Shown here: one piece after another, positions 1 through 64,000 of the stretch
Numbering within the stretch: position 1 is the first letter of the stretch
Layout of the letters: every line of letters begins with the position of its first letter
Source of the DNA: Parvibaculaceae bacterium PLY_AMNH_Bact1
Lineage (GTDB): Bacteria; Pseudomonadota; Alphaproteobacteria; Parvibaculales; Parvibaculaceae
DNA length: 64,000 bases
Reading direction: 5' to 3'
Assembly (NCBI GenBank): GCA_032881465.1
Contig: CP126168.1
Coordinates: 868,001-932,000 of the forward strand
The notes under the pieces: generated by a model
Told to the model about the DNA's origin: nothing
The model's input: the letters and a program-made list of their open reading frames with translations, nothing else
The model's database searches: none
Program-made: the position numbers and the translations under genes

Positions 1-987
1 GGTGTCGCTCTTGGGGTGAATGCGCAGGAAGGCGGCCTGACCGATGGTCGAACCATCATGGCCGAACACGTCATACCCCCCCGATGTCGAATTGCCGCCC
101 CAATTCCAGAGAAAGGCACCAAGACCGATGGCGTCGAGCGACCCGCCAGGAGGGCAGGCGCAGTGTGGGCGGGTGAGGAGGGCAGAGCTCTCTTCAGAAA
201 TCAGTTGATGGCCATTTGGCGCTGTGCCGCCTGCCAAGAGTGTTCGTCCGAAGGTCACGATGTCGTTGGCCGTTGCCATGGGTGTTGAGCCTGCGGGCGC
301 ATTTGACTGTGCGAGATAGGCGATGGGCGACACCATCAGCCCTTCACCGGGGGTGCCTAGATGCCCAATGGCGGTACGGTGGCGCATGGCCTGCTCGGGT
401 AGCGTAGAGAAAGAGGGAGTGCCGATATTCTTGGCGATGCGGGTCCGCATCGCTTTATCCCAGGCGAGGCCCGTGACTTTTTCGATCACCCGGCCAGCGA
501 TCACGAAGCCTACATTGCAATAGGCAAACATGTGTCCCAAGGGTGAGAGATTTGGCAGCTCACCCAGTGCTGAAACAAATTTCTCAATCCTGTCTTCGCC
601 GCGCCCTGCATCGACAAAATAATCACCATTAATGCCGCTGGTGTGGGTGAGCAGGTGCCGAAGGGTGACCTTCGCTGTGGTCTCAGCATCCCCGACTTTG
701 AAATCGGGCAAATAGGTTCTGACGGGCTCATCAAGGGCGAGCAAGCCTTCATCCACCAGCTGCAGCGCCAAGACGGTTGTGTAGAGCTTGGTGATAGACC
801 CGATCTGGAAAAGCGTATCTGTCGTGGCCTCAACGCCTGTATTCAAATTGACCACGCCAGCCGCCCCTTGAGACAGCGCACCATCATGCCAGACGGCGAT
901 AGAGGCGCCAGGAACATGGAAGCGTTGGATGAGCTCTGGCAGGTCGTCCAACTCAAATTGGGAACTCTTGGTTTCGGCAACAGGCAT
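1..987 (-). CDS. Serine hydrolase of the class C beta-lactamase family, 3' end outside the window
   Basis: Translation of the minus strand from an ATG at 987 gives 329 codons with no stop up to the window edge, so the C-terminus is missing. Three hallmarks of the beta-lactamase/transpeptidase-like fold are visible: S-I-T-K at residues 64-67 (nucleophile Ser and Lys), Y-C-N at 156-158 and a late H-D-G. The family includes class C beta-lactamases, DD-peptidases and esterases; sequence alone does not choose between them. No clear signal peptide is seen at the start chosen, which favours a cytoplasmic esterase-like enzyme. An in-frame TAA lies just upstream of this ATG and a CGGAG motif sits 12 bases before it. 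It is divergent from the VOC gene at 1093. Confidence 0.85.
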   Translation of the reverse strand, partial: MPVAETKSSQFELDDLPELIQRFHVPGASIAVWHDGALSQGAAGVVNLNTGVEATTDTLFQIGSITKLYTTVLALQLVDEGLLALDEPVRTYLPDFKVGDAETTAKVTLRHLLTHTSGINGDYFVDAGRGEDRIEKFVSALGELPNLSPLGHMFAYCNVGFVIAGRVIEKVTGLAWDKAMRTRIAKNIGTPSFSTLPEQAMRHRTAIGHLGTPGEGLMVSPIAYLAQSNAPAGSTPMATANDIVTFGRTLLAGGTAPNGHQLISEESSALLTRPHCACPPGGSLDAIGLGAFLWNWGGNSTSGGYDVFGHDGSTIGQAAFLRIHPKSDT

Positions 988-1055
988 TTGATGTGGTTAC
1001 TCCGATTGTCTGATGGAGTTTAACACATGCGCAAGCTGCGTCGCGCAAATGCAAG

Positions 1056-1079
1056 CTTGGCCGGGTGAGGGCGGCCAAG
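1056..1079. promoter_or_regulatory. Inverted repeat in a divergent promoter region
   Basis: CTTGGCC (1056-1062) and GGCCAAG (1073-1079) form a perfect 7-bp inverted repeat with a 10-base spacer. It lies between the serine hydrolase (start 987) and the VOC gene (start 1093), only 13 bases before the latter. It could be an operator or a hairpin in the leader of the VOC mRNA; nothing in the sequence decides. Confidence 0.3.
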
Positions 1080-1092
1080 TAGGCTCTCCCCC

Positions 1093-1959
1093 ATGATTGA
1101 CACAATTGACCATATTATCATCGCTGTGCGGGACCTTGGCGCGGCCAAATCCACCTATACACGCATTCTGGGGCGCGAACCGTCCTGGGAAGGGGAGCAT
1201 CCGGGACTTGGCTCTTCAAATCTCATATATCGTCTCAGAAACACCTATCTGGAGTTTGTGGCCGCGACCGGCGAGGGCCAATTCGCCGATATGATCCGCA
1301 CAAAGCTCGACCAAGAGGGTGAGGGCTTGATGGGGCTGGTCTTTGGGACGGTGAATGCGGATGCTTGCGTACGGCATTTGAAAGCAGCAGGGCTCAATCC
1401 GACCGATCCCATTCCAGGCGGCGCAAAAGACGCGGCAGGCAATGAGCGGTCCTGGCGGAACGTTATGCTGGTACCAGAAGAAACCGGCGGCCTCTTCATG
1501 TTTGTGATTGAGCAGGAAGACCGCCTGGCAATCCCGCTTTCGCCAGCAGCTGATGGGGTGAATGGCCGGGCCGCCGTGGATGCGGTGGACCATGTGGTGG
1601 TCAATACGCCGCGGCCCGATGAGCTCATCGCCTTTTTTGAAGGACAGCTGGGTCTGCGTCTTGCACTCGACCACACGATTGAAAAATGGGGCGTCCGCCA
1701 GCTCTTCTTCCGCGTGGGGAATGTAACGCTCGAAGTTGTGACACCAACGGCAAAAGATGAAGTGCCGGAGAAAGACAGTCTCTGGGGTATTGCTTATCGC
1801 GCGCCTGACTTGGCCCTCATGCAGGAACGGCTGACGCAGGCAGGCGTGAATGTGTCAGAGGTGCGGACCGGGCGGAAGAAGGGCACATTGGTAGCAACCG
1901 TGAAGCCGGAGACTCACGGCATTCCAACCTTGCTGATTGGTCAGGATCCTACGGTTTAG
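1093..1959 (+). CDS. Two-domain VOC (glyoxalase/dioxygenase-like) protein
   Basis: The 288-residue protein has two vicinal-oxygen-chelate repeats. The first starts IDHIIIAVRDL and carries its second metal ligand in the YLEFVA strand; the second starts VDHVVVNTPRP with LEVV as partner, so the usual His/Glu metal ligand pairs are present in both halves. This arrangement resembles glyoxalase-like domain proteins of unknown substrate. No strong Shine-Dalgarno precedes the ATG. The gene stands alone between the divergent serine hydrolase and the convergent threonylcarbamoyl-AMP synthase gene, with 12 bases between stop codons. Substrate cannot be assigned. Confidence 0.85.
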   Translation: MIDTIDHIIIAVRDLGAAKSTYTRILGREPSWEGEHPGLGSSNLIYRLRNTYLEFVAATGEGQFADMIRTKLDQEGEGLMGLVFGTVNADACVRHLKAAGLNPTDPIPGGAKDAAGNERSWRNVMLVPEETGGLFMFVIEQEDRLAIPLSPAADGVNGRAAVDAVDHVVVNTPRPDELIAFFEGQLGLRLALDHTIEKWGVRQLFFRVGNVTLEVVTPTAKDEVPEKDSLWGIAYRAPDLALMQERLTQAGVNVSEVRTGRKKGTLVATVKPETHGIPTLLIGQDPTV

Positions 1960-1971
1960 TCTCTCGGTTGT

Positions 1972-2937
1972 TTAGTTCCTGGGTGCGGCTGCACGTGCGA
2001 GCCGATCATTGATCGCTTCGCCGAGCCCCTCCATCGGGATGGGGCTGACGGCGAGACTTTTGCCGTCAGCTTCAGCATCTAGCTTCCGCAGCATGGAAAA
2101 AAGATTGGCGGCAGCTTCGCTCACATCTCCGCTGGCGCTGAGGTTGAGCGCGCAGTCCACATCTCCAAATCCGAGCAACATTTCGTCCTCGCCGCAGTCG
2201 GTTGCGTTGAGACGAAGCGATGCGTTGGGCGCGTAGTGGCTCGCCAGCATGCCAGGTGAAGACCGACCCTCCTCGCCGCCGGGGGCTTCCGGGTCGGCGA
2301 GGGCGTGCCCCAGAACCGCTTCAATGTCGCTGCGCGGAATGGCCCCGGGCCGAAGCAGGGTGGGAGGCCCGATTGTCGGAAGACCCACCACCGTTGACTC
2401 AAGTCCGAGGCTGCAGGGCCCCCCGTCTATGACATAGGAAAGAGCGTCTTCACCGCCGAGCCCCTCCATCACGTGGGCAGCCTCTGTCGGGCTCAAGCGT
2501 CCGGAAGGGTTGGCAGAAGGTGCCGCAAGCGGTCGCGCGACGGCGTCCAGCAGGCGCTGCGCCACATCATGCGCGGGTACTCTGAGCGCAACCGTATCGA
2601 GGCCAGCACTCACGAGCAGCGACAGGCCGCAATCTACAGAGCGCGGCACGACGAGTGTCAGCCCGCCAGGCCAGAAATGTTCAGCCAGCAGATGCCCCAC
2701 ATCATCAATCTCCGCATATGTCTCGGCCTCTGAGACGTCGTTCACGTGGACAATCAGCGGGTTAAAGGTTGGGCGCTTTTTTGTGGCGAAAATCGCAGCC
2801 ACCGCATCGTCATTCGTTGCATCCGCACCAAGGCCATAGACGGTTTCTGTGGGAAACGCGACAAGCGTGCCAGCGCGTAAGGCGCTCGCGGCGCGGTCGA
2901 GATTTTCGGCTTCAGGGGTTAAAAGTTCAGGTGTCAC
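1972..2937 (-). CDS. tsaC: L-threonylcarbamoyladenylate synthase, long Sua5 form
   Basis: Makes threonylcarbamoyl-AMP from threonine, bicarbonate and ATP, the first step of t6A37 modification of ANN-decoding tRNAs. Residues about 10-200 are a YrdC domain with PTETVYGLGADA and the KKRPTFNPLIVHV substrate loop; the remainder (to 321) is the additional Sua5 domain absent from short TsaC. The start is a GTG at 2937; an ATG 25 bases upstream is out of frame. No clear ribosome site is visible, so the start is tentative. Neighbours do not form an obvious operon with it. Confidence 0.93.
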   Translation of the reverse strand: MTPELLTPEAENLDRAASALRAGTLVAFPTETVYGLGADATNDDAVAAIFATKKRPTFNPLIVHVNDVSEAETYAEIDDVGHLLAEHFWPGGLTLVVPRSVDCGLSLLVSAGLDTVALRVPAHDVAQRLLDAVARPLAAPSANPSGRLSPTEAAHVMEGLGGEDALSYVIDGGPCSLGLESTVVGLPTIGPPTLLRPGAIPRSDIEAVLGHALADPEAPGGEEGRSSPGMLASHYAPNASLRLNATDCGEDEMLLGFGDVDCALNLSASGDVSEAAANLFSMLRKLDAEADGKSLAVSPIPMEGLGEAINDRLARAAAPRN

Positions 2938-3119
2938 GGGCAGGGGAAACGCTTTTGGTCATGATTTGTTGAGCAAATTGTCAGTAACCGAGCTTATTAC
3001 TGGACTGTCCTGTCTTTTACACCATTTTCTGGTTCAGGCAGTTCGCCTTCACGAGAGAATACAGTAAAAGGTGTCAATTCCTTTGAGCGGCCACCAAAGC
3101 TTAGAAGCCGGAGAGAAAG

Positions 3120-4910
3120 ATGACCTATCGCGCACCCGTCCAGGACATGGCATTTACCCTCAAATCCCTCGCGGGCCTGGACAGGTTGCAGGCATCCGGT
3201 GCCTTTCCCGATTTGAGCGATGATCTCATCGACGCGGTGCTTGAGGAAGCATCAAAGCTTGCTGCTGACGTGATAGCCCCGATCAATCAGACGGGCGACA
3301 ACACCCATCCTGTGCTGACCGACGAAGGTGTTGTGACCTCGCCGGGCTATGCAGATGCCTACAAGCAGTGGGTTGAGGGGGGCTGGGGCTCCATTTTGGG
3401 CAGCCCGGAATTTGGCGGCCAGGGGCTCCCGGTTGCGCTCGCCGCTGCCATGCAGGAAATGTGGAACGCGGGCAGCATGGGCTTTGGCCTGTGCCCACTT
3501 CTGTCCCAAGGCATCGTTGAAGCGCTGACCGCCCACGGCACAGAAGAGCAGAAGGCAACCTATCTGCCGAAACTGATCTCCGGTGAATGGACCGGAACGA
3601 TGAACCTGACGGAGCCTCAGGCGGGGTCTGACCTGAATGCGTTGAAAGCGAAAGCAGAGCCCCAGAGTGACGGCACGTATCTGATCACGGGCACGAAGAT
3701 CTTTATCACCTACGGCGATCACGACTTTACCGACAACATCATCCACCTGGTTCTGGCCCGTCTGCCGGATGCGCCAGCGGGCACCCGCGGCATTTCGCTC
3801 TTCTTGGTGCCAAAGGTCATGGTCAATGAGGACGGGTCCCTTGGCGCGCGCAATGATGCGAAATGCATCGGGCTGGAGGAAAAGCTCGGCATCCACGGAA
3901 GCCCCACCTGCGTCATGTCCTTTGGCGAAGAAGGCGGTGCAGTCGGCTACCTGGTCGGCCAGGAAAACAAAGGCCTCGCCTGCATGTTCACGATGATGAA
4001 CAACGCTCGTCTCTTTGTGGGCATACAGGGCGTCGCGGTTGCAGAGCGCGCCTATCAGCAGGCGCTGGCTTATGCGCTTGACCGCAAACAGGGCCGGCCT
4101 GAAGGCGTGGATGTTCCAGCCGGCGAGATGGGGGCAATCATCGGCCACCCGGACGTGCGCCGGATGCTCATGACTATGAAGTCGCTGACCGAAGCATCGC
4201 GCGCCATTTGCTATGCCAATGCGGTTGCAATTGACACCGCCCACAATGGAGTGGATGACGCTGCCAAAGCGGTGGGCCAGGCAAGATCAGACCTCCTAAC
4301 ACCCATCGCCAAGGCCTGGAGTACTGATATAGGTGTCGAAGTTGCCTCCATCGGTCTGCAGATTCATGGCGGCATGGGCTTTGTCGAAGAGACAGGCGCC
4401 GCTCAACACTATCGCGACGCCCGCATCGCCCCGATCTATGAGGGCACGAATGGCATTCAGGCGATTGACCTTGTCTCCCGGAAGCTGCCACTCGGCGATG
4501 GAGAGGTCGTTAAAGCCTATCTCGCAGAAATCCGTGAGACCGCTGAAGCTGCCGCCGCGCACAATGATGCGGATCTGAACATTGCAGGCCATGCCCTCAG
4601 TGATGCGCTCGACGCGTTGGAAGAAGCGACCGACTGGATGGTGGAGACGGCCAAAAGCAGCGTTCAGGATTGTCTGGCTGGCGCCACGCCTTACGCGAAG
4701 CTTTTCGGCAATGTTGCCGGGGGACATTATCTAACCAGGGGTGCGCTTGCTGCCGTTGAGAGCCCGGACGATTCGTATCTCGCGTCTAAAAAAGCCACAG
4801 CGCGCTTTTTCGCGGAGAATACGCTGCCCACATGCGCCGGTCTTGTGACGCCAGCGACGGCAGGGGCAGCCTCACTTTTCGCGCTGGACGAGCAGCAGTT
4901 GGGCGCCTGA
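3120..4910 (+). CDS. Acyl-CoA dehydrogenase, long DmdC-like type
   Basis: A 596-residue FAD enzyme, longer than the usual 380-400 because of the C-terminal extension typical of the DmdC (3-methylmercaptopropionyl-CoA dehydrogenase)-like branch. MNLTEPQAGSDL (about 160) is the flavin/substrate-binding signature and IYEGTNGIQA (about 440) carries the expected catalytic Glu. A GAGAGAAAG ribosome site sits immediately before the ATG. The branch also contains enzymes for ordinary medium or long acyl-CoAs, so DMSP metabolism should not be inferred. It is followed after 77 bases by an MBL-fold hydrolase on the same strand. Confidence 0.92.
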   Translation: MTYRAPVQDMAFTLKSLAGLDRLQASGAFPDLSDDLIDAVLEEASKLAADVIAPINQTGDNTHPVLTDEGVVTSPGYADAYKQWVEGGWGSILGSPEFGGQGLPVALAAAMQEMWNAGSMGFGLCPLLSQGIVEALTAHGTEEQKATYLPKLISGEWTGTMNLTEPQAGSDLNALKAKAEPQSDGTYLITGTKIFITYGDHDFTDNIIHLVLARLPDAPAGTRGISLFLVPKVMVNEDGSLGARNDAKCIGLEEKLGIHGSPTCVMSFGEEGGAVGYLVGQENKGLACMFTMMNNARLFVGIQGVAVAERAYQQALAYALDRKQGRPEGVDVPAGEMGAIIGHPDVRRMLMTMKSLTEASRAICYANAVAIDTAHNGVDDAAKAVGQARSDLLTPIAKAWSTDIGVEVASIGLQIHGGMGFVEETGAAQHYRDARIAPIYEGTNGIQAIDLVSRKLPLGDGEVVKAYLAEIRETAEAAAAHNDADLNIAGHALSDALDALEEATDWMVETAKSSVQDCLAGATPYAKLFGNVAGGHYLTRGALAAVESPDDSYLASKKATARFFAENTLPTCAGLVTPATAGAASLFALDEQQLGA

Positions 4911-4987
4911 CCCTCTTTTCCGGCGTTTGACCTCGGCTGCCACACTCGGCACACTCCGCCCAACAGTAATTTTGGGAACAAATTCCT

Positions 4988-6049
4988 ATGAGTGATGTGT
5001 CGCTGGGCGAAGTTGATGAAAAGGGTCTGAGCTACCCGATCGAAGGTATTCCGGAGGCTGGCGACATTCGCGAGGTGGCACCCGGCATCTATTGGGTGCG
5101 CATGACGCTCCCCTTCGCGCTTGATCACATCAATCTCTGGCTCATCGACGATGACGATGGCTGGGTGATTGTCGACACGGGCGTGAACGACGATGCCACC
5201 AAAGCTTCCTGGCGCAATATTTTCAACGAGAAGCTCGGCGGTAGGCCCGTCAAGCGAGTGATCGTGACCCATCTGCATCCCGATCATGTGGGGCTTGCTG
5301 GATGGATAACACGTGAGTTCGACGTCACCCTTGAAATGTCCCGCACAGACTACCTGATGTGTCGCACGCTGGTGGCGGACACAGGTAAAGAAGCACCCCA
5401 GGACGCATTGGATTTTTATCGGGCCGCTGGTTTCTCCGAGAGGGGCGTGGAGGGTTATGCCAAGCGCTTCGGTGGATTTGGCGAGCGTGTGTCGCGCATG
5501 CCCGACGTTTTCAAACGCTTGAAGGAGGGTGACAAGCTCTCGATGGGCGGGCGTGAATGGCGTGTGATTGTGGGCTCTGGCCACGCACCCGAACATGTTT
5601 GTCTGTTCTGCGATGAGCTCAACATTCTGATCTCAGGCGATCAGGTGCTGCCACGCATTTCGTCTAATGTCAGTCTACACCCGACCGAAGCTCACGCCGA
5701 CCCGCTGCAGGAATGGATCGATAGTTGCAAGAAATTGAAAGCGGCGCTGCCTGCAGACGCGTTGGTGCTACCTGCACATAATGAGCCTTTCTATGGTCTC
5801 CATACGCGCCTTGATGCGCTTGTCGAAGGGCACGAAGACGGACTTGCGAAACTTCTGGAGATGCTGGCGGAGCCAAAGCGGGCAATCGATGTGTTTCCCG
5901 CGCTCTTTAAGCGCAAGATCGGCCCGGATGTGTTCTTCATGGCAACCGGAGAAAGTCTTGCGCATCTGTCCTGTCTTGTAGCGCGCGGTGATGCAACGGT
6001 TAGCCGAGACGATAAGGGTGTCGACTGGTACGTGCGCGCATCGGCTTAA
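4988..6049 (+). CDS. MBL-fold metallo-hydrolase
   Basis: A 353-residue metallo-beta-lactamase-fold protein. THLHPDHVGLAGW (about residues 95-107) is the HxHxDH zinc motif; GSGHAPEHVCLF supplies the next His and LISGDQVLPRIS the bridging Asp, with PAHNEPF providing the last His. The extended C-terminal helical region is common in MBL hydrolases found beside acyl-CoA metabolism genes, as here. Possible activities include thioesterase or lactonase; none can be chosen. Same strand as the acyl-CoA dehydrogenase upstream and the deacetylase downstream (43 bases). Confidence 0.87.
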   Translation: MSDVSLGEVDEKGLSYPIEGIPEAGDIREVAPGIYWVRMTLPFALDHINLWLIDDDDGWVIVDTGVNDDATKASWRNIFNEKLGGRPVKRVIVTHLHPDHVGLAGWITREFDVTLEMSRTDYLMCRTLVADTGKEAPQDALDFYRAAGFSERGVEGYAKRFGGFGERVSRMPDVFKRLKEGDKLSMGGREWRVIVGSGHAPEHVCLFCDELNILISGDQVLPRISSNVSLHPTEAHADPLQEWIDSCKKLKAALPADALVLPAHNEPFYGLHTRLDALVEGHEDGLAKLLEMLAEPKRAIDVFPALFKRKIGPDVFFMATGESLAHLSCLVARGDATVSRDDKGVDWYVRASA

Positions 6050-6092
6050 CTGGCGCTTGAAACGCAATTGAACCCACGCGACACTTAAAAGT

Positions 6093-7025
6093 ATGACGAC
6101 GCTCCTTCTCAGCCACGGCGCGTGCCTGGATCACCAGACACCTGTTGGACATCCAGAAAGTCCGGCCCGGTTGCGCGCTGTGTTGGATGCGCTGAGCGAT
6201 CCGAATTTCGATGAGCTGGAGAGAGAAGCGGCCCCAAGGGCGAGCATCGAAGATATTGCACGTGTGCACCCACGCGGGTTTGTTGACGACCTGCTCGCCA
6301 GCGTCCCGTCCAAGGGTGTGGCGCACATCGATGCAGACACTGCCATGTCGCCTGGCTCTGGCGAGGCAGCTCTTCGTGCCGCCGGGGCTGTCTGCCGAGC
6401 AGTAGACGCTGTTGTGAGCGGCGATGCCCAGAATGCATTTTGTGCCGTGAGACCACCCGGGCATCACGCGGAGCCTGAAACCTCAATGGGGTTCTGCCTT
6501 TTCAACAACGTCGCCGTGGGCGCGCTTTATGCGCGCGAGAAGTTCGGCCTCGAAAAAGCGGCGGTGATCGACTTTGATGTGCATCACGGCAATGGTACCC
6601 AGGCCATGTTTGAGGCGGACGAGAACCTCTTCTATGCCTCCACCCACCAATCACCTCTCTATCCTGGCACTGGCGGTGCCAGCGAAACCGGCGTCGGCAA
6701 CATCGTCAATGTACCCCTGGAACAGGGGGCGGACAGGGTCGTGTTTAGAGCGAGCTATGAGAAAGTGATTCTCCCGGCTTTGAGAGCCTTTGACCCGGAC
6801 ATCTTGTTTATTTCAGCGGGATTTGACGGCCATGCCGATGATCCCCTGGCTGGTCTCAATCTCTCAGAGCCAGATTATGTCTGGGTAACCAAGGAGTTGA
6901 TGGATGTGGCCCAAAATGCGTGTGAAGGTCGCATTGTTTCGACCCTTGAGGGAGGTTATGACTTAGGCGCACTTGCACGGAGCACCAGCGCTCATGTAGC
7001 CACGCTAATGGGCCGCGACGTGTAA
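6093..7025 (+). CDS. Histone deacetylase-family (AcuC/HDAC-like) amidohydrolase
   Basis: A 310-residue member of the arginase/deacetylase fold. Catalytic features are intact: RPPGHHAEP with the paired His, DFDVHHGNGT with zinc-binding Asp and His, SAGFDGHADDP with the third zinc Asp and LEGGYD with the transition-state Tyr. Bacterial members remove acetyl groups from proteins or small acetylated amines. No strong ribosome site is seen. It directly precedes xseB on the same strand (33 bases), a linkage often seen in alphaproteobacteria, so it may share the promoter of the isoprenoid operon. Confidence 0.93.
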   Translation: MTTLLLSHGACLDHQTPVGHPESPARLRAVLDALSDPNFDELEREAAPRASIEDIARVHPRGFVDDLLASVPSKGVAHIDADTAMSPGSGEAALRAAGAVCRAVDAVVSGDAQNAFCAVRPPGHHAEPETSMGFCLFNNVAVGALYAREKFGLEKAAVIDFDVHHGNGTQAMFEADENLFYASTHQSPLYPGTGGASETGVGNIVNVPLEQGADRVVFRASYEKVILPALRAFDPDILFISAGFDGHADDPLAGLNLSEPDYVWVTKELMDVAQNACEGRIVSTLEGGYDLGALARSTSAHVATLMGRDV

Positions 7026-7058
7026 GCTCAAAGACCGGAAGATAAATCGGAGGACACT

Positions 7059-7316
7059 ATGGCGGCCAGTAAATCAGCGGCACCAGCCGAGATTGCGAAA
7101 ATGAGTTTCGAGGCAGCCCTCGCTGAGTTGGAAGAAATTGTCCGCCAACTGGAGTCCGGTGAAGCTGAACTGGAAAAATCCATCGAGCTTTACGAGCGCG
7201 GAAATCTTCTGAAAGCCCATTGCGAGACCCGTTTGCAATCAGCGCAAGCCAAGGTCGAAAAGATTACCCTGTCTGCGAATGGTGATGTGGGCGCTGAGCC
7301 TGCAAACATTGAGTGA
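7059..7316 (+). CDS. xseB: Exodeoxyribonuclease VII small subunit
   Basis: An 85-residue protein with the XseB core MSFEAALAELEEIVRQLESGE followed by the amphipathic helix KSIELYERGNLL, which assembles around the large XseA subunit in the single-strand exonuclease complex. A GGAGG ribosome site lies five bases before the ATG. The xseB-ispA-dxs order is conserved in many proteobacteria. Only three bases separate its stop from the ispA ATG, indicating translational coupling. xseA is not in the window. Confidence 0.95.
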   Translation: MAASKSAAPAEIAKMSFEAALAELEEIVRQLESGEAELEKSIELYERGNLLKAHCETRLQSAQAKVEKITLSANGDVGAEPANIE

Positions 7317-7319
7317 CCC

Positions 7320-8213
7320 ATGGCCAACCCAAGCGCCACCCAAGCAATGGAAGACACAGCTGCCGACGTTGAACTCCTGCTGGACCGTCTGCTCCCGGTC
7401 GCTGAGGGCCCGGAGGGCCGTGTCGCGGAAGCCATGCGCTACGCCACCCTCGGCGGCGGAAAACGCTTCCGTCCTTACCTAGCTTGCGAAGCGGCGAAGC
7501 TTTTTACCGTGAGTGAAGACAGGGCGCTCCGCACCGCCGCAGCTATTGAATGCGTCCATACTTATTCGCTCGTACATGATGATCTTCCTTGTATGGATGA
7601 CGACGACCTCAGAAGAGGACGGCCAGCGACCCACAAAGCATTCGATGAGGCGACCGCCGTTTTGGCAGGCGACGCGCTTTTGACCTTTGCCTTTGAGATT
7701 TTGGGCGACGCGGACACCCATGACGATTACCGCGTGCGCTGCGATCTGGTTCTTGGGCTCGCCAAAGCTGTGGGGACCCACGGCATGGTTGGTGGCCAGA
7801 TGATCGATATGGAAAGTGAAGGCACCATTTTAGATATCGGAGCCCTCACACGGCTGCAACAGCTCAAAACGGGGGCTTTGATCGCGTTTGCGTGCGAATC
7901 TGGCGCAATATTGGGCAAAGCGTCTAAAGATGCACACCATGCTCTGCATGCCTATGCCCATGATTTGGGCCTTGCCTACCAGATCATCGACGATTTGCTC
8001 GATGAAGAGGGCGACAGCGCGACCCTTGGTAAGACAGCCGGGAAAGACCGCGCGAAGGGTAAGGCCACCTTTGCCACAATTCTGGGACCAGAGAGGGCGC
8101 GCGAACAGGCCCGAATGCTCGCAGATCAGGCCATTCAACATCTTGATTTGTTTGATGAAAAGGCAGATTCTTTGCGCAGCGCAACAAGCTTCGTTATAAA
8201 CCGCAGCGCGTGA
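7320..8213 (+). CDS. ispA: Farnesyl/geranyl diphosphate synthase (polyprenyl synthetase)
   Basis: Condenses IPP with DMAPP and GPP to short-chain prenyl diphosphates. The 297-residue protein shows the first Asp-rich motif in DDLPCMDDDD (about residue 92), the second in DDLLDEEGD (about 225), and the GGGKRFRPYL substrate loop near residue 40. Length and motif spacing match IspA. It lies between xseB and dxs, so precursor supply (Dxs) and chain elongation are made from one operon. The ATG follows the xseB stop by three bases. Confidence 0.95.
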   Translation: MANPSATQAMEDTAADVELLLDRLLPVAEGPEGRVAEAMRYATLGGGKRFRPYLACEAAKLFTVSEDRALRTAAAIECVHTYSLVHDDLPCMDDDDLRRGRPATHKAFDEATAVLAGDALLTFAFEILGDADTHDDYRVRCDLVLGLAKAVGTHGMVGGQMIDMESEGTILDIGALTRLQQLKTGALIAFACESGAILGKASKDAHHALHAYAHDLGLAYQIIDDLLDEEGDSATLGKTAGKDRAKGKATFATILGPERAREQARMLADQAIQHLDLFDEKADSLRSATSFVINRSA

Positions 8214-8361
8214 AGAGGTGCGGCGCAATGCGGCCTTACCTCGGCCCTCAATTCGCCGTACGCTGAAGAGAAGATGAGGCACTGCAATCACGAGCCGGGT
8301 GATCCGGTTCGAGTATCGCCCCAGGTTAAATACGAAAAGCCAGAGTCAGAGAAGAACCAGA

Positions 8362-10311
8362 GTGACCACCACGAGTAAGACGCCGTTGCTGGACCGGATC
8401 AAAATTCCGGCCGATCTACGCGCGCATGACGATGACGACCTGCCTCAGATTACAGATGAGCTGCGTCAGGAACTGATTGAAGCGGTTTCCATAACCGGCG
8501 GTCACTTGGGTGCCGGGCTGGGTGTGGTCGAGCTCACGGTCGCACTGCATTACGTCTTTAACACGCCCGATGATCGCATCATCTGGGACGTCGGCCATCA
8601 GGCCTACCCGCACAAGATCCTGACCGGGCGTCGGGACCGTATTCGCACGCTTCGCCAGAGTGGAGGCCTGTCCGGCTTCACGAAACGAGCAGAGAGCGAC
8701 TATGACCCGTTTGGGACAGCCCATTCATCAACGTCGATCTCTGCTGGCCTCGGCATGGCAGTCGGGCGCGATCTGCAGGACAAAAAGAACAACGTCATTT
8801 CTGTTATTGGAGACGGCGCCATGAGTGCTGGCATGGCCTATGAGGCCATGAACAATGCAGGTTCTATGGATAGCCGCCTGATTGTCATCCTGAACGACAA
8901 TGACATGTCCATTGCACCGCCTGTAGGTGCGATGAGTGCTTATCTGGCGCGGCTGATCTCTGGTGGCACCTATCGCGGGTTCCGGCATTTCGCGAAACAC
9001 ATAGCGGAAATGTTTCCGAAGTCTCTTGAAGAAAAGGCGCGGCGCGCCGAAGAATATGCCCGCGGCATGGCAACCGGCGGAACGCTCTTCGAAGAAATGG
9101 GTTTCTACTATGTGGGGCCGATTGACGGTCACAATCTAGATCATCTTCTACCGGTCTTGCGCAATGTGCGCGACGCGGATGAAGGACCGATCCTCGTTCA
9201 TGTTGTAACGCAAAAGGGCAAGGGGTATGCGCCTGCGGAAGAATCCGCGGACAAGTATCACGGTGTCAGCAAGTTCGATGTGGTTACTGGGGCCCAATCC
9301 AAACCGCCTGCAAACGCGCCGAGCTATACGAGCGTCTTTGCAAAATCGCTGATGAAGCATGCGGAGAAGGATGACAAGATTGTTGCTGTGACGGCTGCAA
9401 TGCCTGATGGCACGGGGCTTGGTCAATTTGCAAAAACTTTTCCTGACCGCACCTTTGATGTTGGCATTGCTGAGCAGCATGCGGTGACTTTCGCGGCGGG
9501 CATGGCAACAGAGGGTTTAAAACCTTATGCGGCCATCTACTCTACCTTCCTGCAGCGCGCTTATGACCAGGTCGTCCATGACGTGGCGATCCAGAAGCTG
9601 CCGGTCAGGTTTGCGATCGACCGGGCAGGCCTTGTGGGTGCCGATGGCCCAACCCATGCGGGCTCCTTCGATATTACCTACCTCACCTGCCTGCCGGATT
9701 TCGTCGTGATGGCGGCGGCGGACGAAGCAGAACTCATGCATATGGTGGCAACCTCCGTTGAGATTGACGACCGCCCAAGCGCATTCCGTTATCCAAGAGG
9801 AGAGGGCATAGGCATCGAGCTTCCTGAAATCGGGACGCCACTTGAAATCGGCAAAGGCCGTGTCATGCGGGAGGGCACTACAGTAGCGCTTGTCTCGCTC
9901 GGCTGCCGTCTTCAGGAGACGATGAAGGCCGCTGATGAGCTTGCAGCGCAGGGTATCTCAACAACGGTCGTTGATGCGCGATTTGCCAAGCCTATGGATG
10001 AAGAACTGCTTGCCCGTCTTGCCCGCGAGCACGAAGTGCTGGTCACCGTGGAAGAAGGCTCTGTCGGCGGATTTGGGGCGCACGTGCTCGAGTTTCTCAG
10101 CACCAGTGGTCTGATGGATCGTGGTCTTAAAGTGCGCACGCTGACCCTGCCTGACATCTTCCAGGATCACGACAAACCTGATGCTATGTATATCGCTGCG
10201 GGTCTCACGGCGCCGAACATCGCAGCGACAGCACTGACCGCCCTCGGTCACGAGCGCGCGCTGGTCTCTTTGGCGGCAGAACGCGCAAACGCTCTTCCTG
10301 GAAAGTCCTGA
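8362..10311 (+). CDS. dxs: 1-deoxy-D-xylulose-5-phosphate synthase
   Basis: TPP-dependent first enzyme of the MEP pathway, joining pyruvate and glyceraldehyde-3-phosphate. [13 protein letters not shown] and the TPP motif [16 protein letters not shown] are clear; [13 protein letters not shown] marks the second (pyrimidine-binding) domain and the C-terminal transketolase domain is complete. The frame is open from 8299, but Dxs proteins begin close to [12 protein letters not shown], so the GTG at 8362 with an AGAGAAG ribosome site is the better start (649 residues). It is 148 bases from ispA and four bases from tlyA. Confidence 0.95.
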
Positions 10312-10315
10312 GTTC

Positions 10316-11050
10316 ATGACTGTGCGGCTGGACCGCGCACTGGTCGAACGTGGGTTCATGCCGACCCGTGCCAGGGCACAGGCAGCAATCAAGGCTGGGC
10401 GAGTACGGATCGATGGAGCGACTGCATCAAAAGCATCCCAGTCGGTTGGAGCGAATGCCTCGCTCAGCATTGACGGGTCAGGTAACCAGTGGGTGTCACG
10501 AGCCGCGCTGAAGCTTGTGGGAGCGCTGGAGGCCTATCCGCTGAGCCAGGAAGGATTGATTGCGCTGGATGTCGGTGCATCAACTGGTGGCTTTACCCAA
10601 GTCTTGCTCGCCAATGGGGCCGCGAAAGTCTATGCGGTCGATGTGGGGCATGGGCAGCTTGCGCCGGAAATCGCGGAAGATGCCCGTGTGATCTCCTTAG
10701 AGAAGACAAATGCTAAAGATCTGACCACTGACCTCATCACAGATTCGATTGATCTTATTGTCAGTGACGTGAGCTTCATTGGCCTGGAAAAGGCACTACC
10801 AGCCCCGCTAAGCCTTGCTCGTGTTGGCTCACAGCTCATCGCCTTGATCAAGCCGCAGTTTGAAGTTGGTCCCGGTAAGGTAGGGAAGGGCGGCATCGTG
10901 AAAGATACGGGGCTTCACGCCGAAGTCTGCAAACGCATTCAAAGATGGCTTGAGAATGAGATGGGCTGGATGGTCAAAGGTCTGATAGACAGTCCCATCA
11001 AAGGCAGTGACGGTAACAAAGAATTTCTGATTTACGCGGAGAAGTCATGA
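10316..11050 (+). CDS. tlyA: TlyA-family rRNA 2'-O-methyltransferase
   Basis: A 244-residue protein with an N-terminal S4 RNA-binding domain (RLDRALVERGFMPTRARA, residues 4-21) and an FtsJ-type Rossmann methyltransferase (LDVGASTGGFTQVLL at about 84). Actinobacterial TlyA methylates 16S and 23S rRNA cytidines; old annotations call the family haemolysin. It starts four bases after dxs and its stop overlaps the next gene by ATGA (11047-11050), so the pair is likely translated together. Confidence 0.92.
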   Translation: MTVRLDRALVERGFMPTRARAQAAIKAGRVRIDGATASKASQSVGANASLSIDGSGNQWVSRAALKLVGALEAYPLSQEGLIALDVGASTGGFTQVLLANGAAKVYAVDVGHGQLAPEIAEDARVISLEKTNAKDLTTDLITDSIDLIVSDVSFIGLEKALPAPLSLARVGSQLIALIKPQFEVGPGKVGKGGIVKDTGLHAEVCKRIQRWLENEMGWMVKGLIDSPIKGSDGNKEFLIYAEKS

Positions 11051-12291
11051 GCGAAGCTAGCCTGACAATCGATCATGTCGGTGCCCAGGGGGACGGTGTG
11101 GTCCGCGCTGATGAGGGACCGATCTACATCCCTCGCACGCTTCCCGGTGAAACAGTGCGGGCAGACATTGTTGAGGGCCGTGGCTCCCTGCTGGAGGTTC
11201 TCACACCGTCGCAAGATCGCACCGATCCACACTGTTCTCATTTTGGAACCTGTGGCGGCTGCGCACTTCAGCACCAAAGTGAGCCAAGCTATCTTGCCTG
11301 GAAGCGGGATCAGCTTTTGCGTGCGCTTGAGAGCAAGGGCATTGACGCACCGGTCGCAGAAACCATCGCTTGTGAACCGGGGACACGTCGCAGAGCGACT
11401 TTTGCCGCGATGCGCACACGCAAGACTGTCCGCTTTGGTTTTTTTGAACGCGCCAGCCATACAATAGTAGATGTCGCTTCCTGTCCGATCCTTCTGCCAG
11501 AGATCGAAGCCGCCATTCCTGCACTGCGGGAACTTGTGGGCCCGGGCCTGACACGAAAAGGAAAAGCAAGCGTCAGTGTCACGGCGACGTCGTCAGGGCT
11601 TGATGTGTCGGTCACTGGCGGGAAGGCAGACCCTGATCTGGCTTTGCGCCAAGCTCTCGCCGACGGCGCCGCAAAAGCAGATATTGCGCGATTGACCTGG
11701 GACGGAGATATTCTTGCAGAACGTAGACCCCCAGTGCTCGACCTTGCTGGCATTGAGGTGGCGCTGCCGCCGGGCGCTTTCCTGCAGGCAACAAAAGCCG
11801 GTGAAGAAACCATGGTCAATATGGTCACAGAAGCTCTGAGAGAGAGTGGATCAGTGATTGATCTGTTTGCTGGCTGTGGAACCTTCTCTCTGGCACTTGC
11901 CGCCAGCCACAAAGTCAAGGCTGTCGAGGGTGCGAAGGCACAGTGCGCAGCGTTGGAACTCGCCGTGCGCCGTCTGGGCCCGCGCGTGGGACTAAAGCCA
12001 TTGACGGTGGAACGTCGGGATCTGGCACGCAGGCCGCTCAGGCCCGATGAACTGAACAATTATGAAGCCGCCGTGATTGATCCGCCGCGCGCAGGGGCAG
12101 CCACCCAGTGTGAGGCTTTGGCATCATCGTCTATCCCGGTTATTGCATCGGTTTCCTGCAATCCAGCGACATTTGCCCGGGATGCACGAACGCTGATTGA
12201 CGGCGGATATCGGCTGGAATCCGTCGCCCCTCTGGACCAATTCCTCTGGTCGCCCCATATTGAGCTGGTAGGAATTTTCAGGAGGGAGTGA
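11047..12291 (+). CDS. TrmA/RlmD-family RNA uracil-C5-methyltransferase
   Basis: The 414-residue protein has a short TRAM-like N-terminus, the CSHFGTCGGC iron-sulfur cysteine cluster (about residues 59-68) with a further Cys in VASCPILLP, the SAM motif LFAGCGTFSLALA and the catalytic Cys in SVSCNPATFARD. This is the layout of RlmD/RumA enzymes, which make m5U in 23S rRNA; the exact target (747, 1939 or tRNA m5U54) cannot be told. Its ATG lies inside the tlyA stop. An AGGAGGG near its own 3' end serves the following methyltransferase gene. Confidence 0.92.
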   Translation: MSEASLTIDHVGAQGDGVVRADEGPIYIPRTLPGETVRADIVEGRGSLLEVLTPSQDRTDPHCSHFGTCGGCALQHQSEPSYLAWKRDQLLRALESKGIDAPVAETIACEPGTRRRATFAAMRTRKTVRFGFFERASHTIVDVASCPILLPEIEAAIPALRELVGPGLTRKGKASVSVTATSSGLDVSVTGGKADPDLALRQALADGAAKADIARLTWDGDILAERRPPVLDLAGIEVALPPGAFLQATKAGEETMVNMVTEALRESGSVIDLFAGCGTFSLALAASHKVKAVEGAKAQCAALELAVRRLGPRVGLKPLTVERRDLARRPLRPDELNNYEAAVIDPPRAGAATQCEALASSSIPVIASVSCNPATFARDARTLIDGGYRLESVAPLDQFLWSPHIELVGIFRRE

Positions 12292-12296
12292 CGGCC

Positions 12297-13373
12297 ATGC
12301 TGCGACCCTTAGTGCGTCCCCTAACGCGCCCCCTAGCACGTCCTTTGGCGAGATTGCGATACGCGGCGGAACAGGGCGCCCGGGTGGCCTGGTATGCCGG
12401 GCATTATGCAGCAGTCAACCGGTTGCGTGGGCCGGTGACCCGACCAGGCGAGGCACCCTTCAAACCCACCGCACCAATCCCGAAACTTCCCGATATCCTG
12501 CACTCAATCCGTGAGCTGTTCGAACGCGATTATCGAAACATCGAGGCCGGGATCTACAAAGCGCCAGAGCTTGGGACTGATCCCCGGAAACCGATCGATA
12601 GAGCCATCCGTTTCTTTTTGGATGCTAAGAAGGTCGACGAGCGCCGGATGGACAAAAGACACTCGGAAGTAAATACCGGCGTGAAGAGCAAGCACTTTCC
12701 CCGCTACTATCTTCAGAACTTCCACTTCCAGACCGATGGCTGGTTATCAGAAGAGTCCGCCAACCTCTATGACACACAGGTGGAAACGCTCTTCGCCGGA
12801 ACTGCTGATGCCATGCGTAGGCAAGCACTTGTTCCCATCTCAGATTATATGAGTGACAAAGATCAGCGGGACGTATGTCTGTTGGACATAGCCTGCGGGA
12901 CTGGGCGCTTCTTGCGGGAGGTGAAACGTAACTGGCCGCGCACAGGCGTGACAGCACTTGATCTGTCTCCGGACTATCTAGCAAAGACCAAGCGTGCCCT
13001 GGCGAAATGGGGGCGGACTCACTTTGTCAATGCACCTGCCGAGCGCTTGCCTTTGGCAAAGGCGTCTCAGGATATTGTCACAGTGACCTACCTGTTTCAC
13101 GAACTGCCACCTAAAGTGCGGCGGCAGGTAGCAGACGAAATCGCCCGTGTCTTGAAACCTGGAGGCCTGTTCATCCTGGTGGATGCATTGCAGACAGATG
13201 ATCACGCATCATTCAACAGCCTGCTGGAGTTTTTCCCGGTCGCTTTTCATGAGCCCTATTTTTCGACCTATTTGGAAGAGGATTTTGAGGCACTGTTTGC
13301 ACGTGCAGGGCTTAGGTCTCTCCAGCAACAGACGGGCTATCTGACCAAGATGGTAGTGTTTGAGAAGAGCTAG
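12297..13373 (+). CDS. Class I SAM-dependent methyltransferase with Arg-Pro-Leu repeats at the N-terminus
   Basis: The C-terminal half is a Methyltransf_11/25-type Rossmann domain: LLDIACGTGRFL (motif I), VTALDLSPDYL (motif II) and VLKPGGLFILVD. Substrate is unknown. The first residues after the start are LRPLVRPLTRPLARPLARLR, four copies of an RPL-x unit, an unusual basic repeat. A GTG at 12288 is also in frame and would overlap the previous stop, but AGGAGGG (12280-12286) is spaced properly only for the ATG at 12297. The stop codon interlocks with that of the convergent gene on one CTAG (13370-13373). Confidence 0.88.
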   Translation: MLRPLVRPLTRPLARPLARLRYAAEQGARVAWYAGHYAAVNRLRGPVTRPGEAPFKPTAPIPKLPDILHSIRELFERDYRNIEAGIYKAPELGTDPRKPIDRAIRFFLDAKKVDERRMDKRHSEVNTGVKSKHFPRYYLQNFHFQTDGWLSEESANLYDTQVETLFAGTADAMRRQALVPISDYMSDKDQRDVCLLDIACGTGRFLREVKRNWPRTGVTALDLSPDYLAKTKRALAKWGRTHFVNAPAERLPLAKASQDIVTVTYLFHELPPKVRRQVADEIARVLKPGGLFILVDALQTDDHASFNSLLEFFPVAFHEPYFSTYLEEDFEALFARAGLRSLQQQTGYLTKMVVFEKS

Positions 13374-13891
13374 GCAGTTCTTTGGTTGAGGAACGCTTGA
13401 ACAGCTTCCAGGATCGGCTCTGGGGAGACGTCTAGCGGCTCCAGTCGGATCACCAGCGTGTCCTTATTGTACCGCCAAATCTGCACCATCAAACGGCGCT
13501 GAAGCCCGCCCATGTCTTCCTCCACCAGCGCTTTGTCGAGGGACTTGCTGAGCGTTAGGTGCAGCTCTGTATTGCGGATTGTCCGAACCGCCTTATCCAC
13601 GGTGGTGGCATTGACGATGGCATCCCAGGCGACCGTGCCCAGCCCCGTTATCATCAAACCAGCAGAACTCGCGACGACAGCTGGCGTGTTTCGCCGCACA
13701 AAGGGCCAGAAGTGATAAGCCACCGCGAACAATGCAAGGCTGATGATGAGGAGGGCGATGTCTCCGCGCGCGAGCGCAACGCTCAGAACAAAGCAGCCAA
13801 AGAAGCCGCCGCCATAGACCATCATCTCCCCACTGCGTTGATCGAAACGGGCCATTAAAGGCTGGGGGGAGACGGGCGATGGGGTGGTCAT
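13370..13891 (-). CDS. Membrane protein of unknown function
   Basis: A 173-residue protein, not recognised. Residues about 22-70 contain two hydrophobic segments (VYGGGFFGCFVLSVALA; ALLIISLALFAVAYHFWPF) and a third weaker one follows (VVASSAGLMITGLGTVAW). The C-terminal 90 residues look soluble and include LHLTLSKSLDKALVEEDMG. An in-frame GTG/ATG lies seven codons upstream, but the ATG at 13891 is preferred from the protein's character. Convergent with the methyltransferase gene, sharing CTAG as overlapping stop codons. Confidence 0.7.
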   Translation of the reverse strand: MTTPSPVSPQPLMARFDQRSGEMMVYGGGFFGCFVLSVALARGDIALLIISLALFAVAYHFWPFVRRNTPAVVASSAGLMITGLGTVAWDAIVNATTVDKAVRTIRNTELHLTLSKSLDKALVEEDMGGLQRRLMVQIWRYNKDTLVIRLEPLDVSPEPILEAVQAFLNQRTA

Positions 13892-13958
13892 AGGTCTAGC
13901 TCTCCAGAGCATTTCCAGCTGAAGTTGAAAGACTTCAGCGTTCGGAATTGCGACAAAA

Positions 13959-15053
13959 TTAGGACTCGTGTTGGCCGTTCTGTCCGCGGTGCCTGAGGAA
14001 ATGGTCAGCTAGAACGCAGGCCATCATGGCCTCGCCAACCGGTACCGCACGAATACCAACGCAAGGATCGTGCCGCCCTTTGGTCATAACCTCGGTTTCT
14101 TCGCCAGACCGGGTAATTGACTTACGCGGTGTAAGGATCGACGAGGTGGGTTTTACCGCAAACCGGGCAACAACATCCTGGCCGCTGGAGATACCGCCAA
14201 GAATTCCGCCCGCATGATTGGCACCAAAGCTCACTTTATTGCCATCAATGCCCATTTCGTCGGCATTTTCCTCACCCGTAAGGGCAGCGGTTGCAAAACC
14301 GTCGCCAATTTCGACACCTTTCACGGCATTGATGCTCATGAGCGCTCCTGCGAGGTCCGCATCAAGCTTGCCATAGATCGGTGCGCCGAGCCCTGCCGGG
14401 ACCCCGCTCGCGACCACTTCAATCACCGCACCGCAGCTAGAGCCGGCTTTCCGGATACCATCAAGATAGGTCTCCCATTTTTTTGCCGCGATTGGGTCAG
14501 GGCACCAGAAGGGGTTCTGATCAATTGCGTTCCAATCCCACCGTGTACGGTCGATTTTATGGGGACCCATCTGAACAAGGGCGCCACGCACCTCAACCCC
14601 CGGCATGACCTTGCGGGCAAGAGCGCCTGCCGCCACACGCGCTGCAGTTTCGCGGGCAGATTGCCGTCCGCCACCGCGATAGTCGCGAATGCCGTATTTG
14701 GCTTCATAGGTGAAGTCAGCGTGGCCAGGCCGGAACGTATCTTTGATATCGCCATAATCTTTGGAGCGCTGATCGACATTCTCAATCATCAGGGAAATTG
14801 GTGTGCCTGTCGTCACTTCCTGACCGCCCTCATCCTGGAATGTGCCGGAGAGAATTTTCACTTGGTCAGGCTCTTTGCGCTGGGTGGTGAAGCGCGATTG
14901 GCCTGGACGACGCTTGTCGAGAAAGGTCTGAATTTCCTCCGCTGTGATCGGCACCAGCGAGGGCATGCCGTCAATCACACAGCCAAGCGCTGGCCCGTGG
15001 GACTCGCCCCACGTGGTCACGCGAAAAAGATGGCCAAAACTATTGTGTGACAT
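13959..15053 (-). CDS. aroC: Chorismate synthase
   Basis: Last step of the shikimate pathway: EPSP to chorismate with reduced FMN. The 364-residue protein shows the three family signatures: [15 protein letters not shown] (residues about 12-26), [36 protein letters not shown] (around 105-140, read as key residues H, Y, R and the GGGRQSAR loop) and [13 protein letters not shown] near the C-terminus. AGGTAGGAC precedes the ATG. Same strand as fabI upstream with a 73-base gap. Confidence 0.96.
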
Positions 15054-15126
15054 GTGTCCTACCTCATTGAACCAATTGAGGAGGTTCTAGCTGAATTTCA
15101 CGAAAAACGGAAACGAGACGCCGAAT

Positions 15127-15939
15127 TCAGACAATACTCATGTCTGGCGCATCTTCGGCCTTCATGCCTACCACGTGATAGCCCGCATCCACATGGTGTA
15201 CTTCGCCTGTGACGCCTGATGCGAGGTCAGAGAGCAGGTAGAGACCTGTTTTGCCGACTTCATCGATCGTGACTGTACGCTTCATAGGAGCATTGAGCTC
15301 GTTCCACTTCAGGATATACCGGAAATCGCCAATACCGGCTGCCGCCAGCGTCTTTATGGGGCCTGCTGAAATCGCATTGATACGGACATTGTTCCGGCCA
15401 AGATCAACCGCCAGATAGCGCACGCTTGCTTCCAGGGCAGCTTTGGCAACACCCATCACATTGTAATGGGGGATAACTTTTTCAGCGCCGTAGTAGGTGA
15501 GGGTAGCAATGGAGCCCCCATCGGCCATCAAAGGCTCAGCACGTTTTGCCACTGCAGCGAGTGAGTGGCAGGAAATGGTCATGGCCTGTGCAAATTGGTC
15601 AGCTGTGGTGTCGAGGTAGCGACCATCGAGCGAGCTTTTGTCGGCATAGGCAATGGCGTGCACAAGAAAATCGAGTTTGCCCCACTTTTCCTCAAGTGTT
15701 TTGAAGACAGCGTCCATCGAGGCGTCATCAGTCACGTCACAAGGAAGAACGAGGTCTGATCCAACAGATTCGGCCAACGGCTTCACGCGTTTGGCTAGCG
15801 CTTCACCCTGGTAGGTGAACGCCACGTCTGCGCCATGCTCAGCGCACGCCTTCGCGATGCCCCAGGCAATCGACCGATTGTTCGCCACTCCCATGATGAG
15901 CCCTTTTTTTCCGCTCATCAGACCGCCGGATGCTGTCAC
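15127..15939 (-). CDS. fabI: NADH-dependent enoyl-[acyl-carrier-protein] reductase
   Basis: Final reduction of each fatty-acid elongation cycle. The 270-residue SDR-type protein has the FabI nucleotide loop GVANNRSIAWGIAKA in place of TGxxxGxG and the catalytic Y-x6-K within PHYNVMGVAKAALE; NAISAGPIKTLAAAGI is also typical. The chosen start is a GTG at 15939 preceded by GGGGGTCCC; the resulting leader ...SGGLMSGKKG agrees with alphaproteobacterial FabI proteins. The alternative ATG at 15918 is possible. It is the usual target of triclosan-like inhibitors. Confidence 0.95.
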   Translation of the reverse strand: MTASGGLMSGKKGLIMGVANNRSIAWGIAKACAEHGADVAFTYQGEALAKRVKPLAESVGSDLVLPCDVTDDASMDAVFKTLEEKWGKLDFLVHAIAYADKSSLDGRYLDTTADQFAQAMTISCHSLAAVAKRAEPLMADGGSIATLTYYGAEKVIPHYNVMGVAKAALEASVRYLAVDLGRNNVRINAISAGPIKTLAAAGIGDFRYILKWNELNAPMKRTVTIDEVGKTGLYLLSDLASGVTGEVHHVDAGYHVVGMKAEDAPDMSIV

Positions 15940-16073
15940 GGGACCCCCTATCTTGTTGAATTCCCTGCCCCCATTAGCGCGGCATCCTACACAAATGGAC
16001 TTAGGGGTCTAGCGAAAAGGACTGAAAAACCGCTTGTATTACAGACCATTACATAGGTGTGATCCAAAACGGG

Positions 16074-17048
16074 TCAGCTCTTGCGAGGGCTATGTTCGAG
16101 ACCTGGTGCCCAAGTGGCTGCAAAGTCTTTCAAGGCCTGGTCAGATTTGGGGGGCAGAACAAGCGTCAGGTGGACAAATTGATCCCCTTTGCCGAATTTC
16201 CGCCGTCCCGGAGGGTGAGCGAGACCTTTTCCTTTCAGACGCAGAATGCTGCCACTGTTAGAGCCTGCAGGCACGCTTAACGCGACATCACCTTCCACGG
16301 TAGGAACAGTGATTTTTGCCCCAAGCACGGCCTCAGAGAGGCTGACAGGCGCGTCGATATGCACATCAGAGCCTTCACGGCGAAATGTGGGATGGGGTGC
16401 GACTGAAATGCTGACAAGTGCATCACCGGCGTCACGGCCGGTAAGACTGGGGTCGCCTTGGCCTCTCAGGCGAATTTGCTGACCATCTTCAACGCCCGCA
16501 GGGATATGGACGTCCAGCGATTTTCCATTGTCCAGAGTGAGCCGTCGTTTTGTGCCTTCAACAGCATCCAGAAAGGGAATGCTTATTTCGTAGCTATGGT
16601 CGGTACCCGATGGGCGAAAAGCGCGGCGACCAACACTCTTAAGATTGGTCAGGATGTCCGCAAACGGCGGAAACTTCTCAGGTTTGGGAGATGAAGTCTC
16701 TCCCGGTGCGGCGCTCTGCGAGCCAGCCTCAGCATCCACATCAACTTTCGGCCGGGAAGCAGGTTTTCCACGTGATTGACCTGATGGCCGCGTCGCTTTT
16801 TTTCTGACGTCTTCCTCAGCTGATCGAGCAGCATGGTGACGTCTGGTCGGCCCGTTCCTAGCAGATGTCTTGGCTTTTCTGCTCAGAAGGTCATACGCGG
16901 CTGTGACCTCATGAAAGCGTTCTTTTTGATGAGGGTCGCCTGATCCAGAATCTGGATGGTAGGTTTTCGCCAGCCGCCGATAAGCGGATTTGATTTCATC
17001 AGGACCAGCCTGCGGTGAAATACCAAGCACATGGTAGGGATTGCGCAT
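16074..17048 (-). CDS. DnaJ C-terminal domain co-chaperone (CbpA-like)
   Basis: Residues 3-55 form a J domain with the HPD tripeptide (KTYHPDSGSGD) that stimulates DnaK. A charged, low-complexity linker (about 60-115) replaces the glycine-rich region, there is no cysteine zinc finger, and residues about 145-310 match the DnaJ_C peptide-binding domain (YEISIPFLDAVEGTKRRL, VHIPAGVEDGQQIRLRGQG). That is the CbpA/class B layout. No strong ribosome site is seen before the ATG. No chaperone gene is next to it. Confidence 0.9.
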   Translation of the reverse strand: MRNPYHVLGISPQAGPDEIKSAYRRLAKTYHPDSGSGDPHQKERFHEVTAAYDLLSRKAKTSARNGPTRRHHAARSAEEDVRKKATRPSGQSRGKPASRPKVDVDAEAGSQSAAPGETSSPKPEKFPPFADILTNLKSVGRRAFRPSGTDHSYEISIPFLDAVEGTKRRLTLDNGKSLDVHIPAGVEDGQQIRLRGQGDPSLTGRDAGDALVSISVAPHPTFRREGSDVHIDAPVSLSEAVLGAKITVPTVEGDVALSVPAGSNSGSILRLKGKGLAHPPGRRKFGKGDQFVHLTLVLPPKSDQALKDFAATWAPGLEHSPRKS

Positions 17049-17174
17049 AGAGTTCCGCCAGACAGGGTTCGCTGAGAAGTCAGGGTTTGCTGAGAAGATA
17101 CTGTTAGCTCAGAAACTCTGCGATCATGGTTAAAAAAGCATGATCAAACCTACCGCAGCACAAATACCAAAACG

Positions 17175-18092
17175 TTAAGGTACCGGTAAAACTTCGAGTG
17201 TTTCAGCGGCTTTTTTGTGGCCACGCGCCGCTGCCGCAGACAGCCATTTTCGAGCTAGATCCACATCTGGCCCGACCCCGAGGCCAAAACGATAAAGCCG
17301 TCCCAGTCGATATTGCGCTTCGACAACACCGTCTTCGGCAAGTGGGCGCCAATGCTCGGCCGCAGCGAGGAAGTCACCGTCGTCGAATGAGTAGACACCT
17401 GCCATAAACTGCGCGCCCTGCTCGGGTGCTACGAGGGGTGGGGAAGTATTAGACGGCGCCGGAATATTGCTTCGCCGTGTTGAGGGTTGAGGAGGCTGTA
17501 GCGATTCAATTCTCTCGCCAATGCGACGCTTGGCTTCTACATGACCAAGTTCAGCAGCACGCCGAATGAGAGCCTCGGCAGCCTCAACATCCGAAGGCGT
17601 GCTCTTGGCGCTGTTTTCAATGAGCCTTCCCAGTTCCCACATGGCATCGGGGCTACCCCCTGCCGCCGCTAGATTGAGCCACTCCGCGCCTTTCTCAAGA
17701 TCATGATACGCGGTATCTGGCTCAATACGCATCATGCCAGCGTTAAGGGCTGCACTCGCAAGCCCGACGCTGGCCGCGCGTTCGTAAAACCATAAAGCGC
17801 GCTCGCGGTCCTGGGGCACACCCTGACCGCGGCGGAGCATGTGCGCCACGTTGCGTTGGGCTGCAATGTCTCCGGATTTGGCGAGCGGCAGCCAAATCGC
17901 ATAGGCAGTTGAAAAATCGCCAGCGTCGTATGCCGCAACGCCCTTGTTAAACTCCAATTGGTTCCCGGCCAATTCTCCAGGCAAGGCTGGAGTGGTCGCT
18001 TGGTCGACTTCGGTCGCAAGTCCATCATTCGCAATCGGAGCCAGAAGAACGAGAGTGGTGAGCGCAAATTGGCATGTGCGAGTGAAAGTCAT
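17175..18092 (-). CDS. Exported Sel1-repeat (TPR-like) protein
   Basis: A 305-residue protein with an N-terminal signal peptide (RTCQFALTTLVLLAPIANDGLATE). The mature part consists of Sel1-like repeats: AVAAYDAGDFSTAYAIWLPLA, RRGQGVPQDRERALWFYERAA, LEKGAEWLNLAAAGGSPDAM, and after a proline/serine-rich linker (about 200-225) two more near the C-terminus (LGRLYRFGLGVGPDVDLARK). Such proteins act as scaffolds or signalling adaptors in the envelope. It is divergent from pdxH with a 148-base gap that holds a palindrome. Confidence 0.85.
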   Translation of the reverse strand: MTFTRTCQFALTTLVLLAPIANDGLATEVDQATTPALPGELAGNQLEFNKGVAAYDAGDFSTAYAIWLPLAKSGDIAAQRNVAHMLRRGQGVPQDRERALWFYERAASVGLASAALNAGMMRIEPDTAYHDLEKGAEWLNLAAAGGSPDAMWELGRLIENSAKSTPSDVEAAEALIRRAAELGHVEAKRRIGERIESLQPPQPSTRRSNIPAPSNTSPPLVAPEQGAQFMAGVYSFDDGDFLAAAEHWRPLAEDGVVEAQYRLGRLYRFGLGVGPDVDLARKWLSAAAARGHKKAAETLEVLPVP

Positions 18093-18151
18093 CTGCGTTC
18101 TGCTCTTGCTTTCTGTGCTATCGAATCTGGGACAGGCCCCAATGAGAGTTA

Positions 18152-18171
18152 TATATAGTGGTGACTATATA
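18152..18171. promoter_or_regulatory. Perfect palindrome upstream of pdxH
   Basis: TATATAGT, a four-base GGTG spacer and ACTATATA form a perfect 8-bp inverted repeat in the intergenic region between the Sel1-repeat gene and pdxH, 60 bases upstream of the Sel1 start and 70 before pdxH. Its AT-rich arms would overlap a -10 element for either gene. It is a candidate operator; the regulator is not known. Confidence 0.4.
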
Positions 18172-18240
18172 AGAGGAGCCGCAGGGCTAAAATAAGGCTC
18201 AAGATGCGCATTCGAGCCGCGGCAAAAAATGAGGACCGCA

Positions 18241-18852
18241 ATGGCGGACACTGACGTAGAAAGTATTACTGGCACAGATCCTTTTGCGCTCTTCAAGGAG
18301 TGGATGGTGGACGCGGGGAAATCCGAGCCAAACGATCCCAATGCCATGGCGCTGGCTACAGCAGACGCGTCCGGGCTGCCGGACGTACGCATGGTGCTTC
18401 TCAAAGACGCGAGCCCGGATGGGTTTGTTTTTTATACCAATCTTGAGAGTGCCAAGGGCAACGAGTTGGCTGAGAACCCGCAGGCGGCACTGTGTTTCCA
18501 CTGGAAAACGTTGCGGCGCCAGATCCGGGTGCGTGGGTCCATCTCACCCGTGAGCGATGCGGAAGCAGACGCCTATTTCGCAACCCGAGCCAAAGACAGC
18601 CAGATCGGCGCCTGGGCCTCCAGACAATCCCGCCCCATGGAGGGACGGTTTGAACTGGAGAAAGAAGTAGCTCGCTTTGGCGCGAAATACGCCATCAAGA
18701 AAGTGGATCGCCCACCGCACTGGTCCGGTTTTCGGCTCATGCCAAGTCAGATTGAGTTTTGGCGGGACCGTCCGTTCCGTCTTCATGATCGGCTGGTGTT
18801 CCGACGTGAAGCTGCGGATGCGCCTTGGCAGACGTCAAAGCTGTTCCCGTGA
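18241..18852 (+). CDS. pdxH: Pyridoxamine 5'-phosphate oxidase
   Basis: FMN enzyme converting PNP and PMP to pyridoxal 5'-phosphate. The 203-residue protein shows the FMN-binding strands [18 protein letters not shown] and [27 protein letters not shown], and the C-terminal signature [17 protein letters not shown]. An ATG at 18229 is in frame, but GAGGA at 18231-18235 is an appropriate ribosome site for the ATG at 18241. Many PLP enzymes occur elsewhere in the window. Five bases separate its stop from the cation transporter start. Confidence 0.94.
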
Positions 18853-18856
18853 TCCT

Positions 18857-19777
18857 ATGATCAATAACGAAACAATGAGCACCACCGCAAACGACACGCT
18901 GATGCGCCGCGCCACCTACGCGGCTGTCGGGGTGGCGCTTTCATTGATCGCCATGAAAGCAGCTGCCTTTATTATGACGGGGTCGGTCGCCATGCTAGCG
19001 ACCTTGTTTGATTCAGTGCTCGATATGGCTGCCTCCGTCCTCAATCTGTTTGCTGTTCGTGCCGCGCTCACACCTGCGGATTATGATCACCGTTTTGGTC
19101 ACGGCAAAGCCGAGGCAATGGCAGGGCTCGGTCAAGCGACCATCATCGTGCTGTCGGCGATGTACATTCTGTGGGAGGCCGGGTCGCGTTTGATTGACCC
19201 TGAACCTGTGTCTAGCTCTGGGATCGGGATCGTTGTGACCGTGTTGGCCATTGCACTGACGTTGGCACTTGTTGCCTACCAGACCAAAGTTGTCCGGGCG
19301 ACCAAGTCACTGGCCATCGCCGCAGACTCGATCCACTACAAGGGTGATCTGTTGATGAACCTTGCCGTGATCGCTGCATTGGCGCTCTCTGCCTTTCCGG
19401 GGTTCATCTGGGCGGACCCCATCTTCGGCATTCTGATCGCGTGCTTCATCGCCTACAGTGCCTGGCAAATTGCTGACCAGTCTGTACAGCAGCTCATGGA
19501 TCAGGAATTGCCTGAAGAAGAACGTGAGAAAATCAGGGCGATCGTTCTGAATGATGCGGACGTGCAGGACATGCATGACCTGCGCACCCGTATGGCAGGC
19601 AGTAAACTCTTTATCCAGTTTCATCTGGAACTCGATGGGAATATGAGTCTGACCAATGCTCATGAGGTTGCTGATCGCGTCGAAAGTGCTGTGCGGCATG
19701 CCTTCCCAGGCAGTGAAGTGCTATCGCATCAGGATCCAGCGGGCCTTGAGACAATCTCGGCGTTTGAGCGGACATAA
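18857..19777 (+). CDS. Cation diffusion facilitator transporter (FieF-like)
   Basis: An inner-membrane divalent cation/proton antiporter of about 306 residues. TM2 region has the DSVLDMAASVLNLFAV metal site (Asp pair), followed by YDHRFGHGKAEA; TM5 carries SIHYKGDLLMN with the second His/Asp pair. The cytoplasmic C-terminal domain contains the HDLRTRMAGSKLFIQFHLEL strand. The D-D/H-D site fits FieF/YiiP (Zn, Fe). The frame is open further upstream within pdxH, but the protein begins at 18857 or 18875. Its TAA overlaps the next ATG by one base. Confidence 0.9.
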   Translation: MINNETMSTTANDTLMRRATYAAVGVALSLIAMKAAAFIMTGSVAMLATLFDSVLDMAASVLNLFAVRAALTPADYDHRFGHGKAEAMAGLGQATIIVLSAMYILWEAGSRLIDPEPVSSSGIGIVVTVLAIALTLALVAYQTKVVRATKSLAIAADSIHYKGDLLMNLAVIAALALSAFPGFIWADPIFGILIACFIAYSAWQIADQSVQQLMDQELPEEEREKIRAIVLNDADVQDMHDLRTRMAGSKLFIQFHLELDGNMSLTNAHEVADRVESAVRHAFPGSEVLSHQDPAGLETISAFERT

Positions 19778-21378
19778 TGGCCGCAATCGATGCTGCCGCA
19801 GTCGAGAGATTTTTGGCGACCAGCGCAGCCTACGGTCTTCCTGAAGATAAGCCAGTCGAGCGTATAGATACCCATATCTCGGTCATCTTCTTGGCTGGGC
19901 AGCATGCATACAAATTGAAGAAGCGCGTGGATCTCGTCTATCTCGATTTCACAACGCTCGATGCCCGCCGTGAAGCCTGTCAAAATGAACTGAGGCTTAA
20001 TCGGCGCACCGCGCCTTCTCTTTATCTTGATATTGTTCCTGTCGCTGACACGGGCGACGGACTATTGCTCGGGGAGGGTGCGGACGGAACGATTGTTGAT
20101 TGGGTGGTGAAGATGGCCCGCTTCGATCAATCCGACCTTCTCTCGCAGATGGCCGATCGCGGCGAACTGACTGTCACGATCATTGAGAAACTGGCACGGC
20201 AGTTGGTACAGTTTCATGAGAGGGCTGACATAAGTCAGACGGACGGCGGGCCGGGGCGCTTTGCGGAAATTCTTGAGAGCAACCGCAAGAACTACGAACC
20301 TTTCATTGGCCAGATTTACCCACCGAGACTTATCGAGGGGCTGGGCAGTCACTACGCGGACATCCTCAAGGCATTGTCCAGTCTTATTGAAAAACGCCGC
20401 GCCTCTGGCTGGGTGCGCCACTGCCATGGAGACCTCCATCTAAACAATGTTGTGTGCCTCAACGGTGATCCGGTGCCGTTTGATTGCATCGAGTTTAACG
20501 ATCAGTTTGCGCGTATTGATACGCTTTACGATTTTGCTTTTCTGCTCATGGACCTGGCGTTCAAGGCAATGTCTGACCAGCGGCTCGCTGCTCACACAAA
20601 TGCGGCGCTCAACGCTTACCTGCAGGCACACTCTCCAGAAGATCTTTCGGAAACCCTGAAGGGTCTGCGAGCACTGCCTTTTTTCATGAGCGTGCGGGCA
20701 AGTGTGAGGTCCCATGTCAGCGCTCGAATGTCGGCGAACAAAATGCCCGGTCACGAGGCTCTTGAAGAGCTCGCTCTGGCCTATGCTGAGTTTGCAGTGG
20801 ATTTATTGCAGGGGCGGAAGGCGAGGCTCTATGCGATCGGTGGTTTGTCGGGGACGGGCAAGACCACCATTGCCAAACGGCTTGCGCCTGAACTTGGGGG
20901 TGCGGTTGGCGCGGTTCATCTTAGGACAGACATCATCCGAAAGAGACTTGCCGGTATCGCCGATACTGATCGTCTGTCATCTGATGCCTACTCGCAGGCA
21001 GCAAGCGACCAAGTATATGCTGAGATGGCGCGCCTGGCAGGCATCGCTCTCGACGCAGGTCAAACGGTGATCTGCGATGCCGTCTTCGCAAAGCCCGCAG
21101 AACGGGCGTTGATAGAGAACGTGGCCATAAACCGTTCAATTCCCTTTGAGGGGATCTGGCTCGAGGCGCCTGCAAAACTGTTGGAATCCCGCGTTGAACA
21201 GAGATCTGATGCGGGAACAGACGCCTCGGACGCAGATGTGCGTGTCGTAAGGCACCAGCTTTCATATGTGCTCGGTGATCTCAGTTGGCCCGTGATTGAG
21301 GCGGTTGGAGGGCCTGAGATGGTCCTATCCAGCGTTCGCACGGCATTAAGCCCAACGCCCTCACCCTCTGAGATTTAA
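19777..21378 (+). CDS. Fusion of aminoglycoside-phosphotransferase-like kinase and AAA/P-loop ATPase
   Basis: 533 residues in two parts. The N-terminal 330 residues resemble the APH/choline-kinase fold with the catalytic loop RHCHGDLHLNNVV (about 212) and FDCIEFND supplying the metal-binding Asp. The C-terminal 180 residues are a P-loop kinase-like domain with Walker A GGLSGTGKTTIAKRLA (about 350). This pairing is found in many alphaproteobacteria and is annotated as bifunctional APH/ATP-binding protein; no substrate is known. Antibiotic resistance should not be assumed. It starts inside the TAATG overlap with the cation transporter. Confidence 0.85.
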   Translation: MAAIDAAAVERFLATSAAYGLPEDKPVERIDTHISVIFLAGQHAYKLKKRVDLVYLDFTTLDARREACQNELRLNRRTAPSLYLDIVPVADTGDGLLLGEGADGTIVDWVVKMARFDQSDLLSQMADRGELTVTIIEKLARQLVQFHERADISQTDGGPGRFAEILESNRKNYEPFIGQIYPPRLIEGLGSHYADILKALSSLIEKRRASGWVRHCHGDLHLNNVVCLNGDPVPFDCIEFNDQFARIDTLYDFAFLLMDLAFKAMSDQRLAAHTNAALNAYLQAHSPEDLSETLKGLRALPFFMSVRASVRSHVSARMSANKMPGHEALEELALAYAEFAVDLLQGRKARLYAIGGLSGTGKTTIAKRLAPELGGAVGAVHLRTDIIRKRLAGIADTDRLSSDAYSQAASDQVYAEMARLAGIALDAGQTVICDAVFAKPAERALIENVAINRSIPFEGIWLEAPAKLLESRVEQRSDAGTDASDADVRVVRHQLSYVLGDLSWPVIEAVGGPEMVLSSVRTALSPTPSPSEI

Positions 21379-21436
21379 CGAACCTGTGACAAAGCTCTTG
21401 CTGGTCATGAAAGCTCGGTTCCACTAGATTGCCCAG

Positions 21437-22189
21437 ATGAGTGAGCCATCAAACCATAAAAAGACCCTCATCCTGACCGGGGCAAGCCGCGGTATCGGCC
21501 ACGCGACCGTGAAGCGTTTTTCAAGCGCGGGATGGCGGGTGATCACCTGTTCCAGACATCCTTTTCCAGAGGACTGTCCGTGGGAAGCGGGACCAGAAGA
21601 CCACATTCAAGTCGACCTTTCTGATCCGGTAAACACGGCTGCGGCGGTGGCCGAGATGCGTCTTCGTCTCCGGGATCAGGGCAGTCATTTGAATGCGCTG
21701 GTGAACAACGCGGCGATCTCTCCAAAAGGGGAGGATGGCAGTCGTTTAGGCGTTTTCGAAACGGATATGGAAGCATGGCGCTGGGTATTTGAAGTGAACT
21801 TTTTCGCACCGGTGAGCCTTGCTAGGGGACTGGTGAACGAACTGCAAGCAGCAAAAGGCTCGGTTGTGAATGTAACATCCATTGCTGGAACCCGCGTGCA
21901 CCCCTTTGCTGGATCCGCCTACGGAACATCCAAGTCAGCACTTGCGGGATTGACGCGCGAAATGGCATCTGACTTTGGTCGGAAGGGTATTCGTGTGAAC
22001 GCGATTGCGCCTGGAGAGATAGACACAGCGATTTTATCTCCTGGGACCGACAAGATCGTCGCGGAAATTCCCATGCAGCGCCTGGGCACGCCAGAAGAGG
22101 TGGCGCGCACCATCTATTTCCTCTGCACAGACCAATCTTCTTATGTGAATGGTGCAGAAATTCACATCAATGGCGGCCAGCACGTCTAA
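21437..22189 (+). CDS. Short-chain dehydrogenase/reductase
   Basis: A 250-residue classical SDR. TGASRGIGHATV (residues about 12-23) is the dinucleotide loop, NNAAISPKG the NNAG-type motif, SIAGTRVHPFAGSAYGTSKSAL the catalytic Ser, Tyr and Lys, and NAIAPGEIDTAI the post-catalytic loop. Substrate is unknown. The last 90 bases (22100-22189) recur as a detached, 90% identical copy at 23571-23660 (see repeat and pseudogene entries), so the region has rearranged. No regulator lies on its 5' side. Confidence 0.9.
   Translation: MSEPSNHKKTLILTGASRGIGHATVKRFSSAGWRVITCSRHPFPEDCPWEAGPEDHIQVDLSDPVNTAAAVAEMRLRLRDQGSHLNALVNNAAISPKGEDGSRLGVFETDMEAWRWVFEVNFFAPVSLARGLVNELQAAKGSVVNVTSIAGTRVHPFAGSAYGTSKSALAGLTREMASDFGRKGIRVNAIAPGEIDTAILSPGTDKIVAEIPMQRLGTPEEVARTIYFLCTDQSSYVNGAEIHINGGQHV
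22100..22189 (+). repeat. 90-bp direct repeat, copy 1 (3' end of SDR gene)
   Basis: This segment and 23571-23660 align without gaps over 90 bases with 9 differences counted by eye (about 90% identity). Sequence similarity ends abruptly on both sides. The two copies flank the LysR and DUF6506-like genes. Confidence 0.9.
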
Positions 22190-22217
22190 GTGGCAGCACA
22201 GCTCTCCAAAGCAATGG

Positions 22218-23105
22218 TCAAATAGGCGGTTCGCCACGAATTGCATTCAAAAAAACTTGTTCGTGTGAGGCAGGGGCGGGTCGATGAGACAGATAGATTT
22301 CGACATTCTGCGGAAAACCTATCGGCAGCGAATGAAAGCTCACATCCTTCATAGATAGCCTTGTCAAACTTTCTTGTACGACCGCAAACCCAAGTCCCGC
22401 ACTGACTAAATCAAGCGCTGCCAATGGGCTTGTCGCTTCCAGGCTGATGTCAGGTTCGAACCCTGCCTGACGGCAGTCTTGTAAAAAAGCTACCCGTGCA
22501 TCGGGGAAATCGTTCTCTGGCAGCCATACAAATTTTTTCCCGTTTAACTGGCGGGCTTGAACCTTCTTGCCCAGACCGGACCCTGCCGGTCCCGCGAGGA
22601 CAAAAGCTTCAGAGTGTATCTTTGTGCTGACAATGTCTTCCCAGTGAAAAGGGGTGGCATATGTCAGCGCGATGTCGATTTCACCTGCCGCCAATCTCTC
22701 AAACTGCTGTTGCGAGCGCATTGGAAGAAGTTTGAGATTGATTGAACGAATACGTTCGTCGTGAGACCGGAGTGCAGTTGAAATCAGCTGCGCGTGAATG
22801 GCGCCATCGACATATCCAATTATCAGCGACCCGGCCCGCCCTTCCGCAATGGCATCTACCCGCCGCTCTAGCCGATCAGCATTCGCTAACAATAACTTAG
22901 CCTCAGCAAGGAATTCTCGACCTGCGGCTGAGAGCTTCAACCTCTTTTTTGAGCGGTGGAATAAACTCACACCAAGCCTGGCCTCAAGCTCAATCATCTG
23001 GCGGCTAAGGGGTGATTGGCTGATGTTCAGCTGTGTTGCCGCCTGCCCGACATGTTCGTGTTCGGCAACGGACACGAAATAGCGCAATTGTCGCAGATTA
23101 AACAT
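22218..23105 (-). CDS. LysR-family transcriptional regulator
   Basis: A 295-residue LTTR. Residues 1-60 hold the winged helix-turn-helix (MFNLRQLRYFVSVAEHEHVG, then QLNISQSPLSRQMIELEARLG); the remainder is a periplasmic-binding-type effector domain (GSLIIGYVDGAIH, LAAGEIDIALTYATP). It is divergent from the DUF6506-like gene and the 87-base gap contains a 28-bp palindrome, the classical arrangement for an LTTR controlling its neighbour and itself. Its stop codon lies 29 bases from the convergent SDR stop. Third-position base use looks less GC-rich than surrounding genes by eye. Confidence 0.92.
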   Translation of the reverse strand: MFNLRQLRYFVSVAEHEHVGQAATQLNISQSPLSRQMIELEARLGVSLFHRSKKRLKLSAAGREFLAEAKLLLANADRLERRVDAIAEGRAGSLIIGYVDGAIHAQLISTALRSHDERIRSINLKLLPMRSQQQFERLAAGEIDIALTYATPFHWEDIVSTKIHSEAFVLAGPAGSGLGKKVQARQLNGKKFVWLPENDFPDARVAFLQDCRQAGFEPDISLEATSPLAALDLVSAGLGFAVVQESLTRLSMKDVSFHSLPIGFPQNVEIYLSHRPAPASHEQVFLNAIRGEPPI

Positions 23106-23129
23106 AAGACAAAAAAGGTCTCAACATAG

Positions 23130-23157
23130 ATATAGATCAGATTAGACAGATCTATAT
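23130..23157. promoter_or_regulatory. Candidate LysR operator
   Basis: ATATAGATC and GATCTATAT are perfect 9-bp inverted repeats separated by ten bases, in the divergent region between lysR (start 23105) and the DUF6506-like gene (start 23193). Size and placement fit an LTTR recognition site for autoregulation and target control. Confidence 0.5.
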
Positions 23158-23192
23158 ACGCTTGGTAGATGTTTCGCAATGGAGGGGCACAC

Positions 23193-23570
23193 ATGGATCG
23201 TCGAACATTGCTGAAAACACTCATGGTGGTTTCCCTTCTTCCGAGCAACGCAAACGCGAAGGGGAACAACATGGGCCTGTCGAAATTTGGATTTATCGTA
23301 ACGGGGAGTAATCTCAATCCGGACAGCAACAGAATGTCGATGAAATCCGATACGTTCGAAATGATTGCGGTAGGTGTGTCAGAGGCATCAGAGGGCGTGG
23401 CCGTTGCGGTGGAAATGGTCGCTGACGGAGTCCAACTGATTGAGCTTTGCGGTGGATTTGGTCCAGTTTGGACAGGTCGCATCATCGATGCGATCTCAGG
23501 CACCATACCTGTCGGGTCTGTTGGCTATGGTCCGGAATCTATCGACCAGATGTATCGCCTGTTTCAGTAG
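23193..23570 (+). CDS. DUF6506-like small protein with a twin-arginine leader
   Basis: 125 residues. The core, from LSKFGFIVTGSNLNP to the end, matches what I recall of DUF6506, with the hallmark DGVQLIELCGGFGPVW and a following PVGSVGYGPESI. Family function is unknown. The N-terminus is unusual: MDRRTLLKTLMVVSLLPSNANA has a Tat-like D-R-R-x-L-L-K, a hydrophobic stretch and an A-x-A cleavage site, which predicts export. GGAGGGG sits seven bases before the ATG at 23193. An alternative start at 23271 would give a leaderless cytoplasmic protein. The stop codon is immediately followed by the SDR fragment. Confidence 0.75.
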   Translation: MDRRTLLKTLMVVSLLPSNANAKGNNMGLSKFGFIVTGSNLNPDSNRMSMKSDTFEMIAVGVSEASEGVAVAVEMVADGVQLIELCGGFGPVWTGRIIDAISGTIPVGSVGYGPESIDQMYRLFQ

Positions 23571-23660
23571 GTGGCGCGTTCCATCTACTTCCTCTGCACA
23601 GACCAATCGTTCTATGTGAACGGGGCAGAAATTCACATCAATGGCGGCCAGCACGTCTGA
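23571..23660 (+). pseudogene. Detached 3' fragment of an SDR gene (repeat copy 2)
   Basis: The 90 bases after the DUF6506-like stop codon read VARSIYFLCTDQSFYVNG and end in IHINGGQHV-stop, the last 29 residues of an SDR. It is a 90% identical copy of the end of the SDR gene at 21437-22189, in the same reading frame and with a stop at the same place (TGA for TAA). No other part of an SDR is present. It marks a duplication or insertion boundary. The frame is kept and most changes are silent or conservative, so the donor may have been a related gene rather than a recent copy. Confidence 0.85.
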
Positions 23661-23687
23661 TTACCTAAGAGACTGCCGCAACCCCGA

Positions 23688-23771
23688 TTAAATAGTACTC
23701 AAGTAAACGGTTGTCGCCACGATCAGCCAGAATGCCGCTGTGGTCGACAGTGCAAACAACATCTCACGCAT
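23688..23771 (-). CDS. 27-residue single-pass membrane peptide
   Basis: Minus-strand ATG at 23769-23771 followed by 27 codons and a TAA. The peptide starts MREMLFALS and continues TTAAFWLIVATTVYLSTI, one hydrophobic helix with a short charged N-terminus. A strong GGAGGAGAG ribosome site stands six bases before the ATG. No homologue is recognised. It lies alone between the SDR fragment and the MarR gene. Ribosome site strength and a clean transmembrane profile make it more likely than chance. Confidence 0.55.
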   Translation of the reverse strand: MREMLFALSTTAAFWLIVATTVYLSTI

Positions 23772-23888
23772 GGGCCTCTCCTCCGAAGGAATGCGGGTGT
23801 GTTCTCTCAACTTCTCTGATTCTGATGATTGATAAGTGATTCGTCAAAAAAGATGACAATGGGATGTCAGTGAGAAGCAATGCTGGCG

Positions 23889-24380
23889 CTAGAGATCAGC
23901 GAAGTCGATCTCGTCTCGCGCCTTGTCTAGATGGACGCGGACCTGCTGCAAAAATGGCAGGGCGGCTTTGATTTCCGACACATCAAGGTCCTCAACCATC
24001 TGCGCGAGCGCTGGAGTAGTAGCGGCCAGCGTCTCGTCACGCTTTGAGAGTCCCTTGTCCGTCACGGTCACGATCTTGCTGCGTCGATCCTTGGGGTCTG
24101 TAGCGATCGCCACATATCCCTTTTCCTCAAGCTTTTGCAGTGTGTTTGTAATCGCCCCTTTGGTCACCTGAAACGACGCAGCGAGTTGGGCAGGGGTCCG
24201 TTCTCCGCCCAGCCGGGCAAAATGGTTGAGCACAGTGAATTGCGCACTGGTCATTCCTTCCGGGAGGGCACGTCGAAAGGCTGTGGAGAAGAGCTGGTTG
24301 ATGATGCCTACTTCGTTGAAGAAGGCGTAGAGAGTGGAGCGATTGTCGTTTTGGCTCTCACTCTCAGGTTCGTCTGTCAC
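23889..24380 (-). CDS. MarR-family transcriptional regulator
   Basis: A 163-residue winged-helix protein: LNHFARLGGERTPAQLAASFQVTKGAITNTLQKLEEKGYVAI is the recognition helix region and DPKDRRSKIVTVTDKG the wing. GTG start at 24380, two bases after the nitroreductase stop, so the two are one operon. The 41-bp palindrome upstream of the operon (25547-25587) is its likely operator, giving autoregulation; MarR proteins commonly release DNA on binding phenolic or oxidising compounds. Confidence 0.92.
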   Translation of the reverse strand: MTDEPESESQNDNRSTLYAFFNEVGIINQLFSTAFRRALPEGMTSAQFTVLNHFARLGGERTPAQLAASFQVTKGAITNTLQKLEEKGYVAIATDPKDRRSKIVTVTDKGLSKRDETLAATTPALAQMVEDLDVSEIKAALPFLQQVRVHLDKARDEIDFADL

Positions 24381-24382
24381 GC

Positions 24383-25531
24383 TTATAAAACCCTTGTCTC
24401 GATAGGCCAGCGGGGTCCGCCGGGGATGGTTGGACCGTACCCCAAACGTCCGAGCATTTGTATCCTGTGTCCGGGTGCTGCAAGTTTTGTGTGCACCTCT
24501 TCGTAAAGCGGCTCCATCTCCACATATTCCTGCAATGATTGGGAAAGCGGATGAATGCCAATACCGAGCTCAGTCGCTTTCATATTTGCCCTGATCCAGG
24601 CCGCACCGGCATTGAGCTGATCAATCCGCGTATTGCCCTTTGTTGTGAGCCATAGATGTGCCATCGCGGTGAACATCATCTCCTCATACATGTCGAGACC
24701 GATTTTGAACCCTTCTGACGAGGGATCAGCCAGTTCTTCGCGCGATATGATTCCGGCAAGGGCAGCAGCATCGAGAAAAGCGGAACCGCCAATATCAATC
24801 CCATCAGGGTTTGCGTTGATCTCTGCTTTGCCGATCCGCATCAGGTCGACACTTTCCATGTTGGTGCGATGCGTTGTGATCTCGAGTTTGTGTGCGGCCC
24901 AGGTGAGTGCGCGCAAATCTTCGCGCTGCGCGGGGTCGGCTGTGAATTCAACTTTGACGCTGCCGGGCACCACAGAAGCGATAGCCGACAGGCTGCTTTC
25001 AGAAACCTCCCGACTGGTGTCGTAGGGTTCTTTGAGCGAGCGTCTCATCAACACCTGCGCAAAGAGCGGGTCAGGTGTGGCAGATCCCGGTGCGCCAAAC
25101 CGCATGCGCGCAATGGGGCGTGTATCGAGGTTTTGATCCGGCGCACCGTCGGGGAATGGCTCTACTGTCAGGGTGCGACCATCTTCAGCTGCCGCCATGC
25201 GGGCAAGCTCCAGAAAGCACCCAAGGCCAATGACGATCTGTCGTTCAAACGGATCGGTTTCCGGTAGCAACCTATCGAGATCGCAATAAAGCATGGCGAC
25301 ATCAGGCTCGGACAGGTCCACCTGCCAGGGCTGCCGGTTGTGCGGGTTGGGGGCGAGCACAGCATAGGAGAGAGTGCGCATGCGTGGCTCAGCGTAGTCA
25401 GGCCCACCAGCACGCTTCCAGGGCGCAAGGGCGTCAGTTGGTGTTCTGGTAACGGCAAATCCGCCAGCGCCTGCAGCGGCGATGATGGCGGTCGAGCCCA
25501 TGATTTTCAAAAAACGGCGACGGCTGGCCAT
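24383..25531 (-). CDS. Tat-exported nitroreductase-family (Acg-like) flavoprotein
   Basis: 382 residues. MASRRRFLKIMGSTAIIAAAG is a textbook Tat leader (S-R-R-x-F-L-K), so the protein folds with its cofactor before export. The mature part resembles Acg-type FMN-binding nitroreductases: NPHNRQPWQVDLSEPD, DTRPIARMRFG, AGAAWIRANMKATELGIGIHPLSQ. Acg proteins may bind flavin without being typical nitroreductases. The ATG at 25531 has GAGG nine bases upstream; a TTG at 25546 is in frame but less likely. First gene of the operon with marR, behind a strong palindrome. Confidence 0.85.
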   Translation of the reverse strand: MASRRRFLKIMGSTAIIAAAGAGGFAVTRTPTDALAPWKRAGGPDYAEPRMRTLSYAVLAPNPHNRQPWQVDLSEPDVAMLYCDLDRLLPETDPFERQIVIGLGCFLELARMAAAEDGRTLTVEPFPDGAPDQNLDTRPIARMRFGAPGSATPDPLFAQVLMRRSLKEPYDTSREVSESSLSAIASVVPGSVKVEFTADPAQREDLRALTWAAHKLEITTHRTNMESVDLMRIGKAEINANPDGIDIGGSAFLDAAALAGIISREELADPSSEGFKIGLDMYEEMMFTAMAHLWLTTKGNTRIDQLNAGAAWIRANMKATELGIGIHPLSQSLQEYVEMEPLYEEVHTKLAAPGHRIQMLGRLGYGPTIPGGPRWPIETRVL

Positions 25532-25546
25532 GATGTATATCCTCAA

Positions 25547-25587
25547 TTAGTTCAACGCTAAACCAATATAGTTTACCGTTGAACTAA
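25547..25587. promoter_or_regulatory. MarR-type operator, 41-bp near-perfect palindrome
   Basis: Left arm TTAGTTCAACGCTAAAC (25547-25563), spacer CAATATA, right arm GTTTACCGTTGAACTAA (25571-25587). The arms match at 16 of 17 positions. Each arm itself looks like a pseudo-palindromic MarR half-operator (AGTTCAAC..TAAAC), so two dimers could bind side by side. It lies 15 bases upstream of the nitroreductase start codon, over the expected promoter. Confidence 0.6.
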
Positions 25588-25613
25588 TTCAAGGAAATAT
25601 GACGATCTAGACG

Positions 25614-26813
25614 TCAGCTCAGGCCAAGTACTTGTTTTGAAATGATATTTTTCTGCACTTCTGTGGCACCACCATAGATGGTTTGGGCCCGATTGAAGAA
25701 ATAGGAAGCCGTAGAAGGTGCGGCAAACGCTGGGATGCCACTGCCATCGTTCCAGTCGGCATCACTGCGATCCTGGAAAAAGGGAACAGCATTGGCACCA
25801 CTCGCCTCTAGGAAAAGCTCCGTGATCGCCTGTGCGTTTTCAGTCGCGAGGATTTTCAGCGCCGAGCTTTCTTCACCCGGCGCATCGCCCGCGGCGACGG
25901 AGGAGAGTGCACGCAGCGCTGTGAACTCCAAAGCCGTCAGATCAATCTCAACTTCGGCGAGCTTGGAAGCGAAAGCCGGATCATCCATCAAAGACCGGTT
26001 GCCCGATTGGATGGATCCCGCAATTTCTTTGAGCCGTGCAATGTCAGCGCGCTTGCCCGCAATGTGGGCATAGGACGTACGTTCGTTGGACAGAAGATAT
26101 TTGGAATAGGTCCAGCCCATGCCTTCTTCACCGATCAGATTTTCAGCAGGCACACGCACATTGTCGAACTCGATACGGTTCAGGTAATGGCTGCCATCAA
26201 TGGTGATGATCGGATAGACCGTGATGCCTGGCGTGTTTGCGTCCATGCACAGGAAGGAAATGCCTTCCTGTTTCTTGCCGCTATTGTCCGTGCGCACAAG
26301 GCAGAAGAACCAGTCCGCATAGTGGCCCTGGCTCGTCCAGATCTTGGTGCCGTTGACGATGTACTCGTCACCATCGCGCTCGGCTTTGCACTGTAGAGAA
26401 GCCAGGTCGGAGCCGGATTCAGGTTCGGAATAGCCCTGGCCCCAGAAGGTTCGACTGGCCAGGATGTCGGGAAGCCAGCGTTTCTTCTGTTCTTCCGAGC
26501 CGAACGTATAGATGACGGGCGCGACATAGAGCAGACCCATAGGGATGACGTTTGGGGCGCCCGCTCTTTCCAGCTCATCATCAAAAATGAACTTCTGCGT
26601 CGCTGTCCATCCTGTGCCGCCATATTCTTGCGGCCAATTGACGGCGACCCAGCCCTTGTCATTGAGGGCAGCTTCGGAGCGTTGATAGTCAGCTTTGTTG
26701 AGCTGCTGTCCGTTTTGCACTTTGGCGAGAATATCTGTCGGATATTCCTTAGCGAAAAACTCCCTGACGTCGAGCCGGAATTTTTCGTCTGCGGCGCTGA
26801 AACTGAGATCCAT
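25614..26813 (-). CDS. Acyl-CoA dehydrogenase
   Basis: 399 residues, the usual length. GQGYSEPESGSDLASLQCKA is the flavin/substrate motif and IWTSQGHYADWFFCLVRT the FAD-facing segment. The C-terminus reads TIYGGATEVQKNIISKQVLG: a Gly occupies the place where many members have the catalytic Glu (YEG), as in the IyGGt-type branch where the base is elsewhere or in a partner subunit. The start is the ATG at 26813 (MDLSFSAADEKF); a GTG three codons upstream is also in frame. It is 71 bases upstream of the mnmC stop on the same strand direction. Confidence 0.9.
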   Translation of the reverse strand: MDLSFSAADEKFRLDVREFFAKEYPTDILAKVQNGQQLNKADYQRSEAALNDKGWVAVNWPQEYGGTGWTATQKFIFDDELERAGAPNVIPMGLLYVAPVIYTFGSEEQKKRWLPDILASRTFWGQGYSEPESGSDLASLQCKAERDGDEYIVNGTKIWTSQGHYADWFFCLVRTDNSGKKQEGISFLCMDANTPGITVYPIITIDGSHYLNRIEFDNVRVPAENLIGEEGMGWTYSKYLLSNERTSYAHIAGKRADIARLKEIAGSIQSGNRSLMDDPAFASKLAEVEIDLTALEFTALRALSSVAAGDAPGEESSALKILATENAQAITELFLEASGANAVPFFQDRSDADWNDGSGIPAFAAPSTASYFFNRAQTIYGGATEVQKNIISKQVLGLS

Positions 26814-26884
26814 GGGGCGCACTCTTCCTGAAGTTTGAATGTTGATGAGGAGAGGATAGGCGCTTGCGCGCCAAAGGAAAGCAT

Positions 26885-28834
26885 TCAGGCCGTATTTTTT
26901 CGCAAAGTCCGGACGATAAATCGTGCGGGGTGGACGGCTTCCGCAAGGTCACGAGGGAGCGGCAGGGGCGCCCCTGTGATTTGGGCCGCGAGCAGCTCGC
27001 CCAACAGCAGACCGGTGGTAAAGCCACGAGCACCAAGCCCGCCGAGGAGAAAGAGCCCGGGATGAACCGGTGCAGGCGGGTATGCGGCAAACCGGTCACC
27101 GTGGCGAAGCCGCTCATAGGCAGTGAGATAACCACCTTCGATTGGCGCGGGACCGGCGAAGGGCACACGATCAGGCACCTGAGCTCTGAAGGAAACACGA
27201 CCCGACAATTCGTCGGGGGCAAGCCCGGCGAGCGCCTGCGCAAAAGCTGGAAACGTCTCCGCGAGGTCCTGCAGATTGTGCTGATGGCCGATCGCCGTCG
27301 GCGTCAGCGCACTTTTATCCTCTCTGCCAAGTTCGTACGTGGCACCGGTCAGCGCTGATCCGTCTCCATGGGAGATGAGGTAAGGACCAGCAACAAGAGC
27401 GTGGGATTGCCGGGGCAAGGTGCCTACTGCCAGGTTTGTAATTTGGCCAAGCACCGGCTCAAGGGGTAGCCAGCGTGTCTCAGGAAACGTGGAGAGCCCC
27501 GGACCATTTGCAAGCACCAGAATGTCTGCAGCGTTCGCAGTAAGGTCGTTTATGTGCCAACGCTCCTCTTGGTTTGAAAGGGTACCTGCTGTGACTGGGT
27601 CAACGTCAATTTCTTGCGTGAGATAGGCGAGGAGACCGGCTGGGTCGACAACACCGGCGCGGGGAAACAGAAAGGCAGGGAAACCTGTTTCAAATCCTGC
27701 GACCTCCCTCAAACCATCTGCAGGAATGAATTCCAGGTGGCCCTCTGGCAAAGGCGCGCGGGCAGCAATTTTTTCAAAACGGGCCGCCTCAGCATTCGTG
27801 CGTGCAAACTGCAAAACACCTCTTGGGTCAAAAAAGGGAGTGGAAGCAGTTTGTTGCAGGTTCTGCATTTCACGCTCAGCGTAAAGATAGGCCGCGATAT
27901 GGAAATCATCTTCTGGTGTGGGCTTGACCGAAAAGCGGGGCATGAAGAGCGCGGCCGGATTGCCTGAGGCGCCTGCACCAACGCCGTCTCCGTCCACGAC
28001 CCGAACCGACATACCTTTGCGTTTCAGCGCATGGGCGGTCGCAGCGCCGGCAATCCCCGCCCCAACGACCAGGGCGGACGTGGGATTTGATGTGGGTGGG
28101 ATGCGATACCATGGCTTGGTCTCGACGCGTGCAGGCGCTGCCGTCATGCGACCCACAAGCATCTCCCGTTTGCGCCCGAAGCCTTTCATTTTCTGAACGT
28201 CGAACCCGTGTGCGGCAAGTCCTCTGCGCACAGCCCCCGCTGCTGTGAATGTCGCGAAAGTTGTGCCGGTACGCGACAGCCGAGCGACTTCAGACAAGAC
28301 AGAGTCTGACCACATGTCAGGATTGCTTGCCGGAGAAAACCCATCGAGAAACCATGCATCAACCTGTGCCTCAAGCTGGCTCAAGGCAGGGAACGCTTCA
28401 TCTTCACAAAGCGTCAGAGAGACATTCTCCGACAGATGGAGCAGGTGAGTACCGACATGCGGTGCGGGATAGCGAGCCAAAAGCTCCGCCGCGAGGGGCG
28501 CAAGTGAGGGCCATTTCTCCAGCGCCTGGGATAATTGCTCAGCGCTGAGCGGAAAACCTTCAACAGAGACGAAGTGGAGATGTTGATCCGGCGACCGGGT
28601 TTCCTGCCACCGCGCCCAGGTCGTCAGGAAGTTGAGGCCTGTCCCGAAGCCTAGTTCTCCAATTGTGAAATGGGCTCGGTTGGCCCAGGCATCCGGCAGA
28701 TGATTGCCCTGCAGAAATACATGTGCTGTCTCCGCCAGACCGTCCTCACTGGAGAAGTAGATGTCCTCAAATCGAGTTGACTGCGGACTGCCGTCAGCGC
28801 GCCAGGTGATGTCGGCAGACGGCAAGCGGGTCAT
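26885..28834 (-). CDS. mnmC: Bifunctional tRNA mnm5s2U34 biosynthesis protein MnmC
   Basis: Carries out the last two steps of mnm5(s2)U34 synthesis in the wobble position of certain tRNAs. The first 230 residues are the MnmD methyltransferase (FTIGELGFGTGLNFL for SAM, DAWFLDGFSPASNPDMW), the rest a DAO-type FAD oxidase (SALVVGAGIAGAATAHALKRKG at about 253, later LGGLGARGFTTGLLLGE) that removes carboxymethyl. Length of 649 and domain order match fused MnmC. It starts nine bases after the SDR gene stop, so the two probably share a message. Confidence 0.94.
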   Translation of the reverse strand: MTRLPSADITWRADGSPQSTRFEDIYFSSEDGLAETAHVFLQGNHLPDAWANRAHFTIGELGFGTGLNFLTTWARWQETRSPDQHLHFVSVEGFPLSAEQLSQALEKWPSLAPLAAELLARYPAPHVGTHLLHLSENVSLTLCEDEAFPALSQLEAQVDAWFLDGFSPASNPDMWSDSVLSEVARLSRTGTTFATFTAAGAVRRGLAAHGFDVQKMKGFGRKREMLVGRMTAAPARVETKPWYRIPPTSNPTSALVVGAGIAGAATAHALKRKGMSVRVVDGDGVGAGASGNPAALFMPRFSVKPTPEDDFHIAAYLYAEREMQNLQQTASTPFFDPRGVLQFARTNAEAARFEKIAARAPLPEGHLEFIPADGLREVAGFETGFPAFLFPRAGVVDPAGLLAYLTQEIDVDPVTAGTLSNQEERWHINDLTANAADILVLANGPGLSTFPETRWLPLEPVLGQITNLAVGTLPRQSHALVAGPYLISHGDGSALTGATYELGREDKSALTPTAIGHQHNLQDLAETFPAFAQALAGLAPDELSGRVSFRAQVPDRVPFAGPAPIEGGYLTAYERLRHGDRFAAYPPAPVHPGLFLLGGLGARGFTTGLLLGELLAAQITGAPLPLPRDLAEAVHPARFIVRTLRKNTA

Positions 28835-28843
28835 GGGTGTCAG

Positions 28844-29638
28844 TTAGGCGCCGCGCCGGCTCGGTGCGAAAGGATGGGTGCTGGACAGGCCGCCGCAAAC
28901 AGGGATCGCTTGCCCGTTTACGTAAGAAGCCTCATCGCTTGCCAGGAAGAGTGCCATATTTGCGATCTCTTCCGGGTGGCCATAGCGGGCCGTCGGATTG
29001 AGCTGCCCGATCTTCCCCTCGCTGCCGCGTGCCCGCGCTCCTTCAAAGAGCGGTGCGGTCATGCCTGTTTCGATGAGCCCCGGACAAATCGCATTGACCC
29101 GCACACCTGTGCCATAGAACTGATTGGCAGCGGTTTGTACGAGGCTGATGACCCCGGCTTTTGAGGCCGAATAGGGCGTGTTGCCAGCATTTGCACGAAG
29201 CCCAGCCACGGAGGCCGTGCAGACAATGGAACCTTTGCCCTGCTTGATCATGTGCTCAGACGCATGCTTGATCGCGAGGAACGGCCCGATGAGATTGACC
29301 CGGAGGATTTCTTCCCACATTGCGGGCGTTTGGTCCTGAATGGGGACCAGCCCACCGCTCACGCCAGCATTGGCATAGATGGCATCTATGTTGCCATATT
29401 CCGACACACAAAAGTCGACAAAGCCTTTGACTGCATTCTCATCGCCCACATCCGCGGCGACGGTTTTGATGGTGCCACCTTTGGCACGAACCATTTCAGC
29501 AGTTTCATCAACGGCGCCTTCAACCCGATCAACTGCAATGAGGTTTGCACCTTCACGTGCAAAGATCAGTGCACTTGCTCGGCCGATACCACTTCCAGCA
29601 CCAGTGATAATTGCGTTTTTGCCTGCCAGTCTCGACAT
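28844..29638 (-). CDS. Short-chain dehydrogenase/reductase
   Basis: A 264-residue classical SDR with TGAGSGIGRAS (residues 12-22), NAGVSGG, catalytic Ser in CTASVAGL and Y-S-A-S-K in NTPYSASKAGV. GAGGGG lies eight bases before the ATG at 29638; a longer open frame upstream contains no better start. Substrate unknown. Transcribed ahead of mnmC. A strong terminator for the gene behind it stands 93 bases upstream. Confidence 0.9.
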   Translation of the reverse strand: MSRLAGKNAIITGAGSGIGRASALIFAREGANLIAVDRVEGAVDETAEMVRAKGGTIKTVAADVGDENAVKGFVDFCVSEYGNIDAIYANAGVSGGLVPIQDQTPAMWEEILRVNLIGPFLAIKHASEHMIKQGKGSIVCTASVAGLRANAGNTPYSASKAGVISLVQTAANQFYGTGVRVNAICPGLIETGMTAPLFEGARARGSEGKIGQLNPTARYGHPEEIANMALFLASDEASYVNGQAIPVCGGLSSTHPFAPSRRGA

Positions 29639-29730
29639 CGTAAGGCCCCTCATTGAGAATCGATATGGCGCTAAGTCTACTGCAAGCAATCCGTTTGCGC
29701 AGGAAAACAGTTTTGCGCAAATACAACAAA

Positions 29731-29764
29731 AAAACGGCCCCATTTGGAATATAGGGGCCGTTTT
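29731..29764 (-). terminator. Rho-independent terminator for the small exported protein gene
   Basis: AAAACGGCCCC (29731-29741) pairs perfectly with GGGGCCGTTTT (29754-29764) around a 12-base loop. On the minus strand the hairpin is followed by a run of T, ending transcription from the gene at 29787-30137. Confidence 0.85.
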
Positions 29765-29786
29765 GATTAAATCCTGATCTAAGGAC

Positions 29787-30137
29787 TTAGAAGTCTTTGC
29801 CTGCGGTCACGGCCCACGCCACCGATCCGGTCTCACCATCGATTGAGCCTGAGCTTCCGATCGCCGGGGCATCGTCGATGGGCGGTGTACAGTTTTCTGG
29901 CTGATCACCTGCTGTCGTGCAGATTGAGTTGCCGTCAACGCGCCAGGTCCCTGGCACCTCGGCGCCATCGGGGAGTCTCAGCACAATGTTGGAAGCATCG
30001 GGATAGTGCACTTTGGTCACTGTTCCGTCTGGCCCGGTGAGGGTGACCGTGTTGCCGACTAGGCCTGCGCCGATATCTGCCATCGCAAAGCTTGTGCTCA
30101 TTGCCAGCACGGCAGCGGTCAAAACGAGTTTCTTCAT
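29787..30137 (-). CDS. Small exported protein of unknown function
   Basis: 116 residues with a clean Sec signal peptide (MKKLVLTAAVLAMSTSFAMA, A-x-A cleavage). The mature part is acidic, beta-rich in character and has two cysteines (SICTTAGDQPENCTPP) that could form a disulfide in the periplasm. I do not recognise the family. GGAGGTTCACTC precedes the ATG. It is monocistronic: a strong terminator follows 22 bases after the stop. Confidence 0.75.
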   Translation of the reverse strand: MKKLVLTAAVLAMSTSFAMADIGAGLVGNTVTLTGPDGTVTKVHYPDASNIVLRLPDGAEVPGTWRVDGNSICTTAGDQPENCTPPIDDAPAIGSSGSIDGETGSVAWAVTAGKDF

Positions 30138-30295
30138 GAGTGAACCTCCCAGATTAGGCGCTCCTGCAGCTTGTTCATCAAGAAGACAGAGTGCGCAAAG
30201 GCATCAATTGGACCGGCCGACCACCGGCACGGTTCCTAAGGCACTTAATTTAGTGCTTGAGGCTTCCATCGCAAGTGAAAGCCTTTGGCTGAAGC

Positions 30296-30547
30296 CTATT
30301 TATTGATACCCGGAGGTTTTAGGAGAAAGAGCACAAGCCAGATAGGCACGATCACCATGGCGCCGAGCATGAAATGCGGCAGCGCCCAGTCAACCGCATC
30401 GGATAGAACAATCCGCATCTTTTCTGGGGTCAGCCCCATGTCAGTCAAAACATCCGCAGCATGGATATCGAGAGCAGACAAAGCCGCCCCGATCGCCACG
30501 GAGGCAATCGCGAATTTCACAAGAGCGGCGAGTGCGTTGTACAGCAA
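30296..30547 (-). CDS. DUF6460-like inner-membrane protein, probably frameshifted near its start
   Basis: From a TTG at 30547 the frame encodes 83 residues with two hydrophobic helices (ALAALVKFAIASVAIGAAL and FMLGAMVIVPIWLVLFLL), and GLTPEKM...VDWALPHFMLGA between them, resembling DUF6460. No ATG start exists: a TAG precedes the TTG by four codons. In the neighbouring frame an ATG at 30590 gives MSRLCLLESLIGTPF, which would join smoothly to LYNALAAL if one T were removed from TTTT (in ACACCTTTTGC). Either the gene carries a one-base insertion, the assembly has an error, or TTG is used. Confidence 0.6.
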   Translation of the reverse strand: MLYNALAALVKFAIASVAIGAALSALDIHAADVLTDMGLTPEKMRIVLSDAVDWALPHFMLGAMVIVPIWLVLFLLKPPGINK

Positions 30548-30660
30548 AAGGTGTGCCTATGAGTGATTCGAGCAAGCACAGTCTAGACATCCAGAGGCCC
30601 CAGCACCATCTAGGCCATACCATCTAGAGGACGCGTGACCTCTCATAGGGAGTTTGAGTA

Positions 30661-31137
30661 ATGGCAGAAAACCCCAAAGACAGCTGTTTTTTTCCTGCGT
30701 CCAGGATCAAGAACATGGACGAGCGGCGTCATGTTCACCAGTACAACGAAAATGCGGTCCGGCTGACAAGAACCCTGGGAGACCTGGCAGGACTGACCGA
30801 CATGGGGTTGCATGTCGTCAGGATTGAGCCTGGCCGTGAGACGACCGAGTTTCACTATCATGACCAGGACGAAGAGTTCGTCTACATTATCGAAGGGCAG
30901 GGAAAGTCTGAACTGGGAGAAGAGGTGTTTGATGTGGGCCCTGGTGACGTCTTGCTCTTCGCTAAAGGCGGTCCTGCGCACGCGATGCGCAACGAGGGGT
31001 CCGAGGACCTTGTCTATCTGATGGGTGGAACACGTCCCTCAATCGACGTCTGTACTTACCCAAAGTTACAGAGACGGCAATATCGGGTAGACGGCATCAA
31101 GGAATATGCTGACCTTTCAGCCTTTAAGAAAGTTTGA
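30661..31137 (+). CDS. Cupin-domain protein
   Basis: 158 residues. The cupin motifs are FHYHDQDEEFVYIIEG (H-x-H and Glu) and PGDVLLFAKGGPAHAMRN (His), so a metal site is predicted. The N-terminus is charged and the last 30 residues (TYPKLQRRQYRVDGIKEYA) lie outside the barrel. AGGGAG stands before the ATG. Possible sugar isomerase-like or binding role; no evidence decides. Convergent with the AsmA-like gene. Confidence 0.85.
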   Translation: MAENPKDSCFFPASRIKNMDERRHVHQYNENAVRLTRTLGDLAGLTDMGLHVVRIEPGRETTEFHYHDQDEEFVYIIEGQGKSELGEEVFDVGPGDVLLFAKGGPAHAMRNEGSEDLVYLMGGTRPSIDVCTYPKLQRRQYRVDGIKEYADLSAFKKV

Positions 31138-31207
31138 GGTTTGGAGGGAAGGGCGCCGCGCGCCCTTCCAGGTACCACTTAGCGACAGATGCTTCAGCGG
31201 CTGGTTT

Positions 31208-33268
31208 TTAGCGATTGAACAGGCCCCGAATGGCATCTTCCACGCGTGGTTTTTCTTCATCGCTTGCGCCACCGGAGCCGTTGTCTGAGGCTCCGCCACC
31301 GCCCAGAATACCCTGCAGCAGGCCTTTGCCGCCATCCTCCTTGACGCTGTCAATCACGTCCTTGATGCCTTCGGGATTGCTGATGATTGCGGCAAGGTCA
31401 GGTGTGAAGCTGGGATTGCTCCACGGGCCTGAGATCACAATTGGCACTTCAATCCCTTTGACGTCACCTGAACCACCCTGACCCTCAAGGGTTGCGGCAA
31501 GTTTTGGCTCAACGCGGTAGTTGAGCGTTTGTGGGGGCATGCTGACTGTGCCTTTGCCGGTGACCCGAACGAGCGGGCTCAACATCTTCAGGTCATTGTT
31601 GGTTAGCACACCGTTGGTGATGGTGAAGGTTCCGCCAAGTTCTGAAAAGTCGGTGCTCTGCGCGCCACCAGATTCCCATCCGCTGGTCGCAGCCGCAAAT
31701 ACATTGCGCGAGAGCTGCGCGATGTTGATGCCTCGAATGGCGCCGTCGGCGAACGTCACAGCACCTGAACCATTCAGGGCGCTCATCATAGCTTTTTGGC
31801 TTTTCCCACGCGTTGTGACATTCACATTGAAGGATCCCAGTCCTTCCAGGCGCTCAAAGCCAGCGGCGTCTTTGAGGAAGGGATAAGCAGACAAGCCATT
31901 CAAATTGAAGTTGGCTCCGACAGATGGTGTGTTGCCCGATCCGTCGAGAACCAACTGACCAACTCCGGCCCCTTCATAAAGAGCGAGCTCCGTGAGTTTT
32001 GCCGTCAGCTTGCCGCCGCTCATCAGCACATCAAGAGCGCTCTTGCCAATAGTGAGGTCCTGGAACAGGATTTCACCAACGCTGAGATCAAGGTCCGCAT
32101 CAACGGCTTTGAGGCCTGACAGATCAATCGGGGCGTCACTCCATCCTGAAGCCGCCGCGCTTCCGCCACCGCTGCCACCCGATCCACCAGAAGGCGCTGC
32201 CTGACCATCGGACGAGCCACCGGTGCCGCCACCAGCCAGATAAACATTGGCGTCGAGCCGGTCGAGCGCCAGAGCACCGGAGAGCTTCGGACGCGACCTG
32301 CCAGCATCAACAGTCAGGTCGCCTGTGCCATTCATACCGTCAAAAGCAAGGGTTGCACCGGTGAAGGAATATTTGTCGCCCACAACCGCGACAGTGCCGT
32401 TGAGATCAAGGGCGCCAAAACCGTCGCCATCGGCCATCGGTTGCCCGGCCCAGGCTGCAAGACGACGAACGGACGGAATATTGAGAGACGTTGTCCCATT
32501 GATCGTGAGTACAGGGCTTATCTTGCCGTTGCCGGTGAAACTTGCTGTCACTTTTGGTGCATTGATGTTGAGGCTGATGTCCGAAGCTTCGCCCACGGAG
32601 AATGCCCGCGGTTCGGCAACATCCAGGCTTAGCTCAACTGTGTCGCCATTCCAGGCAACCGAACCGTCAAGCTCGAGTGGGGCGTCAAGGCTCGGCAGGG
32701 ACACATCAAGGTTGATTTCGCTGGCATCGTAAGTCTCGCCGTTCGCAAGGTTTGAATATTTAACAGACCCATCGATGAGTGAGATTTCGCCCAATTGAAT
32801 GTCTGTGACTTGAGGCGTGAAGCCACCTTCATCACTTGCAGGTGCGGTTTCCGCAGCAGGAGTAGAGGCACTCGGTGCCGGAACATCGAATACCCAATTG
32901 CCCACACCTTGTCGATTGACCGCAAGGTCAATTTCGGGGCGACGCATGATAAATCGGTCTAGCGCTACCTCTCCCCGGATAAGTGGGAAGATCTTCAGGA
33001 CGATTTCCAGCTGTTCCATCTTCGCCATGTGAGGGGACGAAGCCCAGGAGGCGTTCTGGAATGTGACATCGTTCACGCTCACAGCCAGACGAGGGAGAAA
33101 AGAGAGGCTGATGTCACCATCAATCGTCAGGTCCCGCCCAGTCTGTTCTTTCACCAAGGCAGCAATCTGCGGCTTGTAGCTCTCCACCGGAATAAAGGAT
33201 GGCGCGGCAAACAGAACGCCGACGACGAGCAAAACGAGGACGAAGAGAAAAGATAGAAAGCGTGACAT
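31208..33268 (-). CDS. AsmA-family envelope protein
   Basis: 686 residues: an N-terminal membrane anchor (MSRFLSFLFVLVLLVVGVLF), then an AsmA-type lipid-transfer fold starting YKPQIAALVKEQTGRDLTI and the conserved DISLSFLPRLAVSVNDV. The last third (GSFNVNVTTRGKSQKAMMSAL to GPWSNPSFTPDL) matches the AsmA C-terminal domain. A Gly/Ser-rich linker (about residues 345-375) breaks the middle. AsmA/YhdP-like proteins bridge the periplasm and move phospholipids. Start at 33268 has GAGGGG. It is divergent from the ABC exporter. Confidence 0.87.
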   Translation of the reverse strand: MSRFLSFLFVLVLLVVGVLFAAPSFIPVESYKPQIAALVKEQTGRDLTIDGDISLSFLPRLAVSVNDVTFQNASWASSPHMAKMEQLEIVLKIFPLIRGEVALDRFIMRRPEIDLAVNRQGVGNWVFDVPAPSASTPAAETAPASDEGGFTPQVTDIQLGEISLIDGSVKYSNLANGETYDASEINLDVSLPSLDAPLELDGSVAWNGDTVELSLDVAEPRAFSVGEASDISLNINAPKVTASFTGNGKISPVLTINGTTSLNIPSVRRLAAWAGQPMADGDGFGALDLNGTVAVVGDKYSFTGATLAFDGMNGTGDLTVDAGRSRPKLSGALALDRLDANVYLAGGGTGGSSDGQAAPSGGSGGSGGGSAAASGWSDAPIDLSGLKAVDADLDLSVGEILFQDLTIGKSALDVLMSGGKLTAKLTELALYEGAGVGQLVLDGSGNTPSVGANFNLNGLSAYPFLKDAAGFERLEGLGSFNVNVTTRGKSQKAMMSALNGSGAVTFADGAIRGINIAQLSRNVFAAATSGWESGGAQSTDFSELGGTFTITNGVLTNNDLKMLSPLVRVTGKGTVSMPPQTLNYRVEPKLAATLEGQGGSGDVKGIEVPIVISGPWSNPSFTPDLAAIISNPEGIKDVIDSVKEDGGKGLLQGILGGGGASDNGSGGASDEEKPRVEDAIRGLFNR

Positions 33269-33803
33269 GAAGCCCCTCAGTGTCTTGGCTATAAGATCCG
33301 CAGTTTGAAGATTAAGTGTGGCGGAAAAATGATCCCCGCACACCTGGGCCTGGTCGAGAGAATGCGGCTTTTCGGTCACATTGATGTCAAAATCAAAATC
33401 GTGTCCGGCTGCCCTCTTGGTTTCGGCCGGGAAGTGCGTATCTTGGATGGATCAACGGGCGCACATTGCGCCCGGCGCATTTGCGGAAACGCTATTGAGC
33501 GACGCCGCATTGGACACGGGAAAAGGCTCCAGCATGGAACCGGTAGTGAAAATTCCGAACCACCTCTACGTCGGCCTCTGATTTAGGTCTGAGCCGCGAG
33601 GACCTCCTTTTGGAGGCACTCAAAGCTTGTCGATGAGAGGCAAATGACCGCTCCAAGCCGTTGGCTGGAGGTGAGTCACGTCTGCGCAACTGCCCATCTG
33701 GGCACTTCTCAATAAGAATATGTGAGCCGGAAGACAGCGATCTTTGTGATCCGTCGTGGCTCTTTTGGTTAGGAGCGTTTTCCGTCAGGGAAACGAAAAT
33801 GGC
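33269..33803. other. Divergent intergenic region, 535 bases
   Basis: Between the AsmA-like gene and the ABC exporter. No tRNA, transposon end or recognised gene is seen. A 44-codon open frame on the plus strand (33447-33581, starting MDQRAHIAPGAF and ending HLYVGL) has protein-like composition but no convincing ribosome site. A small hairpin CCTCC-TTTT-GGAGG is at 33603-33616. Promoters for both flanking genes must lie here. Confidence 0.4.
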
Positions 33804-35606
33804 ATGAAACGTCCCGTCTCTGCACGTCAGGTGGCTTCGTTTATCTGGTTCTACTGGCGCCGCCAGGGCCTTTGGTTTGTCCTTCTCATGGTGGGCCTGG
33901 TGGTCAATGTCGCCATCGACATCATGTTCCCGGTCGTCTCCGGTTACCTCGTCGATGCGATCTCAACCGCAGACGTCCCTCCGTCGCCGGAACAGGTTGA
34001 TACAGCGATTTGGGCTGCGATCCTTTTTGTCAGTCAGAGTGTTGTCTTCTTCACTGCCCAGCGCCTGAAGTTCCGCCTCTGGATGCATTTTGCCGCCCGG
34101 GTGATGCGCGACATCATCACGGAAGGCTTCGCGCGCGTACAGCGCTATCCCGCGAACTGGCATGAAAGCTCGCATGCGGGCGCAACCGTCCGGAAGTTGA
34201 CCCGAGGCATGTGGGCCTACGACACCATTGCGGACACAGTGTATGCAGCACTACTCCCGGCTGCGCTCATGCTTGTCGGCATTTTGGCAGTGCTTAGTTG
34301 GCGTTGGCCTCTGGTGGGCCTCTTTGCAGGTGCCACAAGCGTCTTTTACGTCGGTGTGACCGCCTGGCTTGCCGTGCGACATCTGCCGGACCGCCATCGT
34401 GCGCATATGAATGCTGACAGTGAGGTCGGCGCCCAGGTGGCCGATGCCATCACCTGCAACTCTGTTGTGAAGAGTTTTGGGACTGAGGACCGTGAGGACG
34501 CGCGTCTCTTCTCTCTCGTGGAGTTTTGGCGAGGCAAGGCTGTTGGGGCGTGGGCGATGATGGAAAACCTTCTCATCGTGCAAAATGTAGCCTCCGTTGC
34601 CCTGGTTGCTGGGATTGTCGGTCTGATCGTCGCCGAGTGGGCGGCTGGGCAGGCAACCACTGGAGACATTGTCTTTGGGCTGACGGCCTACCTCATGATC
34701 AATGCCTACCTACGGGATATGGGCTACCACCTGCAGAACCTGCAGCAGGGCGTGTCCGAGATTGAAGACCTGGTGGCATTCCATGATTTGCCAATGGAGC
34801 CAGCCGTCAAAAAGGGTGCACCAGCGCTTGACTTGACCGCAGGGGCGATCAGTTTCGATCAGGTGGGGTTTCACTATCCCCGCAAGGACCAGGCGGTCTA
34901 TTCCAACCTGTCTCTGGATATCAAAGCAGGCGAAAAAATCGCTCTGGTGGGTAAGTCCGGCTCTGGCAAGAGCACTTTCGTGAAACTGCTTCAACGTCTC
35001 TATGACCTGGACACTGGCAAGGTGCTGATTGATGGGCAGGACATCGCCACGGTGGACCCGGTCAGTCTGCGCCGGGCAGTCTCGGTAGTGCCGCAGGAAC
35101 CCCTGCTATTCCACAGAAGCCTTGGCGAGAATATTGCCTACGCGAACCCGGATGCGACGGAAGATGACGTGATGAAAGCGGCACGTCTTGCCCGCGCGGA
35201 CGAGTTCATTACGGCCCTTCCTGATGGGTTGAACACCATGGTGGGCGAGCGGGGCGTGAAGCTTTCCGGTGGCGAGCGTCAACGGGTCGCTATTGCTCGG
35301 GCCTTCCTCGCGGATGCCCCGATCCTGGTGCTTGATGAAGCAACCTCCAGTCTGGATGTTGTAACGGAGGCGGCCGTGCAGGAAGCCATGGAAGACCTTA
35401 TGAAGGGTCGGACAACCATCATCATCGCTCACCGTCTGTCGACGGTGCGGCAGGTCGACCGGGTTCTGGTCTTTGAAAATGGAGCGATCGTTGAGGATGG
35501 AACCTATGACGAGCTTGCTGTGCGGGAAGGGGGCTATCTTGCTCGCTTCCATGCGGTCCAGTCGTCAGAGGACTTAAGTCCGGCATTAGAGGAGGATGAG
35601 GCGTAA
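33804..35606 (+). CDS. ABC exporter, fused permease and ATPase
   Basis: 600 residues. Residues about 1-320 hold six transmembrane segments of the ABC_membrane type (starting SFIWFYWRRQGLWFVLLMVG); the ATPase domain has Walker A ALVGKSGSGKSTF (about 380), signature LSGGERQRVAIARA, Walker B ILVLDEATSSLD and the H-loop IIAHRLST. A homodimeric lipid, drug or peptide exporter is predicted; substrate unknown. The frame is open from 33756, but MKRPVSARQVASFI at 33804 is the likelier start. It is followed after 52 bases by acetoacetyl-CoA synthetase. Confidence 0.9.
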   Translation: MKRPVSARQVASFIWFYWRRQGLWFVLLMVGLVVNVAIDIMFPVVSGYLVDAISTADVPPSPEQVDTAIWAAILFVSQSVVFFTAQRLKFRLWMHFAARVMRDIITEGFARVQRYPANWHESSHAGATVRKLTRGMWAYDTIADTVYAALLPAALMLVGILAVLSWRWPLVGLFAGATSVFYVGVTAWLAVRHLPDRHRAHMNADSEVGAQVADAITCNSVVKSFGTEDREDARLFSLVEFWRGKAVGAWAMMENLLIVQNVASVALVAGIVGLIVAEWAAGQATTGDIVFGLTAYLMINAYLRDMGYHLQNLQQGVSEIEDLVAFHDLPMEPAVKKGAPALDLTAGAISFDQVGFHYPRKDQAVYSNLSLDIKAGEKIALVGKSGSGKSTFVKLLQRLYDLDTGKVLIDGQDIATVDPVSLRRAVSVVPQEPLLFHRSLGENIAYANPDATEDDVMKAARLARADEFITALPDGLNTMVGERGVKLSGGERQRVAIARAFLADAPILVLDEATSSLDVVTEAAVQEAMEDLMKGRTTIIIAHRLSTVRQVDRVLVFENGAIVEDGTYDELAVREGGYLARFHAVQSSEDLSPALEEDEA

Positions 35607-35658
35607 GGCCCCACCTCCGGCACTTGAAGGAATTGGGGGTGCGGCTTAAAAGCTGGGT

Positions 35659-37632
35659 ATGAACAACCAGCAAAACGCATCCCCAAAGTCCACCACACCA
35701 CTATGGGCCCCGAACGCTACCCGAGTGGCCGCCTCCGCGATGACCCGGTTTCGCCTGGAGACAGAGAAGAGTATCGGGCGAAGCCTACCGGACTATCAGG
35801 CGCTTCACGCCTGGTCGGTGACGGAAACAGCAGAATTTTGGGACGCTGTGTGGGAGTTCTGTGGGGTGATCGCTTCCAAAAAAGGCGAGCGGGTTCTAGG
35901 TGCCACGACAATGCCCGGTGCAGACTTCTTCCCGGACGCGCGGCTTAATTTCGCGGAAAACCTGCTGCGCAAGGACGACTCATCCCCTGCGCTCCACTTC
36001 AATAATGAGGGCGGGCACGAACGCGTGGTGACCTGGGCAGAGCTGCGGGCCTCGGTGTCGCAATTTGCGCAGGCATTGCGTGCCTGGGGGGTTGAGCCCG
36101 GCGACCGGGTGGCAGGCTATATGCCCAATATGCCCGAAACCATTGTCGCGATGCTGGCGACGGCAAGTCTCGGCGCTGTCTGGTCTTCCTGTTCGCCTGA
36201 CTTTGGTGCGAGGGGCGTCCTGGACAGGTTCGGACAGATTGAGCCCAAAGTTCTGATTGCATGTGATGGCTATCGCTACAATGGCAAAACGCTGCGGCTC
36301 GAAGACAATTTGCGGGAGATCACGGGACACCTGCCCACCCTGGAACATGTGGTGATTGTGTCGCTTGTCGGTGCTGCTGTTACCGGCGTCGAAAGAGTCA
36401 CTCTTTGGGAAGACGCATGCGCACCATTTGATCCGAGCGATATCGTCTTTGAGCAGCTACCGTTCAATCATCCGCTCTACATCATGTTTTCCAGCGGCAC
36501 GACCGGCGCACCCAAGTGCATTGTGCATTCTGCGGGTGGTACGCTTCTGCAGCAATTAAAGGAACACGTGCTTCATTGCGATCTGAAAGAAGGCGATACG
36601 CTTTTCTATTTCACCACCTGCGGGTGGATGATGTGGAACTGGCTCGTGGCGGGTCTGGGTGTGGGAGCAACACTTGCGCTTTATGACGGTTCGCCTTTCT
36701 ATCCAGATGGCAATGTTCTGTTCGACTATGCAGATGACGTTGGGGTCAATGTTTTTGGTACTTCGGCCAAATTCATTGATGCGCTCAACAAAGAGAAGCT
36801 GAAGCCTGCTGAGACCCACGAGCTGAGCGACCTACGCTTGATCCTCTCCACCGGGTCACCGCTGGTGGATGAAGGGTTTGAGTATGTCTATCGCTCAATC
36901 AAAAAAGATGTGCAGCTCTCCTCCATTTCTGGTGGGACAGATATCGTCTCCTGTTTTGTTCTCGGCAATCCTGTCCTGCCGGTATGGAAAGGCGAAATAC
37001 AGTCCAAAGGCTTAGGCATGGTTGTGGAGATTTGGGATGAAGGCGGTGATGCACTCACCCACGGCAAAGGCGAGCTCGTTTGCACGAAACCTTTCCCAAG
37101 CATGCCCATTGGGTTCTGGAACGATCCCGACGGGGCCAAATATGCCGCCGCCTATTTTGATCGGTTCCCGGGCGTTTGGCATCATGGCGACTTTGCTGAA
37201 GTGACAGAGCAGGGTGGTATCATCATCCATGGTCGGTCTGATGCAACGCTTAATCCCGGTGGTGTGCGGATTGGGACAGCTGAGATTTACGCAGTCGTTG
37301 AAACCTTGCCCGAAATTCGTGAGGCGATTGCAGTCGGCCAGAGCTGGCAGGACGATGTGCGCGTCGTTTTATTTATCGTTCTCGCTGATGGTGCCGAGCT
37401 GACGGATGATTTGATCGCAACCATCAGGTCAAACATCCGTAAAGGGGCAAGTCCCCGTCATGTTCCGGCGAAAGTCATCGCGGTCACCGACATTCCGCGA
37501 ACAAAATCGGGCAAAATCACAGAGCTCGCGGTACGCGACATCATTGAGGGTCGAGACGTCAAAAACCGCGAAGCGCTGGCGAACCCGGAAGCGCTTGATC
37601 TCTACAGAAACCTGGGCGACCTGCAGACCTAG
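35659..37632 (+). CDS. Acetoacetate-CoA ligase
   Basis: A 657-residue ANL-superfamily enzyme that activates acetoacetate with ATP and CoA. The length, the N-terminal PLWAPNATRVAASAMTRFR and the block AGYMPNMPETIVAMLATASLGAVW with SSCSPDFGARGVLDRF are those of acetoacetyl-CoA synthetases. ATP-binding motif MFSSGTTGAPKCIVHSAGG and the catalytic Lys in PRTKSGKITELAVRD are intact. It would return ketone bodies from polyhydroxybutyrate or leucine breakdown to acetyl-CoA. Its stop codon interlocks with the histidine-kinase stop on CTAG at 37629-37632. Confidence 0.93.
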   Translation: MNNQQNASPKSTTPLWAPNATRVAASAMTRFRLETEKSIGRSLPDYQALHAWSVTETAEFWDAVWEFCGVIASKKGERVLGATTMPGADFFPDARLNFAENLLRKDDSSPALHFNNEGGHERVVTWAELRASVSQFAQALRAWGVEPGDRVAGYMPNMPETIVAMLATASLGAVWSSCSPDFGARGVLDRFGQIEPKVLIACDGYRYNGKTLRLEDNLREITGHLPTLEHVVIVSLVGAAVTGVERVTLWEDACAPFDPSDIVFEQLPFNHPLYIMFSSGTTGAPKCIVHSAGGTLLQQLKEHVLHCDLKEGDTLFYFTTCGWMMWNWLVAGLGVGATLALYDGSPFYPDGNVLFDYADDVGVNVFGTSAKFIDALNKEKLKPAETHELSDLRLILSTGSPLVDEGFEYVYRSIKKDVQLSSISGGTDIVSCFVLGNPVLPVWKGEIQSKGLGMVVEIWDEGGDALTHGKGELVCTKPFPSMPIGFWNDPDGAKYAAAYFDRFPGVWHHGDFAEVTEQGGIIIHGRSDATLNPGGVRIGTAEIYAVVETLPEIREAIAVGQSWQDDVRVVLFIVLADGAELTDDLIATIRSNIRKGASPRHVPAKVIAVTDIPRTKSGKITELAVRDIIEGRDVKNREALANPEALDLYRNLGDLQT

Positions 37633-39842
37633 TCCTGCAGTACCTGCGTTGAGGGAAAGGTGAGCTCCACGATAGTCCCCTCACCCGGCGACGAGACGAT
37701 GGCAAGCGCACCCCTGTTCGCCTCTGTCAGCGCTTTGGCAAGTGGCAAGCCGAGACCAGTTCCCTTTTTGCCGTGAATAACGGCACTGCGGGCCTGCCCG
37801 AAGGGTGCGAAGGCACGAGACAGGTCCTCATCTGACATGCCAATGCCTGTATCCTGCACTGTGACGACCAGGTCTCCCGCCTTTGAGAGTGACGAAATCA
37901 CGCTCACCTGGCCTCCGGGGCGCGTAAATTTGACCGCGTTGGACAGAAGGTTCAGTAAAATCTGAGTGAGGCTGCGTTTGTCAGCGACAAGACCCGGCAG
38001 ATGTTCATCAATCTGCGCGCGAATGGAAATCCGTTCATCCGCGGCACTTGGCTTCACCATGTTGACACATGTGTCGACAATAGAGCTGATGTCGACCTGC
38101 TCGAACTCTGGTTCAAACTTTCCCGCTTCGACTTTGGAGAGATCAAGCAGATCGTTGATCAGGCTGAGGAGCAGCTCGCCACTGTCGTGTATGTCGCCGG
38201 CATAGGTGAGATATTTCTCGTGACCCAAGGAACCGTAATGCTCATCGCGCATGATTTCGGAAAATCCGATGATCGCATTGAGCGGGGTGCGCAGCTCATG
38301 TGCGACCGACGCAAGGAAATCAGATTTTTGTGTATTCGCAGACGTCGCCTTTGAGAGTGCGTCACGCAGTTCTGCTTCTACCTGTTTGGCGGGGGTAATA
38401 TCTCTGAGAGCTGCTGTAAAGGCAGCCCCGGCATAGTCACTGCCAAGGGGCTGGATAACCAGAAGCAAAGACCGACTGGGGTCTCCGCGAGTCATGACTT
38501 CCAGACCATTGTCGTAAGCTGTCGCAAATCCTGTCTCCTGCAAGCTCGCGATATAGTCGCGCACACGCGGCTGGTCTGGCGCAACAAAGGAGCGTTCCAA
38601 CGGCTGTCCCTGAGCAAGATCGAGGATTTGTTCCGCTTCCGCATTTGCTCGGATCACCTGACCCACATCATCGAGCATCAAAACACCGTCTGTGACGGAA
38701 CTGAGCAGCGTATCGGGATCGGATGTTGGAACAGCAGGAGTAACTGCATTTTCAGCGGGTGTTTCAGCAGGTTCAGGCGATGCGACGACCCGAGCAACAC
38801 CATTCCAGCCATCAAAGCCTCCCTCACTGTTGCGTAATGGGAGAGCGCTGAGCAGCAGGTGGATCACATTGCCATCAATCCCAGGCCATAGCAGTTCTTC
38901 TTCACGCCATGGAGCTGTCGAGGACAGGGCTTTTGTCAGACCAGGGCTCGGCCCAAGCCCGTAGTTTTGAACCAGGTCGGACCATTTTTTTCCTATAAGC
39001 ACTTCGGCCCGTGCGTCAGTGGCTGCTTGCACACCGGCACTCACGCGCGTGAGGGTCAGGTCCTTGTCCAGGCGCCATTGAAAGTCGCTGACGAGATCAA
39101 GCATCGCCTGCATTTTTGTGCGCTCCGCGTCCGCTGCTTTTTCCAAAGCCCGTCGGTCGCCAATATCCCGAAAGAGACCAAGCAGCGCTTGACCGTCCGT
39201 ATCAGGATCGTGCACCCGCCTGAGAGTGATGCGATGGAGGCGGTCGCCGTGACGGGTTGTTAAACGCAGAGATTTGCTGACGGTCCCGTTACGCACAGCC
39301 CGTGCGATAAGCGGCAAGGCATCATCGTCTGACGGGAGAAGGGCGGTGAGCCCACCTTTTCGTAAGTGCGCCCCAAAAATGCGTTCGGCTTCAATGTTTT
39401 GATGCAGGAGCAGTCCATCCGTGCCGAAGAGAACCATGGGTAGAGGCGCTTCCTGAACCATTTCGCCAAACCGGGAAAACCCCGCGATTTGTTCAGAGGT
39501 TTCATCGGGGACGGTGAGAAGAAGCCCTGGCCGACCATCGTCGAGAGTGGAGGGGTAGCAGGTGCAAACAGTCCAACGGCTTTCATCTGCGAGGTGAAAT
39601 TCCAGCTTGGCTGTCAGAGGCGCGTCCTCATCAAAACCGGTGGCAAGTCTGTCGAGTTTCAGGGTGGCTGGGTCATCAGGGTCGAAGTCCAGCTCAATCA
39701 GGTCCAGCAGACTTTCTTCGCCCCAAAAGGTGACAGCCGCCGGATTGCCCCATGCGATGCGCCGACGCGCGACATCCCAAAGCCAAGCGGGGTCGGGTGA
39801 GCCCACAAGGTCTTCAATACTCAAACTGGACGCGGCGCTCAC
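37629..39842 (-). CDS. PAS-domain sensor histidine kinase
   Basis: 737 residues from a GTG with GGGAG seven bases upstream. No transmembrane helices, so cytoplasmic. At least three PAS-like segments precede the kinase (about 15-110, 120-225, 395-490). The dimerisation/H box is FLASVAHELRTPLNAIIGFSEIM (His near 511), then N box LLNLLSNAVKFTRPGG, G1 VQDTGIGMSDEDL and G2 GTGLGLPLAKAL. Cytoplasmic PAS kinases of this build in alphaproteobacteria include PdhS/DivJ relatives of the CtrA network, a guess only. No response regulator is adjacent. Confidence 0.9.
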   Translation of the reverse strand: MSAASSLSIEDLVGSPDPAWLWDVARRRIAWGNPAAVTFWGEESLLDLIELDFDPDDPATLKLDRLATGFDEDAPLTAKLEFHLADESRWTVCTCYPSTLDDGRPGLLLTVPDETSEQIAGFSRFGEMVQEAPLPMVLFGTDGLLLHQNIEAERIFGAHLRKGGLTALLPSDDDALPLIARAVRNGTVSKSLRLTTRHGDRLHRITLRRVHDPDTDGQALLGLFRDIGDRRALEKAADAERTKMQAMLDLVSDFQWRLDKDLTLTRVSAGVQAATDARAEVLIGKKWSDLVQNYGLGPSPGLTKALSSTAPWREEELLWPGIDGNVIHLLLSALPLRNSEGGFDGWNGVARVVASPEPAETPAENAVTPAVPTSDPDTLLSSVTDGVLMLDDVGQVIRANAEAEQILDLAQGQPLERSFVAPDQPRVRDYIASLQETGFATAYDNGLEVMTRGDPSRSLLLVIQPLGSDYAGAAFTAALRDITPAKQVEAELRDALSKATSANTQKSDFLASVAHELRTPLNAIIGFSEIMRDEHYGSLGHEKYLTYAGDIHDSGELLLSLINDLLDLSKVEAGKFEPEFEQVDISSIVDTCVNMVKPSAADERISIRAQIDEHLPGLVADKRSLTQILLNLLSNAVKFTRPGGQVSVISSLSKAGDLVVTVQDTGIGMSDEDLSRAFAPFGQARSAVIHGKKGTGLGLPLAKALTEANRGALAIVSSPGEGTIVELTFPSTQVLQD

Positions 39843-39863
39843 ACATATCTCCCGAACAGGCGA

Positions 39864-39894
39864 GCATCACGTGATGCTGCCATACACAATGGCA
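39864..39894. promoter_or_regulatory. Two adjacent palindromes upstream of the histidine kinase gene
   Basis: GCATCACGTGATGC (39864-39877) is a perfect 14-bp palindrome with a CACGTG core. It is followed directly by TGCCAT-ACACA-ATGGCA (39878-39894), a 6-bp inverted repeat. They lie 22-52 bases before the kinase GTG, in the promoter or leader. Candidate operators or an mRNA structure. Confidence 0.4.
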
Positions 39895-40013
39895 TGTTCA
39901 AATTTGTCGAGAGGCTGACCGCCGCGATCATACCCTCTATTCAAGGGTACCCTAACGTCTATCTCGGGATCAGGTCCAGAGCAGGTGGTTAAGAGTGTCC
40001 CCGTGAGCCAGAC

Positions 40014-40229
40014 CTACTTCTTCTTCTTTTTCTTTGGGCCTGATTGACGGGCAATATTGGCCGCCTCGACGATTTCGGCTGCAATCTCCTCGGCCTCGTC
40101 TGGCATGAAGTCCATGGGCAACTCAAATTGGGAGGTCCGAAAAAACAGGCGCACCATGCCTTCGGAGGTCGGGCCGATCTGGATTTCGCCGCTCTCGTCA
40201 GTTTCTTTGTTAATACCCGACCCACTCAT
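40014..40229 (-). CDS. Small DUF6324-like protein with a C-terminal lysine run
   Basis: 71 residues, starting MSGSGINKETDESGEIQIGP; the centre SEGMVRLFFRTSQFELPMDF and MPDEAEEIAAEIVEAA resembles DUF6324, a small alphaproteobacterial family of unknown role (from memory). The protein ends in six consecutive lysines. Its ATG overlaps the hydrolase stop as ATGA (40226-40229), so translation is coupled to the hydrolase. Longer in-frame open sequence upstream belongs to the hydrolase region. Confidence 0.7.
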   Translation of the reverse strand: MSGSGINKETDESGEIQIGPTSEGMVRLFFRTSQFELPMDFMPDEAEEIAAEIVEAANIARQSGPKKKKKK

Positions 40230-41146
40230 TTTTTGCTTACCTCTGACGCTTCTGGCACCGGCCTGCCGGTTAACCATGCTTCCAGCATAGCATTCACCGA
40301 TTGGGGCGCCTCCTGTTGGACCCAGTGTGACACATTGGGGAGATATCTGAGGGTGAAGTCTTCCACCAGATCCTCCGTGCCATATGTCAGTTCCTTCCCC
40401 AATGCAACGTCCTCTTCACCCCAGACCATCAAGGTGGGTGTTTTGACGTGGGGCGGGTCCTCCCAGACCTCTTTCAGCGGATTGCTGCGAAACGACGCCC
40501 GGTAGTAATTGATCATCGCTCTCATCGCACCTGGAATAAGAGCGTTCTGTCTGTAATGCTCAAGGACCTCTGGTCCAAAATTCGTCTGGTCGATCGCCAT
40601 ATTCGAAAAAGCGTCTCCGACCGCCTGCGCGCCTCGCAAAGTCATGAGTTTCTCCGGCAGCCAGGGGAGCTGGAAAAAGAAGATGTACCAGGATCGCTTC
40701 AGCTGCGCCCAACCTGACACACTCTTCAAAAACTGCGTGGGATGGGGAAGGTTCATCACCACAAACCGTTCCAGCGGTCGGGCTTCCGTCAGCACAAAGC
40801 TCCAGCCGATGGCACCGCCCCAGTCGTGGGTCATGAGTGTTGTTGGCCCGGTTATGCCTTCGGCACGCGCTGTATCAATGAGACCAGCGGCATCTGCAAT
40901 CAGATTTGTGATGTTGTAATCAGCAACCTTGGGTGGTCGTGAACTGTGGCCATAACCCCGCAAATTGGGTGCCCAGACCGTGTAGCCGAGCTCCGCCAGC
41001 AAGGGTATCTGAAAACGCCAGGAATGCTTGCTCTCGGGAAAGCCATGCAGCAAAAGGGCAAACTTCTCGCCCGATCCACAGACATCTGTTTCGAAGGTGA
41101 GGCCATTCGCCTCTATCATTCGTGTTGTAATGTGTGTGTCGCCCAC
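40226..41146 (-). CDS. Alpha/beta hydrolase, epoxide-hydrolase or dehalogenase-like
   Basis: 306 residues from a GTG with AGGAGG six bases upstream. LLLHGFPESKHSWRF contains the HGFP oxyanion region, LRGYGHSSRP follows, THDWGGAIGW places an Asp at the nucleophile elbow (as in epoxide hydrolases and haloalkane dehalogenases rather than Ser esterases), VWGEEDVALG is the acid turn and VSHWVQQEAP the catalytic His. Substrate unknown. The gene is coupled to the downstream DUF6324-like gene by ATGA. Confidence 0.9.
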   Translation of the reverse strand: MGDTHITTRMIEANGLTFETDVCGSGEKFALLLHGFPESKHSWRFQIPLLAELGYTVWAPNLRGYGHSSRPPKVADYNITNLIADAAGLIDTARAEGITGPTTLMTHDWGGAIGWSFVLTEARPLERFVVMNLPHPTQFLKSVSGWAQLKRSWYIFFFQLPWLPEKLMTLRGAQAVGDAFSNMAIDQTNFGPEVLEHYRQNALIPGAMRAMINYYRASFRSNPLKEVWEDPPHVKTPTLMVWGEEDVALGKELTYGTEDLVEDFTLRYLPNVSHWVQQEAPQSVNAMLEAWLTGRPVPEASEVSKK

Positions 41147-41288
41147 GGGGTACCTCCTGCGGACGGGACTATAGGCGATCGTGCGATGGCCTGACAGGGG
41201 CGAAAATCCGGGTTAGTGTGGCCTTAACAGAGGCTGAAATGTCGGCGGGGGCCGCCATGTTCAGCCAAAAGGCCAACGAGGGGATAAT

Positions 41289-42704
41289 ATGGCGGTTAGC
41301 GTAGCGCGCGAGCATTGGTCGTCGCGATTTGCATTTCTCATGGCGGCGATTGGATCTGCCGTTGGGCTCGGCAATATCTGGCGGTTCCCCTTTGTCACCG
41401 GCGAGAATGGGGGCGGTGCCTTCATCCTGATTTATCTACTCACCACCACCTGTATCGCGCTGCCGATTGTCATTGCAGAGGTGATGCTCGGCCGCATGGG
41501 TGGCCAGAGCCCGATTGGCTCTCTGATGCAGATCACCCGCAAGCACAAGAAGTCCATCTTCTGGGTGTTGATGGCCTGGGGCGGCACGCTCGGTGCCTTC
41601 GTTGTCTTGTCCTACTACAGCGTTATCGGAGGGTGGGCGCTGAAATATGTGACCCTCGCGGCCTCAGGGACCTTTGGTAATCTCAATGGTGACAGCTCAG
41701 GGGAGATTTTTGGCGCTTTTATCGGTGACCCAATTGCGCTCATTGGCTGGCATACCCTGTTCATGGGAATCAATATTGGCATCGTTATCTGGGGGCTGCA
41801 CAAAGGGATTGAACGTGCGGTCGTCTTCCTCATGCCACTACTCTTCGTCCTCCTGGTGGGGATGGTCTTCTACGCGGCTTCGACGCCGGGTTTTGAGCGT
41901 GCGGTAGACTTTCTCTTCACCTTCGATTTTTCAAAAGTAACATCCAACACATTCTTGATGGCGATCGGGCAGGGGTTCTTCTCCGTTTCCGTCGCGCTGG
42001 GTGCTATGATGACTTATGGCGCTTACCTTGATGAAGACGTCTCTATCCAGAATTCTGCAATCATCATCGTGATCGCTGACACAGGTGTTGCGATCTTGGC
42101 GGGGCTTGCTGTCTTCCCACTGGTCTTCTCCTTTGCGCTGGAACCTTCCGCAGGGCCAGGCCTGATTTTCGTGACGGTTCCGATTGCCTTTGGGCAGATG
42201 GATGCGGGCCTTCTGGTCGGAACAGCCTTCTTTGTGCTGCTGTCGGTTGCGGCGGTCACTTCGGCCATCTCGCTTCTGGAACCCGCCGTGGCCTACATGG
42301 AAGAAGCACTTACCTGGTCCAGAAAAGCGACCGCGATCCTGGTCGGCGGCGCGGCCTGGACGCTCGGCATTGCAAGTGTTCTCTCCTTTAGTGATTGGTC
42401 GGACTTCTACCCGTTGGCACCGATGGGCGTTCTGGTCAATCAGACAGTCTTTGACGTATTTGACTTCATCGTCACCAGCTGGGTACAGCCCGGCGTGGGC
42501 ATTATGATGGCGATCTTTGCAGGCTGGGTGTTGAGCCGGGAGACAGTTCTGGATGCCCTCAATGCCAAGGACCCAAATGCCCTTTGGTTCCGGGCATGGC
42601 TGTTTGCTGTTCGTGTGGTCTGCCCGATCGCGGTGCTCCTGGTCTTTGCAGGGGCGGTGTGGCCTGACTTTGTTGCATCCATGATGCCGAACGGTGGGGA
42701 CTAA
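41289..42704 (+). CDS. Sodium-dependent neurotransmitter-symporter (NSS/SNF) family transporter
   Basis: 471 residues, about 11-12 transmembrane helices. The N-terminal FLMAAIGSAVGLGNIWRFPF is the family signature, with TM1 unwound at the sodium and substrate site. Bacterial relatives (LeuT, MhsT, TnaT) carry amino acids. GAGGGGATAAT precedes the ATG. It stands alone ahead of tRNA-His; a weak CCGCC/GGCGG hairpin (42726-42743) follows the stop. Confidence 0.92.
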   Translation: MAVSVAREHWSSRFAFLMAAIGSAVGLGNIWRFPFVTGENGGGAFILIYLLTTTCIALPIVIAEVMLGRMGGQSPIGSLMQITRKHKKSIFWVLMAWGGTLGAFVVLSYYSVIGGWALKYVTLAASGTFGNLNGDSSGEIFGAFIGDPIALIGWHTLFMGINIGIVIWGLHKGIERAVVFLMPLLFVLLVGMVFYAASTPGFERAVDFLFTFDFSKVTSNTFLMAIGQGFFSVSVALGAMMTYGAYLDEDVSIQNSAIIIVIADTGVAILAGLAVFPLVFSFALEPSAGPGLIFVTVPIAFGQMDAGLLVGTAFFVLLSVAAVTSAISLLEPAVAYMEEALTWSRKATAILVGGAAWTLGIASVLSFSDWSDFYPLAPMGVLVNQTVFDVFDFIVTSWVQPGVGIMMAIFAGWVLSRETVLDALNAKDPNALWFRAWLFAVRVVCPIAVLLVFAGAVWPDFVASMMPNGGD

Positions 42705-42837
42705 GGAGCTGAGAGGGGCTGAAAACCGCCCAAAAATAGGCGGAAAATAAGGCGTGGAGAGGCCTTGCAAGGCGAGCGCAAGGGAATTAAGTTCCGGCTC
42801 TCGGAGTGCATGGGCCCAAGCCCCGCATGACGGATGT

Positions 42838-42914
42838 GCAGCTGTAGCTCAGTCGGTTAGAGCGCTTGATTGTGGATCAAGAGGTCGGTGGTTCAATTCC
42901 TCCCAGCTGTACCA
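42838..42914 (+). tRNA. tRNA-His (anticodon GTG)
   Basis: A 77-base cloverleaf including encoded CCA (42912-42914). The anticodon stem CTTGA/TCAAG encloses TTGTGGA with GTG in the middle. The acceptor stem GCAGCTG/CAGCTGT starts with a G1:U72 wobble pair; the discriminator is A73 and the base before G1 is T, so no extra G-1 is encoded. Lack of G-1 with A73 is the known exception of alphaproteobacterial tRNA-His. The T stem has one T:T mismatch (51:63). Confidence 0.95.
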
Positions 42915-42973
42915 TTTTCCCCGCATTTAATAGACTCGACACACTGTCTTCGCGTTCAGCTCCTTGATCCTGG

Positions 42974-43162
42974 CTACTGACTATCTGTGGGAGAGACCAG
43001 CCTCGGCTGGCCAGGTTCATCTACACGCACTGCGTAGTCTGAAACCTCAGACAGCAATGGTTGCTGTAATTTCACGCCATAGGCTACGACGCGATCATTG
43101 GATTTTTCATACTTCCGAAGAAGCAGGAACCACTCGCGAAGAAAGTCTTCGCGCTCAGTCAT
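42974..43162 (-). CDS. 62-residue protein translationally coupled to the LuxI-like gene
   Basis: The ATG (43160-43162) overlaps the luxI-like stop as ATGA, so ribosomes can pass directly from one to the other. The protein starts MTEREDFLREWFLLLRKYEK, an amphipathic helix, followed by NDRVVAYGVKLQQPLLSEV and a polar, proline-containing tail. No signal or membrane segment. I recognise no family. Position after a signal synthase suggests a part in signal production or control; small anti-activators are known in other LuxR/LuxI systems (TraM, QseM), but no similarity is claimed. Confidence 0.6.
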   Translation of the reverse strand: MTEREDFLREWFLLLRKYEKSNDRVVAYGVKLQQPLLSEVSDYAVRVDEPGQPRLVSPTDSQ

Positions 43163-43785
43163 ATTCCAACCTCGTCGGTGAGCACAGCGCTTTTAGCTCC
43201 GATAACACTCTGTTCCATCTCGGCTATTGTCTCAGCCATAAAGGTTAGCGCGTCTTCTTCCAAGGTTGCGGAGACCACGAAGAAGGGGGCTCCATCCACC
43301 TGAATAGCGGGCCCATGTCGTGTCGCACCGATAAGGGTGGTTTCGGCGACGCGCTTTGGTGTTAAGAAAAACATGTGTGGGCGACCACAGGCTTGCATTG
43401 CCTGCATAAACCCAAATTGAATTTTGAGCACCGCAAGCGTAGCTATCTGAGGGGGCAAGTCTTCGCATTTTCCGATGCGATGCAGTTCCACTGACCGGCT
43501 TTTGTCCGGCAGTGGGGTCTCAATGCCATGAGGCCAAACCTCTTCAACCATCGTAAATGGGCCATCTGCTGGGATCATGCGCCCGACAGCAATAGTACGT
43601 CCTTCATGCACCACTGACGCCCAAGTTGGTTTGAAAAATATCTGGTCGAATACGTCAGCTTCGCACCCGCCACAATAGTTAACATCTGGCCAGCCAGCGA
43701 ATATCTCAGCTCGAGCCCGGGAGTGGTCAAACAGCAACTCCTGCTGTTCAGCTGCAGTCTCTATGTTGATTAGATGAAGTTTCAT
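43159..43785 (-). CDS. LuxI-family autoinducer (acyl-homoserine lactone) synthase, divergent
   Basis: 208 residues from the ATG at 43785, which has AGAGGG five bases upstream; an in-frame ATG at 43800 lacks one. The invariant LuxI residues can be placed in order: R25, F29, W32, E42-x-D44-xx-D47, R69, E100 and R103 (VELHR where most have WE-x-SR). These form the SAM/acyl binding site, so the enzyme should be active, joining SAM to an acyl group. Acyl chain cannot be told. The luxR-like gene lies upstream on the same strand and a coupled small gene downstream. The region looks AT-richer than its surroundings. Confidence 0.85.
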   Translation of the reverse strand: MKLHLINIETAAEQQELLFDHSRARAEIFAGWPDVNYCGGCEADVFDQIFFKPTWASVVHEGRTIAVGRMIPADGPFTMVEEVWPHGIETPLPDKSRSVELHRIGKCEDLPPQIATLAVLKIQFGFMQAMQACGRPHMFFLTPKRVAETTLIGATRHGPAIQVDGAPFFVVSATLEEDALTFMAETIAEMEQSVIGAKSAVLTDEVGI

Positions 43786-43811
43786 TCTGCCCTCTGACAT
43801 TAGTTCGAGGA

Positions 43812-43823
43812 CAGAATGTTCTG
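43812..43823. promoter_or_regulatory. Palindrome upstream of the LuxI-like gene
   Basis: CAGAA-TG-TTCTG is a 5-bp inverted repeat with two-base spacer, 27-38 bases before the luxI-like start and just after a possible -10 (TATACA on the minus strand, near 43826-43832). A candidate lux-box-like element or a repressor site for the synthase gene. Confidence 0.35.
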
Positions 43824-43851
43824 CGTGTATAAATCTCGCTAGCTTAGAAAG

Positions 43852-44574
43852 CTAAGGTAAAACGCCCGCTTGGAGTAGAAGTCGTATTACACTTATGTCC
43901 TTGGCGACACCGAATTGTTCCCGAATTTCTTTGAAGCGTTGATTGAGTGCGCCAACCGTGCGGCCTACCATTATGCTGATTTGGGCCCGGTCATATCCTT
44001 CCCAATAAAGACGAAGGATTTTGAGGTCGTTTGCAGACAGCTTGTATCGCGCGGTGGTTTCCGCTGCCATCTCGGCCTGTGCAAAAATGCGAAAAATCTG
44101 AACCGCTGAGAAAATCTGTAGAGCGATCGCACCCTTTGCCCGCTTGTCTCGTCCGCTGACAGAGAAACCCGCTCCTCCTCCACCCGGAGCGGCAGCGATT
44201 CCGCTAATGCCGTTCGTCGCTCCACCGTCTATTGCTGCTCTGTCCATGTGCCGCTTCTGCGCATCTGTTTGTGGAATGTCATCCCAGAATTGAGGCAACA
44301 GAAACTGCGGACTGGCGGACCATGTAGGATCGATAGATGCAAGTTTGCATGAATGATATTCGTGCGCCCATTGTTCGTTGCGGCGATCTATGAAGTGGAA
44401 ATTCTCCATCGCGTATGGGGTGGGAGAAAAGGGGTCGCGTTGAAGCATTACAGCCCAGTACTGAAACCCATGCCCTTTGATGAGGTTATCAAGCGCTATC
44501 GCGCGTTCTTCAAAGACTGAGCTGGCTTCCATCTCTTCGAAGAAAGTCAACGCATTGAGTGCAAGATCGGGCAC
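43852..44574 (-). CDS. LuxR-family receptor/regulator with autoinducer-binding domain
   Basis: 240 residues from a GTG with GAGGAA upstream. The N-terminal 165 residues are an autoinducer-binding domain: W69, Y73, D82, P83 and W97 correspond to TraR/LuxR ligand residues W57, Y61, D70, P71 and W85, and NGISGIAAAPGGGGAGFSVSG is the typical beta turn. The C-terminal HTH (LSANDLKILRLYWEGYDRAQ to LLLQAGVLP) keeps the LuxR spacing but lacks the usual T-x-R-E and TV-x-x-H residues, so its DNA site may differ from a standard lux box. 66 bases from luxI; faces a small gene across a palindrome. Confidence 0.9.
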   Translation of the reverse strand: MPDLALNALTFFEEMEASSVFEERAIALDNLIKGHGFQYWAVMLQRDPFSPTPYAMENFHFIDRRNEQWAHEYHSCKLASIDPTWSASPQFLLPQFWDDIPQTDAQKRHMDRAAIDGGATNGISGIAAAPGGGGAGFSVSGRDKRAKGAIALQIFSAVQIFRIFAQAEMAAETTARYKLSANDLKILRLYWEGYDRAQISIMVGRTVGALNQRFKEIREQFGVAKDISVIRLLLQAGVLP

Positions 44575-44591
44575 GGTGTATTCCTCGTTTC

Positions 44592-44630
44592 CGATTGACG
44601 AAATCGAAGTTTCAGATTTACTATGAAACT
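44592..44630. promoter_or_regulatory. Candidate operator between luxR-like gene and the divergent 57-codon gene
   Basis: AGTTTCA (44608-44614), nine bases, TGAAACT (44624-44630) form a perfect 7-bp inverted repeat of 23 bp. A second repeat CGATT-GACGA-AATCG (44592-44606) abuts it. They lie 34-56 bases before luxR-like GTG (for the main palindrome) and 18-40 bases before the 57-codon gene, so one bound regulator could control both. Confidence 0.45.
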
Positions 44631-44647
44631 ATAGGTGAGGAACGACG

Positions 44648-44821
44648 GTGGATTCAAATATAATCAATCTTGAGCCGGGCCGGCCCGCAAAGGTGGATCT
44701 GGAACGACGGAAGCTGATGGTGACCGCGGGCCGCCTGAGTCTTGGCCAAGTTAAGCGGCTCAATGAGATTGCATCGCTTATGTGTGACGAGTTGGATCGG
44801 AAGGATCCGGAAAATTCGTAA
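44648..44821 (+). CDS. 57-residue protein divergent from the luxR-like gene
   Basis: GTG start at 44648 with GAGG eight bases upstream, 57 codons, TAA at 44819-44821. The protein starts MDSNIINLEPGRPAKVDLER and continues RKLMVTAGRLSLGQVKRLNE with IASLMCDELDR, mostly charged helix; no membrane segment. Not recognised. The final 44 bases overlap the end of the XRE gene on the other strand, so the two messages are antisense to each other at their 3' ends. It shares a palindromic intergenic region with luxR, suggesting co-control. Confidence 0.5.
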   Translation: MDSNIINLEPGRPAKVDLERRKLMVTAGRLSLGQVKRLNEIASLMCDELDRKDPENS

Positions 44822-45200
44822 GAGCACCACTCTCTTGGTCGGTTGCCAAAACAGCTTGCAGCATTTTGTATCGGCTGTTGCGGATGTGAGGGTTTTCAAT
44901 AGCCAAGAACAGCCGAACAATTTCAGCGATCTGATCTGCAACAGCGGCGGTTTCTATGAATTCGGGTGCGCTTTCTCGAGCCAGCGCAAGCGTATCGCTG
45001 TGCTTGATCCCATGTTTGGAAAACAGATCTGCGAGTTTGCTGACAAGGTCTTGTGGCAAAAACGGTCTCTTGTATCGGCTCTCATAGTGGCTATAGGTCG
45101 AAGGCGCGATTTCGAGACTTTCTGCAACCCTGCGAATTGATAGCCCGGAGCGCTTACGCAAGGTTTTAAGTCTGACGCGTATTTCAGTGCCGTCACTCAT
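44778..45200 (-). CDS. XRE-family helix-turn-helix regulator
   Basis: 140 residues from the ATG at 45200. Residues 8-60 are an HTH_3 domain (RLKTLRKRSGLSIRRVAESL, PSTYSHYESRYKRPFLP); the C-terminal part is helical (AVADQIAEIVRLFLAIEN) without a peptidase domain, so not LexA-like. No strong ribosome site is seen; an in-frame codon further upstream (45272) would add an unlikely leader. Direct and inverted repeats just upstream suggest autoregulation. It ends tail-to-tail inside the 57-codon gene. Confidence 0.8.
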   Translation of the reverse strand: MSDGTEIRVRLKTLRKRSGLSIRRVAESLEIAPSTYSHYESRYKRPFLPQDLVSKLADLFSKHGIKHSDTLALARESAPEFIETAAVADQIAEIVRLFLAIENPHIRNSRYKMLQAVLATDQESGALTNFPDPSDPTRHT

Positions 45201-45218
45201 CTGCACACTATGAGAGGA

Positions 45219-45255
45219 ATTTGCACCATTTGCACGCAAAATGCGGACAATTGTC
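45219..45255. promoter_or_regulatory. Repeats upstream of the XRE gene
   Basis: ATTTGCACC (45219-45227) and ATTTGCACG (45228-45236) are tandem 9-base repeats, followed by GACAATTGTC (45246-45255), a perfect 10-bp palindrome. All lie within 55 bases upstream of the XRE start codon. They are candidate binding sites for the XRE protein or a neighbour. Confidence 0.4.
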
Positions 45256-45320
45256 GCAAAAATTGCGTACATATAACATGATTCAACACCGCTAACGGAG
45301 CATACCCGCTTGGGAAATAC

Positions 45321-45897
45321 TCATCGTCCGAGCCGTTCACGCACAGTTCCAAGGTCAGGCAAAAGAAGTCGGCCGCGGACGAGGAGCGGCGCACTTTTGC
45401 GTTTAAGCCGTGCTGGCAGAGCAAGCGCTGCGGGTGTGACAATTAATGTTAAGAGCGTTGAAAAACCAAGGCCGAAGACAATGGCATTGGACATGGGTTT
45501 CCACGTGTAGCTGGTAGGAGACCCATAGGAAAACCAATCTTCGGCAAACGGATTGACGCTTACCTGGAGGACCATCGGCATAAGGCCCACCATGGTCGTT
45601 ATGGTGGTGAGCAGAATAGGCTGCAGCCGCTGTCCGCCTGCCTTGATGATGGCGCTCTCCACGTCACTCCCGGCCTTGATGAGTCTCTGATAGGTGTCGA
45701 TCAGCACAATATTGTTGTTCACCACAATTCCCGCCAGGGCGATGATACCTGTGCCTGTCAGGATCACGGAAAAGGGCTGTTGGGTCACCATCTTTTGGAA
45801 TGGATAGATAAGCCGACAGGCCTGCAATCAACGCCACGAATAGGATCGACAGCGTTGTTCGCGAACGTGAAAGTGCTGCGCTGACGAGCGGGTTCAT
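45321..45897 (-). pseudogene. RND efflux transporter remnant with large internal deletion
   Basis: From an ATG at 45897 the first 37 codons read MNPLVSAALSRSRTTLSILF and then FVALIAGLSAYLSIPK, the N-terminus of an RND (AcrB-type) pump. The frame then changes, and the next frame reads MVTQQPFSVILTGTGIIALA with NNNIVLIDTYQRLI and PILLTTITTMVGLMP, the last two-transmembrane region near residue 880-1000 of such pumps, to a stop at 45321. About 850 residues, including all periplasmic docking domains and the proton-relay helices, are missing. Not a functional pump. No membrane-fusion gene is recognisable upstream. Confidence 0.88.
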
Positions 45898-46117
45898 GTG
45901 CACCATCCAAATGGCGTCAGCTGGTGGGCAGGCTCCGAGCGGACGCCAAACACCCCAGGTACCGGTTAGTTGCCGGGTCGACCAAGAATTGGCAGGACGG
46001 ATAATAGTCCCGACGGTCGATATGCGACCATTCACCTAGCTCCTATAGGGAGATTAGAAGTGCAGGGCTATCGCACGTCAAGTCCAACGATGGTGCGCGG
46101 AGCCTTCAGTGCCCAGA

Positions 46118-46534
46118 TCATTCGACAAAAATCAATCCCGTCTGCAAATCGGTGAAGCGTGCTTCCTCATTCACCGTAAAGTTGAGCGTGATCGTCCCAC
46201 TGGCATTAGAAAATGAGCCGGTGCCACTATCTATCCGGCACTCAGCAGTGCCGCGCTGGATTGTCGGGTCAGGGCTTTCTTCCAGCGAGGAGGGGCGATA
46301 GGTCGAAATCGCAAGCGTGCCTCCCGCGAGTGTCACTTCTCCCTGCAGAGTGAAGGACCCATCCATATCGTTCATGACAAGGGCTTCAAACTTCGCCGCC
46401 GTGCCTTCCGCACCAATGGCGCTGTTGAAGCCGGGACCGACTGTGGTCTTCGCTTCGATGCCCATCTGTTCGCCCATCTCATCCTGAGGGCTGACTTTGC
46501 CGTCAAACTGAAGGTGATACCGGTACAAACTCAT
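46118..46534 (-). CDS. Unknown protein following the aminotransferase gene
   Basis: 138 residues from the ATG at 46534, five bases after the aminotransferase stop. The sequence alternates polar and hydrophobic residues with many Gly, Thr and Ser (FEALVMNDMDGSFTLQGEVT, GTGSFSNASGTITLNFTV), suggesting a beta-barrel or sandwich of the kind seen in DUF3224 or allene-oxide-cyclase-like proteins, but I cannot assign it. No signal peptide. It probably shares the aminotransferase message. Confidence 0.65.
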   Translation of the reverse strand: MSLYRYHLQFDGKVSPQDEMGEQMGIEAKTTVGPGFNSAIGAEGTAAKFEALVMNDMDGSFTLQGEVTLAGGTLAISTYRPSSLEESPDPTIQRGTAECRIDSGTGSFSNASGTITLNFTVNEEARFTDLQTGLIFVE

Positions 46535-46539
46535 GGGGC

Positions 46540-47922
46540 TCAACGCAGGCCTTCTTTGGTGACCCAGGCTTCCGTGTCATCCAGCCCTTTTTCGAACTTG
46601 TCGAACATCTCATTGATTTGAGTTTCATCAATAATAAGAGGCGGACAGAAGGCAACAATGTCCCCACCCATGGCACGCACGATCAGGCCATGCTTTTGAG
46701 CATTGTTCTGGGCGGCAACGCCGACACCCTGAGACGCATCGAAGGCGCGCTTGGTTGCTTTGTCTGCGACAAGCTCCACGGCACCAATCAGACCTTTTGC
46801 CCGTGAGTTGCCCACAAGCGGGTGATCTGCAAGCGCGGCCATGCGCTTTTCAAACGTTGGAGCAACATCGCGCACGTGCCCGACAATATTCCGCTTTTCG
46901 TAGATTTCCAGTGCCTTACAGCCGACAGCTGCTGCAAGCGGGTGGCCTGTATAGGTAAAGCCGTGGCCGAAGACGCCAATCTTTTTACTTTGCTCCAGCA
47001 TGGCTTCATACATGTCATCGCCCACGGTAACCGCACCCATAGGCACATAGCCTGAGGTGAGGGCTTTGGCGACGGAGACGGAGTCAGGTTTAAACCCATA
47101 TGTTTCAGAGCCGAACATATTGCCTGTGCGTCCGAAACCACAGATCACTTCGTCTGCAATGACGTAAATGTCATACTTGTCGAGCACTGCATGGATTTTC
47201 GCAAAATAGTCTTCCGGTGGAATAACAACACCACCAGCACCCATGATGGGCTCTGCGATGAAGGCAGCAATCGTGTCTGGTCCTTCTTTCTGGATCATCT
47301 CATCCAGATTGTTGGCAAGACGTGTGGTGAACTCATCCTCGGTTTCGCCGGGTTCCGCATAGCGATAATAGTGCGGGCAATCCGTGTGCAAGATGCCGTC
47401 GAGAGGCAGGTCAAAGTCTGCATGATTGGCAGGAAGGCCCGTCAGACTGGCAGATGCAACCGTCACGCCATGATAGCCTCTGGTGCGAGAGATAATCTTC
47501 TTCTTGTTCGGCTTGCCGCGTGCATTGTTGTAGTACCAAACGAGCTTGATCTGCTGGTCATTGGCTTCTGACCCTGAACCGCAAAAGAGGACTTTCGACG
47601 CATCATGGGGCGCAATGGCCTTCAGTCGCTCGGCGAGTTCCGCTGCCTTCTCATGTGTCTTGCCACTAAACACATGAGTGAAGGGGAGTTGGCCCAGTTG
47701 TTCTGTTGCAGCATCGATCAGTTCCTGCTCAGAATAGCCAAGCGCTGTGCACCACAAGCCTGCCATACCCTCAATGTAGTCATTGCCATCCGTGTCCCAG
47801 ACGCGAATACCCTCGCCGCGGTCCAGGATCAGCGGACCCGTTTTCCGGAACGCGTCTAGGTTCGTGTAGGGGTGAATAACGGTTTCGATATCGCGAATAG
47901 CAGCATTGCTGAGCGTGGACAT
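46540..47922 (-). CDS. Class III (omega) aminotransferase
   Basis: 460 residues from the ATG at 47922. PLP-dependent transfer between an omega-amino group and a keto acid (pyruvate or glutamate). FCGSGSEANDQQIKLVWYYN, SRTRGYHGVTVASASLTG, YVIADEVICGFGRTGNMFG (PLP Asp) and SVAKALTSGYVPMGAV (PLP Lys) are intact. It resembles the pyruvate-dependent putrescine/beta-alanine type, though the amine is not certain. The open frame extends upstream into the amidase end, but no better start occurs. An amidase follows upstream on the same strand with a 55-base gap. Confidence 0.92.
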   Translation of the reverse strand: MSTLSNAAIRDIETVIHPYTNLDAFRKTGPLILDRGEGIRVWDTDGNDYIEGMAGLWCTALGYSEQELIDAATEQLGQLPFTHVFSGKTHEKAAELAERLKAIAPHDASKVLFCGSGSEANDQQIKLVWYYNNARGKPNKKKIISRTRGYHGVTVASASLTGLPANHADFDLPLDGILHTDCPHYYRYAEPGETEDEFTTRLANNLDEMIQKEGPDTIAAFIAEPIMGAGGVVIPPEDYFAKIHAVLDKYDIYVIADEVICGFGRTGNMFGSETYGFKPDSVSVAKALTSGYVPMGAVTVGDDMYEAMLEQSKKIGVFGHGFTYTGHPLAAAVGCKALEIYEKRNIVGHVRDVAPTFEKRMAALADHPLVGNSRAKGLIGAVELVADKATKRAFDASQGVGVAAQNNAQKHGLIVRAMGGDIVAFCPPLIIDETQINEMFDKFEKGLDDTEAWVTKEGLR

Positions 47923-47977
47923 GAAGTAGGGGTCCTGTCGGTTGAAAATCGTATGGGTGGTGTAGCAGAAGCGAGGC

Positions 47978-49438
47978 TTATGCGAAATCCGGTGGTGCGC
48001 GAAAACCGCCAACAAGCTCTTCAATCATGCCTGCGACGGCTATCGAGGTCTTATCCTCTAAATAGGGACCGATGATCTGAACCCCAACCGGTAAGCCTTC
48101 ATTGGTCAGCCCCACAGGGGCGACCGAAGCGGGCAGGTAGGACAGGACGGCTGGCCCGGCCCAAATAAGGATATCCATGTAGTGGCGGTCTTTACCATTC
48201 ACCGTCAGGTTCCGCTTGCTCCAGCTGGGCGTTTGGTCATGGGGGAAGGCTGGCCGCATGAGCGTGGGCGCGAGAACAACATCCCACTCCTGATAGAAAG
48301 AGGCCCATTTGGCGCGAATTTGTTCACGGCGTTCATGCCAGTCCAGCCAGTCGCCATGGCGCATCAGGCCACCACGCGCCTGTAGGATCTCATGGGATTT
48401 GTCATCGGGTGCTGCCTGGGCGAGCAGAGTGCGCCATTTCTCCTGAACCTTTGGAGGCATGCCTCGCGTCACGACGGAGTGGAGCAGCATGAGATAGCAT
48501 TCGGTGATCTCCTCCAGTGTGAAGTCAGGCCGCGCAGCAAAATCTACTTTGGCGCCCGCGTCCTTTAAGGCATTTGCCGCGTTGGTGATGTGGGCGGATG
48601 ACTGCGCGTCAATCTCGCAATAAGGATCATCAAGCCAGACAGCGACCCGCAGGTCCTTAGGCGACTTTGTGCGGGCAGGCGGTAACGAAAGATTCCAGCC
48701 GACGGAAGAGGCCGCATTGGGCCCGGCAACCACATCCAGAAGCACACCAAGGTCTTTTGCAGAGAGACCCAGCGGTCCGACAACCGAAAGGTCACTTTCG
48801 GATAAAGCACCAGGCGGTCCTGGCAGGTGACCCCGCTTTGAGACAATGCCGTAGGTCGGTTTGTGCCCATAGACGCCACAAAGGTGCGCGGGTGTTCTGA
48901 TCGACCCGCCAATATCACTTCCGAGCTCCAACGGCGTGAGACCGGCCGCAAGGGCTGCCGCGGCACCGCCTGAAGAACCGCCGGGTCCGCAGGTCACGTC
49001 CCAAGGATTGTTGGTGGTCCCGTAGACATCGTTATAGGTCTGAAGGTCGCCTGACATAAACGGCACGTTGGTTTTCCCAAAAATCACGGCTCCGGCATCA
49101 ATGATGCGCTGAACAGCGTCAGCATTCTGGGTCGGGCGATGGTCCTTCCACATCGGCGCGCCGCCAACAGCCGGCATACCAACGACTTCAAGGGCGTCTT
49201 TAATCGTCATGGGAAGTCCGTGGAGCGGTCCCCAGCTTTCGCCTTTGGCACGGGCCTCATCCGCCAAACGTGCTCTCTCGGCTGCCCCGTCGAAATTCGT
49301 GGCGACAATGGCATTAACCTTGGCATTTTGGGTCTCAAAACGGTTTTGGAAATGCTCCGTAAGCTCTACTGAGCTCACTTCTCCCTGATCCATAGCGGCG
49401 AGCAGTGTTGATGCTGGCTGGTGATGCCAATTGGTCAT
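47978..49438 (-). CDS. Amidase-signature enzyme
   Basis: 486 residues. The Ser-cisSer-Lys triad is visible: GLPMTIKDALEV (Lys), CGPGGSSGGAAAALAAG (cis-Ser) and GSDIGGSIRTPAHLCGVYGHKP (nucleophile). The ATG at 49438 has GGAGG five bases upstream; a TTG four codons earlier is unlikely. Related enzymes hydrolyse carboxylic amides; the absence of gatC/gatB neighbours argues against GatA. Divergent from the CoA ligase gene. It may be co-transcribed with the aminotransferase (deamidation followed by transamination, an inference). Confidence 0.9.
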   Translation of the reverse strand: MTNWHHQPASTLLAAMDQGEVSSVELTEHFQNRFETQNAKVNAIVATNFDGAAERARLADEARAKGESWGPLHGLPMTIKDALEVVGMPAVGGAPMWKDHRPTQNADAVQRIIDAGAVIFGKTNVPFMSGDLQTYNDVYGTTNNPWDVTCGPGGSSGGAAAALAAGLTPLELGSDIGGSIRTPAHLCGVYGHKPTYGIVSKRGHLPGPPGALSESDLSVVGPLGLSAKDLGVLLDVVAGPNAASSVGWNLSLPPARTKSPKDLRVAVWLDDPYCEIDAQSSAHITNAANALKDAGAKVDFAARPDFTLEEITECYLMLLHSVVTRGMPPKVQEKWRTLLAQAAPDDKSHEILQARGGLMRHGDWLDWHERREQIRAKWASFYQEWDVVLAPTLMRPAFPHDQTPSWSKRNLTVNGKDRHYMDILIWAGPAVLSYLPASVAPVGLTNEGLPVGVQIIGPYLEDKTSIAVAGMIEELVGGFRAPPDFA

Positions 49439-49603
49439 CTGAGCCTCCAATTTTTTGTGTTTTTGTTGGCCAAGAGACTAGCTGTCTTTAGGTCATCTGC
49501 AAGTGCAATTGGCCCTTTCACGCCAAGCGTTGTTTGGAGCCGCGGAAGCCTCTAAACTCTCTTCAAACGGCAAAAAGTCGACAATTTTAAGGGAGAGAGA
49601 GCC

Positions 49604-51244
49604 ATGAAAGGCCTGATGCAAGACTGGCCGCTCACGGTGATGAGCATTATTGACCACGCAAACCGGTTTCACGCAGAGCGAGAAATCGTTACTCGGACCG
49701 TCGAGGGACCGATCCACCGGTGCACCTACTCAGATATCCATTTGCGGGCGCGCAAATGTGCTCAGGCTCTCCAGAAGCTTGGAATGAAGCAGGGCGATGT
49801 GATCGCCACCATGGCCTGGAACACGCATCGCCACATGGAAGCCTGGTACGGCATCATGGGCATGGGGGCAGTGTGCCACACGCTCAACCCGCGCCTCTTT
49901 GCGGAACAGCTCACCTACATCATCAATCACGCAGAAGACCAGTTCATCTTCTTCGACACGACCTTTGTGCCGGTGATTGAAGCGGTCGCGGACACGTTGC
50001 CGAATGTGAAGGGCTTCATCATCCTGACCGACAAGGAGAACATGCCGGAAACGACGCTCAATAACGTCTATTGCTACGAGGAAATCGTCGAAGCAGAAGA
50101 TGGCAATTTTGAGTGGGCGGACGTGGACGAAAATGACGCCTGCGGTCTTTGCTACACAAGCGGCACGACGGGCAACCCAAAAGGCGTTCTCTATTCTCAC
50201 CGCTCCAATGTTCTCCACGCACTTGCGGCCAACGGCGCGGATGCGATGGGCATGCGCTCAGTAGATACAGTGCTACCTGTTGTCCCAATGTTCCACGCCA
50301 ATGCCTGGGCGATTGCTTTCTCAGCACCGGCAAGTGGGGCGAAGATCGTCATGCCGGGCGCCAATATGGATGGCGAGAGCATCTATGAATTGTTGAGCAC
50401 GGAACGTGTCACCGTGACGGCGGCAGTGCCGACCGTTTGGCTCATGTTGTTGGGCCATCTCGAAGCAAACAAAGTGAAGCTTCCAGACCTGACCAAAGTG
50501 ATTATCGGTGGGTCCGCCGCGCCGCGCTCCATGATCGAGGCGTTTGAACGCGATTACGATGTCACTGTGATGCATGCGTGGGGCATGACGGAAATGAGCC
50601 CTATGGGAACACTTGGGTCCTTCAAAGCGGGCATGGAGACATTGCCATTTGAAGAGCAGCTCGACATTAAAGTGAAGCAGGGCCGGGCGATCTACACAGT
50701 TGAGATGAAGATCACCGACGATGACGGCAACGATCTGCCAAGCGATGGTGTCGCCTTCGGTCATTTGATGGTTCGCGGTCCCGCCGTTGCAGGGGGGTAT
50801 CTGAAGGGCGAGGGTGGAAACATCCTGGATAAGGACGGCTGGTTTGATACCGGTGATGTGGCCACTCTTGATCCGCTGGGCTTTATGCAGATCACAGACC
50901 GCGCCAAGGATGTCATCAAGTCCGGTGGTGAGTGGATTTCATCCATTGAGTTGGAAAACACAGCAGTCGGCCATCCAGATGTAGTGGAGGCGGCCGTTAT
51001 CGGCATCGTGCACCCGAAATGGGATGAACGTCCTCTGCTGATTGTCATCCAGAAAGAGGGCAGCGGTCTTACAAAAGAGGGTGTTCTTGAGTACATGGAT
51101 GGCAAGATTGCCAAATGGTGGATGCCTGACGATGTGGTGTTTGTGGAGGAGATCCCGCATACAGCAACGGGCAAGATCCAGAAATTGACACTGCGAGAGC
51201 AGTTCAAAGACTACACACTGCCAACGGCTACAGCGGCGGAGTAA
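49604..51244 (+). CDS. Acyl-CoA ligase (fatty acid or DmdB-like)
   Basis: 546 residues of the ANL superfamily. [19 protein letters not shown] binds [18 protein letters not shown] is the A5 motif, [18 protein letters not shown] the hinge, and [16 protein letters not shown] holds the catalytic Lys. The build matches medium/long-chain acyl-CoA ligases and the DmdB-like subgroup. GGGAGAGAGAGCC precedes the ATG. Substrate is not certain. It is likely to feed the acyl-CoA dehydrogenases in this genome. Confidence 0.9.
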
Positions 51245-51292
51245 TTCGCTGCGACGTTGGTATCATTGAAGCAAGGCAAAGGGGAATTTGAA

Positions 51293-52024
51293 ATGGGCGA
51301 TCGGTCGGCATTCGTAAGCTGGGGGTTCCGGCTGGCGCTCTTTTCAGTCGTAGTGGCTATCTTGGCAGTCTTGGGACTTCGCCTCGGGATTATGCCACTC
51401 CCTATCGCTCTGTTCGCAGGCCTCGGCGGAGGCTTCATTTTAGGGGTCATTGCTATTCTGCTGTCTATTGTGGGGCTTGTGATCACGATCACGTCTGACA
51501 AGAGCGGCAGAGGGATTGCGGTCGCTGCGATTTTCCTCAGCCTGGCGATTGTGGCACCAGTCGGTGCGGCAATCATGAATGGCTCCTCCGTCCCGCCAAT
51601 CCATGACATCTCAACGGATCTGACTGACCCACCGATCTTCGTCGCCGTGCGGGCTCATCGCACACCGGCACACAATTCTTTGGATCGCTCATCTCCTGAG
51701 AACTTGAGCGAGCTTCAAAAGGAAGCCTATCCGGATATTCAGCCCATCCTTTTGGACCGGCACCCAGGCGCCACCTTTGAGGACGCGGTGTCTGCCGCTC
51801 AGAGCCTTGGCTGGGAAATTGTTTCAGTGGCTGTTGAAGAGGGGCGCATCGAAGCGACGGACACGACCGTCCTGATGGGCTTTAAGGACGACATCGTCAT
51901 TCGCGTGCGCGACGAAAACGGGGCAGCTCTGGTGGATGTGCGATCGGTCTCAAGGGTTGGCGAAAGCGACCTTGGGGCGAATGCGGCGCGAATTCGCGCT
52001 TTCCGGGACGAACTCAAAGGCTAA
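51293..52024 (+). CDS. DUF1499-domain membrane protein
   Basis: 243 residues. Three to four N-terminal hydrophobic segments (FRLALFSVVVAILAVLGLRL, PIALFAGLGGGFILGVIAIL, IAVAAIFLSLAIVAPVGAAI) are followed by a DUF1499 domain ending VDVRSVSRVGESDLGANAARIRAF, the family hallmark. Start 51293 has GGGGA eight bases upstream. DUF1499 function is unknown. Downstream of the CoA ligase by 48 bases on the same strand. Confidence 0.85.
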   Translation: MGDRSAFVSWGFRLALFSVVVAILAVLGLRLGIMPLPIALFAGLGGGFILGVIAILLSIVGLVITITSDKSGRGIAVAAIFLSLAIVAPVGAAIMNGSSVPPIHDISTDLTDPPIFVAVRAHRTPAHNSLDRSSPENLSELQKEAYPDIQPILLDRHPGATFEDAVSAAQSLGWEIVSVAVEEGRIEATDTTVLMGFKDDIVIRVRDENGAALVDVRSVSRVGESDLGANAARIRAFRDELKG

Positions 52025-52070
52025 CCGTTCCCTATTCCCTCTTCAGGGTTGTAAAGCAGGGCCTATCTCA

Positions 52071-52090
52071 TTAAATAAGTGATTGTTTAA
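52071..52090. promoter_or_regulatory. Candidate ArsR-type operator
   Basis: TTAAATAA-GTGA-TTGTTTAA is an imperfect inverted repeat (7 of 8 matched) 45 bases before the ArsR-family start. AT-rich 8-bp arms at this place fit an ArsR dimer site for autoregulation of the arsR-SRPBCC pair. Confidence 0.4.
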
Positions 52091-52134
52091 TTAAAGGCTG
52101 GTGGCGACACTGGCTTCAAACCTGGGATAGGACC

Positions 52135-52482
52135 ATGGCGCGTGATCAGTTAAGCCAGGCCTTTGGTGCGCTGGCGGATCCGACCCGTCGCGCGATATTG
52201 GCGAGGCTGGCAAGAAGTGAGGCGACCGTTGGCGAATTGGCGGAGCCGTTCGACATTTCCATGCCCGCCATTTCGAACCATTTAAAGGTTCTGGAAAACG
52301 CAGGCCTTATCGTGCGCGAAGTCGATGCTCAGCGGCGACGCTGCCGACTGACCCCAGGTGGATTGAAAGAAGCAAAAGCCTTCATGGCCCAAATCGCCGT
52401 CTTCTGGGAGGACGGCTTTGAGCGCCTTGATGAGTTCCTCGCCAAAAGCGAAGGTCTCGACGACAAAGATGGGGAGGTGTGA
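52135..52482 (+). CDS. ArsR-family transcriptional regulator
   Basis: 115 residues. ALADPTRRAILARLARSEAT and ISMPAISNHLKVLENAGLI form the winged HTH; no Cys metal-site motif is present in the recognition helix, so it is not a typical metal sensor. It belongs to the ArsR subgroup that is encoded next to AHSA1-type SRPBCC proteins, as is the case here (one base between stop and next ATG). A palindrome stands upstream. Confidence 0.9.
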   Translation: MARDQLSQAFGALADPTRRAILARLARSEATVGELAEPFDISMPAISNHLKVLENAGLIVREVDAQRRRCRLTPGGLKEAKAFMAQIAVFWEDGFERLDEFLAKSEGLDDKDGEV

Positions 52483-52483
52483 A

Positions 52484-52975
52484 ATGGCTCTGCAATCAGA
52501 TAGCGAGCAGGACCTCACGCTGGAGATCACACGCATCTTCAAAGCACCCAGAGACCGGGTTTTTAAAGCCTGGAGCACCCCAGAGCATCTAAGTGCCTGG
52601 TGGGGTCCAAAAGGTTTCTCGCTCCCTGAGCATGATTTCAACGTGGTTGAAGGGGGCGCCTGGCGGGTCGTGATGGGGGCGCCGTCCGGCTCGCAGCACA
52701 TTGTGAGCGGTGTCTTTGAAGAAATATCGCCGACGGACAGGATGGTCTTCACCTGGGGCTGGACCATCGACGGCACCCGGTCGCACGAGTCCACAGTGAC
52801 CGTCACTTTCGCTGATGTAAAAGCCGGCACAAAGGTTCACTTGCACCAGGCTATGCTCACCAGTAAAGCGGATCGGGATGGGCACCAGGATGGCTGGAAC
52901 GGGACCTTCGAAAATCTCCAAGACTTCCTCGACGGCAAACCGCGCGAAATCAGGACAGCCGATACGCCGACGTAA
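52484..52975 (+). CDS. SRPBCC (AHSA1-like) domain protein
   Basis: 163 residues from the ATG at 52484, preceded by GGGGAGGTG. The fold starts LEITRIFKAPRDRVFKAW and continues through WWGPKGFSLPEHDF and GGAWRVVM, HIVSGVFEEISPTDRMVFTW, a hydrophobic-cavity barrel used for ligand binding. Paired with ArsR in one message: the barrel protein may sense or act on the ligand. The 3' end overlaps the convergent MBL gene by 26 bases. Confidence 0.88.
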   Translation: MALQSDSEQDLTLEITRIFKAPRDRVFKAWSTPEHLSAWWGPKGFSLPEHDFNVVEGGAWRVVMGAPSGSQHIVSGVFEEISPTDRMVFTWGWTIDGTRSHESTVTVTFADVKAGTKVHLHQAMLTSKADRDGHQDGWNGTFENLQDFLDGKPREIRTADTPT

Positions 52976-53852
52976 GCGATGGATCGCCGTCACAGGCAAG
53001 TTTCTCGTCACCAACCATTTTGATTACGTGGGACAGCACAGACCGAGCGGCTGCCGGGTGGAGGCGCTTGTCTGTCGCCTCATACATGACTGGAACCATG
53101 TCAGCGATGGTGGTTCGCCCGGCAGTGATCTGCTCAATGATCTGGCGTTCACGGTCTTCGCGGTGGGCGATGAAGGAACGTACAAAAGGCTTCGGCTCCG
53201 TAATTGCCGGGCCATGTGTCGGCCAATAAAGCTCATCATCACGGTCCAGTAGCAGTTCCAGGGAAGCAATATAGGTTGCCATGTCACCATCTGGAGGGCT
53301 GACGACACTGGTTGACCAGCCCATGACGTGGTCACCGGTGAAGAGCGCTTTCTCTTCGCGCAACGCAAAGCTCATATGGTTTGAAGTATGGCCAGGTGTA
53401 AAGACACATTCCACGCTCCACCCAGGACCTTCCAGAACGTCGCCATGTCGGACTTCTACATCTGGTGTGAAGTCACGATCCGCGCCTTCTTCGATCTGCA
53501 CAGAGTCCTTTGGTTGGCCGGAGCCGTGCGGACCATAGGCATATGTCTTAGCGCCTGTTGCAGCTTTAAAGGCAGAAGCAGCAGGTGAATGGTCCATATG
53601 ACAATGAGTGATAAGGATGTGGCTTACCGTCTCGCCCTCGACGGCTTTTAGCAGCGCGTCGATATGCGCCTGATCATTCGGGCCGGGATCAATCACGGCA
53701 ACTGTGCCTTCGCCGATGATGTAGGTTCCGGTGCCCATATAGGTGAAGCCACCAGGATTGTTGGCCGTCACCCGTCGGACAAGCGGGCTCACCTGGTCCA
53801 CGCGCCCATAATCAATGTCAATTTCACGCACAAAGGGGATCGCAACGGCCAT
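52950..53852 (-). CDS. MBL-fold hydrolase (LACTB2-like)
   Basis: 300 residues. ITHCHMDHSPAASAF is the HxHxDH motif, CVFTPGHTSNHMSFAL the next His, ALFTGDHVMGWST the bridging Asp and PTHGPAITEP the last His, followed by a winged-helix-like C-terminal extension (IIEQITAGRTTIADMV) as in LACTB2/RNase-Z-like glyoxalase II relatives. GGGAG precedes the ATG. Activity is not certain. Convergent with the SRPBCC gene. Confidence 0.88.
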   Translation of the reverse strand: MAVAIPFVREIDIDYGRVDQVSPLVRRVTANNPGGFTYMGTGTYIIGEGTVAVIDPGPNDQAHIDALLKAVEGETVSHILITHCHMDHSPAASAFKAATGAKTYAYGPHGSGQPKDSVQIEEGADRDFTPDVEVRHGDVLEGPGWSVECVFTPGHTSNHMSFALREEKALFTGDHVMGWSTSVVSPPDGDMATYIASLELLLDRDDELYWPTHGPAITEPKPFVRSFIAHREDRERQIIEQITAGRTTIADMVPVMYEATDKRLHPAAARSVLSHVIKMVGDEKLACDGDPSLTSAYRLS

Positions 53853-53931
53853 CTGGTCTGGCTCCCAAGATTGTCAGCAACAAATTTGGGCGCAGAATGA
53901 CCGCTCGGCAGAGTGTCTTCAAGGGAATATA

Positions 53932-53962
53932 GGCACCGGCGACGGGGGGGATCGCCGGTGCC
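53932..53962. terminator. Strong hairpin between two minus-strand genes
   Basis: GGCACCGGCGA (53932-53942) pairs perfectly with TCGCCGGTGCC (53952-53962) around a G-rich nine-base loop. No T run follows, so it may be a Rho-assisted terminator, an mRNA end stabiliser, or a regulatory structure in the leader of the MBL gene. Confidence 0.45.
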
Positions 53963-54005
53963 ATGCTCAAGTGGGGGCTACGAGCATGTCCACATCACGT
54001 AGACT

Positions 54006-54023
54006 TCCGGGTTTTTGCCCGGA
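54006..54023 (-). terminator. Small hairpin after the 67-residue gene
   Basis: TCCGGG (54006-54011) and CCCGGA (54018-54023) with loop TTTTTG, 16 bases after the stop of the gene at 54039-54242. Weak; could help end its message. Confidence 0.3.
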
Positions 54024-54038
54024 TACAGGCGGGTGGTC

Positions 54039-54242
54039 TTAGTAGTTGACCGTCAGGTTAAGGACCATCGTGATCCCATAGGCACCAACAACGAGGTAAC
54101 CGATACTGGTCGCAAGATCAGTCGCGTCTTCAATGCCAAGGGTCTTCAGTCGCTCGGTAACCATCTCTTTCGCGTATGCGAAGGGTTGTCCGAAGGGCTG
54201 GTGTGTGTCTGTTTTCATCTGCTTCAGGTTAGCTGTAATCAT
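54039..54242 (-). CDS. 67-residue protein of unknown function, one hydrophobic segment
   Basis: ATG at 54242 has GGAGAAA four bases upstream. The N-terminal half is polar (KTDTHQPFGQPFAYAKEMVTERL), the end hydrophobic (LATSIGYLVVGAYGITMVLNL), so a tail-anchored membrane protein is possible. No family recognised. Flanked by about 260 bases of sequence without genes on its 5' side. Confidence 0.6.
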   Translation of the reverse strand: MITANLKQMKTDTHQPFGQPFAYAKEMVTERLKTLGIEDATDLATSIGYLVVGAYGITMVLNLTVNY

Positions 54243-54505
54243 GATCTTTCTCCAAGATCAAAGGGTTAGCGGTACTTTTTGCCCGCCGAGAGCGTTCCTG
54301 TTGGGGGAATGACTGTTTGTCAGTTCTTATTCTTGAACCCTAGATATGTGCACTGCACAAAAGTTTCAAGACAAATATTTCAAGAAATCGCGACAAGACC
54401 CAAAAAAGCACCAGTCTGGTTCAAAATCGGCCCGGTGTGTCTATGGATTCCACAGGCATTTGGGCCCATCTTGGTGGTCGATCAGCCCATTTGAGGAGAA
54501 AAAGC

Positions 54506-54904
54506 ATGGAATTTCCAACTACTACCGCCGCAGTGGCTGGCGTTTTGGGCATATTGCAATATGTCTTAATGTTGACTGTCGGGATAGTACGCGGAAAACG
54601 AGGACTCAGTTTCGGTGATGGTGGTGATCCTGATTTTCTCAGGAAAATACGTCGTCATGGAAACCTTGCGGAAAATGCCGCTCTTTTCATCGTGTTGCTG
54701 GCGTTGCTGGAACTTTCAGGAACCTATCCGACACTGGTCATGATTTTTGGCGGATTGTTTGTTTTCGCTCGGATTTCTCACGCGCTCGCACTGACCGGCT
54801 CCTGGTCGGAGTTGCCCCTGCGTCCCATTGGCGCATTGGGGACTATCGTCGCAGGCGTAGGCGCCGCCGGCATGCTTCTCTACACACTCGGCAGCGGGAT
54901 GTGA
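54506..54904 (+). CDS. MAPEG-family membrane protein
   Basis: 132 residues, four membrane helices. IRRHGNLAENAALFIVLLALLE (key residues R, H, N, E, N) is the MAPEG signature (glutathione transferase/eicosanoid enzyme fold). Bacterial relatives often have weak or unknown glutathione-dependent activity. GAGGAGAAAAAGC precedes the ATG at 54506; the open frame upstream is not coding-like. Convergent with the PLP-enzyme gene. Confidence 0.9.
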   Translation: MEFPTTTAAVAGVLGILQYVLMLTVGIVRGKRGLSFGDGGDPDFLRKIRRHGNLAENAALFIVLLALLELSGTYPTLVMIFGGLFVFARISHALALTGSWSELPLRPIGALGTIVAGVGAAGMLLYTLGSGM

Positions 54905-54955
54905 GCGCCACCAAGTGAAGAGACGATGGGCGCACAGGGCGCCCATCCCGTACTT

Positions 54956-56194
54956 CTAGCTGTAGCGGACTTCCTTCACGTCACCGGCATTGCCAGCATC
55001 GATCTCAGCCATGCTGGCCTGCAGATCTGCGAGATATTGATCCTGAACAGCCGCATGGAACGGTGAAAGCATAAGGTGAAGTGATTTGGGTTCCGTCGTA
55101 ACCGACGTCATCCAACCGCGCTCTGCCATTTTTCCCCAGAGGGCAAAGGCATCATAGTCTGGGTGATAAAACGCGACGAGGCCGAGCACCGGTTTCCCGA
55201 CAATTTTGAAACCCATCCGCTTAACACCGGTCTCGATGTGTTCGCGGACACCACAAACGATGCCTTGTTTCTCTTTGTAGCCTTCTACGCCAAGGTAATT
55301 CATGACCGCCCAGGCAGCAGCAATGGCCCCGCCGGGACGTGTGCCAGCCAATGTCGGGGTGATCATCCGGCCACCAGGCCAATCGGCGCAATCGAAGATC
55401 ATATGAGATTGCAATTCCTCTGATCGGAAGAGGACGGTAGAGGCGCCCTTGGCCGCATAGCCATATTTGTGGAGGTCGGCGGAAATAGACTTCACCGCAG
55501 GGACCTCAAAATCGAACGCATGGAGAGGCACGCCATTCATCTTGGCAAAGGGTGCGAAATAACCGCCAACACAGGCATCTACATGGAGCCAGGTGCCATG
55601 CGCTTCTGCAACCGCGCCCAGGCGCTCGATTGGGTCAACGAGCCCATAAGGGAAGCAGGGGGCAGATCCCACCAGCATGATGGTATCATCATCAATCACC
55701 GCACCCATGGCAGCGGCGTCGGCCAGAAAGTCCGGCCCGCAAGGAACCCGCCGGATCTCCATGTCCATCATCTTGGCAGCTTTGTCGAAAGCAGGGTGAG
55801 CGGACCATGGCGCCACAATGTTGGGCCGGCCCTTCAACGTGCCTTCGGCACGCGCATAGTCTCGCGCAGTTTTGACCGCCATGGTGATGGAGTCAGTGCC
55901 ACCAGAGGTGATGTTGCCTGCGGCCCCTTCGGGTGCGTGAAGCAGACTAAGACCCATGGAGACGACTTCATCTTCCATCTGTTTCAGGCTCGGAAATGCC
56001 ATCGGACCAAGGCCGTTCTCCGACATGTACATTGTGTAGGCTTCTTTTTGCACACGAGCGACGTCTGGGCCGGCGTTAAAGACATAGACTGCTGTCTTTC
56101 CGTCGCGCCATTTCACGTCATTGCCGCCACGCGTCTGCATCTCGTGGCGCAGGCTCTCCCAGTCGCGACCTTGCTCAGGCATCTTGAAGCTCAT
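54956..56194 (-). CDS. Group II PLP-dependent decarboxylase/sphingosine-1-phosphate-lyase-like
   Basis: 412 residues from the ATG at 56194 with GGGGAG upstream. GNITSGGTDSITMAVKTAR binds the phosphate, VDACVGGYFAPF holds the PLP Asp and SISADLHKYGYAAKGAS the Schiff-base Lys (about 240), the arrangement of sphingosine-1-phosphate lyases and tyrosine/glutamate decarboxylases. There is no N-terminal membrane helix, unlike eukaryotic lyases. Bacterial relatives cleave phosphorylated long-chain bases or decarboxylate amino acids; a lipid role is possible only if the host makes sphingolipids. Confidence 0.87.
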   Translation of the reverse strand: MSFKMPEQGRDWESLRHEMQTRGGNDVKWRDGKTAVYVFNAGPDVARVQKEAYTMYMSENGLGPMAFPSLKQMEDEVVSMGLSLLHAPEGAAGNITSGGTDSITMAVKTARDYARAEGTLKGRPNIVAPWSAHPAFDKAAKMMDMEIRRVPCGPDFLADAAAMGAVIDDDTIMLVGSAPCFPYGLVDPIERLGAVAEAHGTWLHVDACVGGYFAPFAKMNGVPLHAFDFEVPAVKSISADLHKYGYAAKGASTVLFRSEELQSHMIFDCADWPGGRMITPTLAGTRPGGAIAAAWAVMNYLGVEGYKEKQGIVCGVREHIETGVKRMGFKIVGKPVLGLVAFYHPDYDAFALWGKMAERGWMTSVTTEPKSLHLMLSPFHAAVQDQYLADLQASMAEIDAGNAGDVKEVRYS

Positions 56195-56472
56195 CGAATT
56201 CTCCCCGTGTCGTGAGTTCCCCATAAGGTTTCCAGTCAGGAAAACGACGTTCAGCTTTTAATGTTCTAACCGCCTATGTTGGCGGATGGTTGGGGAGATC
56301 ATACCTGTTCAACCGGTTTCGCCAAACGAATGCTTGAGGGAACCGAACTGTCGACTGATCGACGACCCTGCATTTAATCCCGCAGAGTGGAATTGTCTCC
56401 TCCTCCTCTCGACGGCGAAGGGCAATTGTGATCACTGTCAAATCGACCACCGAAGATACTTGAGGAGAACCC

Positions 56473-57798
56473 ATGGCCGACCTGCTGGCGCTATCTGAGC
56501 GGTTTATCGACAATGATATTTACGAAGGTGCGGGCCTGGTAAACCGTCCCACGATGGAACTGTCGGAGCTTGGCAACGGGATCGCCTTGATCGAAGCTTT
56601 TTCTCACGTCGTAACCTTTAAGACCGGCGATGGTCTTGTCCTGTTTGACACCAGTCTGGAAGCATTTGGTGGCGGTGTTCTAAATTCCTTACGCAAGTGG
56701 ACAGACGAGCCCGTCTCGAACATCTGCTACACCCATGGTCATGCGGACCATGTCGGCGGCACCAATCACTTTGTCTGTGAGGCCTGCGAAAAGGGGCATC
56801 GCCGTCCACGTATCATCGCACATGAAAATGTCGCACCCCGTTTTCGCCGCTATGAAGCAACCAACGGATATAATTTCACGATCAATGCCCGTCAGTTTGC
56901 ACCGGCGACGGAACTGCGTATGGGGCAAGCGGGAGAGGGCGGCAAAGCGAGTGCTCGCCGGTTTGGGCCAGACCCCTGGATCGACCCGGACACCACATTC
57001 CGCGAAAACCTCAACACAAAAGTTGGTGACACGCAGTTTGAGCTGCATCACGCGATCGGGGAAACCGACGACCATCTATGGGCCTGGGTGCCAGAGCACA
57101 AAGCGATCTGTTCCGGTGATTTCGTAACCTGGGTATTTCCGAATGCCGGCAATCCACAGAAAGTGCAGCGCTATCCTCTGGAATGGGCAAAAGCGCTTCG
57201 CGAGATGATAGCGAAAGAACCGGAACTGCTGCTGCCAGCCCATGGCCTTCCTATTGGGGGGAAGGCACGCATCGCGACCGTGTTGGATCACATCGCGACG
57301 GCTTTGGAGACGTTGGTGAGCCAAACAGTCGATATGATGAATACCGGTGCGCGTCTGGATGAGATCATTCATTCCATCAAGCTCCCGGCTGAATTGATGG
57401 GCAAGCCCTACCTGCAACCTGTCTATGACGAACCTGAATTCGTCATCCATAATATCTGGCGTCTGTATGGCGGTTGGTATGATGGCAACCCGGCCAACCT
57501 GAAGCCCGCGTCGGACGCGGCATTGGCGGAGGAAATGGCCGCTTTGGCAGGTGGCGCAAAAGCCCTGGCCGCGCGGGCGTCCAAACTGGTTGGGGAGGGG
57601 GACCTCAGGCTGGCATGCCACCTAGCGGAAATGGCGGGGCTTGCAGCCCCTGATGACATCGAGGTTCATGGGATGCGTGCCGAAGTCTATGCTGCACGCA
57701 GGAAGGCAGAGGCGTCACTCATGTCCAAAGGCATTTACGGATTTGCGGAGCGACAATCCTTGAAGGTCGTTGGCGAACACAATCAAAAGAAGGCGTAA
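56473..57798 (+). CDS. MBL-fold hydrolase with alkyl-sulfatase dimerisation domain
   Basis: 441 residues. ICYTHGHADHVGGTNHFV is the HxHxDH zinc motif, GETDDHLWAWVPEHKAICSGD gives the further His and Asp, and LLLPAHGLPIGG the last His. After it the helical alkyl-sulfatase dimerisation domain (LVSQTVDMMNTGARLDEIIH to LGNIWRLYGGWYDGNPANLK-like region) and a repeat-like end (LACHLAEMAGLAAPDDIEVH). No signal peptide. GAGGAG precedes the ATG. Sec-alkyl sulfatase activity is possible but a C-terminal SCP2-like lipid domain is missing. Confidence 0.87.
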   Translation: MADLLALSERFIDNDIYEGAGLVNRPTMELSELGNGIALIEAFSHVVTFKTGDGLVLFDTSLEAFGGGVLNSLRKWTDEPVSNICYTHGHADHVGGTNHFVCEACEKGHRRPRIIAHENVAPRFRRYEATNGYNFTINARQFAPATELRMGQAGEGGKASARRFGPDPWIDPDTTFRENLNTKVGDTQFELHHAIGETDDHLWAWVPEHKAICSGDFVTWVFPNAGNPQKVQRYPLEWAKALREMIAKEPELLLPAHGLPIGGKARIATVLDHIATALETLVSQTVDMMNTGARLDEIIHSIKLPAELMGKPYLQPVYDEPEFVIHNIWRLYGGWYDGNPANLKPASDAALAEEMAALAGGAKALAARASKLVGEGDLRLACHLAEMAGLAAPDDIEVHGMRAEVYAARRKAEASLMSKGIYGFAERQSLKVVGEHNQKKA

Positions 57799-57840
57799 GA
57801 CCTTCGCATACGCTTTCTTACTCAGGGAGCGTCCAAGAGG

Positions 57841-57877
57841 AAGGGTCGAATTGCTAACCGCAGTTCGGCCCTTTTTT
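57841..57877 (+). terminator. Rho-independent terminator
   Basis: AAGGGTCGAA (57841-57850) pairs with TTCGGCCCTT (57864-57873) with one G:U pair and a 13-base loop, followed by TTTTTT. It ends the MBL/alkyl-sulfatase-like transcript and abuts the stop codon of the convergent enoyl-CoA hydratase. Confidence 0.8.
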
Positions 57878-58685
57878 ATTTGCCGGTAAATTGGGGTGCA
57901 CGTTTCTCGAAGAATGCCTTCACGCCCTCTTTCACATCTTGCGAGGGATTGGTGACCATCACCGAGAGGGCAGCATCACCAAGGGACCGCTCAAGGGTGA
58001 TGTCGTGGGAGCGCAGCATCATCTGCTTTGCAAGCCGCACAGCAAGTGGTGCCCGTTCTGCAAGCGCACTCGCCAGCGTCAAGGTCTCTTCTTCAAGCGC
58101 ATTGTCGGACACAACTTCTGTGACCAGTCCGAGCTCCATGGCGGTGCGGGCATCATATGTCTCTGCCAACATGCTCATTTTAAGGGCTCGGTCCATGCCC
58201 ATGGCCCGTGGGAAAAACCATGCGCCGCCCTCATCCGGCAGCAGTCCAAAGCGACCACTCGTATCCCCAAGTTTTGCCTGGTCAGACGCGATCCGGATGT
58301 CGCAGGCGAGCGCCAGTGTCAGGCCACCAGCAACAGCGGGGCCGTTGATCATGGCAATCACCGGTTTGTCGCACCGCTGCAGCGCGAGAATGATACGGTG
58401 CATTCCATCGCGCATTTCGCGTCCATGGGAAAGCTGGCTCGCCATAAGTGCTTTGTGTTCATCATCGCCATTGCCGCTCACATCTCCGCCGGAACAGAAG
58501 CCACGACCAGCGCCGGTGATGATCAGAGCGCGCTGATTGTCGTCGCGCAGATAGGCCTCAACAGCCTCTGTGACTTCTTCGCAAAGACGGGTCGTATAAG
58601 CATTCATCGCCTGAGGCCGGTTCAGCGTGATCCGCATCACTTTGTTCGCGGGGTGGTCTACCAGGATCTGGCTGAAATCGGTCAT
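57876..58685 (-). CDS. Enoyl-CoA hydratase/isomerase family protein
   Basis: 269 residues from the ATG at 58685 with AGGGAGAC upstream. RITLNRPQAMNAYTTRL and [18 protein letters not shown] (oxyanion hole) and INGPAVAGGLTLALACDIRIAS with SGRFGLLPDEGGAWFFPRAMG (second catalytic Glu region) mark the crotonase fold. Substrate unknown. Divergent from a second crotonase 85 bases away; the pair look like related paralogues. Confidence 0.9.
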   Translation of the reverse strand: MTDFSQILVDHPANKVMRITLNRPQAMNAYTTRLCEEVTEAVEAYLRDDNQRALIITGAGRGFCSGGDVSGNGDDEHKALMASQLSHGREMRDGMHRIILALQRCDKPVIAMINGPAVAGGLTLALACDIRIASDQAKLGDTSGRFGLLPDEGGAWFFPRAMGMDRALKMSMLAETYDARTAMELGLVTEVVSDNALEEETLTLASALAERAPLAVRLAKQMMLRSHDITLERSLGDAALSVMVTNPSQDVKEGVKAFFEKRAPQFTGK

Positions 58686-58770
58686 GTGTGTCTCCCTCTT
58701 GTGCGCTCGCGCGTGCCCATGGAATGATAGGCTAACGCAAACATTGAAGAATGCCCAACCGGGGGATGCC

Positions 58771-59619
58771 ATGACCGTTTATGACGAAATTCTCTATGAT
58801 GTAGCTGACCGTGTCGCGACCATCACACTCAATCGTCCCGACAAACTTAATGCCTGGACTGCGACCATGGAAAACAGCGTGCGCGGTGCCATCAACGATG
58901 CTGCTGCAGACGACGACGTCCGTGCGATTGTCATTACCGGTGCTGGTCGTGGTTTTTGCGCCGGTGCGGACATGGGCGGTTTGCAGAAAATTGACGCCAA
59001 TGGCGATGGCAGAAAACGCATTGTCGAAAAGGGAGAAGAAGCAGATGTCTCCTTCGACGGTGACCTTGGGCCATCGGTACTGGAACATTTCGAAGGCCGG
59101 TTCGGCTACATGTTTGAATGTCCCAAGCCGATCATCGCTGCCATCAACGGTCCGTGTGCCGGGATCGGCCTGGTCATGACACTCTTTTGCGATATGCGGA
59201 TCGCCAGCGACGCGGCAAAATTCACAACAGCCTTCGCCCAACGCGGCCTGGTCGCAGAACATGGCATTGCCTGGTTGTTGCCAAGGCTGATTGGGTCTGC
59301 GAATGCGCTCGACATTCTGATGTCGGCGCGAAAGTTTACGGGCGAAGAAGCGGCTCGATTGGGCTTGGTGAACCGATCCGTGCCCGGGAATGCGCTGATG
59401 GGTGAGGTGACTGACTACGCTAAAGGCCTTGCGGAAACCACTTCGCCCCGGTCTATGACTGTAATGAAGCGTCAGGTCTACAAATCCCTGTTCCAGGACT
59501 TCAACAGTTCCACATCCATGGCAGACACAGAAATGCAGTCCAGTTTTGCAAGTGAAGACTTCAAAGAGGGTGTTGCGCATTTCGTCGAAAAACGTGCACC
59601 CAACTTCTCAGGAAAATAG
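58771..59619 (+). CDS. Enoyl-CoA hydratase/isomerase family protein
   Basis: 282 residues from the ATG at 58771, preceded by [67 protein letters not shown] and [21 protein letters not shown] give a crotonase with the second Glu (E in VAEHG). Length slightly above the usual 260 because of an insertion around residue 80-105. Divergent from the gene at 57876. tRNA-Pro follows on the other strand. Confidence 0.9.
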
Positions 59620-59658
59620 GACACGACCTAGGCATGCAAAATGTCCAGCTCGTTGGTG

Positions 59659-59735
59659 TGGTCGGAGTGAGTGGATTCGAACCACCGACCCCCTCGTCCC
59701 GAACGAGGTGCGCTACCAGGCTGCGCCACACTCTG
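59659..59735 (-). tRNA. tRNA-Pro (anticodon CGG)
   Basis: Minus-strand 77-base cloverleaf with encoded CCA. Anticodon loop TTCGGGA with CGG. The bacterial proline signature C1:G72 and A73 is present, but position 2:71 reads A:C, a mismatch in the acceptor stem; the other six pairs are normal. It stands 33 bases after the alpha/beta hydrolase stop on the same strand and could be co-transcribed. Confidence 0.93.
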
Positions 59736-59767
59736 CCCTAAGAATGGACAATCAAGAGAAGACCATT

Positions 59768-60592
59768 TTATCCAGCTTTTACCTCAGCAAGAGGTGGAAT
59801 CCCGACGCCTTTGCGTGCAGCTAGTTTTGCATGCCGGGAGCCGGCGGGCTTTTGTTTTGAGACGCGGCCACCCGCAACTCCGTGGAGCATTTCGGCTAGC
59901 ACTGTGGGTTGGGAGAGGAACGGCGAATGCGAACTGTCGAGGGTCAAAACCTCTTTGAAAGGTGCGTGTGCCTGCATCTGCTTTTGCAGTTCCGGCGAAA
60001 TGACGCGGTCTTTAAGGCATTCAATATAGGTCATCGGCCGACTGCCGGCGCCCTCACTCGTGATCTTGTCAAACTCCACAATAGGGAGGCCTGATTGGCT
60101 GCATAGCCTTTCGACCGCCCTGTCAGCGAGGCCCTGTGGACAGTCATGATAAAAGGTTTCGGCGGCAAGCTCGGGCTTTATATGGGCTCGAAACCGCAAC
60201 CAATCCGTACGAACCGCCGGCCAGAGCCGGGTATGTTTATCGCCCAATGCCAAGGAACGCATCCGTGTCCACTTGTTCAGACGAGGAAGGTACGCAGTCA
60301 AATAGACGAGTTGATCAAAAAGGTTCGGCTGCATCTCCGCAGCACGAGAGATTGCCATGCCACCCATTGAATGCCCAACCAGAGTGACCGGTTCGCCAAT
60401 CTGCCGAGCAGACGCGCAAATGGCTTCTCCATATCGGCGAAGAGAAATCTGATAGCTGGGAAGGGATCTGTTCCAATGTCCCGGAAGCGTCAGCGTGTGC
60501 ACAGCATGTCCACGCGCCGCGAGTTGAGGAACAAGTAACTCCCAACACCGCTCGTCATGCCACGCACCGTGAATCAGCAAAAACGCTGCCAT
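59768..60592 (-). CDS. Alpha/beta hydrolase (methylesterase/hydroxynitrile-lyase-like)
   Basis: 274 residues from the ATG at 60592. FLLIHGAWHDERCWELLV opens the fold, VGHSMGGMAISRAAE holds the nucleophile Ser, and LDSSHSPFLSQPTVLAEML the catalytic His. The small-cap build is that of plant methylesterases (SABP2) and hydroxynitrile lyases and their bacterial relatives. The last 30 residues (RVSKQKPAGSRHAKLAARKG) are basic and outside the fold. Divergent from the SMP-30-like gene. Confidence 0.86.
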   Translation of the reverse strand: MAAFLLIHGAWHDERCWELLVPQLAARGHAVHTLTLPGHWNRSLPSYQISLRRYGEAICASARQIGEPVTLVGHSMGGMAISRAAEMQPNLFDQLVYLTAYLPRLNKWTRMRSLALGDKHTRLWPAVRTDWLRFRAHIKPELAAETFYHDCPQGLADRAVERLCSQSGLPIVEFDKITSEGAGSRPMTYIECLKDRVISPELQKQMQAHAPFKEVLTLDSSHSPFLSQPTVLAEMLHGVAGGRVSKQKPAGSRHAKLAARKGVGIPPLAEVKAG

Positions 60593-60703
60593 TAGGCCCT
60601 CGAATACTAAGCAATACGCTTCCCGTGACTGGAGCACCAAGTAATTGACGCCCAGACTTAAGGACTACAAGATGAGGCAAGGGTCTTAACGGGGGGATAA
60701 AGA

Positions 60704-61777
60704 ATGGCGAAATTCTTTGGTTTTTTGGCTGTTCTGCTGGGTATTTTGGCAGCTTACCTGTCATTTTGGCCGGTGCAGATTGACCCGGTCGCCTGGACCC
60801 CGCCAGAGGATGTCGGCAAAACAGGCCCCTTTGCTGCCAACGAAGCGCTGACAGCTTTAATCCGCATCGCTGAAGGGAAGGGTGCCGGGCCAGAAGACAC
60901 GACGGTAGGGCCCGCGGGCTGGCTTTACACTGGCTATGCAGATGGCCGCATCGTAAGGATCAACCCGGTCGATGGGGCTGAAGCCGACGTCACAGAAATT
61001 GCGAATACCGGCGGGCGGCCGCTCGGACTGCAATTCGACGCGACGGGCAATCTGATCATCGCGGATGCGCTAAAAGGACTGCTCTCTCTGTCTCCTGAGG
61101 GCGAGCTCAGCCTGTTAACCGACAGTCTCGATGGCAAAAAGATGATCTTTGTCGATGACCTAGACATCGCAAGCGACGGCAAGGTCTGGTTCTCCGATGC
61201 GTCTACTCGCTTTGACCTGCACGACAATCTGCTCGATGTCGTGGAAAGCAGAAAGACAGGCCGCTTGCTCACCTTTGACCCTGCAACAGGGGTCACAAAT
61301 GTCGAGCTCGATACTTTGGGATTTGCCAATGGCGTTGCCTTAGCCGCTGACGAGAGCTTTGTATTGGTCAACGAGACGTTCCGCTATCGTGTGACACGTC
61401 TTTGGCTTACTGGCCCTAAAGCAGGGCAGGCGGAACCCTTTATTGAGAACCTGCCCGCACATCCAGACAACCTGTCCAGAGCCCCAGACGGCGGCTTTTG
61501 GATCGCGCTGGTGGCGCCAAGATCAGCAGAGTTGGATGAACTGATGCCATCTCCTTTCTGGCGGAAAGTCCTGATGCGTTTGCCTGAAGCCTGGCGGGGC
61601 TCTTTGATTGAGCCGTACGGCTGGGTCGTAAAGGCAAATGAGGCGGGTGAGGTGATTGCCAACCTCCAAGACCCGAACGGGAAATACGGTACGATCACCA
61701 GCATCAATGAGCGCTCCGGGCACCTTTATATGGGCAGTCTTACAGAGGAGGCAGTGGGTCGCCTTCCGGCGCCTTAA
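60704..61777 (+). CDS. SMP-30/strictosidine-synthase-like six-bladed propeller protein
   Basis: 357 residues with an uncleaved or cleaved N-terminal hydrophobic helix (FFGFLAVLLGILAAYLSFWP). The propeller is like that of strictosidine synthases and APMAP: GPAGWLYTGYADGRIVRI, VDDLDIASDGKVWFSDAS, GFANGVALAADESFVLVNE, HPDNLSRAPDGGFWIAL. GGGGGATAAAGA precedes the ATG. Likely a lactonase or arylesterase facing the periplasm; the substrate is unknown. Confidence 0.88.
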   Translation: MAKFFGFLAVLLGILAAYLSFWPVQIDPVAWTPPEDVGKTGPFAANEALTALIRIAEGKGAGPEDTTVGPAGWLYTGYADGRIVRINPVDGAEADVTEIANTGGRPLGLQFDATGNLIIADALKGLLSLSPEGELSLLTDSLDGKKMIFVDDLDIASDGKVWFSDASTRFDLHDNLLDVVESRKTGRLLTFDPATGVTNVELDTLGFANGVALAADESFVLVNETFRYRVTRLWLTGPKAGQAEPFIENLPAHPDNLSRAPDGGFWIALVAPRSAELDELMPSPFWRKVLMRLPEAWRGSLIEPYGWVVKANEAGEVIANLQDPNGKYGTITSINERSGHLYMGSLTEEAVGRLPAP

Positions 61778-61788
61778 GGTCTTGAGGC

Positions 61789-62205
61789 TTATTCCGACGG
61801 AGGCCCCTTTAGTTCAACAACATTCCCTTCCGGATCCGTGATGTAGATGGAGGGGCCATTGCCTTCTGCACCGTATCGGATTCCGCTTTCTTCGACCACA
61901 AGGCCACGGGACCGGAGATAGGTTGCCATTGCAGTCTCATCCCATGGGTCAACGCGCAGACAGAAATGGTCGACATTTCGCCCGTCTGCGGCCGCAAGGG
62001 CAGACTCGACACCAATGACGTCGATCATCGATTGCCCAGCGCGCAGCTGCGTCAGTTGAAATTGGGGAACTTCACGCTCAACGGTCGCGCCCAGTACGTC
62101 GACATAAAAGCCAGTCAGCGTTGCGGGATCTGGGGTCCGCAGAACGATATGGTCCAGGCCCTTGAGGGAAAAGGGACGGGTAACGGCATTGGATTGATGT
62201 GTCAT
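61789..62205 (-). CDS. VOC-family protein
   Basis: 138 residues, single glyoxalase/bleomycin-resistance type domain: LDHIVLRTPDPATLTGFYVD (metal His), DVIGVESALAAADGRNVDHF (second His) and IYITDPEGNVVEL (metal Glu). Dioxygenase, isomerase and resistance proteins share this fold. AGGACATCCCT precedes the ATG. Convergent with the SMP-30-like gene (11 bases between stops). Confidence 0.87.
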   Translation of the reverse strand: MTHQSNAVTRPFSLKGLDHIVLRTPDPATLTGFYVDVLGATVEREVPQFQLTQLRAGQSMIDVIGVESALAAADGRNVDHFCLRVDPWDETAMATYLRSRGLVVEESGIRYGAEGNGPSIYITDPEGNVVELKGPPSE

Positions 62206-62277
62206 AGGGATGTCCTGCGATCTTGATCAAAAAGACGTTTAAAACCGTCAGAAATGAGCGATTTAGCTCAATATATA

Positions 62278-62306
62278 TTGCACGCCGCGTCGCTTCGAGC
62301 TATGTG
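62278..62306 (+). promoter_or_regulatory. Candidate promoter of tRNA-Gln
   Basis: TTGCAC (62278-62283), a 17-base spacer and TATGTG (62301-62306) fit a sigma-70 type promoter, 28 bases before the tRNA 5' end. Confidence 0.45.
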
Positions 62307-62333
62307 CATGTGCTGACAGTAAACGCTGTCTGT

Positions 62334-62408
62334 TGGGGCGTGGCCAAGTGGTAAGGCACCGGTTTTTGGTATCGGCATGCGCAGGTTCGAATCCTGCCGC
62401 CCCAGCCA
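62334..62408 (+). tRNA. tRNA-Gln (anticodon TTG)
   Basis: 75-base cloverleaf with encoded CCA. Acceptor TGGGGCG/CGCCCCA (U1:A72, a glutamine identity feature), discriminator G73; anticodon stem CCGGT/ATCGG with loop TTTTGGT, TTG in positions 34-36. Its last eight bases start a tandem 17-bp repeat. Confidence 0.95.
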
Positions 62409-62434
62409 TCCAGCAAACCCAGCCATCCAGCAAA
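62401..62434 (+). repeat. Tandem 17-bp direct repeat at the tRNA-Gln 3' end
   Basis: CCCAGCCATCCAGCAAA occurs twice without gap (62401-62417 and 62418-62434). The first copy includes the last eight bases of the tRNA gene. It may be slippage, or the trace of site-specific recombination at a tRNA 3' end; no integrase is in the window. Confidence 0.85.
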
Positions 62435-62452
62435 AAGATAATGTTTCGCTGA

Positions 62453-64000
62453 TCAATCGATCGTGACGCCGTGTAGCCGTGCCCAGCGATCGAGAATGAA
62501 CACACGAAAAACAGCATTTAGAGCCGCCCACGTCCAGGGCCCGCTTGTATCGAGAAGTGCCGCCGCCCCTGATGGGTTTACGAGCGATGCAAGCCTGAAA
62601 TCGGAAGAAGCAAAAGCATTCGCGAATTCTGACCGCAACTCGCCCTGCATCCACACATGCATAGGCGTAACAAAGCCCATTTTATCGCGACGTTGCAGTA
62701 TTTCGTCTGCGACCTGGCCCTTCAATGCCCCTCGCATAAGTGTTTTTGTGCGACCTCCGCGGACTTTCAGACTGGTAGGAAGCTCAAGCAGGAACTCAAT
62801 CAATCGGTAGTCGAGAAACGGAACTCGACTCTCGATACTCCACGCCATGGAGTTGCGATCTTCGTATCTGAGAAGCGCTGGAACGCTAAAGCTGAGAAGG
62901 TCATCAATCTGGCGTTCGCTTGACCGATATGTTGCCAGAGTGCTTCCTGGTCGGCTTGAGGCCCATTCGCCTGCGATGCCCGGTTGAACCAAATCGCGAA
63001 GAGGTTCGGCATCACCACGCCTCAAGAACTTCGGAAGGTATCTGACCCCCTGTGATAACTGCAGCAGACCCTTATCGCCGCCCCGCATCCAGCCGGTAAG
63101 ATCGCCCAAAAGATCAAACCATCGTCTTTCCTGGAAGCTTTCCAGAAAAGAGTATGCGACGTACTTGCGATAGCCACATAAGGCTTCATCCGCGCCCTGG
63201 CCATCAAGCAGCACCGGAATCTGTTCGTCCCGGGCTTTTTTCATGAGCAGGTATTGAGCGTAGATGCTTGCTGACGGGAACGGCTCTTCCTGGGTAAGCA
63301 CCAGATGATCAAGATCAGCCATAAACTCAGAAGCTTCGGGAAACACTGTATGAGGTGTGGTGTTGCAAGCCTGATTGACGAGATCTGACCATCTGCGCTC
63401 ATCAAAATCTGAGAGCGAGGAGGCGGACGTAAATGTTGAAATTCCGCCCCCGGAAGGCTGGCTGTGGGTGGCTTCATAGACTATAGCAGAACTGTCCAAT
63501 CCGCCGGACAAACAGGCGCCGACAGGAACATCGGAGCGGAGCCTTAGAGCAACAGCTGAGCTAAATAGAGACCGAAACTGAGCCTCGGCCTCATTCAAGG
63601 AAAGATTGCTGCTGGCTAACCTGCTGCTTGAAGGTTCCCAGAACTTTTGTGGCGAGACGACCGTTGGTCTCTGAGGGTCAATGACGCAAAAACACCCCGC
63701 TGGAAATGTTGAAATGTCGCGAAAAAAAGTATCGTTGGTGTGATTGACAATGCCCCACCGCAGAAAATCGGCCGCTATTTCCTTATCGAGTCTGGGTCGA
63801 TAGTCTTCCAGGCACAGGAGAGCCTTCAATTCCGACGAAAAATAGAGTGTTTGTCCGATGGAGAGGTAGTTTAGGGGTTTTATTCCGAATCTATCTCTAC
63901 TCAGGACGAGGCGTTTACGACGCTCATCCCAAATCGCCATTGCCCACATACCGTTGAAACGGGCAAAACAGTCAGTTCCCCAATATCTATAAGCCTCCAG
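62453..64000 (-). CDS. asnB: Asparagine synthetase (glutamine-hydrolysing), N-terminus outside the window
   Basis: 515 codons visible; the frame is open to the window edge (EAYRYWGTDCFARFNGMWAM), so about 85 N-terminal residues with the catalytic Cys are missing. The glutaminase remainder includes LVLSRDRFGIKPLNYL. The synthetase domain has SGGLDSSAIVYEA (PP-loop), LLDGQGADEALCGY and EDRNSMAWSIESRVPFLDYR. AsnB paralogues often sit in surface-polysaccharide or natural-product loci; the neighbours that would tell lie beyond the edge. Its lower GC by eye and its position after tRNA-Gln hint at an accessory region. Confidence 0.9.
   Translation of the reverse strand: MEAYRYWGTDCFARFNGMWAMAIWDERRKRLVLSRDRFGIKPLNYLSIGQTLYFSSELKALLCLEDYRPRLDKEIAADFLRWGIVNHTNDTFFRDISTFPAGCFCVIDPQRPTVVSPQKFWEPSSSRLASSNLSLNEAEAQFRSLFSSAVALRLRSDVPVGACLSGGLDSSAIVYEATHSQPSGGGISTFTSASSLSDFDERRWSDLVNQACNTTPHTVFPEASEFMADLDHLVLTQEEPFPSASIYAQYLLMKKARDEQIPVLLDGQGADEALCGYRKYVAYSFLESFQERRWFDLLGDLTGWMRGGDKGLLQLSQGVRYLPKFLRRGDAEPLRDLVQPGIAGEWASSRPGSTLATYRSSERQIDDLLSFSVPALLRYEDRNSMAWSIESRVPFLDYRLIEFLLELPTSLKVRGGRTKTLMRGALKGQVADEILQRRDKMGFVTPMHVWMQGELRSEFANAFASSDFRLASLVNPSGAAALLDTSGPWTWAALNAVFRVFILDRWARLHGVTID

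Follow-up and report, generated by a model that had tools for sequence, protein, structure and literature searches.

A putative mobile-element-derived AHL cassette at a tRNA-His gene of Parvibaculaceae bacterium PLY_AMNH_Bact1 and a recurrent hairpin at the ribosome site of alphaproteobacterial luxI genes

The window, i.e. the whole stretch of 64,000 nucleotides analysed, contains a species-specific insert of ~2.4 kb (42918..45320) that carries only quorum-sensing genes and was recognised by congener comparison and GC content. Its left edge is a tRNA-His gene (42838..42914, plus strand), an integration hotspot: DNA similarity to the congeners stops at 42917, three bases beyond the tRNA-His gene, and at the right edge the C-terminus of an RND transporter gene ends in register at 45321. 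In the congener G005 (L044) the site is empty, with just a 27-bp spacer between the tRNA-His and RND genes. The GC content of the insert (50.8% vs 55.8%) is the lowest among all 2.4-kb stretches of the window. Gene set and boundaries can be read from the sequence itself, and the locus appears to be an AHL cassette derived from a mobile element; the insert retains neither an integrase or other phage gene nor an att repeat, and the kind of element is therefore unproven. An att-like repeat of the tRNA was also looked for at the right edge and not found. The RND gene (45321-46035) is broken by an internal deletion of ~2.65 kb, its counterpart in G005 being intact (L044 1720-4962, 1080 aa). An earlier, sequence-only reading of this DNA mentioned neither the insert at tRNA-His nor three features described below, namely the XRE gene, a 57-aa frame of opposite orientation and an RNA hairpin.

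Other congeners hold different DNA at the same tRNA. G001 has a large element there, which places the SNF and aminotransferase flanks ~77 kb apart (G001:C2:1857600-1936800, L047-L050); a duplication of 53 bp from the 3' end of the tRNA bounds the element, which also has a tyrosine integrase gene and apparent metal-efflux genes. In G003 (L045 2723-7342) an unrelated luxR-luxI-58aa set lies beside a convergent CI-like XRE-S24 repressor, and a second LuxR, whose gene is followed by that of an S24 protein, is 32% identical to the window LuxR over its full length; by eye, this locus also has an apparent small LuxR-type HTH-only frame. At the G004 site a 321-aa secreted-looking protein is encoded (L043 1745-2710), and a similar gene occurs in G001 (L050 2141-3097). 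The genome of the window itself has a second luxR-luxI pair, located in a prophage (G000:C1 ~1850000-1897000; L016, L071-L073). Behind this pair come a 59-aa frame, again coupled by ATGA, and an XRE gene in convergent orientation. This prophage contains terminase-like, RecT, exonuclease and integrase-like genes, some of them assigned by eye, and a separate LuxR-type HTH-like protein (L016 7771-8196).

Within the insert, luxR (43852..44574; 240 aa, GTG start), luxI (43159..43785; 208 aa) and a 62-aa frame (42974..43162) are all on the minus strand, and the open reading frames confirm the places that the sequence-only reading had given them. That reading had called luxR and luxI a divergent pair, which holds for their sequences but not for their orientation, as luxR, luxI and the 62-aa frame are co-directional. 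For luxI we take the start at 43785, as was done before, because it matches TraI and is preceded by a Shine-Dalgarno sequence; a 213-aa form would start from the ATG at 43800. LuxI matches the autoinducer synthase family PF00765 (Autoind_synth) with 19.3 bits and E = 8.7e-4, i.e. under the curated cut-off of 24, and its best NCBIfam family, TraI (E = 3e-9), is also under cut-off. The catalytic positions can nevertheless be placed, as had been claimed: R30, W37, E47, D49, D52, R74, E105 and R108 (numbering of the 213-aa form), eight catalytic/structural residues, are invariant in an alignment with seven other synthases, and VELHR is indeed found in place of WE-x-SR. We infer from the sequence that this LuxI produces AHL.

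LuxR contains an autoinducer-binding domain (PF03472, Autoind_bind; 44 bits, cut-off 23) in which the ligand residues can be placed, and its HTH is off consensus, with no GerE match in Pfam, both in line with the earlier description. A profile built from just two sequences, the window LuxR and the relative nearest to it, can be aligned with LasR across the HTH (E = 1.2e-10), so that the HTH, although degenerate in sequence, appears to be of the LuxR kind. The codon scores of luxI (0.076), luxR (0.073) and the 62-aa frame (0.078) are similar to one another; all three lie below the median of the host genes (0.143) and near the 95th percentile of spurious small frames. Among the 39 further genomes of the family none has a close homologue of luxI or of the xre gene, so that this luxI is absent from the sister strains; viral contigs searched with LuxI, LuxR and the XRE protein and phage records searched with LuxI and LuxR gave no relatives, and a scan of genome contigs gave none for LuxI and, with a LuxR alignment, a single match, the MAG Rhodobiaceae NORP32. 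On plasmids LuxI finds only synthases of 26-39% identity and LuxR finds no relatives.

The ATG of the 62-aa frame and the TGA of luxI share the sequence ATGA, i.e. the two overlap by four bases, as the sequence-only reading had stated, and a Shine-Dalgarno-like GAGG precedes the frame. Its codon score is reached by 5% of 169 spurious small frames (~95th percentile), and the frame is probably coding, although this score alone is not decisive. Its product matches no family in Pfam (none at E<=1) or NCBIfam, TraM included, and the frame is single copy, with no homologue in six congeners. The structure model is poor (pLDDT 57) and was left out of the fold search. TraM/QseM-type anti-activators occur in rhizobial systems, and a frame that adjoins luxR-luxI and is ATGA-coupled might encode a protein of this sort, either an anti-activator binding LuxR or a modulator of LuxI, as had been suggested. 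Homology to TraM/QseM is rejected, however, since there are no matches to TraM or any other family, and we consider such a role unlikely, also in view of what the small proteins encoded behind other luxI genes do.

Small frames are enriched at this position. In a non-redundant set of 60 alphaproteobacterial luxI genes (<60% mutual identity) a frame of 45-100 aa begins between -30 and +40 of the stop codon in 19 cases, compared with 33 of 275 other genes (p=4e-4). Several of the 19 appear spurious by eye; many of the remaining ones have a pattern of two helices in common and, in leave-one-out tests, are found again by profiles built from the others. The 59-aa protein of the prophage is modelled as a two-helix hairpin (pLDDT ~95 over both helices), a fold search with this model giving no significant match. 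With the 62-aa protein of the window the profile of these small frames gave no match, so that this protein is grouped with them by position, not by sequence.

What such proteins might bind is suggested by PraR, which we take to be an XRE-type regulator. Two small proteins whose genes are co-transcribed with luxI have been studied, CinS (67 aa) and MmaP (59 aa), and both bind PraR and not LuxR (PMC5977203, PMC10790750). Moreover, R. leguminosarum pSK03 (L174 2163-2366) has a 67-aa frame, annotated as hypothetical, with an ATGA overlap behind luxI, and this pair is probably cinIS. In G038 (L058) luxI is followed by a small frame that is similar to the C-terminal segment of the window XRE protein (shuffle p=0.003, one of eleven comparisons), which suggests mimicry of a dimerisation helix. 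Together, the CinS/MmaP, pSK03 and G038 cases point to an XRE protein as target rather than LuxR or LuxI. The 62-aa protein itself shows no detectable similarity to the candidate CinS of pSK03 (p=0.30). Of the eleven comparisons only two gave a resemblance for it, in both cases weak: one with the XRE protein of the prophage (p=0.003), the other with the small frame of G038 (p=0.02). We thus favour an XRE antagonist over a modulator of LuxI or LuxR, a role that we deduce from the comparison, the 62-aa sequence being without detectable relatives. Of the sequence-only reading, the part that survives is that the 62-aa frame belongs to the quorum-sensing unit, given the ATGA coupling, the matching codon usage and the independent small frames behind other luxI genes; an action on synthase or receptor is no longer preferred.

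The 62-aa frame could also be untranslated and the locus a decaying relic. Such decay would fit a frame that is single copy, without a homologue and at just the 95th percentile of spurious frames in codon score, next to an RND gene that is itself broken; yet luxI, luxR and xre are open, their catalytic and ligand residues are intact, the frame has its ATGA coupling and the GAGG, and small frames recur behind other luxI genes. We regard a relic as unlikely.

A candidate target is encoded nearby. Two genes from the 62-aa frame, upstream of and co-directional with luxR-luxI, lies a gene for an XRE-family HTH regulator (44778..45200, minus strand; 140 aa, or 164 aa from 45272), which matches PF13560 (35 bits), PF01381 (29 bits) and also phage transcriptional regulator PHROGs. 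Upstream of xre, operator-like repeats are present (45219..45274), comprising copies of ATTTGCAC, copies of CGCAAAA and an imperfect dyad. Between xre and luxR runs the counter-oriented frame of 57 aa (44648..44821, plus strand), a candidate second small protein without family match; with this frame in between, xre and luxR do not simply share an operon. The luxR/57-aa divergent promoter region contains a perfect dyad, AGTTTCA-N9-TGAAACT (44608..44630), which overlaps promoter-like sites on both strands; these sites are no commoner than in shuffles.

By analogy with XRE-LuxR phage modules, the 57-aa frame might encode the small protein that is functional, with the 62-aa frame as a minor passenger. 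The 57-aa codon score of 0.131 is reached by 1.2% of spurious frames and is better than that of the 62-aa frame, and the 57-aa frame starts 73 bp from luxR across the perfect dyad. The list of parts is the same as in Aeromonas phages, in which a small frame of opposite orientation is driven by XRE together with LuxR-AHL and inactivates a cI repressor (PMC10432266). In those modules, however, the small frame is upstream of xre, not between xre and luxR, and the 57-aa frame has no sequence relatives; its similarity to the 152-aa counter-oriented gene of G003 is not significant (p=0.21). A leading role for the 57-aa frame is accordingly about as doubtful, in our estimate, as the TraM/QseM-like one, and we keep the 62-aa protein as the preferred effector.

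The whole arrangement has several known counterparts. The xre-luxR-luxI lysogeny modules of Roseobacter prophages spread horizontally, are kept in degraded prophages and have been found only in the Roseobacter clade (PMC13345283, preprint 2026). The window locus shares with them adjacent co-directional XRE, LuxR and LuxI genes, a counter-oriented small gene and horizontal spread. It differs in that it belongs to a different alphaproteobacterial family, has the extra 62-aa gene behind luxI, carries its counter-oriented frame between xre and luxR, with a same-strand RND gene and no counter-oriented hth 5' of xre, and is a 2.4-kb insert without phage genes. The XRE-LuxR-smORF modules of Aeromonas phages likewise combine XRE, LuxR and a counter-oriented small frame, but these phages use host AHL, the module is without luxI and the gene order differs (PMC10432266). 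In cinRIS of R. leguminosarum and mmaRI-mmaP of Methylobacterium a small gene is directly behind luxI (PMC5977203, PMC4149787, PMC10790750), and pSK03 of R. leguminosarum has the same 4-bp ATGA overlap; praR is unlinked in these systems, whereas xre adjoins in the window. Finally, the Agrobacterium TraI/TraR/TraM system provides TraI, the nearest curated synthase family to the window LuxI, but identity is 33-36% over the N-terminal part only, the window has neither TraM nor transfer genes, and the traI examined (pAoF64/95) is without a hairpin at its ribosome-binding site. The locus is best described as a variant of the mobile xre/luxR/luxI modules already known, one to which a coupled gene of the CinS-like sort is added.

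The start of the window luxI is covered by a predicted RNA hairpin (43783..43818, minus strand) of 12 bp with one G-U pair (MFE -21.7 kcal/mol, z -6.4), whose 3' arm is made up of the Shine-Dalgarno sequence and the start codon. There are only about a dozen stems of this length in the window, both strands counted, and the hairpin region matches no known RNA in Rfam. P. aeruginosa lasI is likewise an AHL synthase gene whose ribosome site is covered by a hairpin, in its case a ROSE-like RNA thermometer (PMC13104619). The window hairpin, in contrast, is a near-perfect stem, predicted to stay closed from 10 to 65 C, i.e. not to melt at physiological temperatures, and on this prediction an RNA thermometer at the window luxI is rejected.

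Hairpins at this position recur. Perfect stems of 9 bp or more that end between -14 and +6 of the start codon are found in 20 of the 60 luxI genes and in 14 of 258 other genes (p=3e-8), start codons having been picked by homology and Shine-Dalgarno sequence, ignoring the hairpin. The excess persists among genes with a good Shine-Dalgarno sequence (18/52 luxI vs 9/197 controls, p=5e-8), and with stems of 8 bp or more included the frequency is 45%, compared with 11% in Markov-randomised sequence. When the threshold was varied from 8 to 12 bp, significance was weaker at 11-12 bp (p=0.002-0.02). These statistics treat luxI clusters as independent and include the window luxI, from which the hypothesis arose, as one of the 60; the control starts follow from a rule, which may have erred more often than the choice of luxI starts did. 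A universal luxI hairpin is rejected: the traI-type genes examined (L169, L175), the luxI of a rhi locus (L178) and most named plasmid luxI genes are without it, three of ten named plasmid luxI/traI genes having stems of at least 8 bp. On the sequences compared, a hairpin at the ribosome site is thus common, though not universal, at alphaproteobacterial luxI genes.

The stem sequence varies from gene to gene among luxI. In the 60 luxI genes, stems that allow G-U pairs outnumber those that allow A-C (37 vs 15, p=0.003; controls 175 vs 144), which favours an RNA structure over a DNA operator. Lux boxes are dyads as well, and with the lasI thermometer as precedent the dyad at the luxI start may be an operator or a thermometer instead of a silencer of read-through. 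The G-U preference is unexpected for a DNA site, however, and a hairpin predicted to be closed from 10 to 65 C is a poor thermometer, so that we hold this alternative to be rather unlikely.

A function in silencing is suggested by the surroundings of the hairpin. Stems are more frequent where luxI closely follows the end of a co-directional gene, in most cases luxR (17/40 vs 3/20 otherwise, p=0.03), and tandem control genes have a stem less often than tandem luxI genes (6/86, p=5e-6). The 5' arm of the luxI stems ends 18-31 nt ahead of the start codon, and transcription of Burkholderia cepI starts 28 bp upstream of the ATG (PMC3356288). A cepI-like start would exclude all or most of the 5' arm from the transcript. 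Based on the tandem bias, the position of the 5' arm and the cepI-type start, we propose that the hairpin silences luxI transcripts that arise by read-through but not those driven by LuxR. This would be comparable to the fold-back inhibition of the IS10 transposase. Extended to the whole class, luxI genes behind a co-directional luxR would be silenced by a fold-back hairpin, and AHL synthase and coupled small protein would be made only from a LuxR-dependent start inside the hairpin; this extension is tentative, and we give it clearly less than an even chance.

For the window we arrive at an AHL cassette of xre, luxR, luxI and small frame, stranded at tRNA-His, in which the 62-aa protein may antagonise XRE and the hairpin may gate read-through luxI, a scheme that we judge to be true with a probability slightly under one half. 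LuxI would make AHL, and LuxR with AHL would activate the luxI-62aa transcript. The 62-aa protein, translationally coupled to luxI, would act against a regulator of the XRE type, in the first place the one encoded next to it, much as PraR is antagonised by CinS and MmaP. Transcripts reading in from luxR would carry the 12-bp hairpin over the luxI ribosome site, and LuxI and the small protein would mainly come from the LuxR-dependent transcript that begins inside the hairpin. Coupling, hairpin and its recurrence are seen in the DNA, while we infer AHL production, the promoter start site and the target of the small protein. Parallel luxR-luxI-small-frame sets with an XRE gene in the genome's own prophage and in G003 argue for the scheme; the 57-aa frame, which splits xre from luxR, argues against a simple single operon.

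If small frame and XRE protein interact, the cassette would be a compact quorum switch that moves horizontally and occurs beyond the Roseobacter clade, and it would link the phage modules to the CinS/MmaP host systems. In the literature searched, no description of such luxI hairpins was found, and the recurrent ribosome-site hairpin is the part of our findings that is most likely new. If general, it would mean that AHL synthase genes across the whole class are gated after transcription, and it bears on how tandem luxR-luxI pairs avoid leaky self-activation. If the class-wide reading is true, the positive feedback loop would be held shut until quorum by a layer of RNA control so far unrecognised, whatever the sequence of the hairpin.
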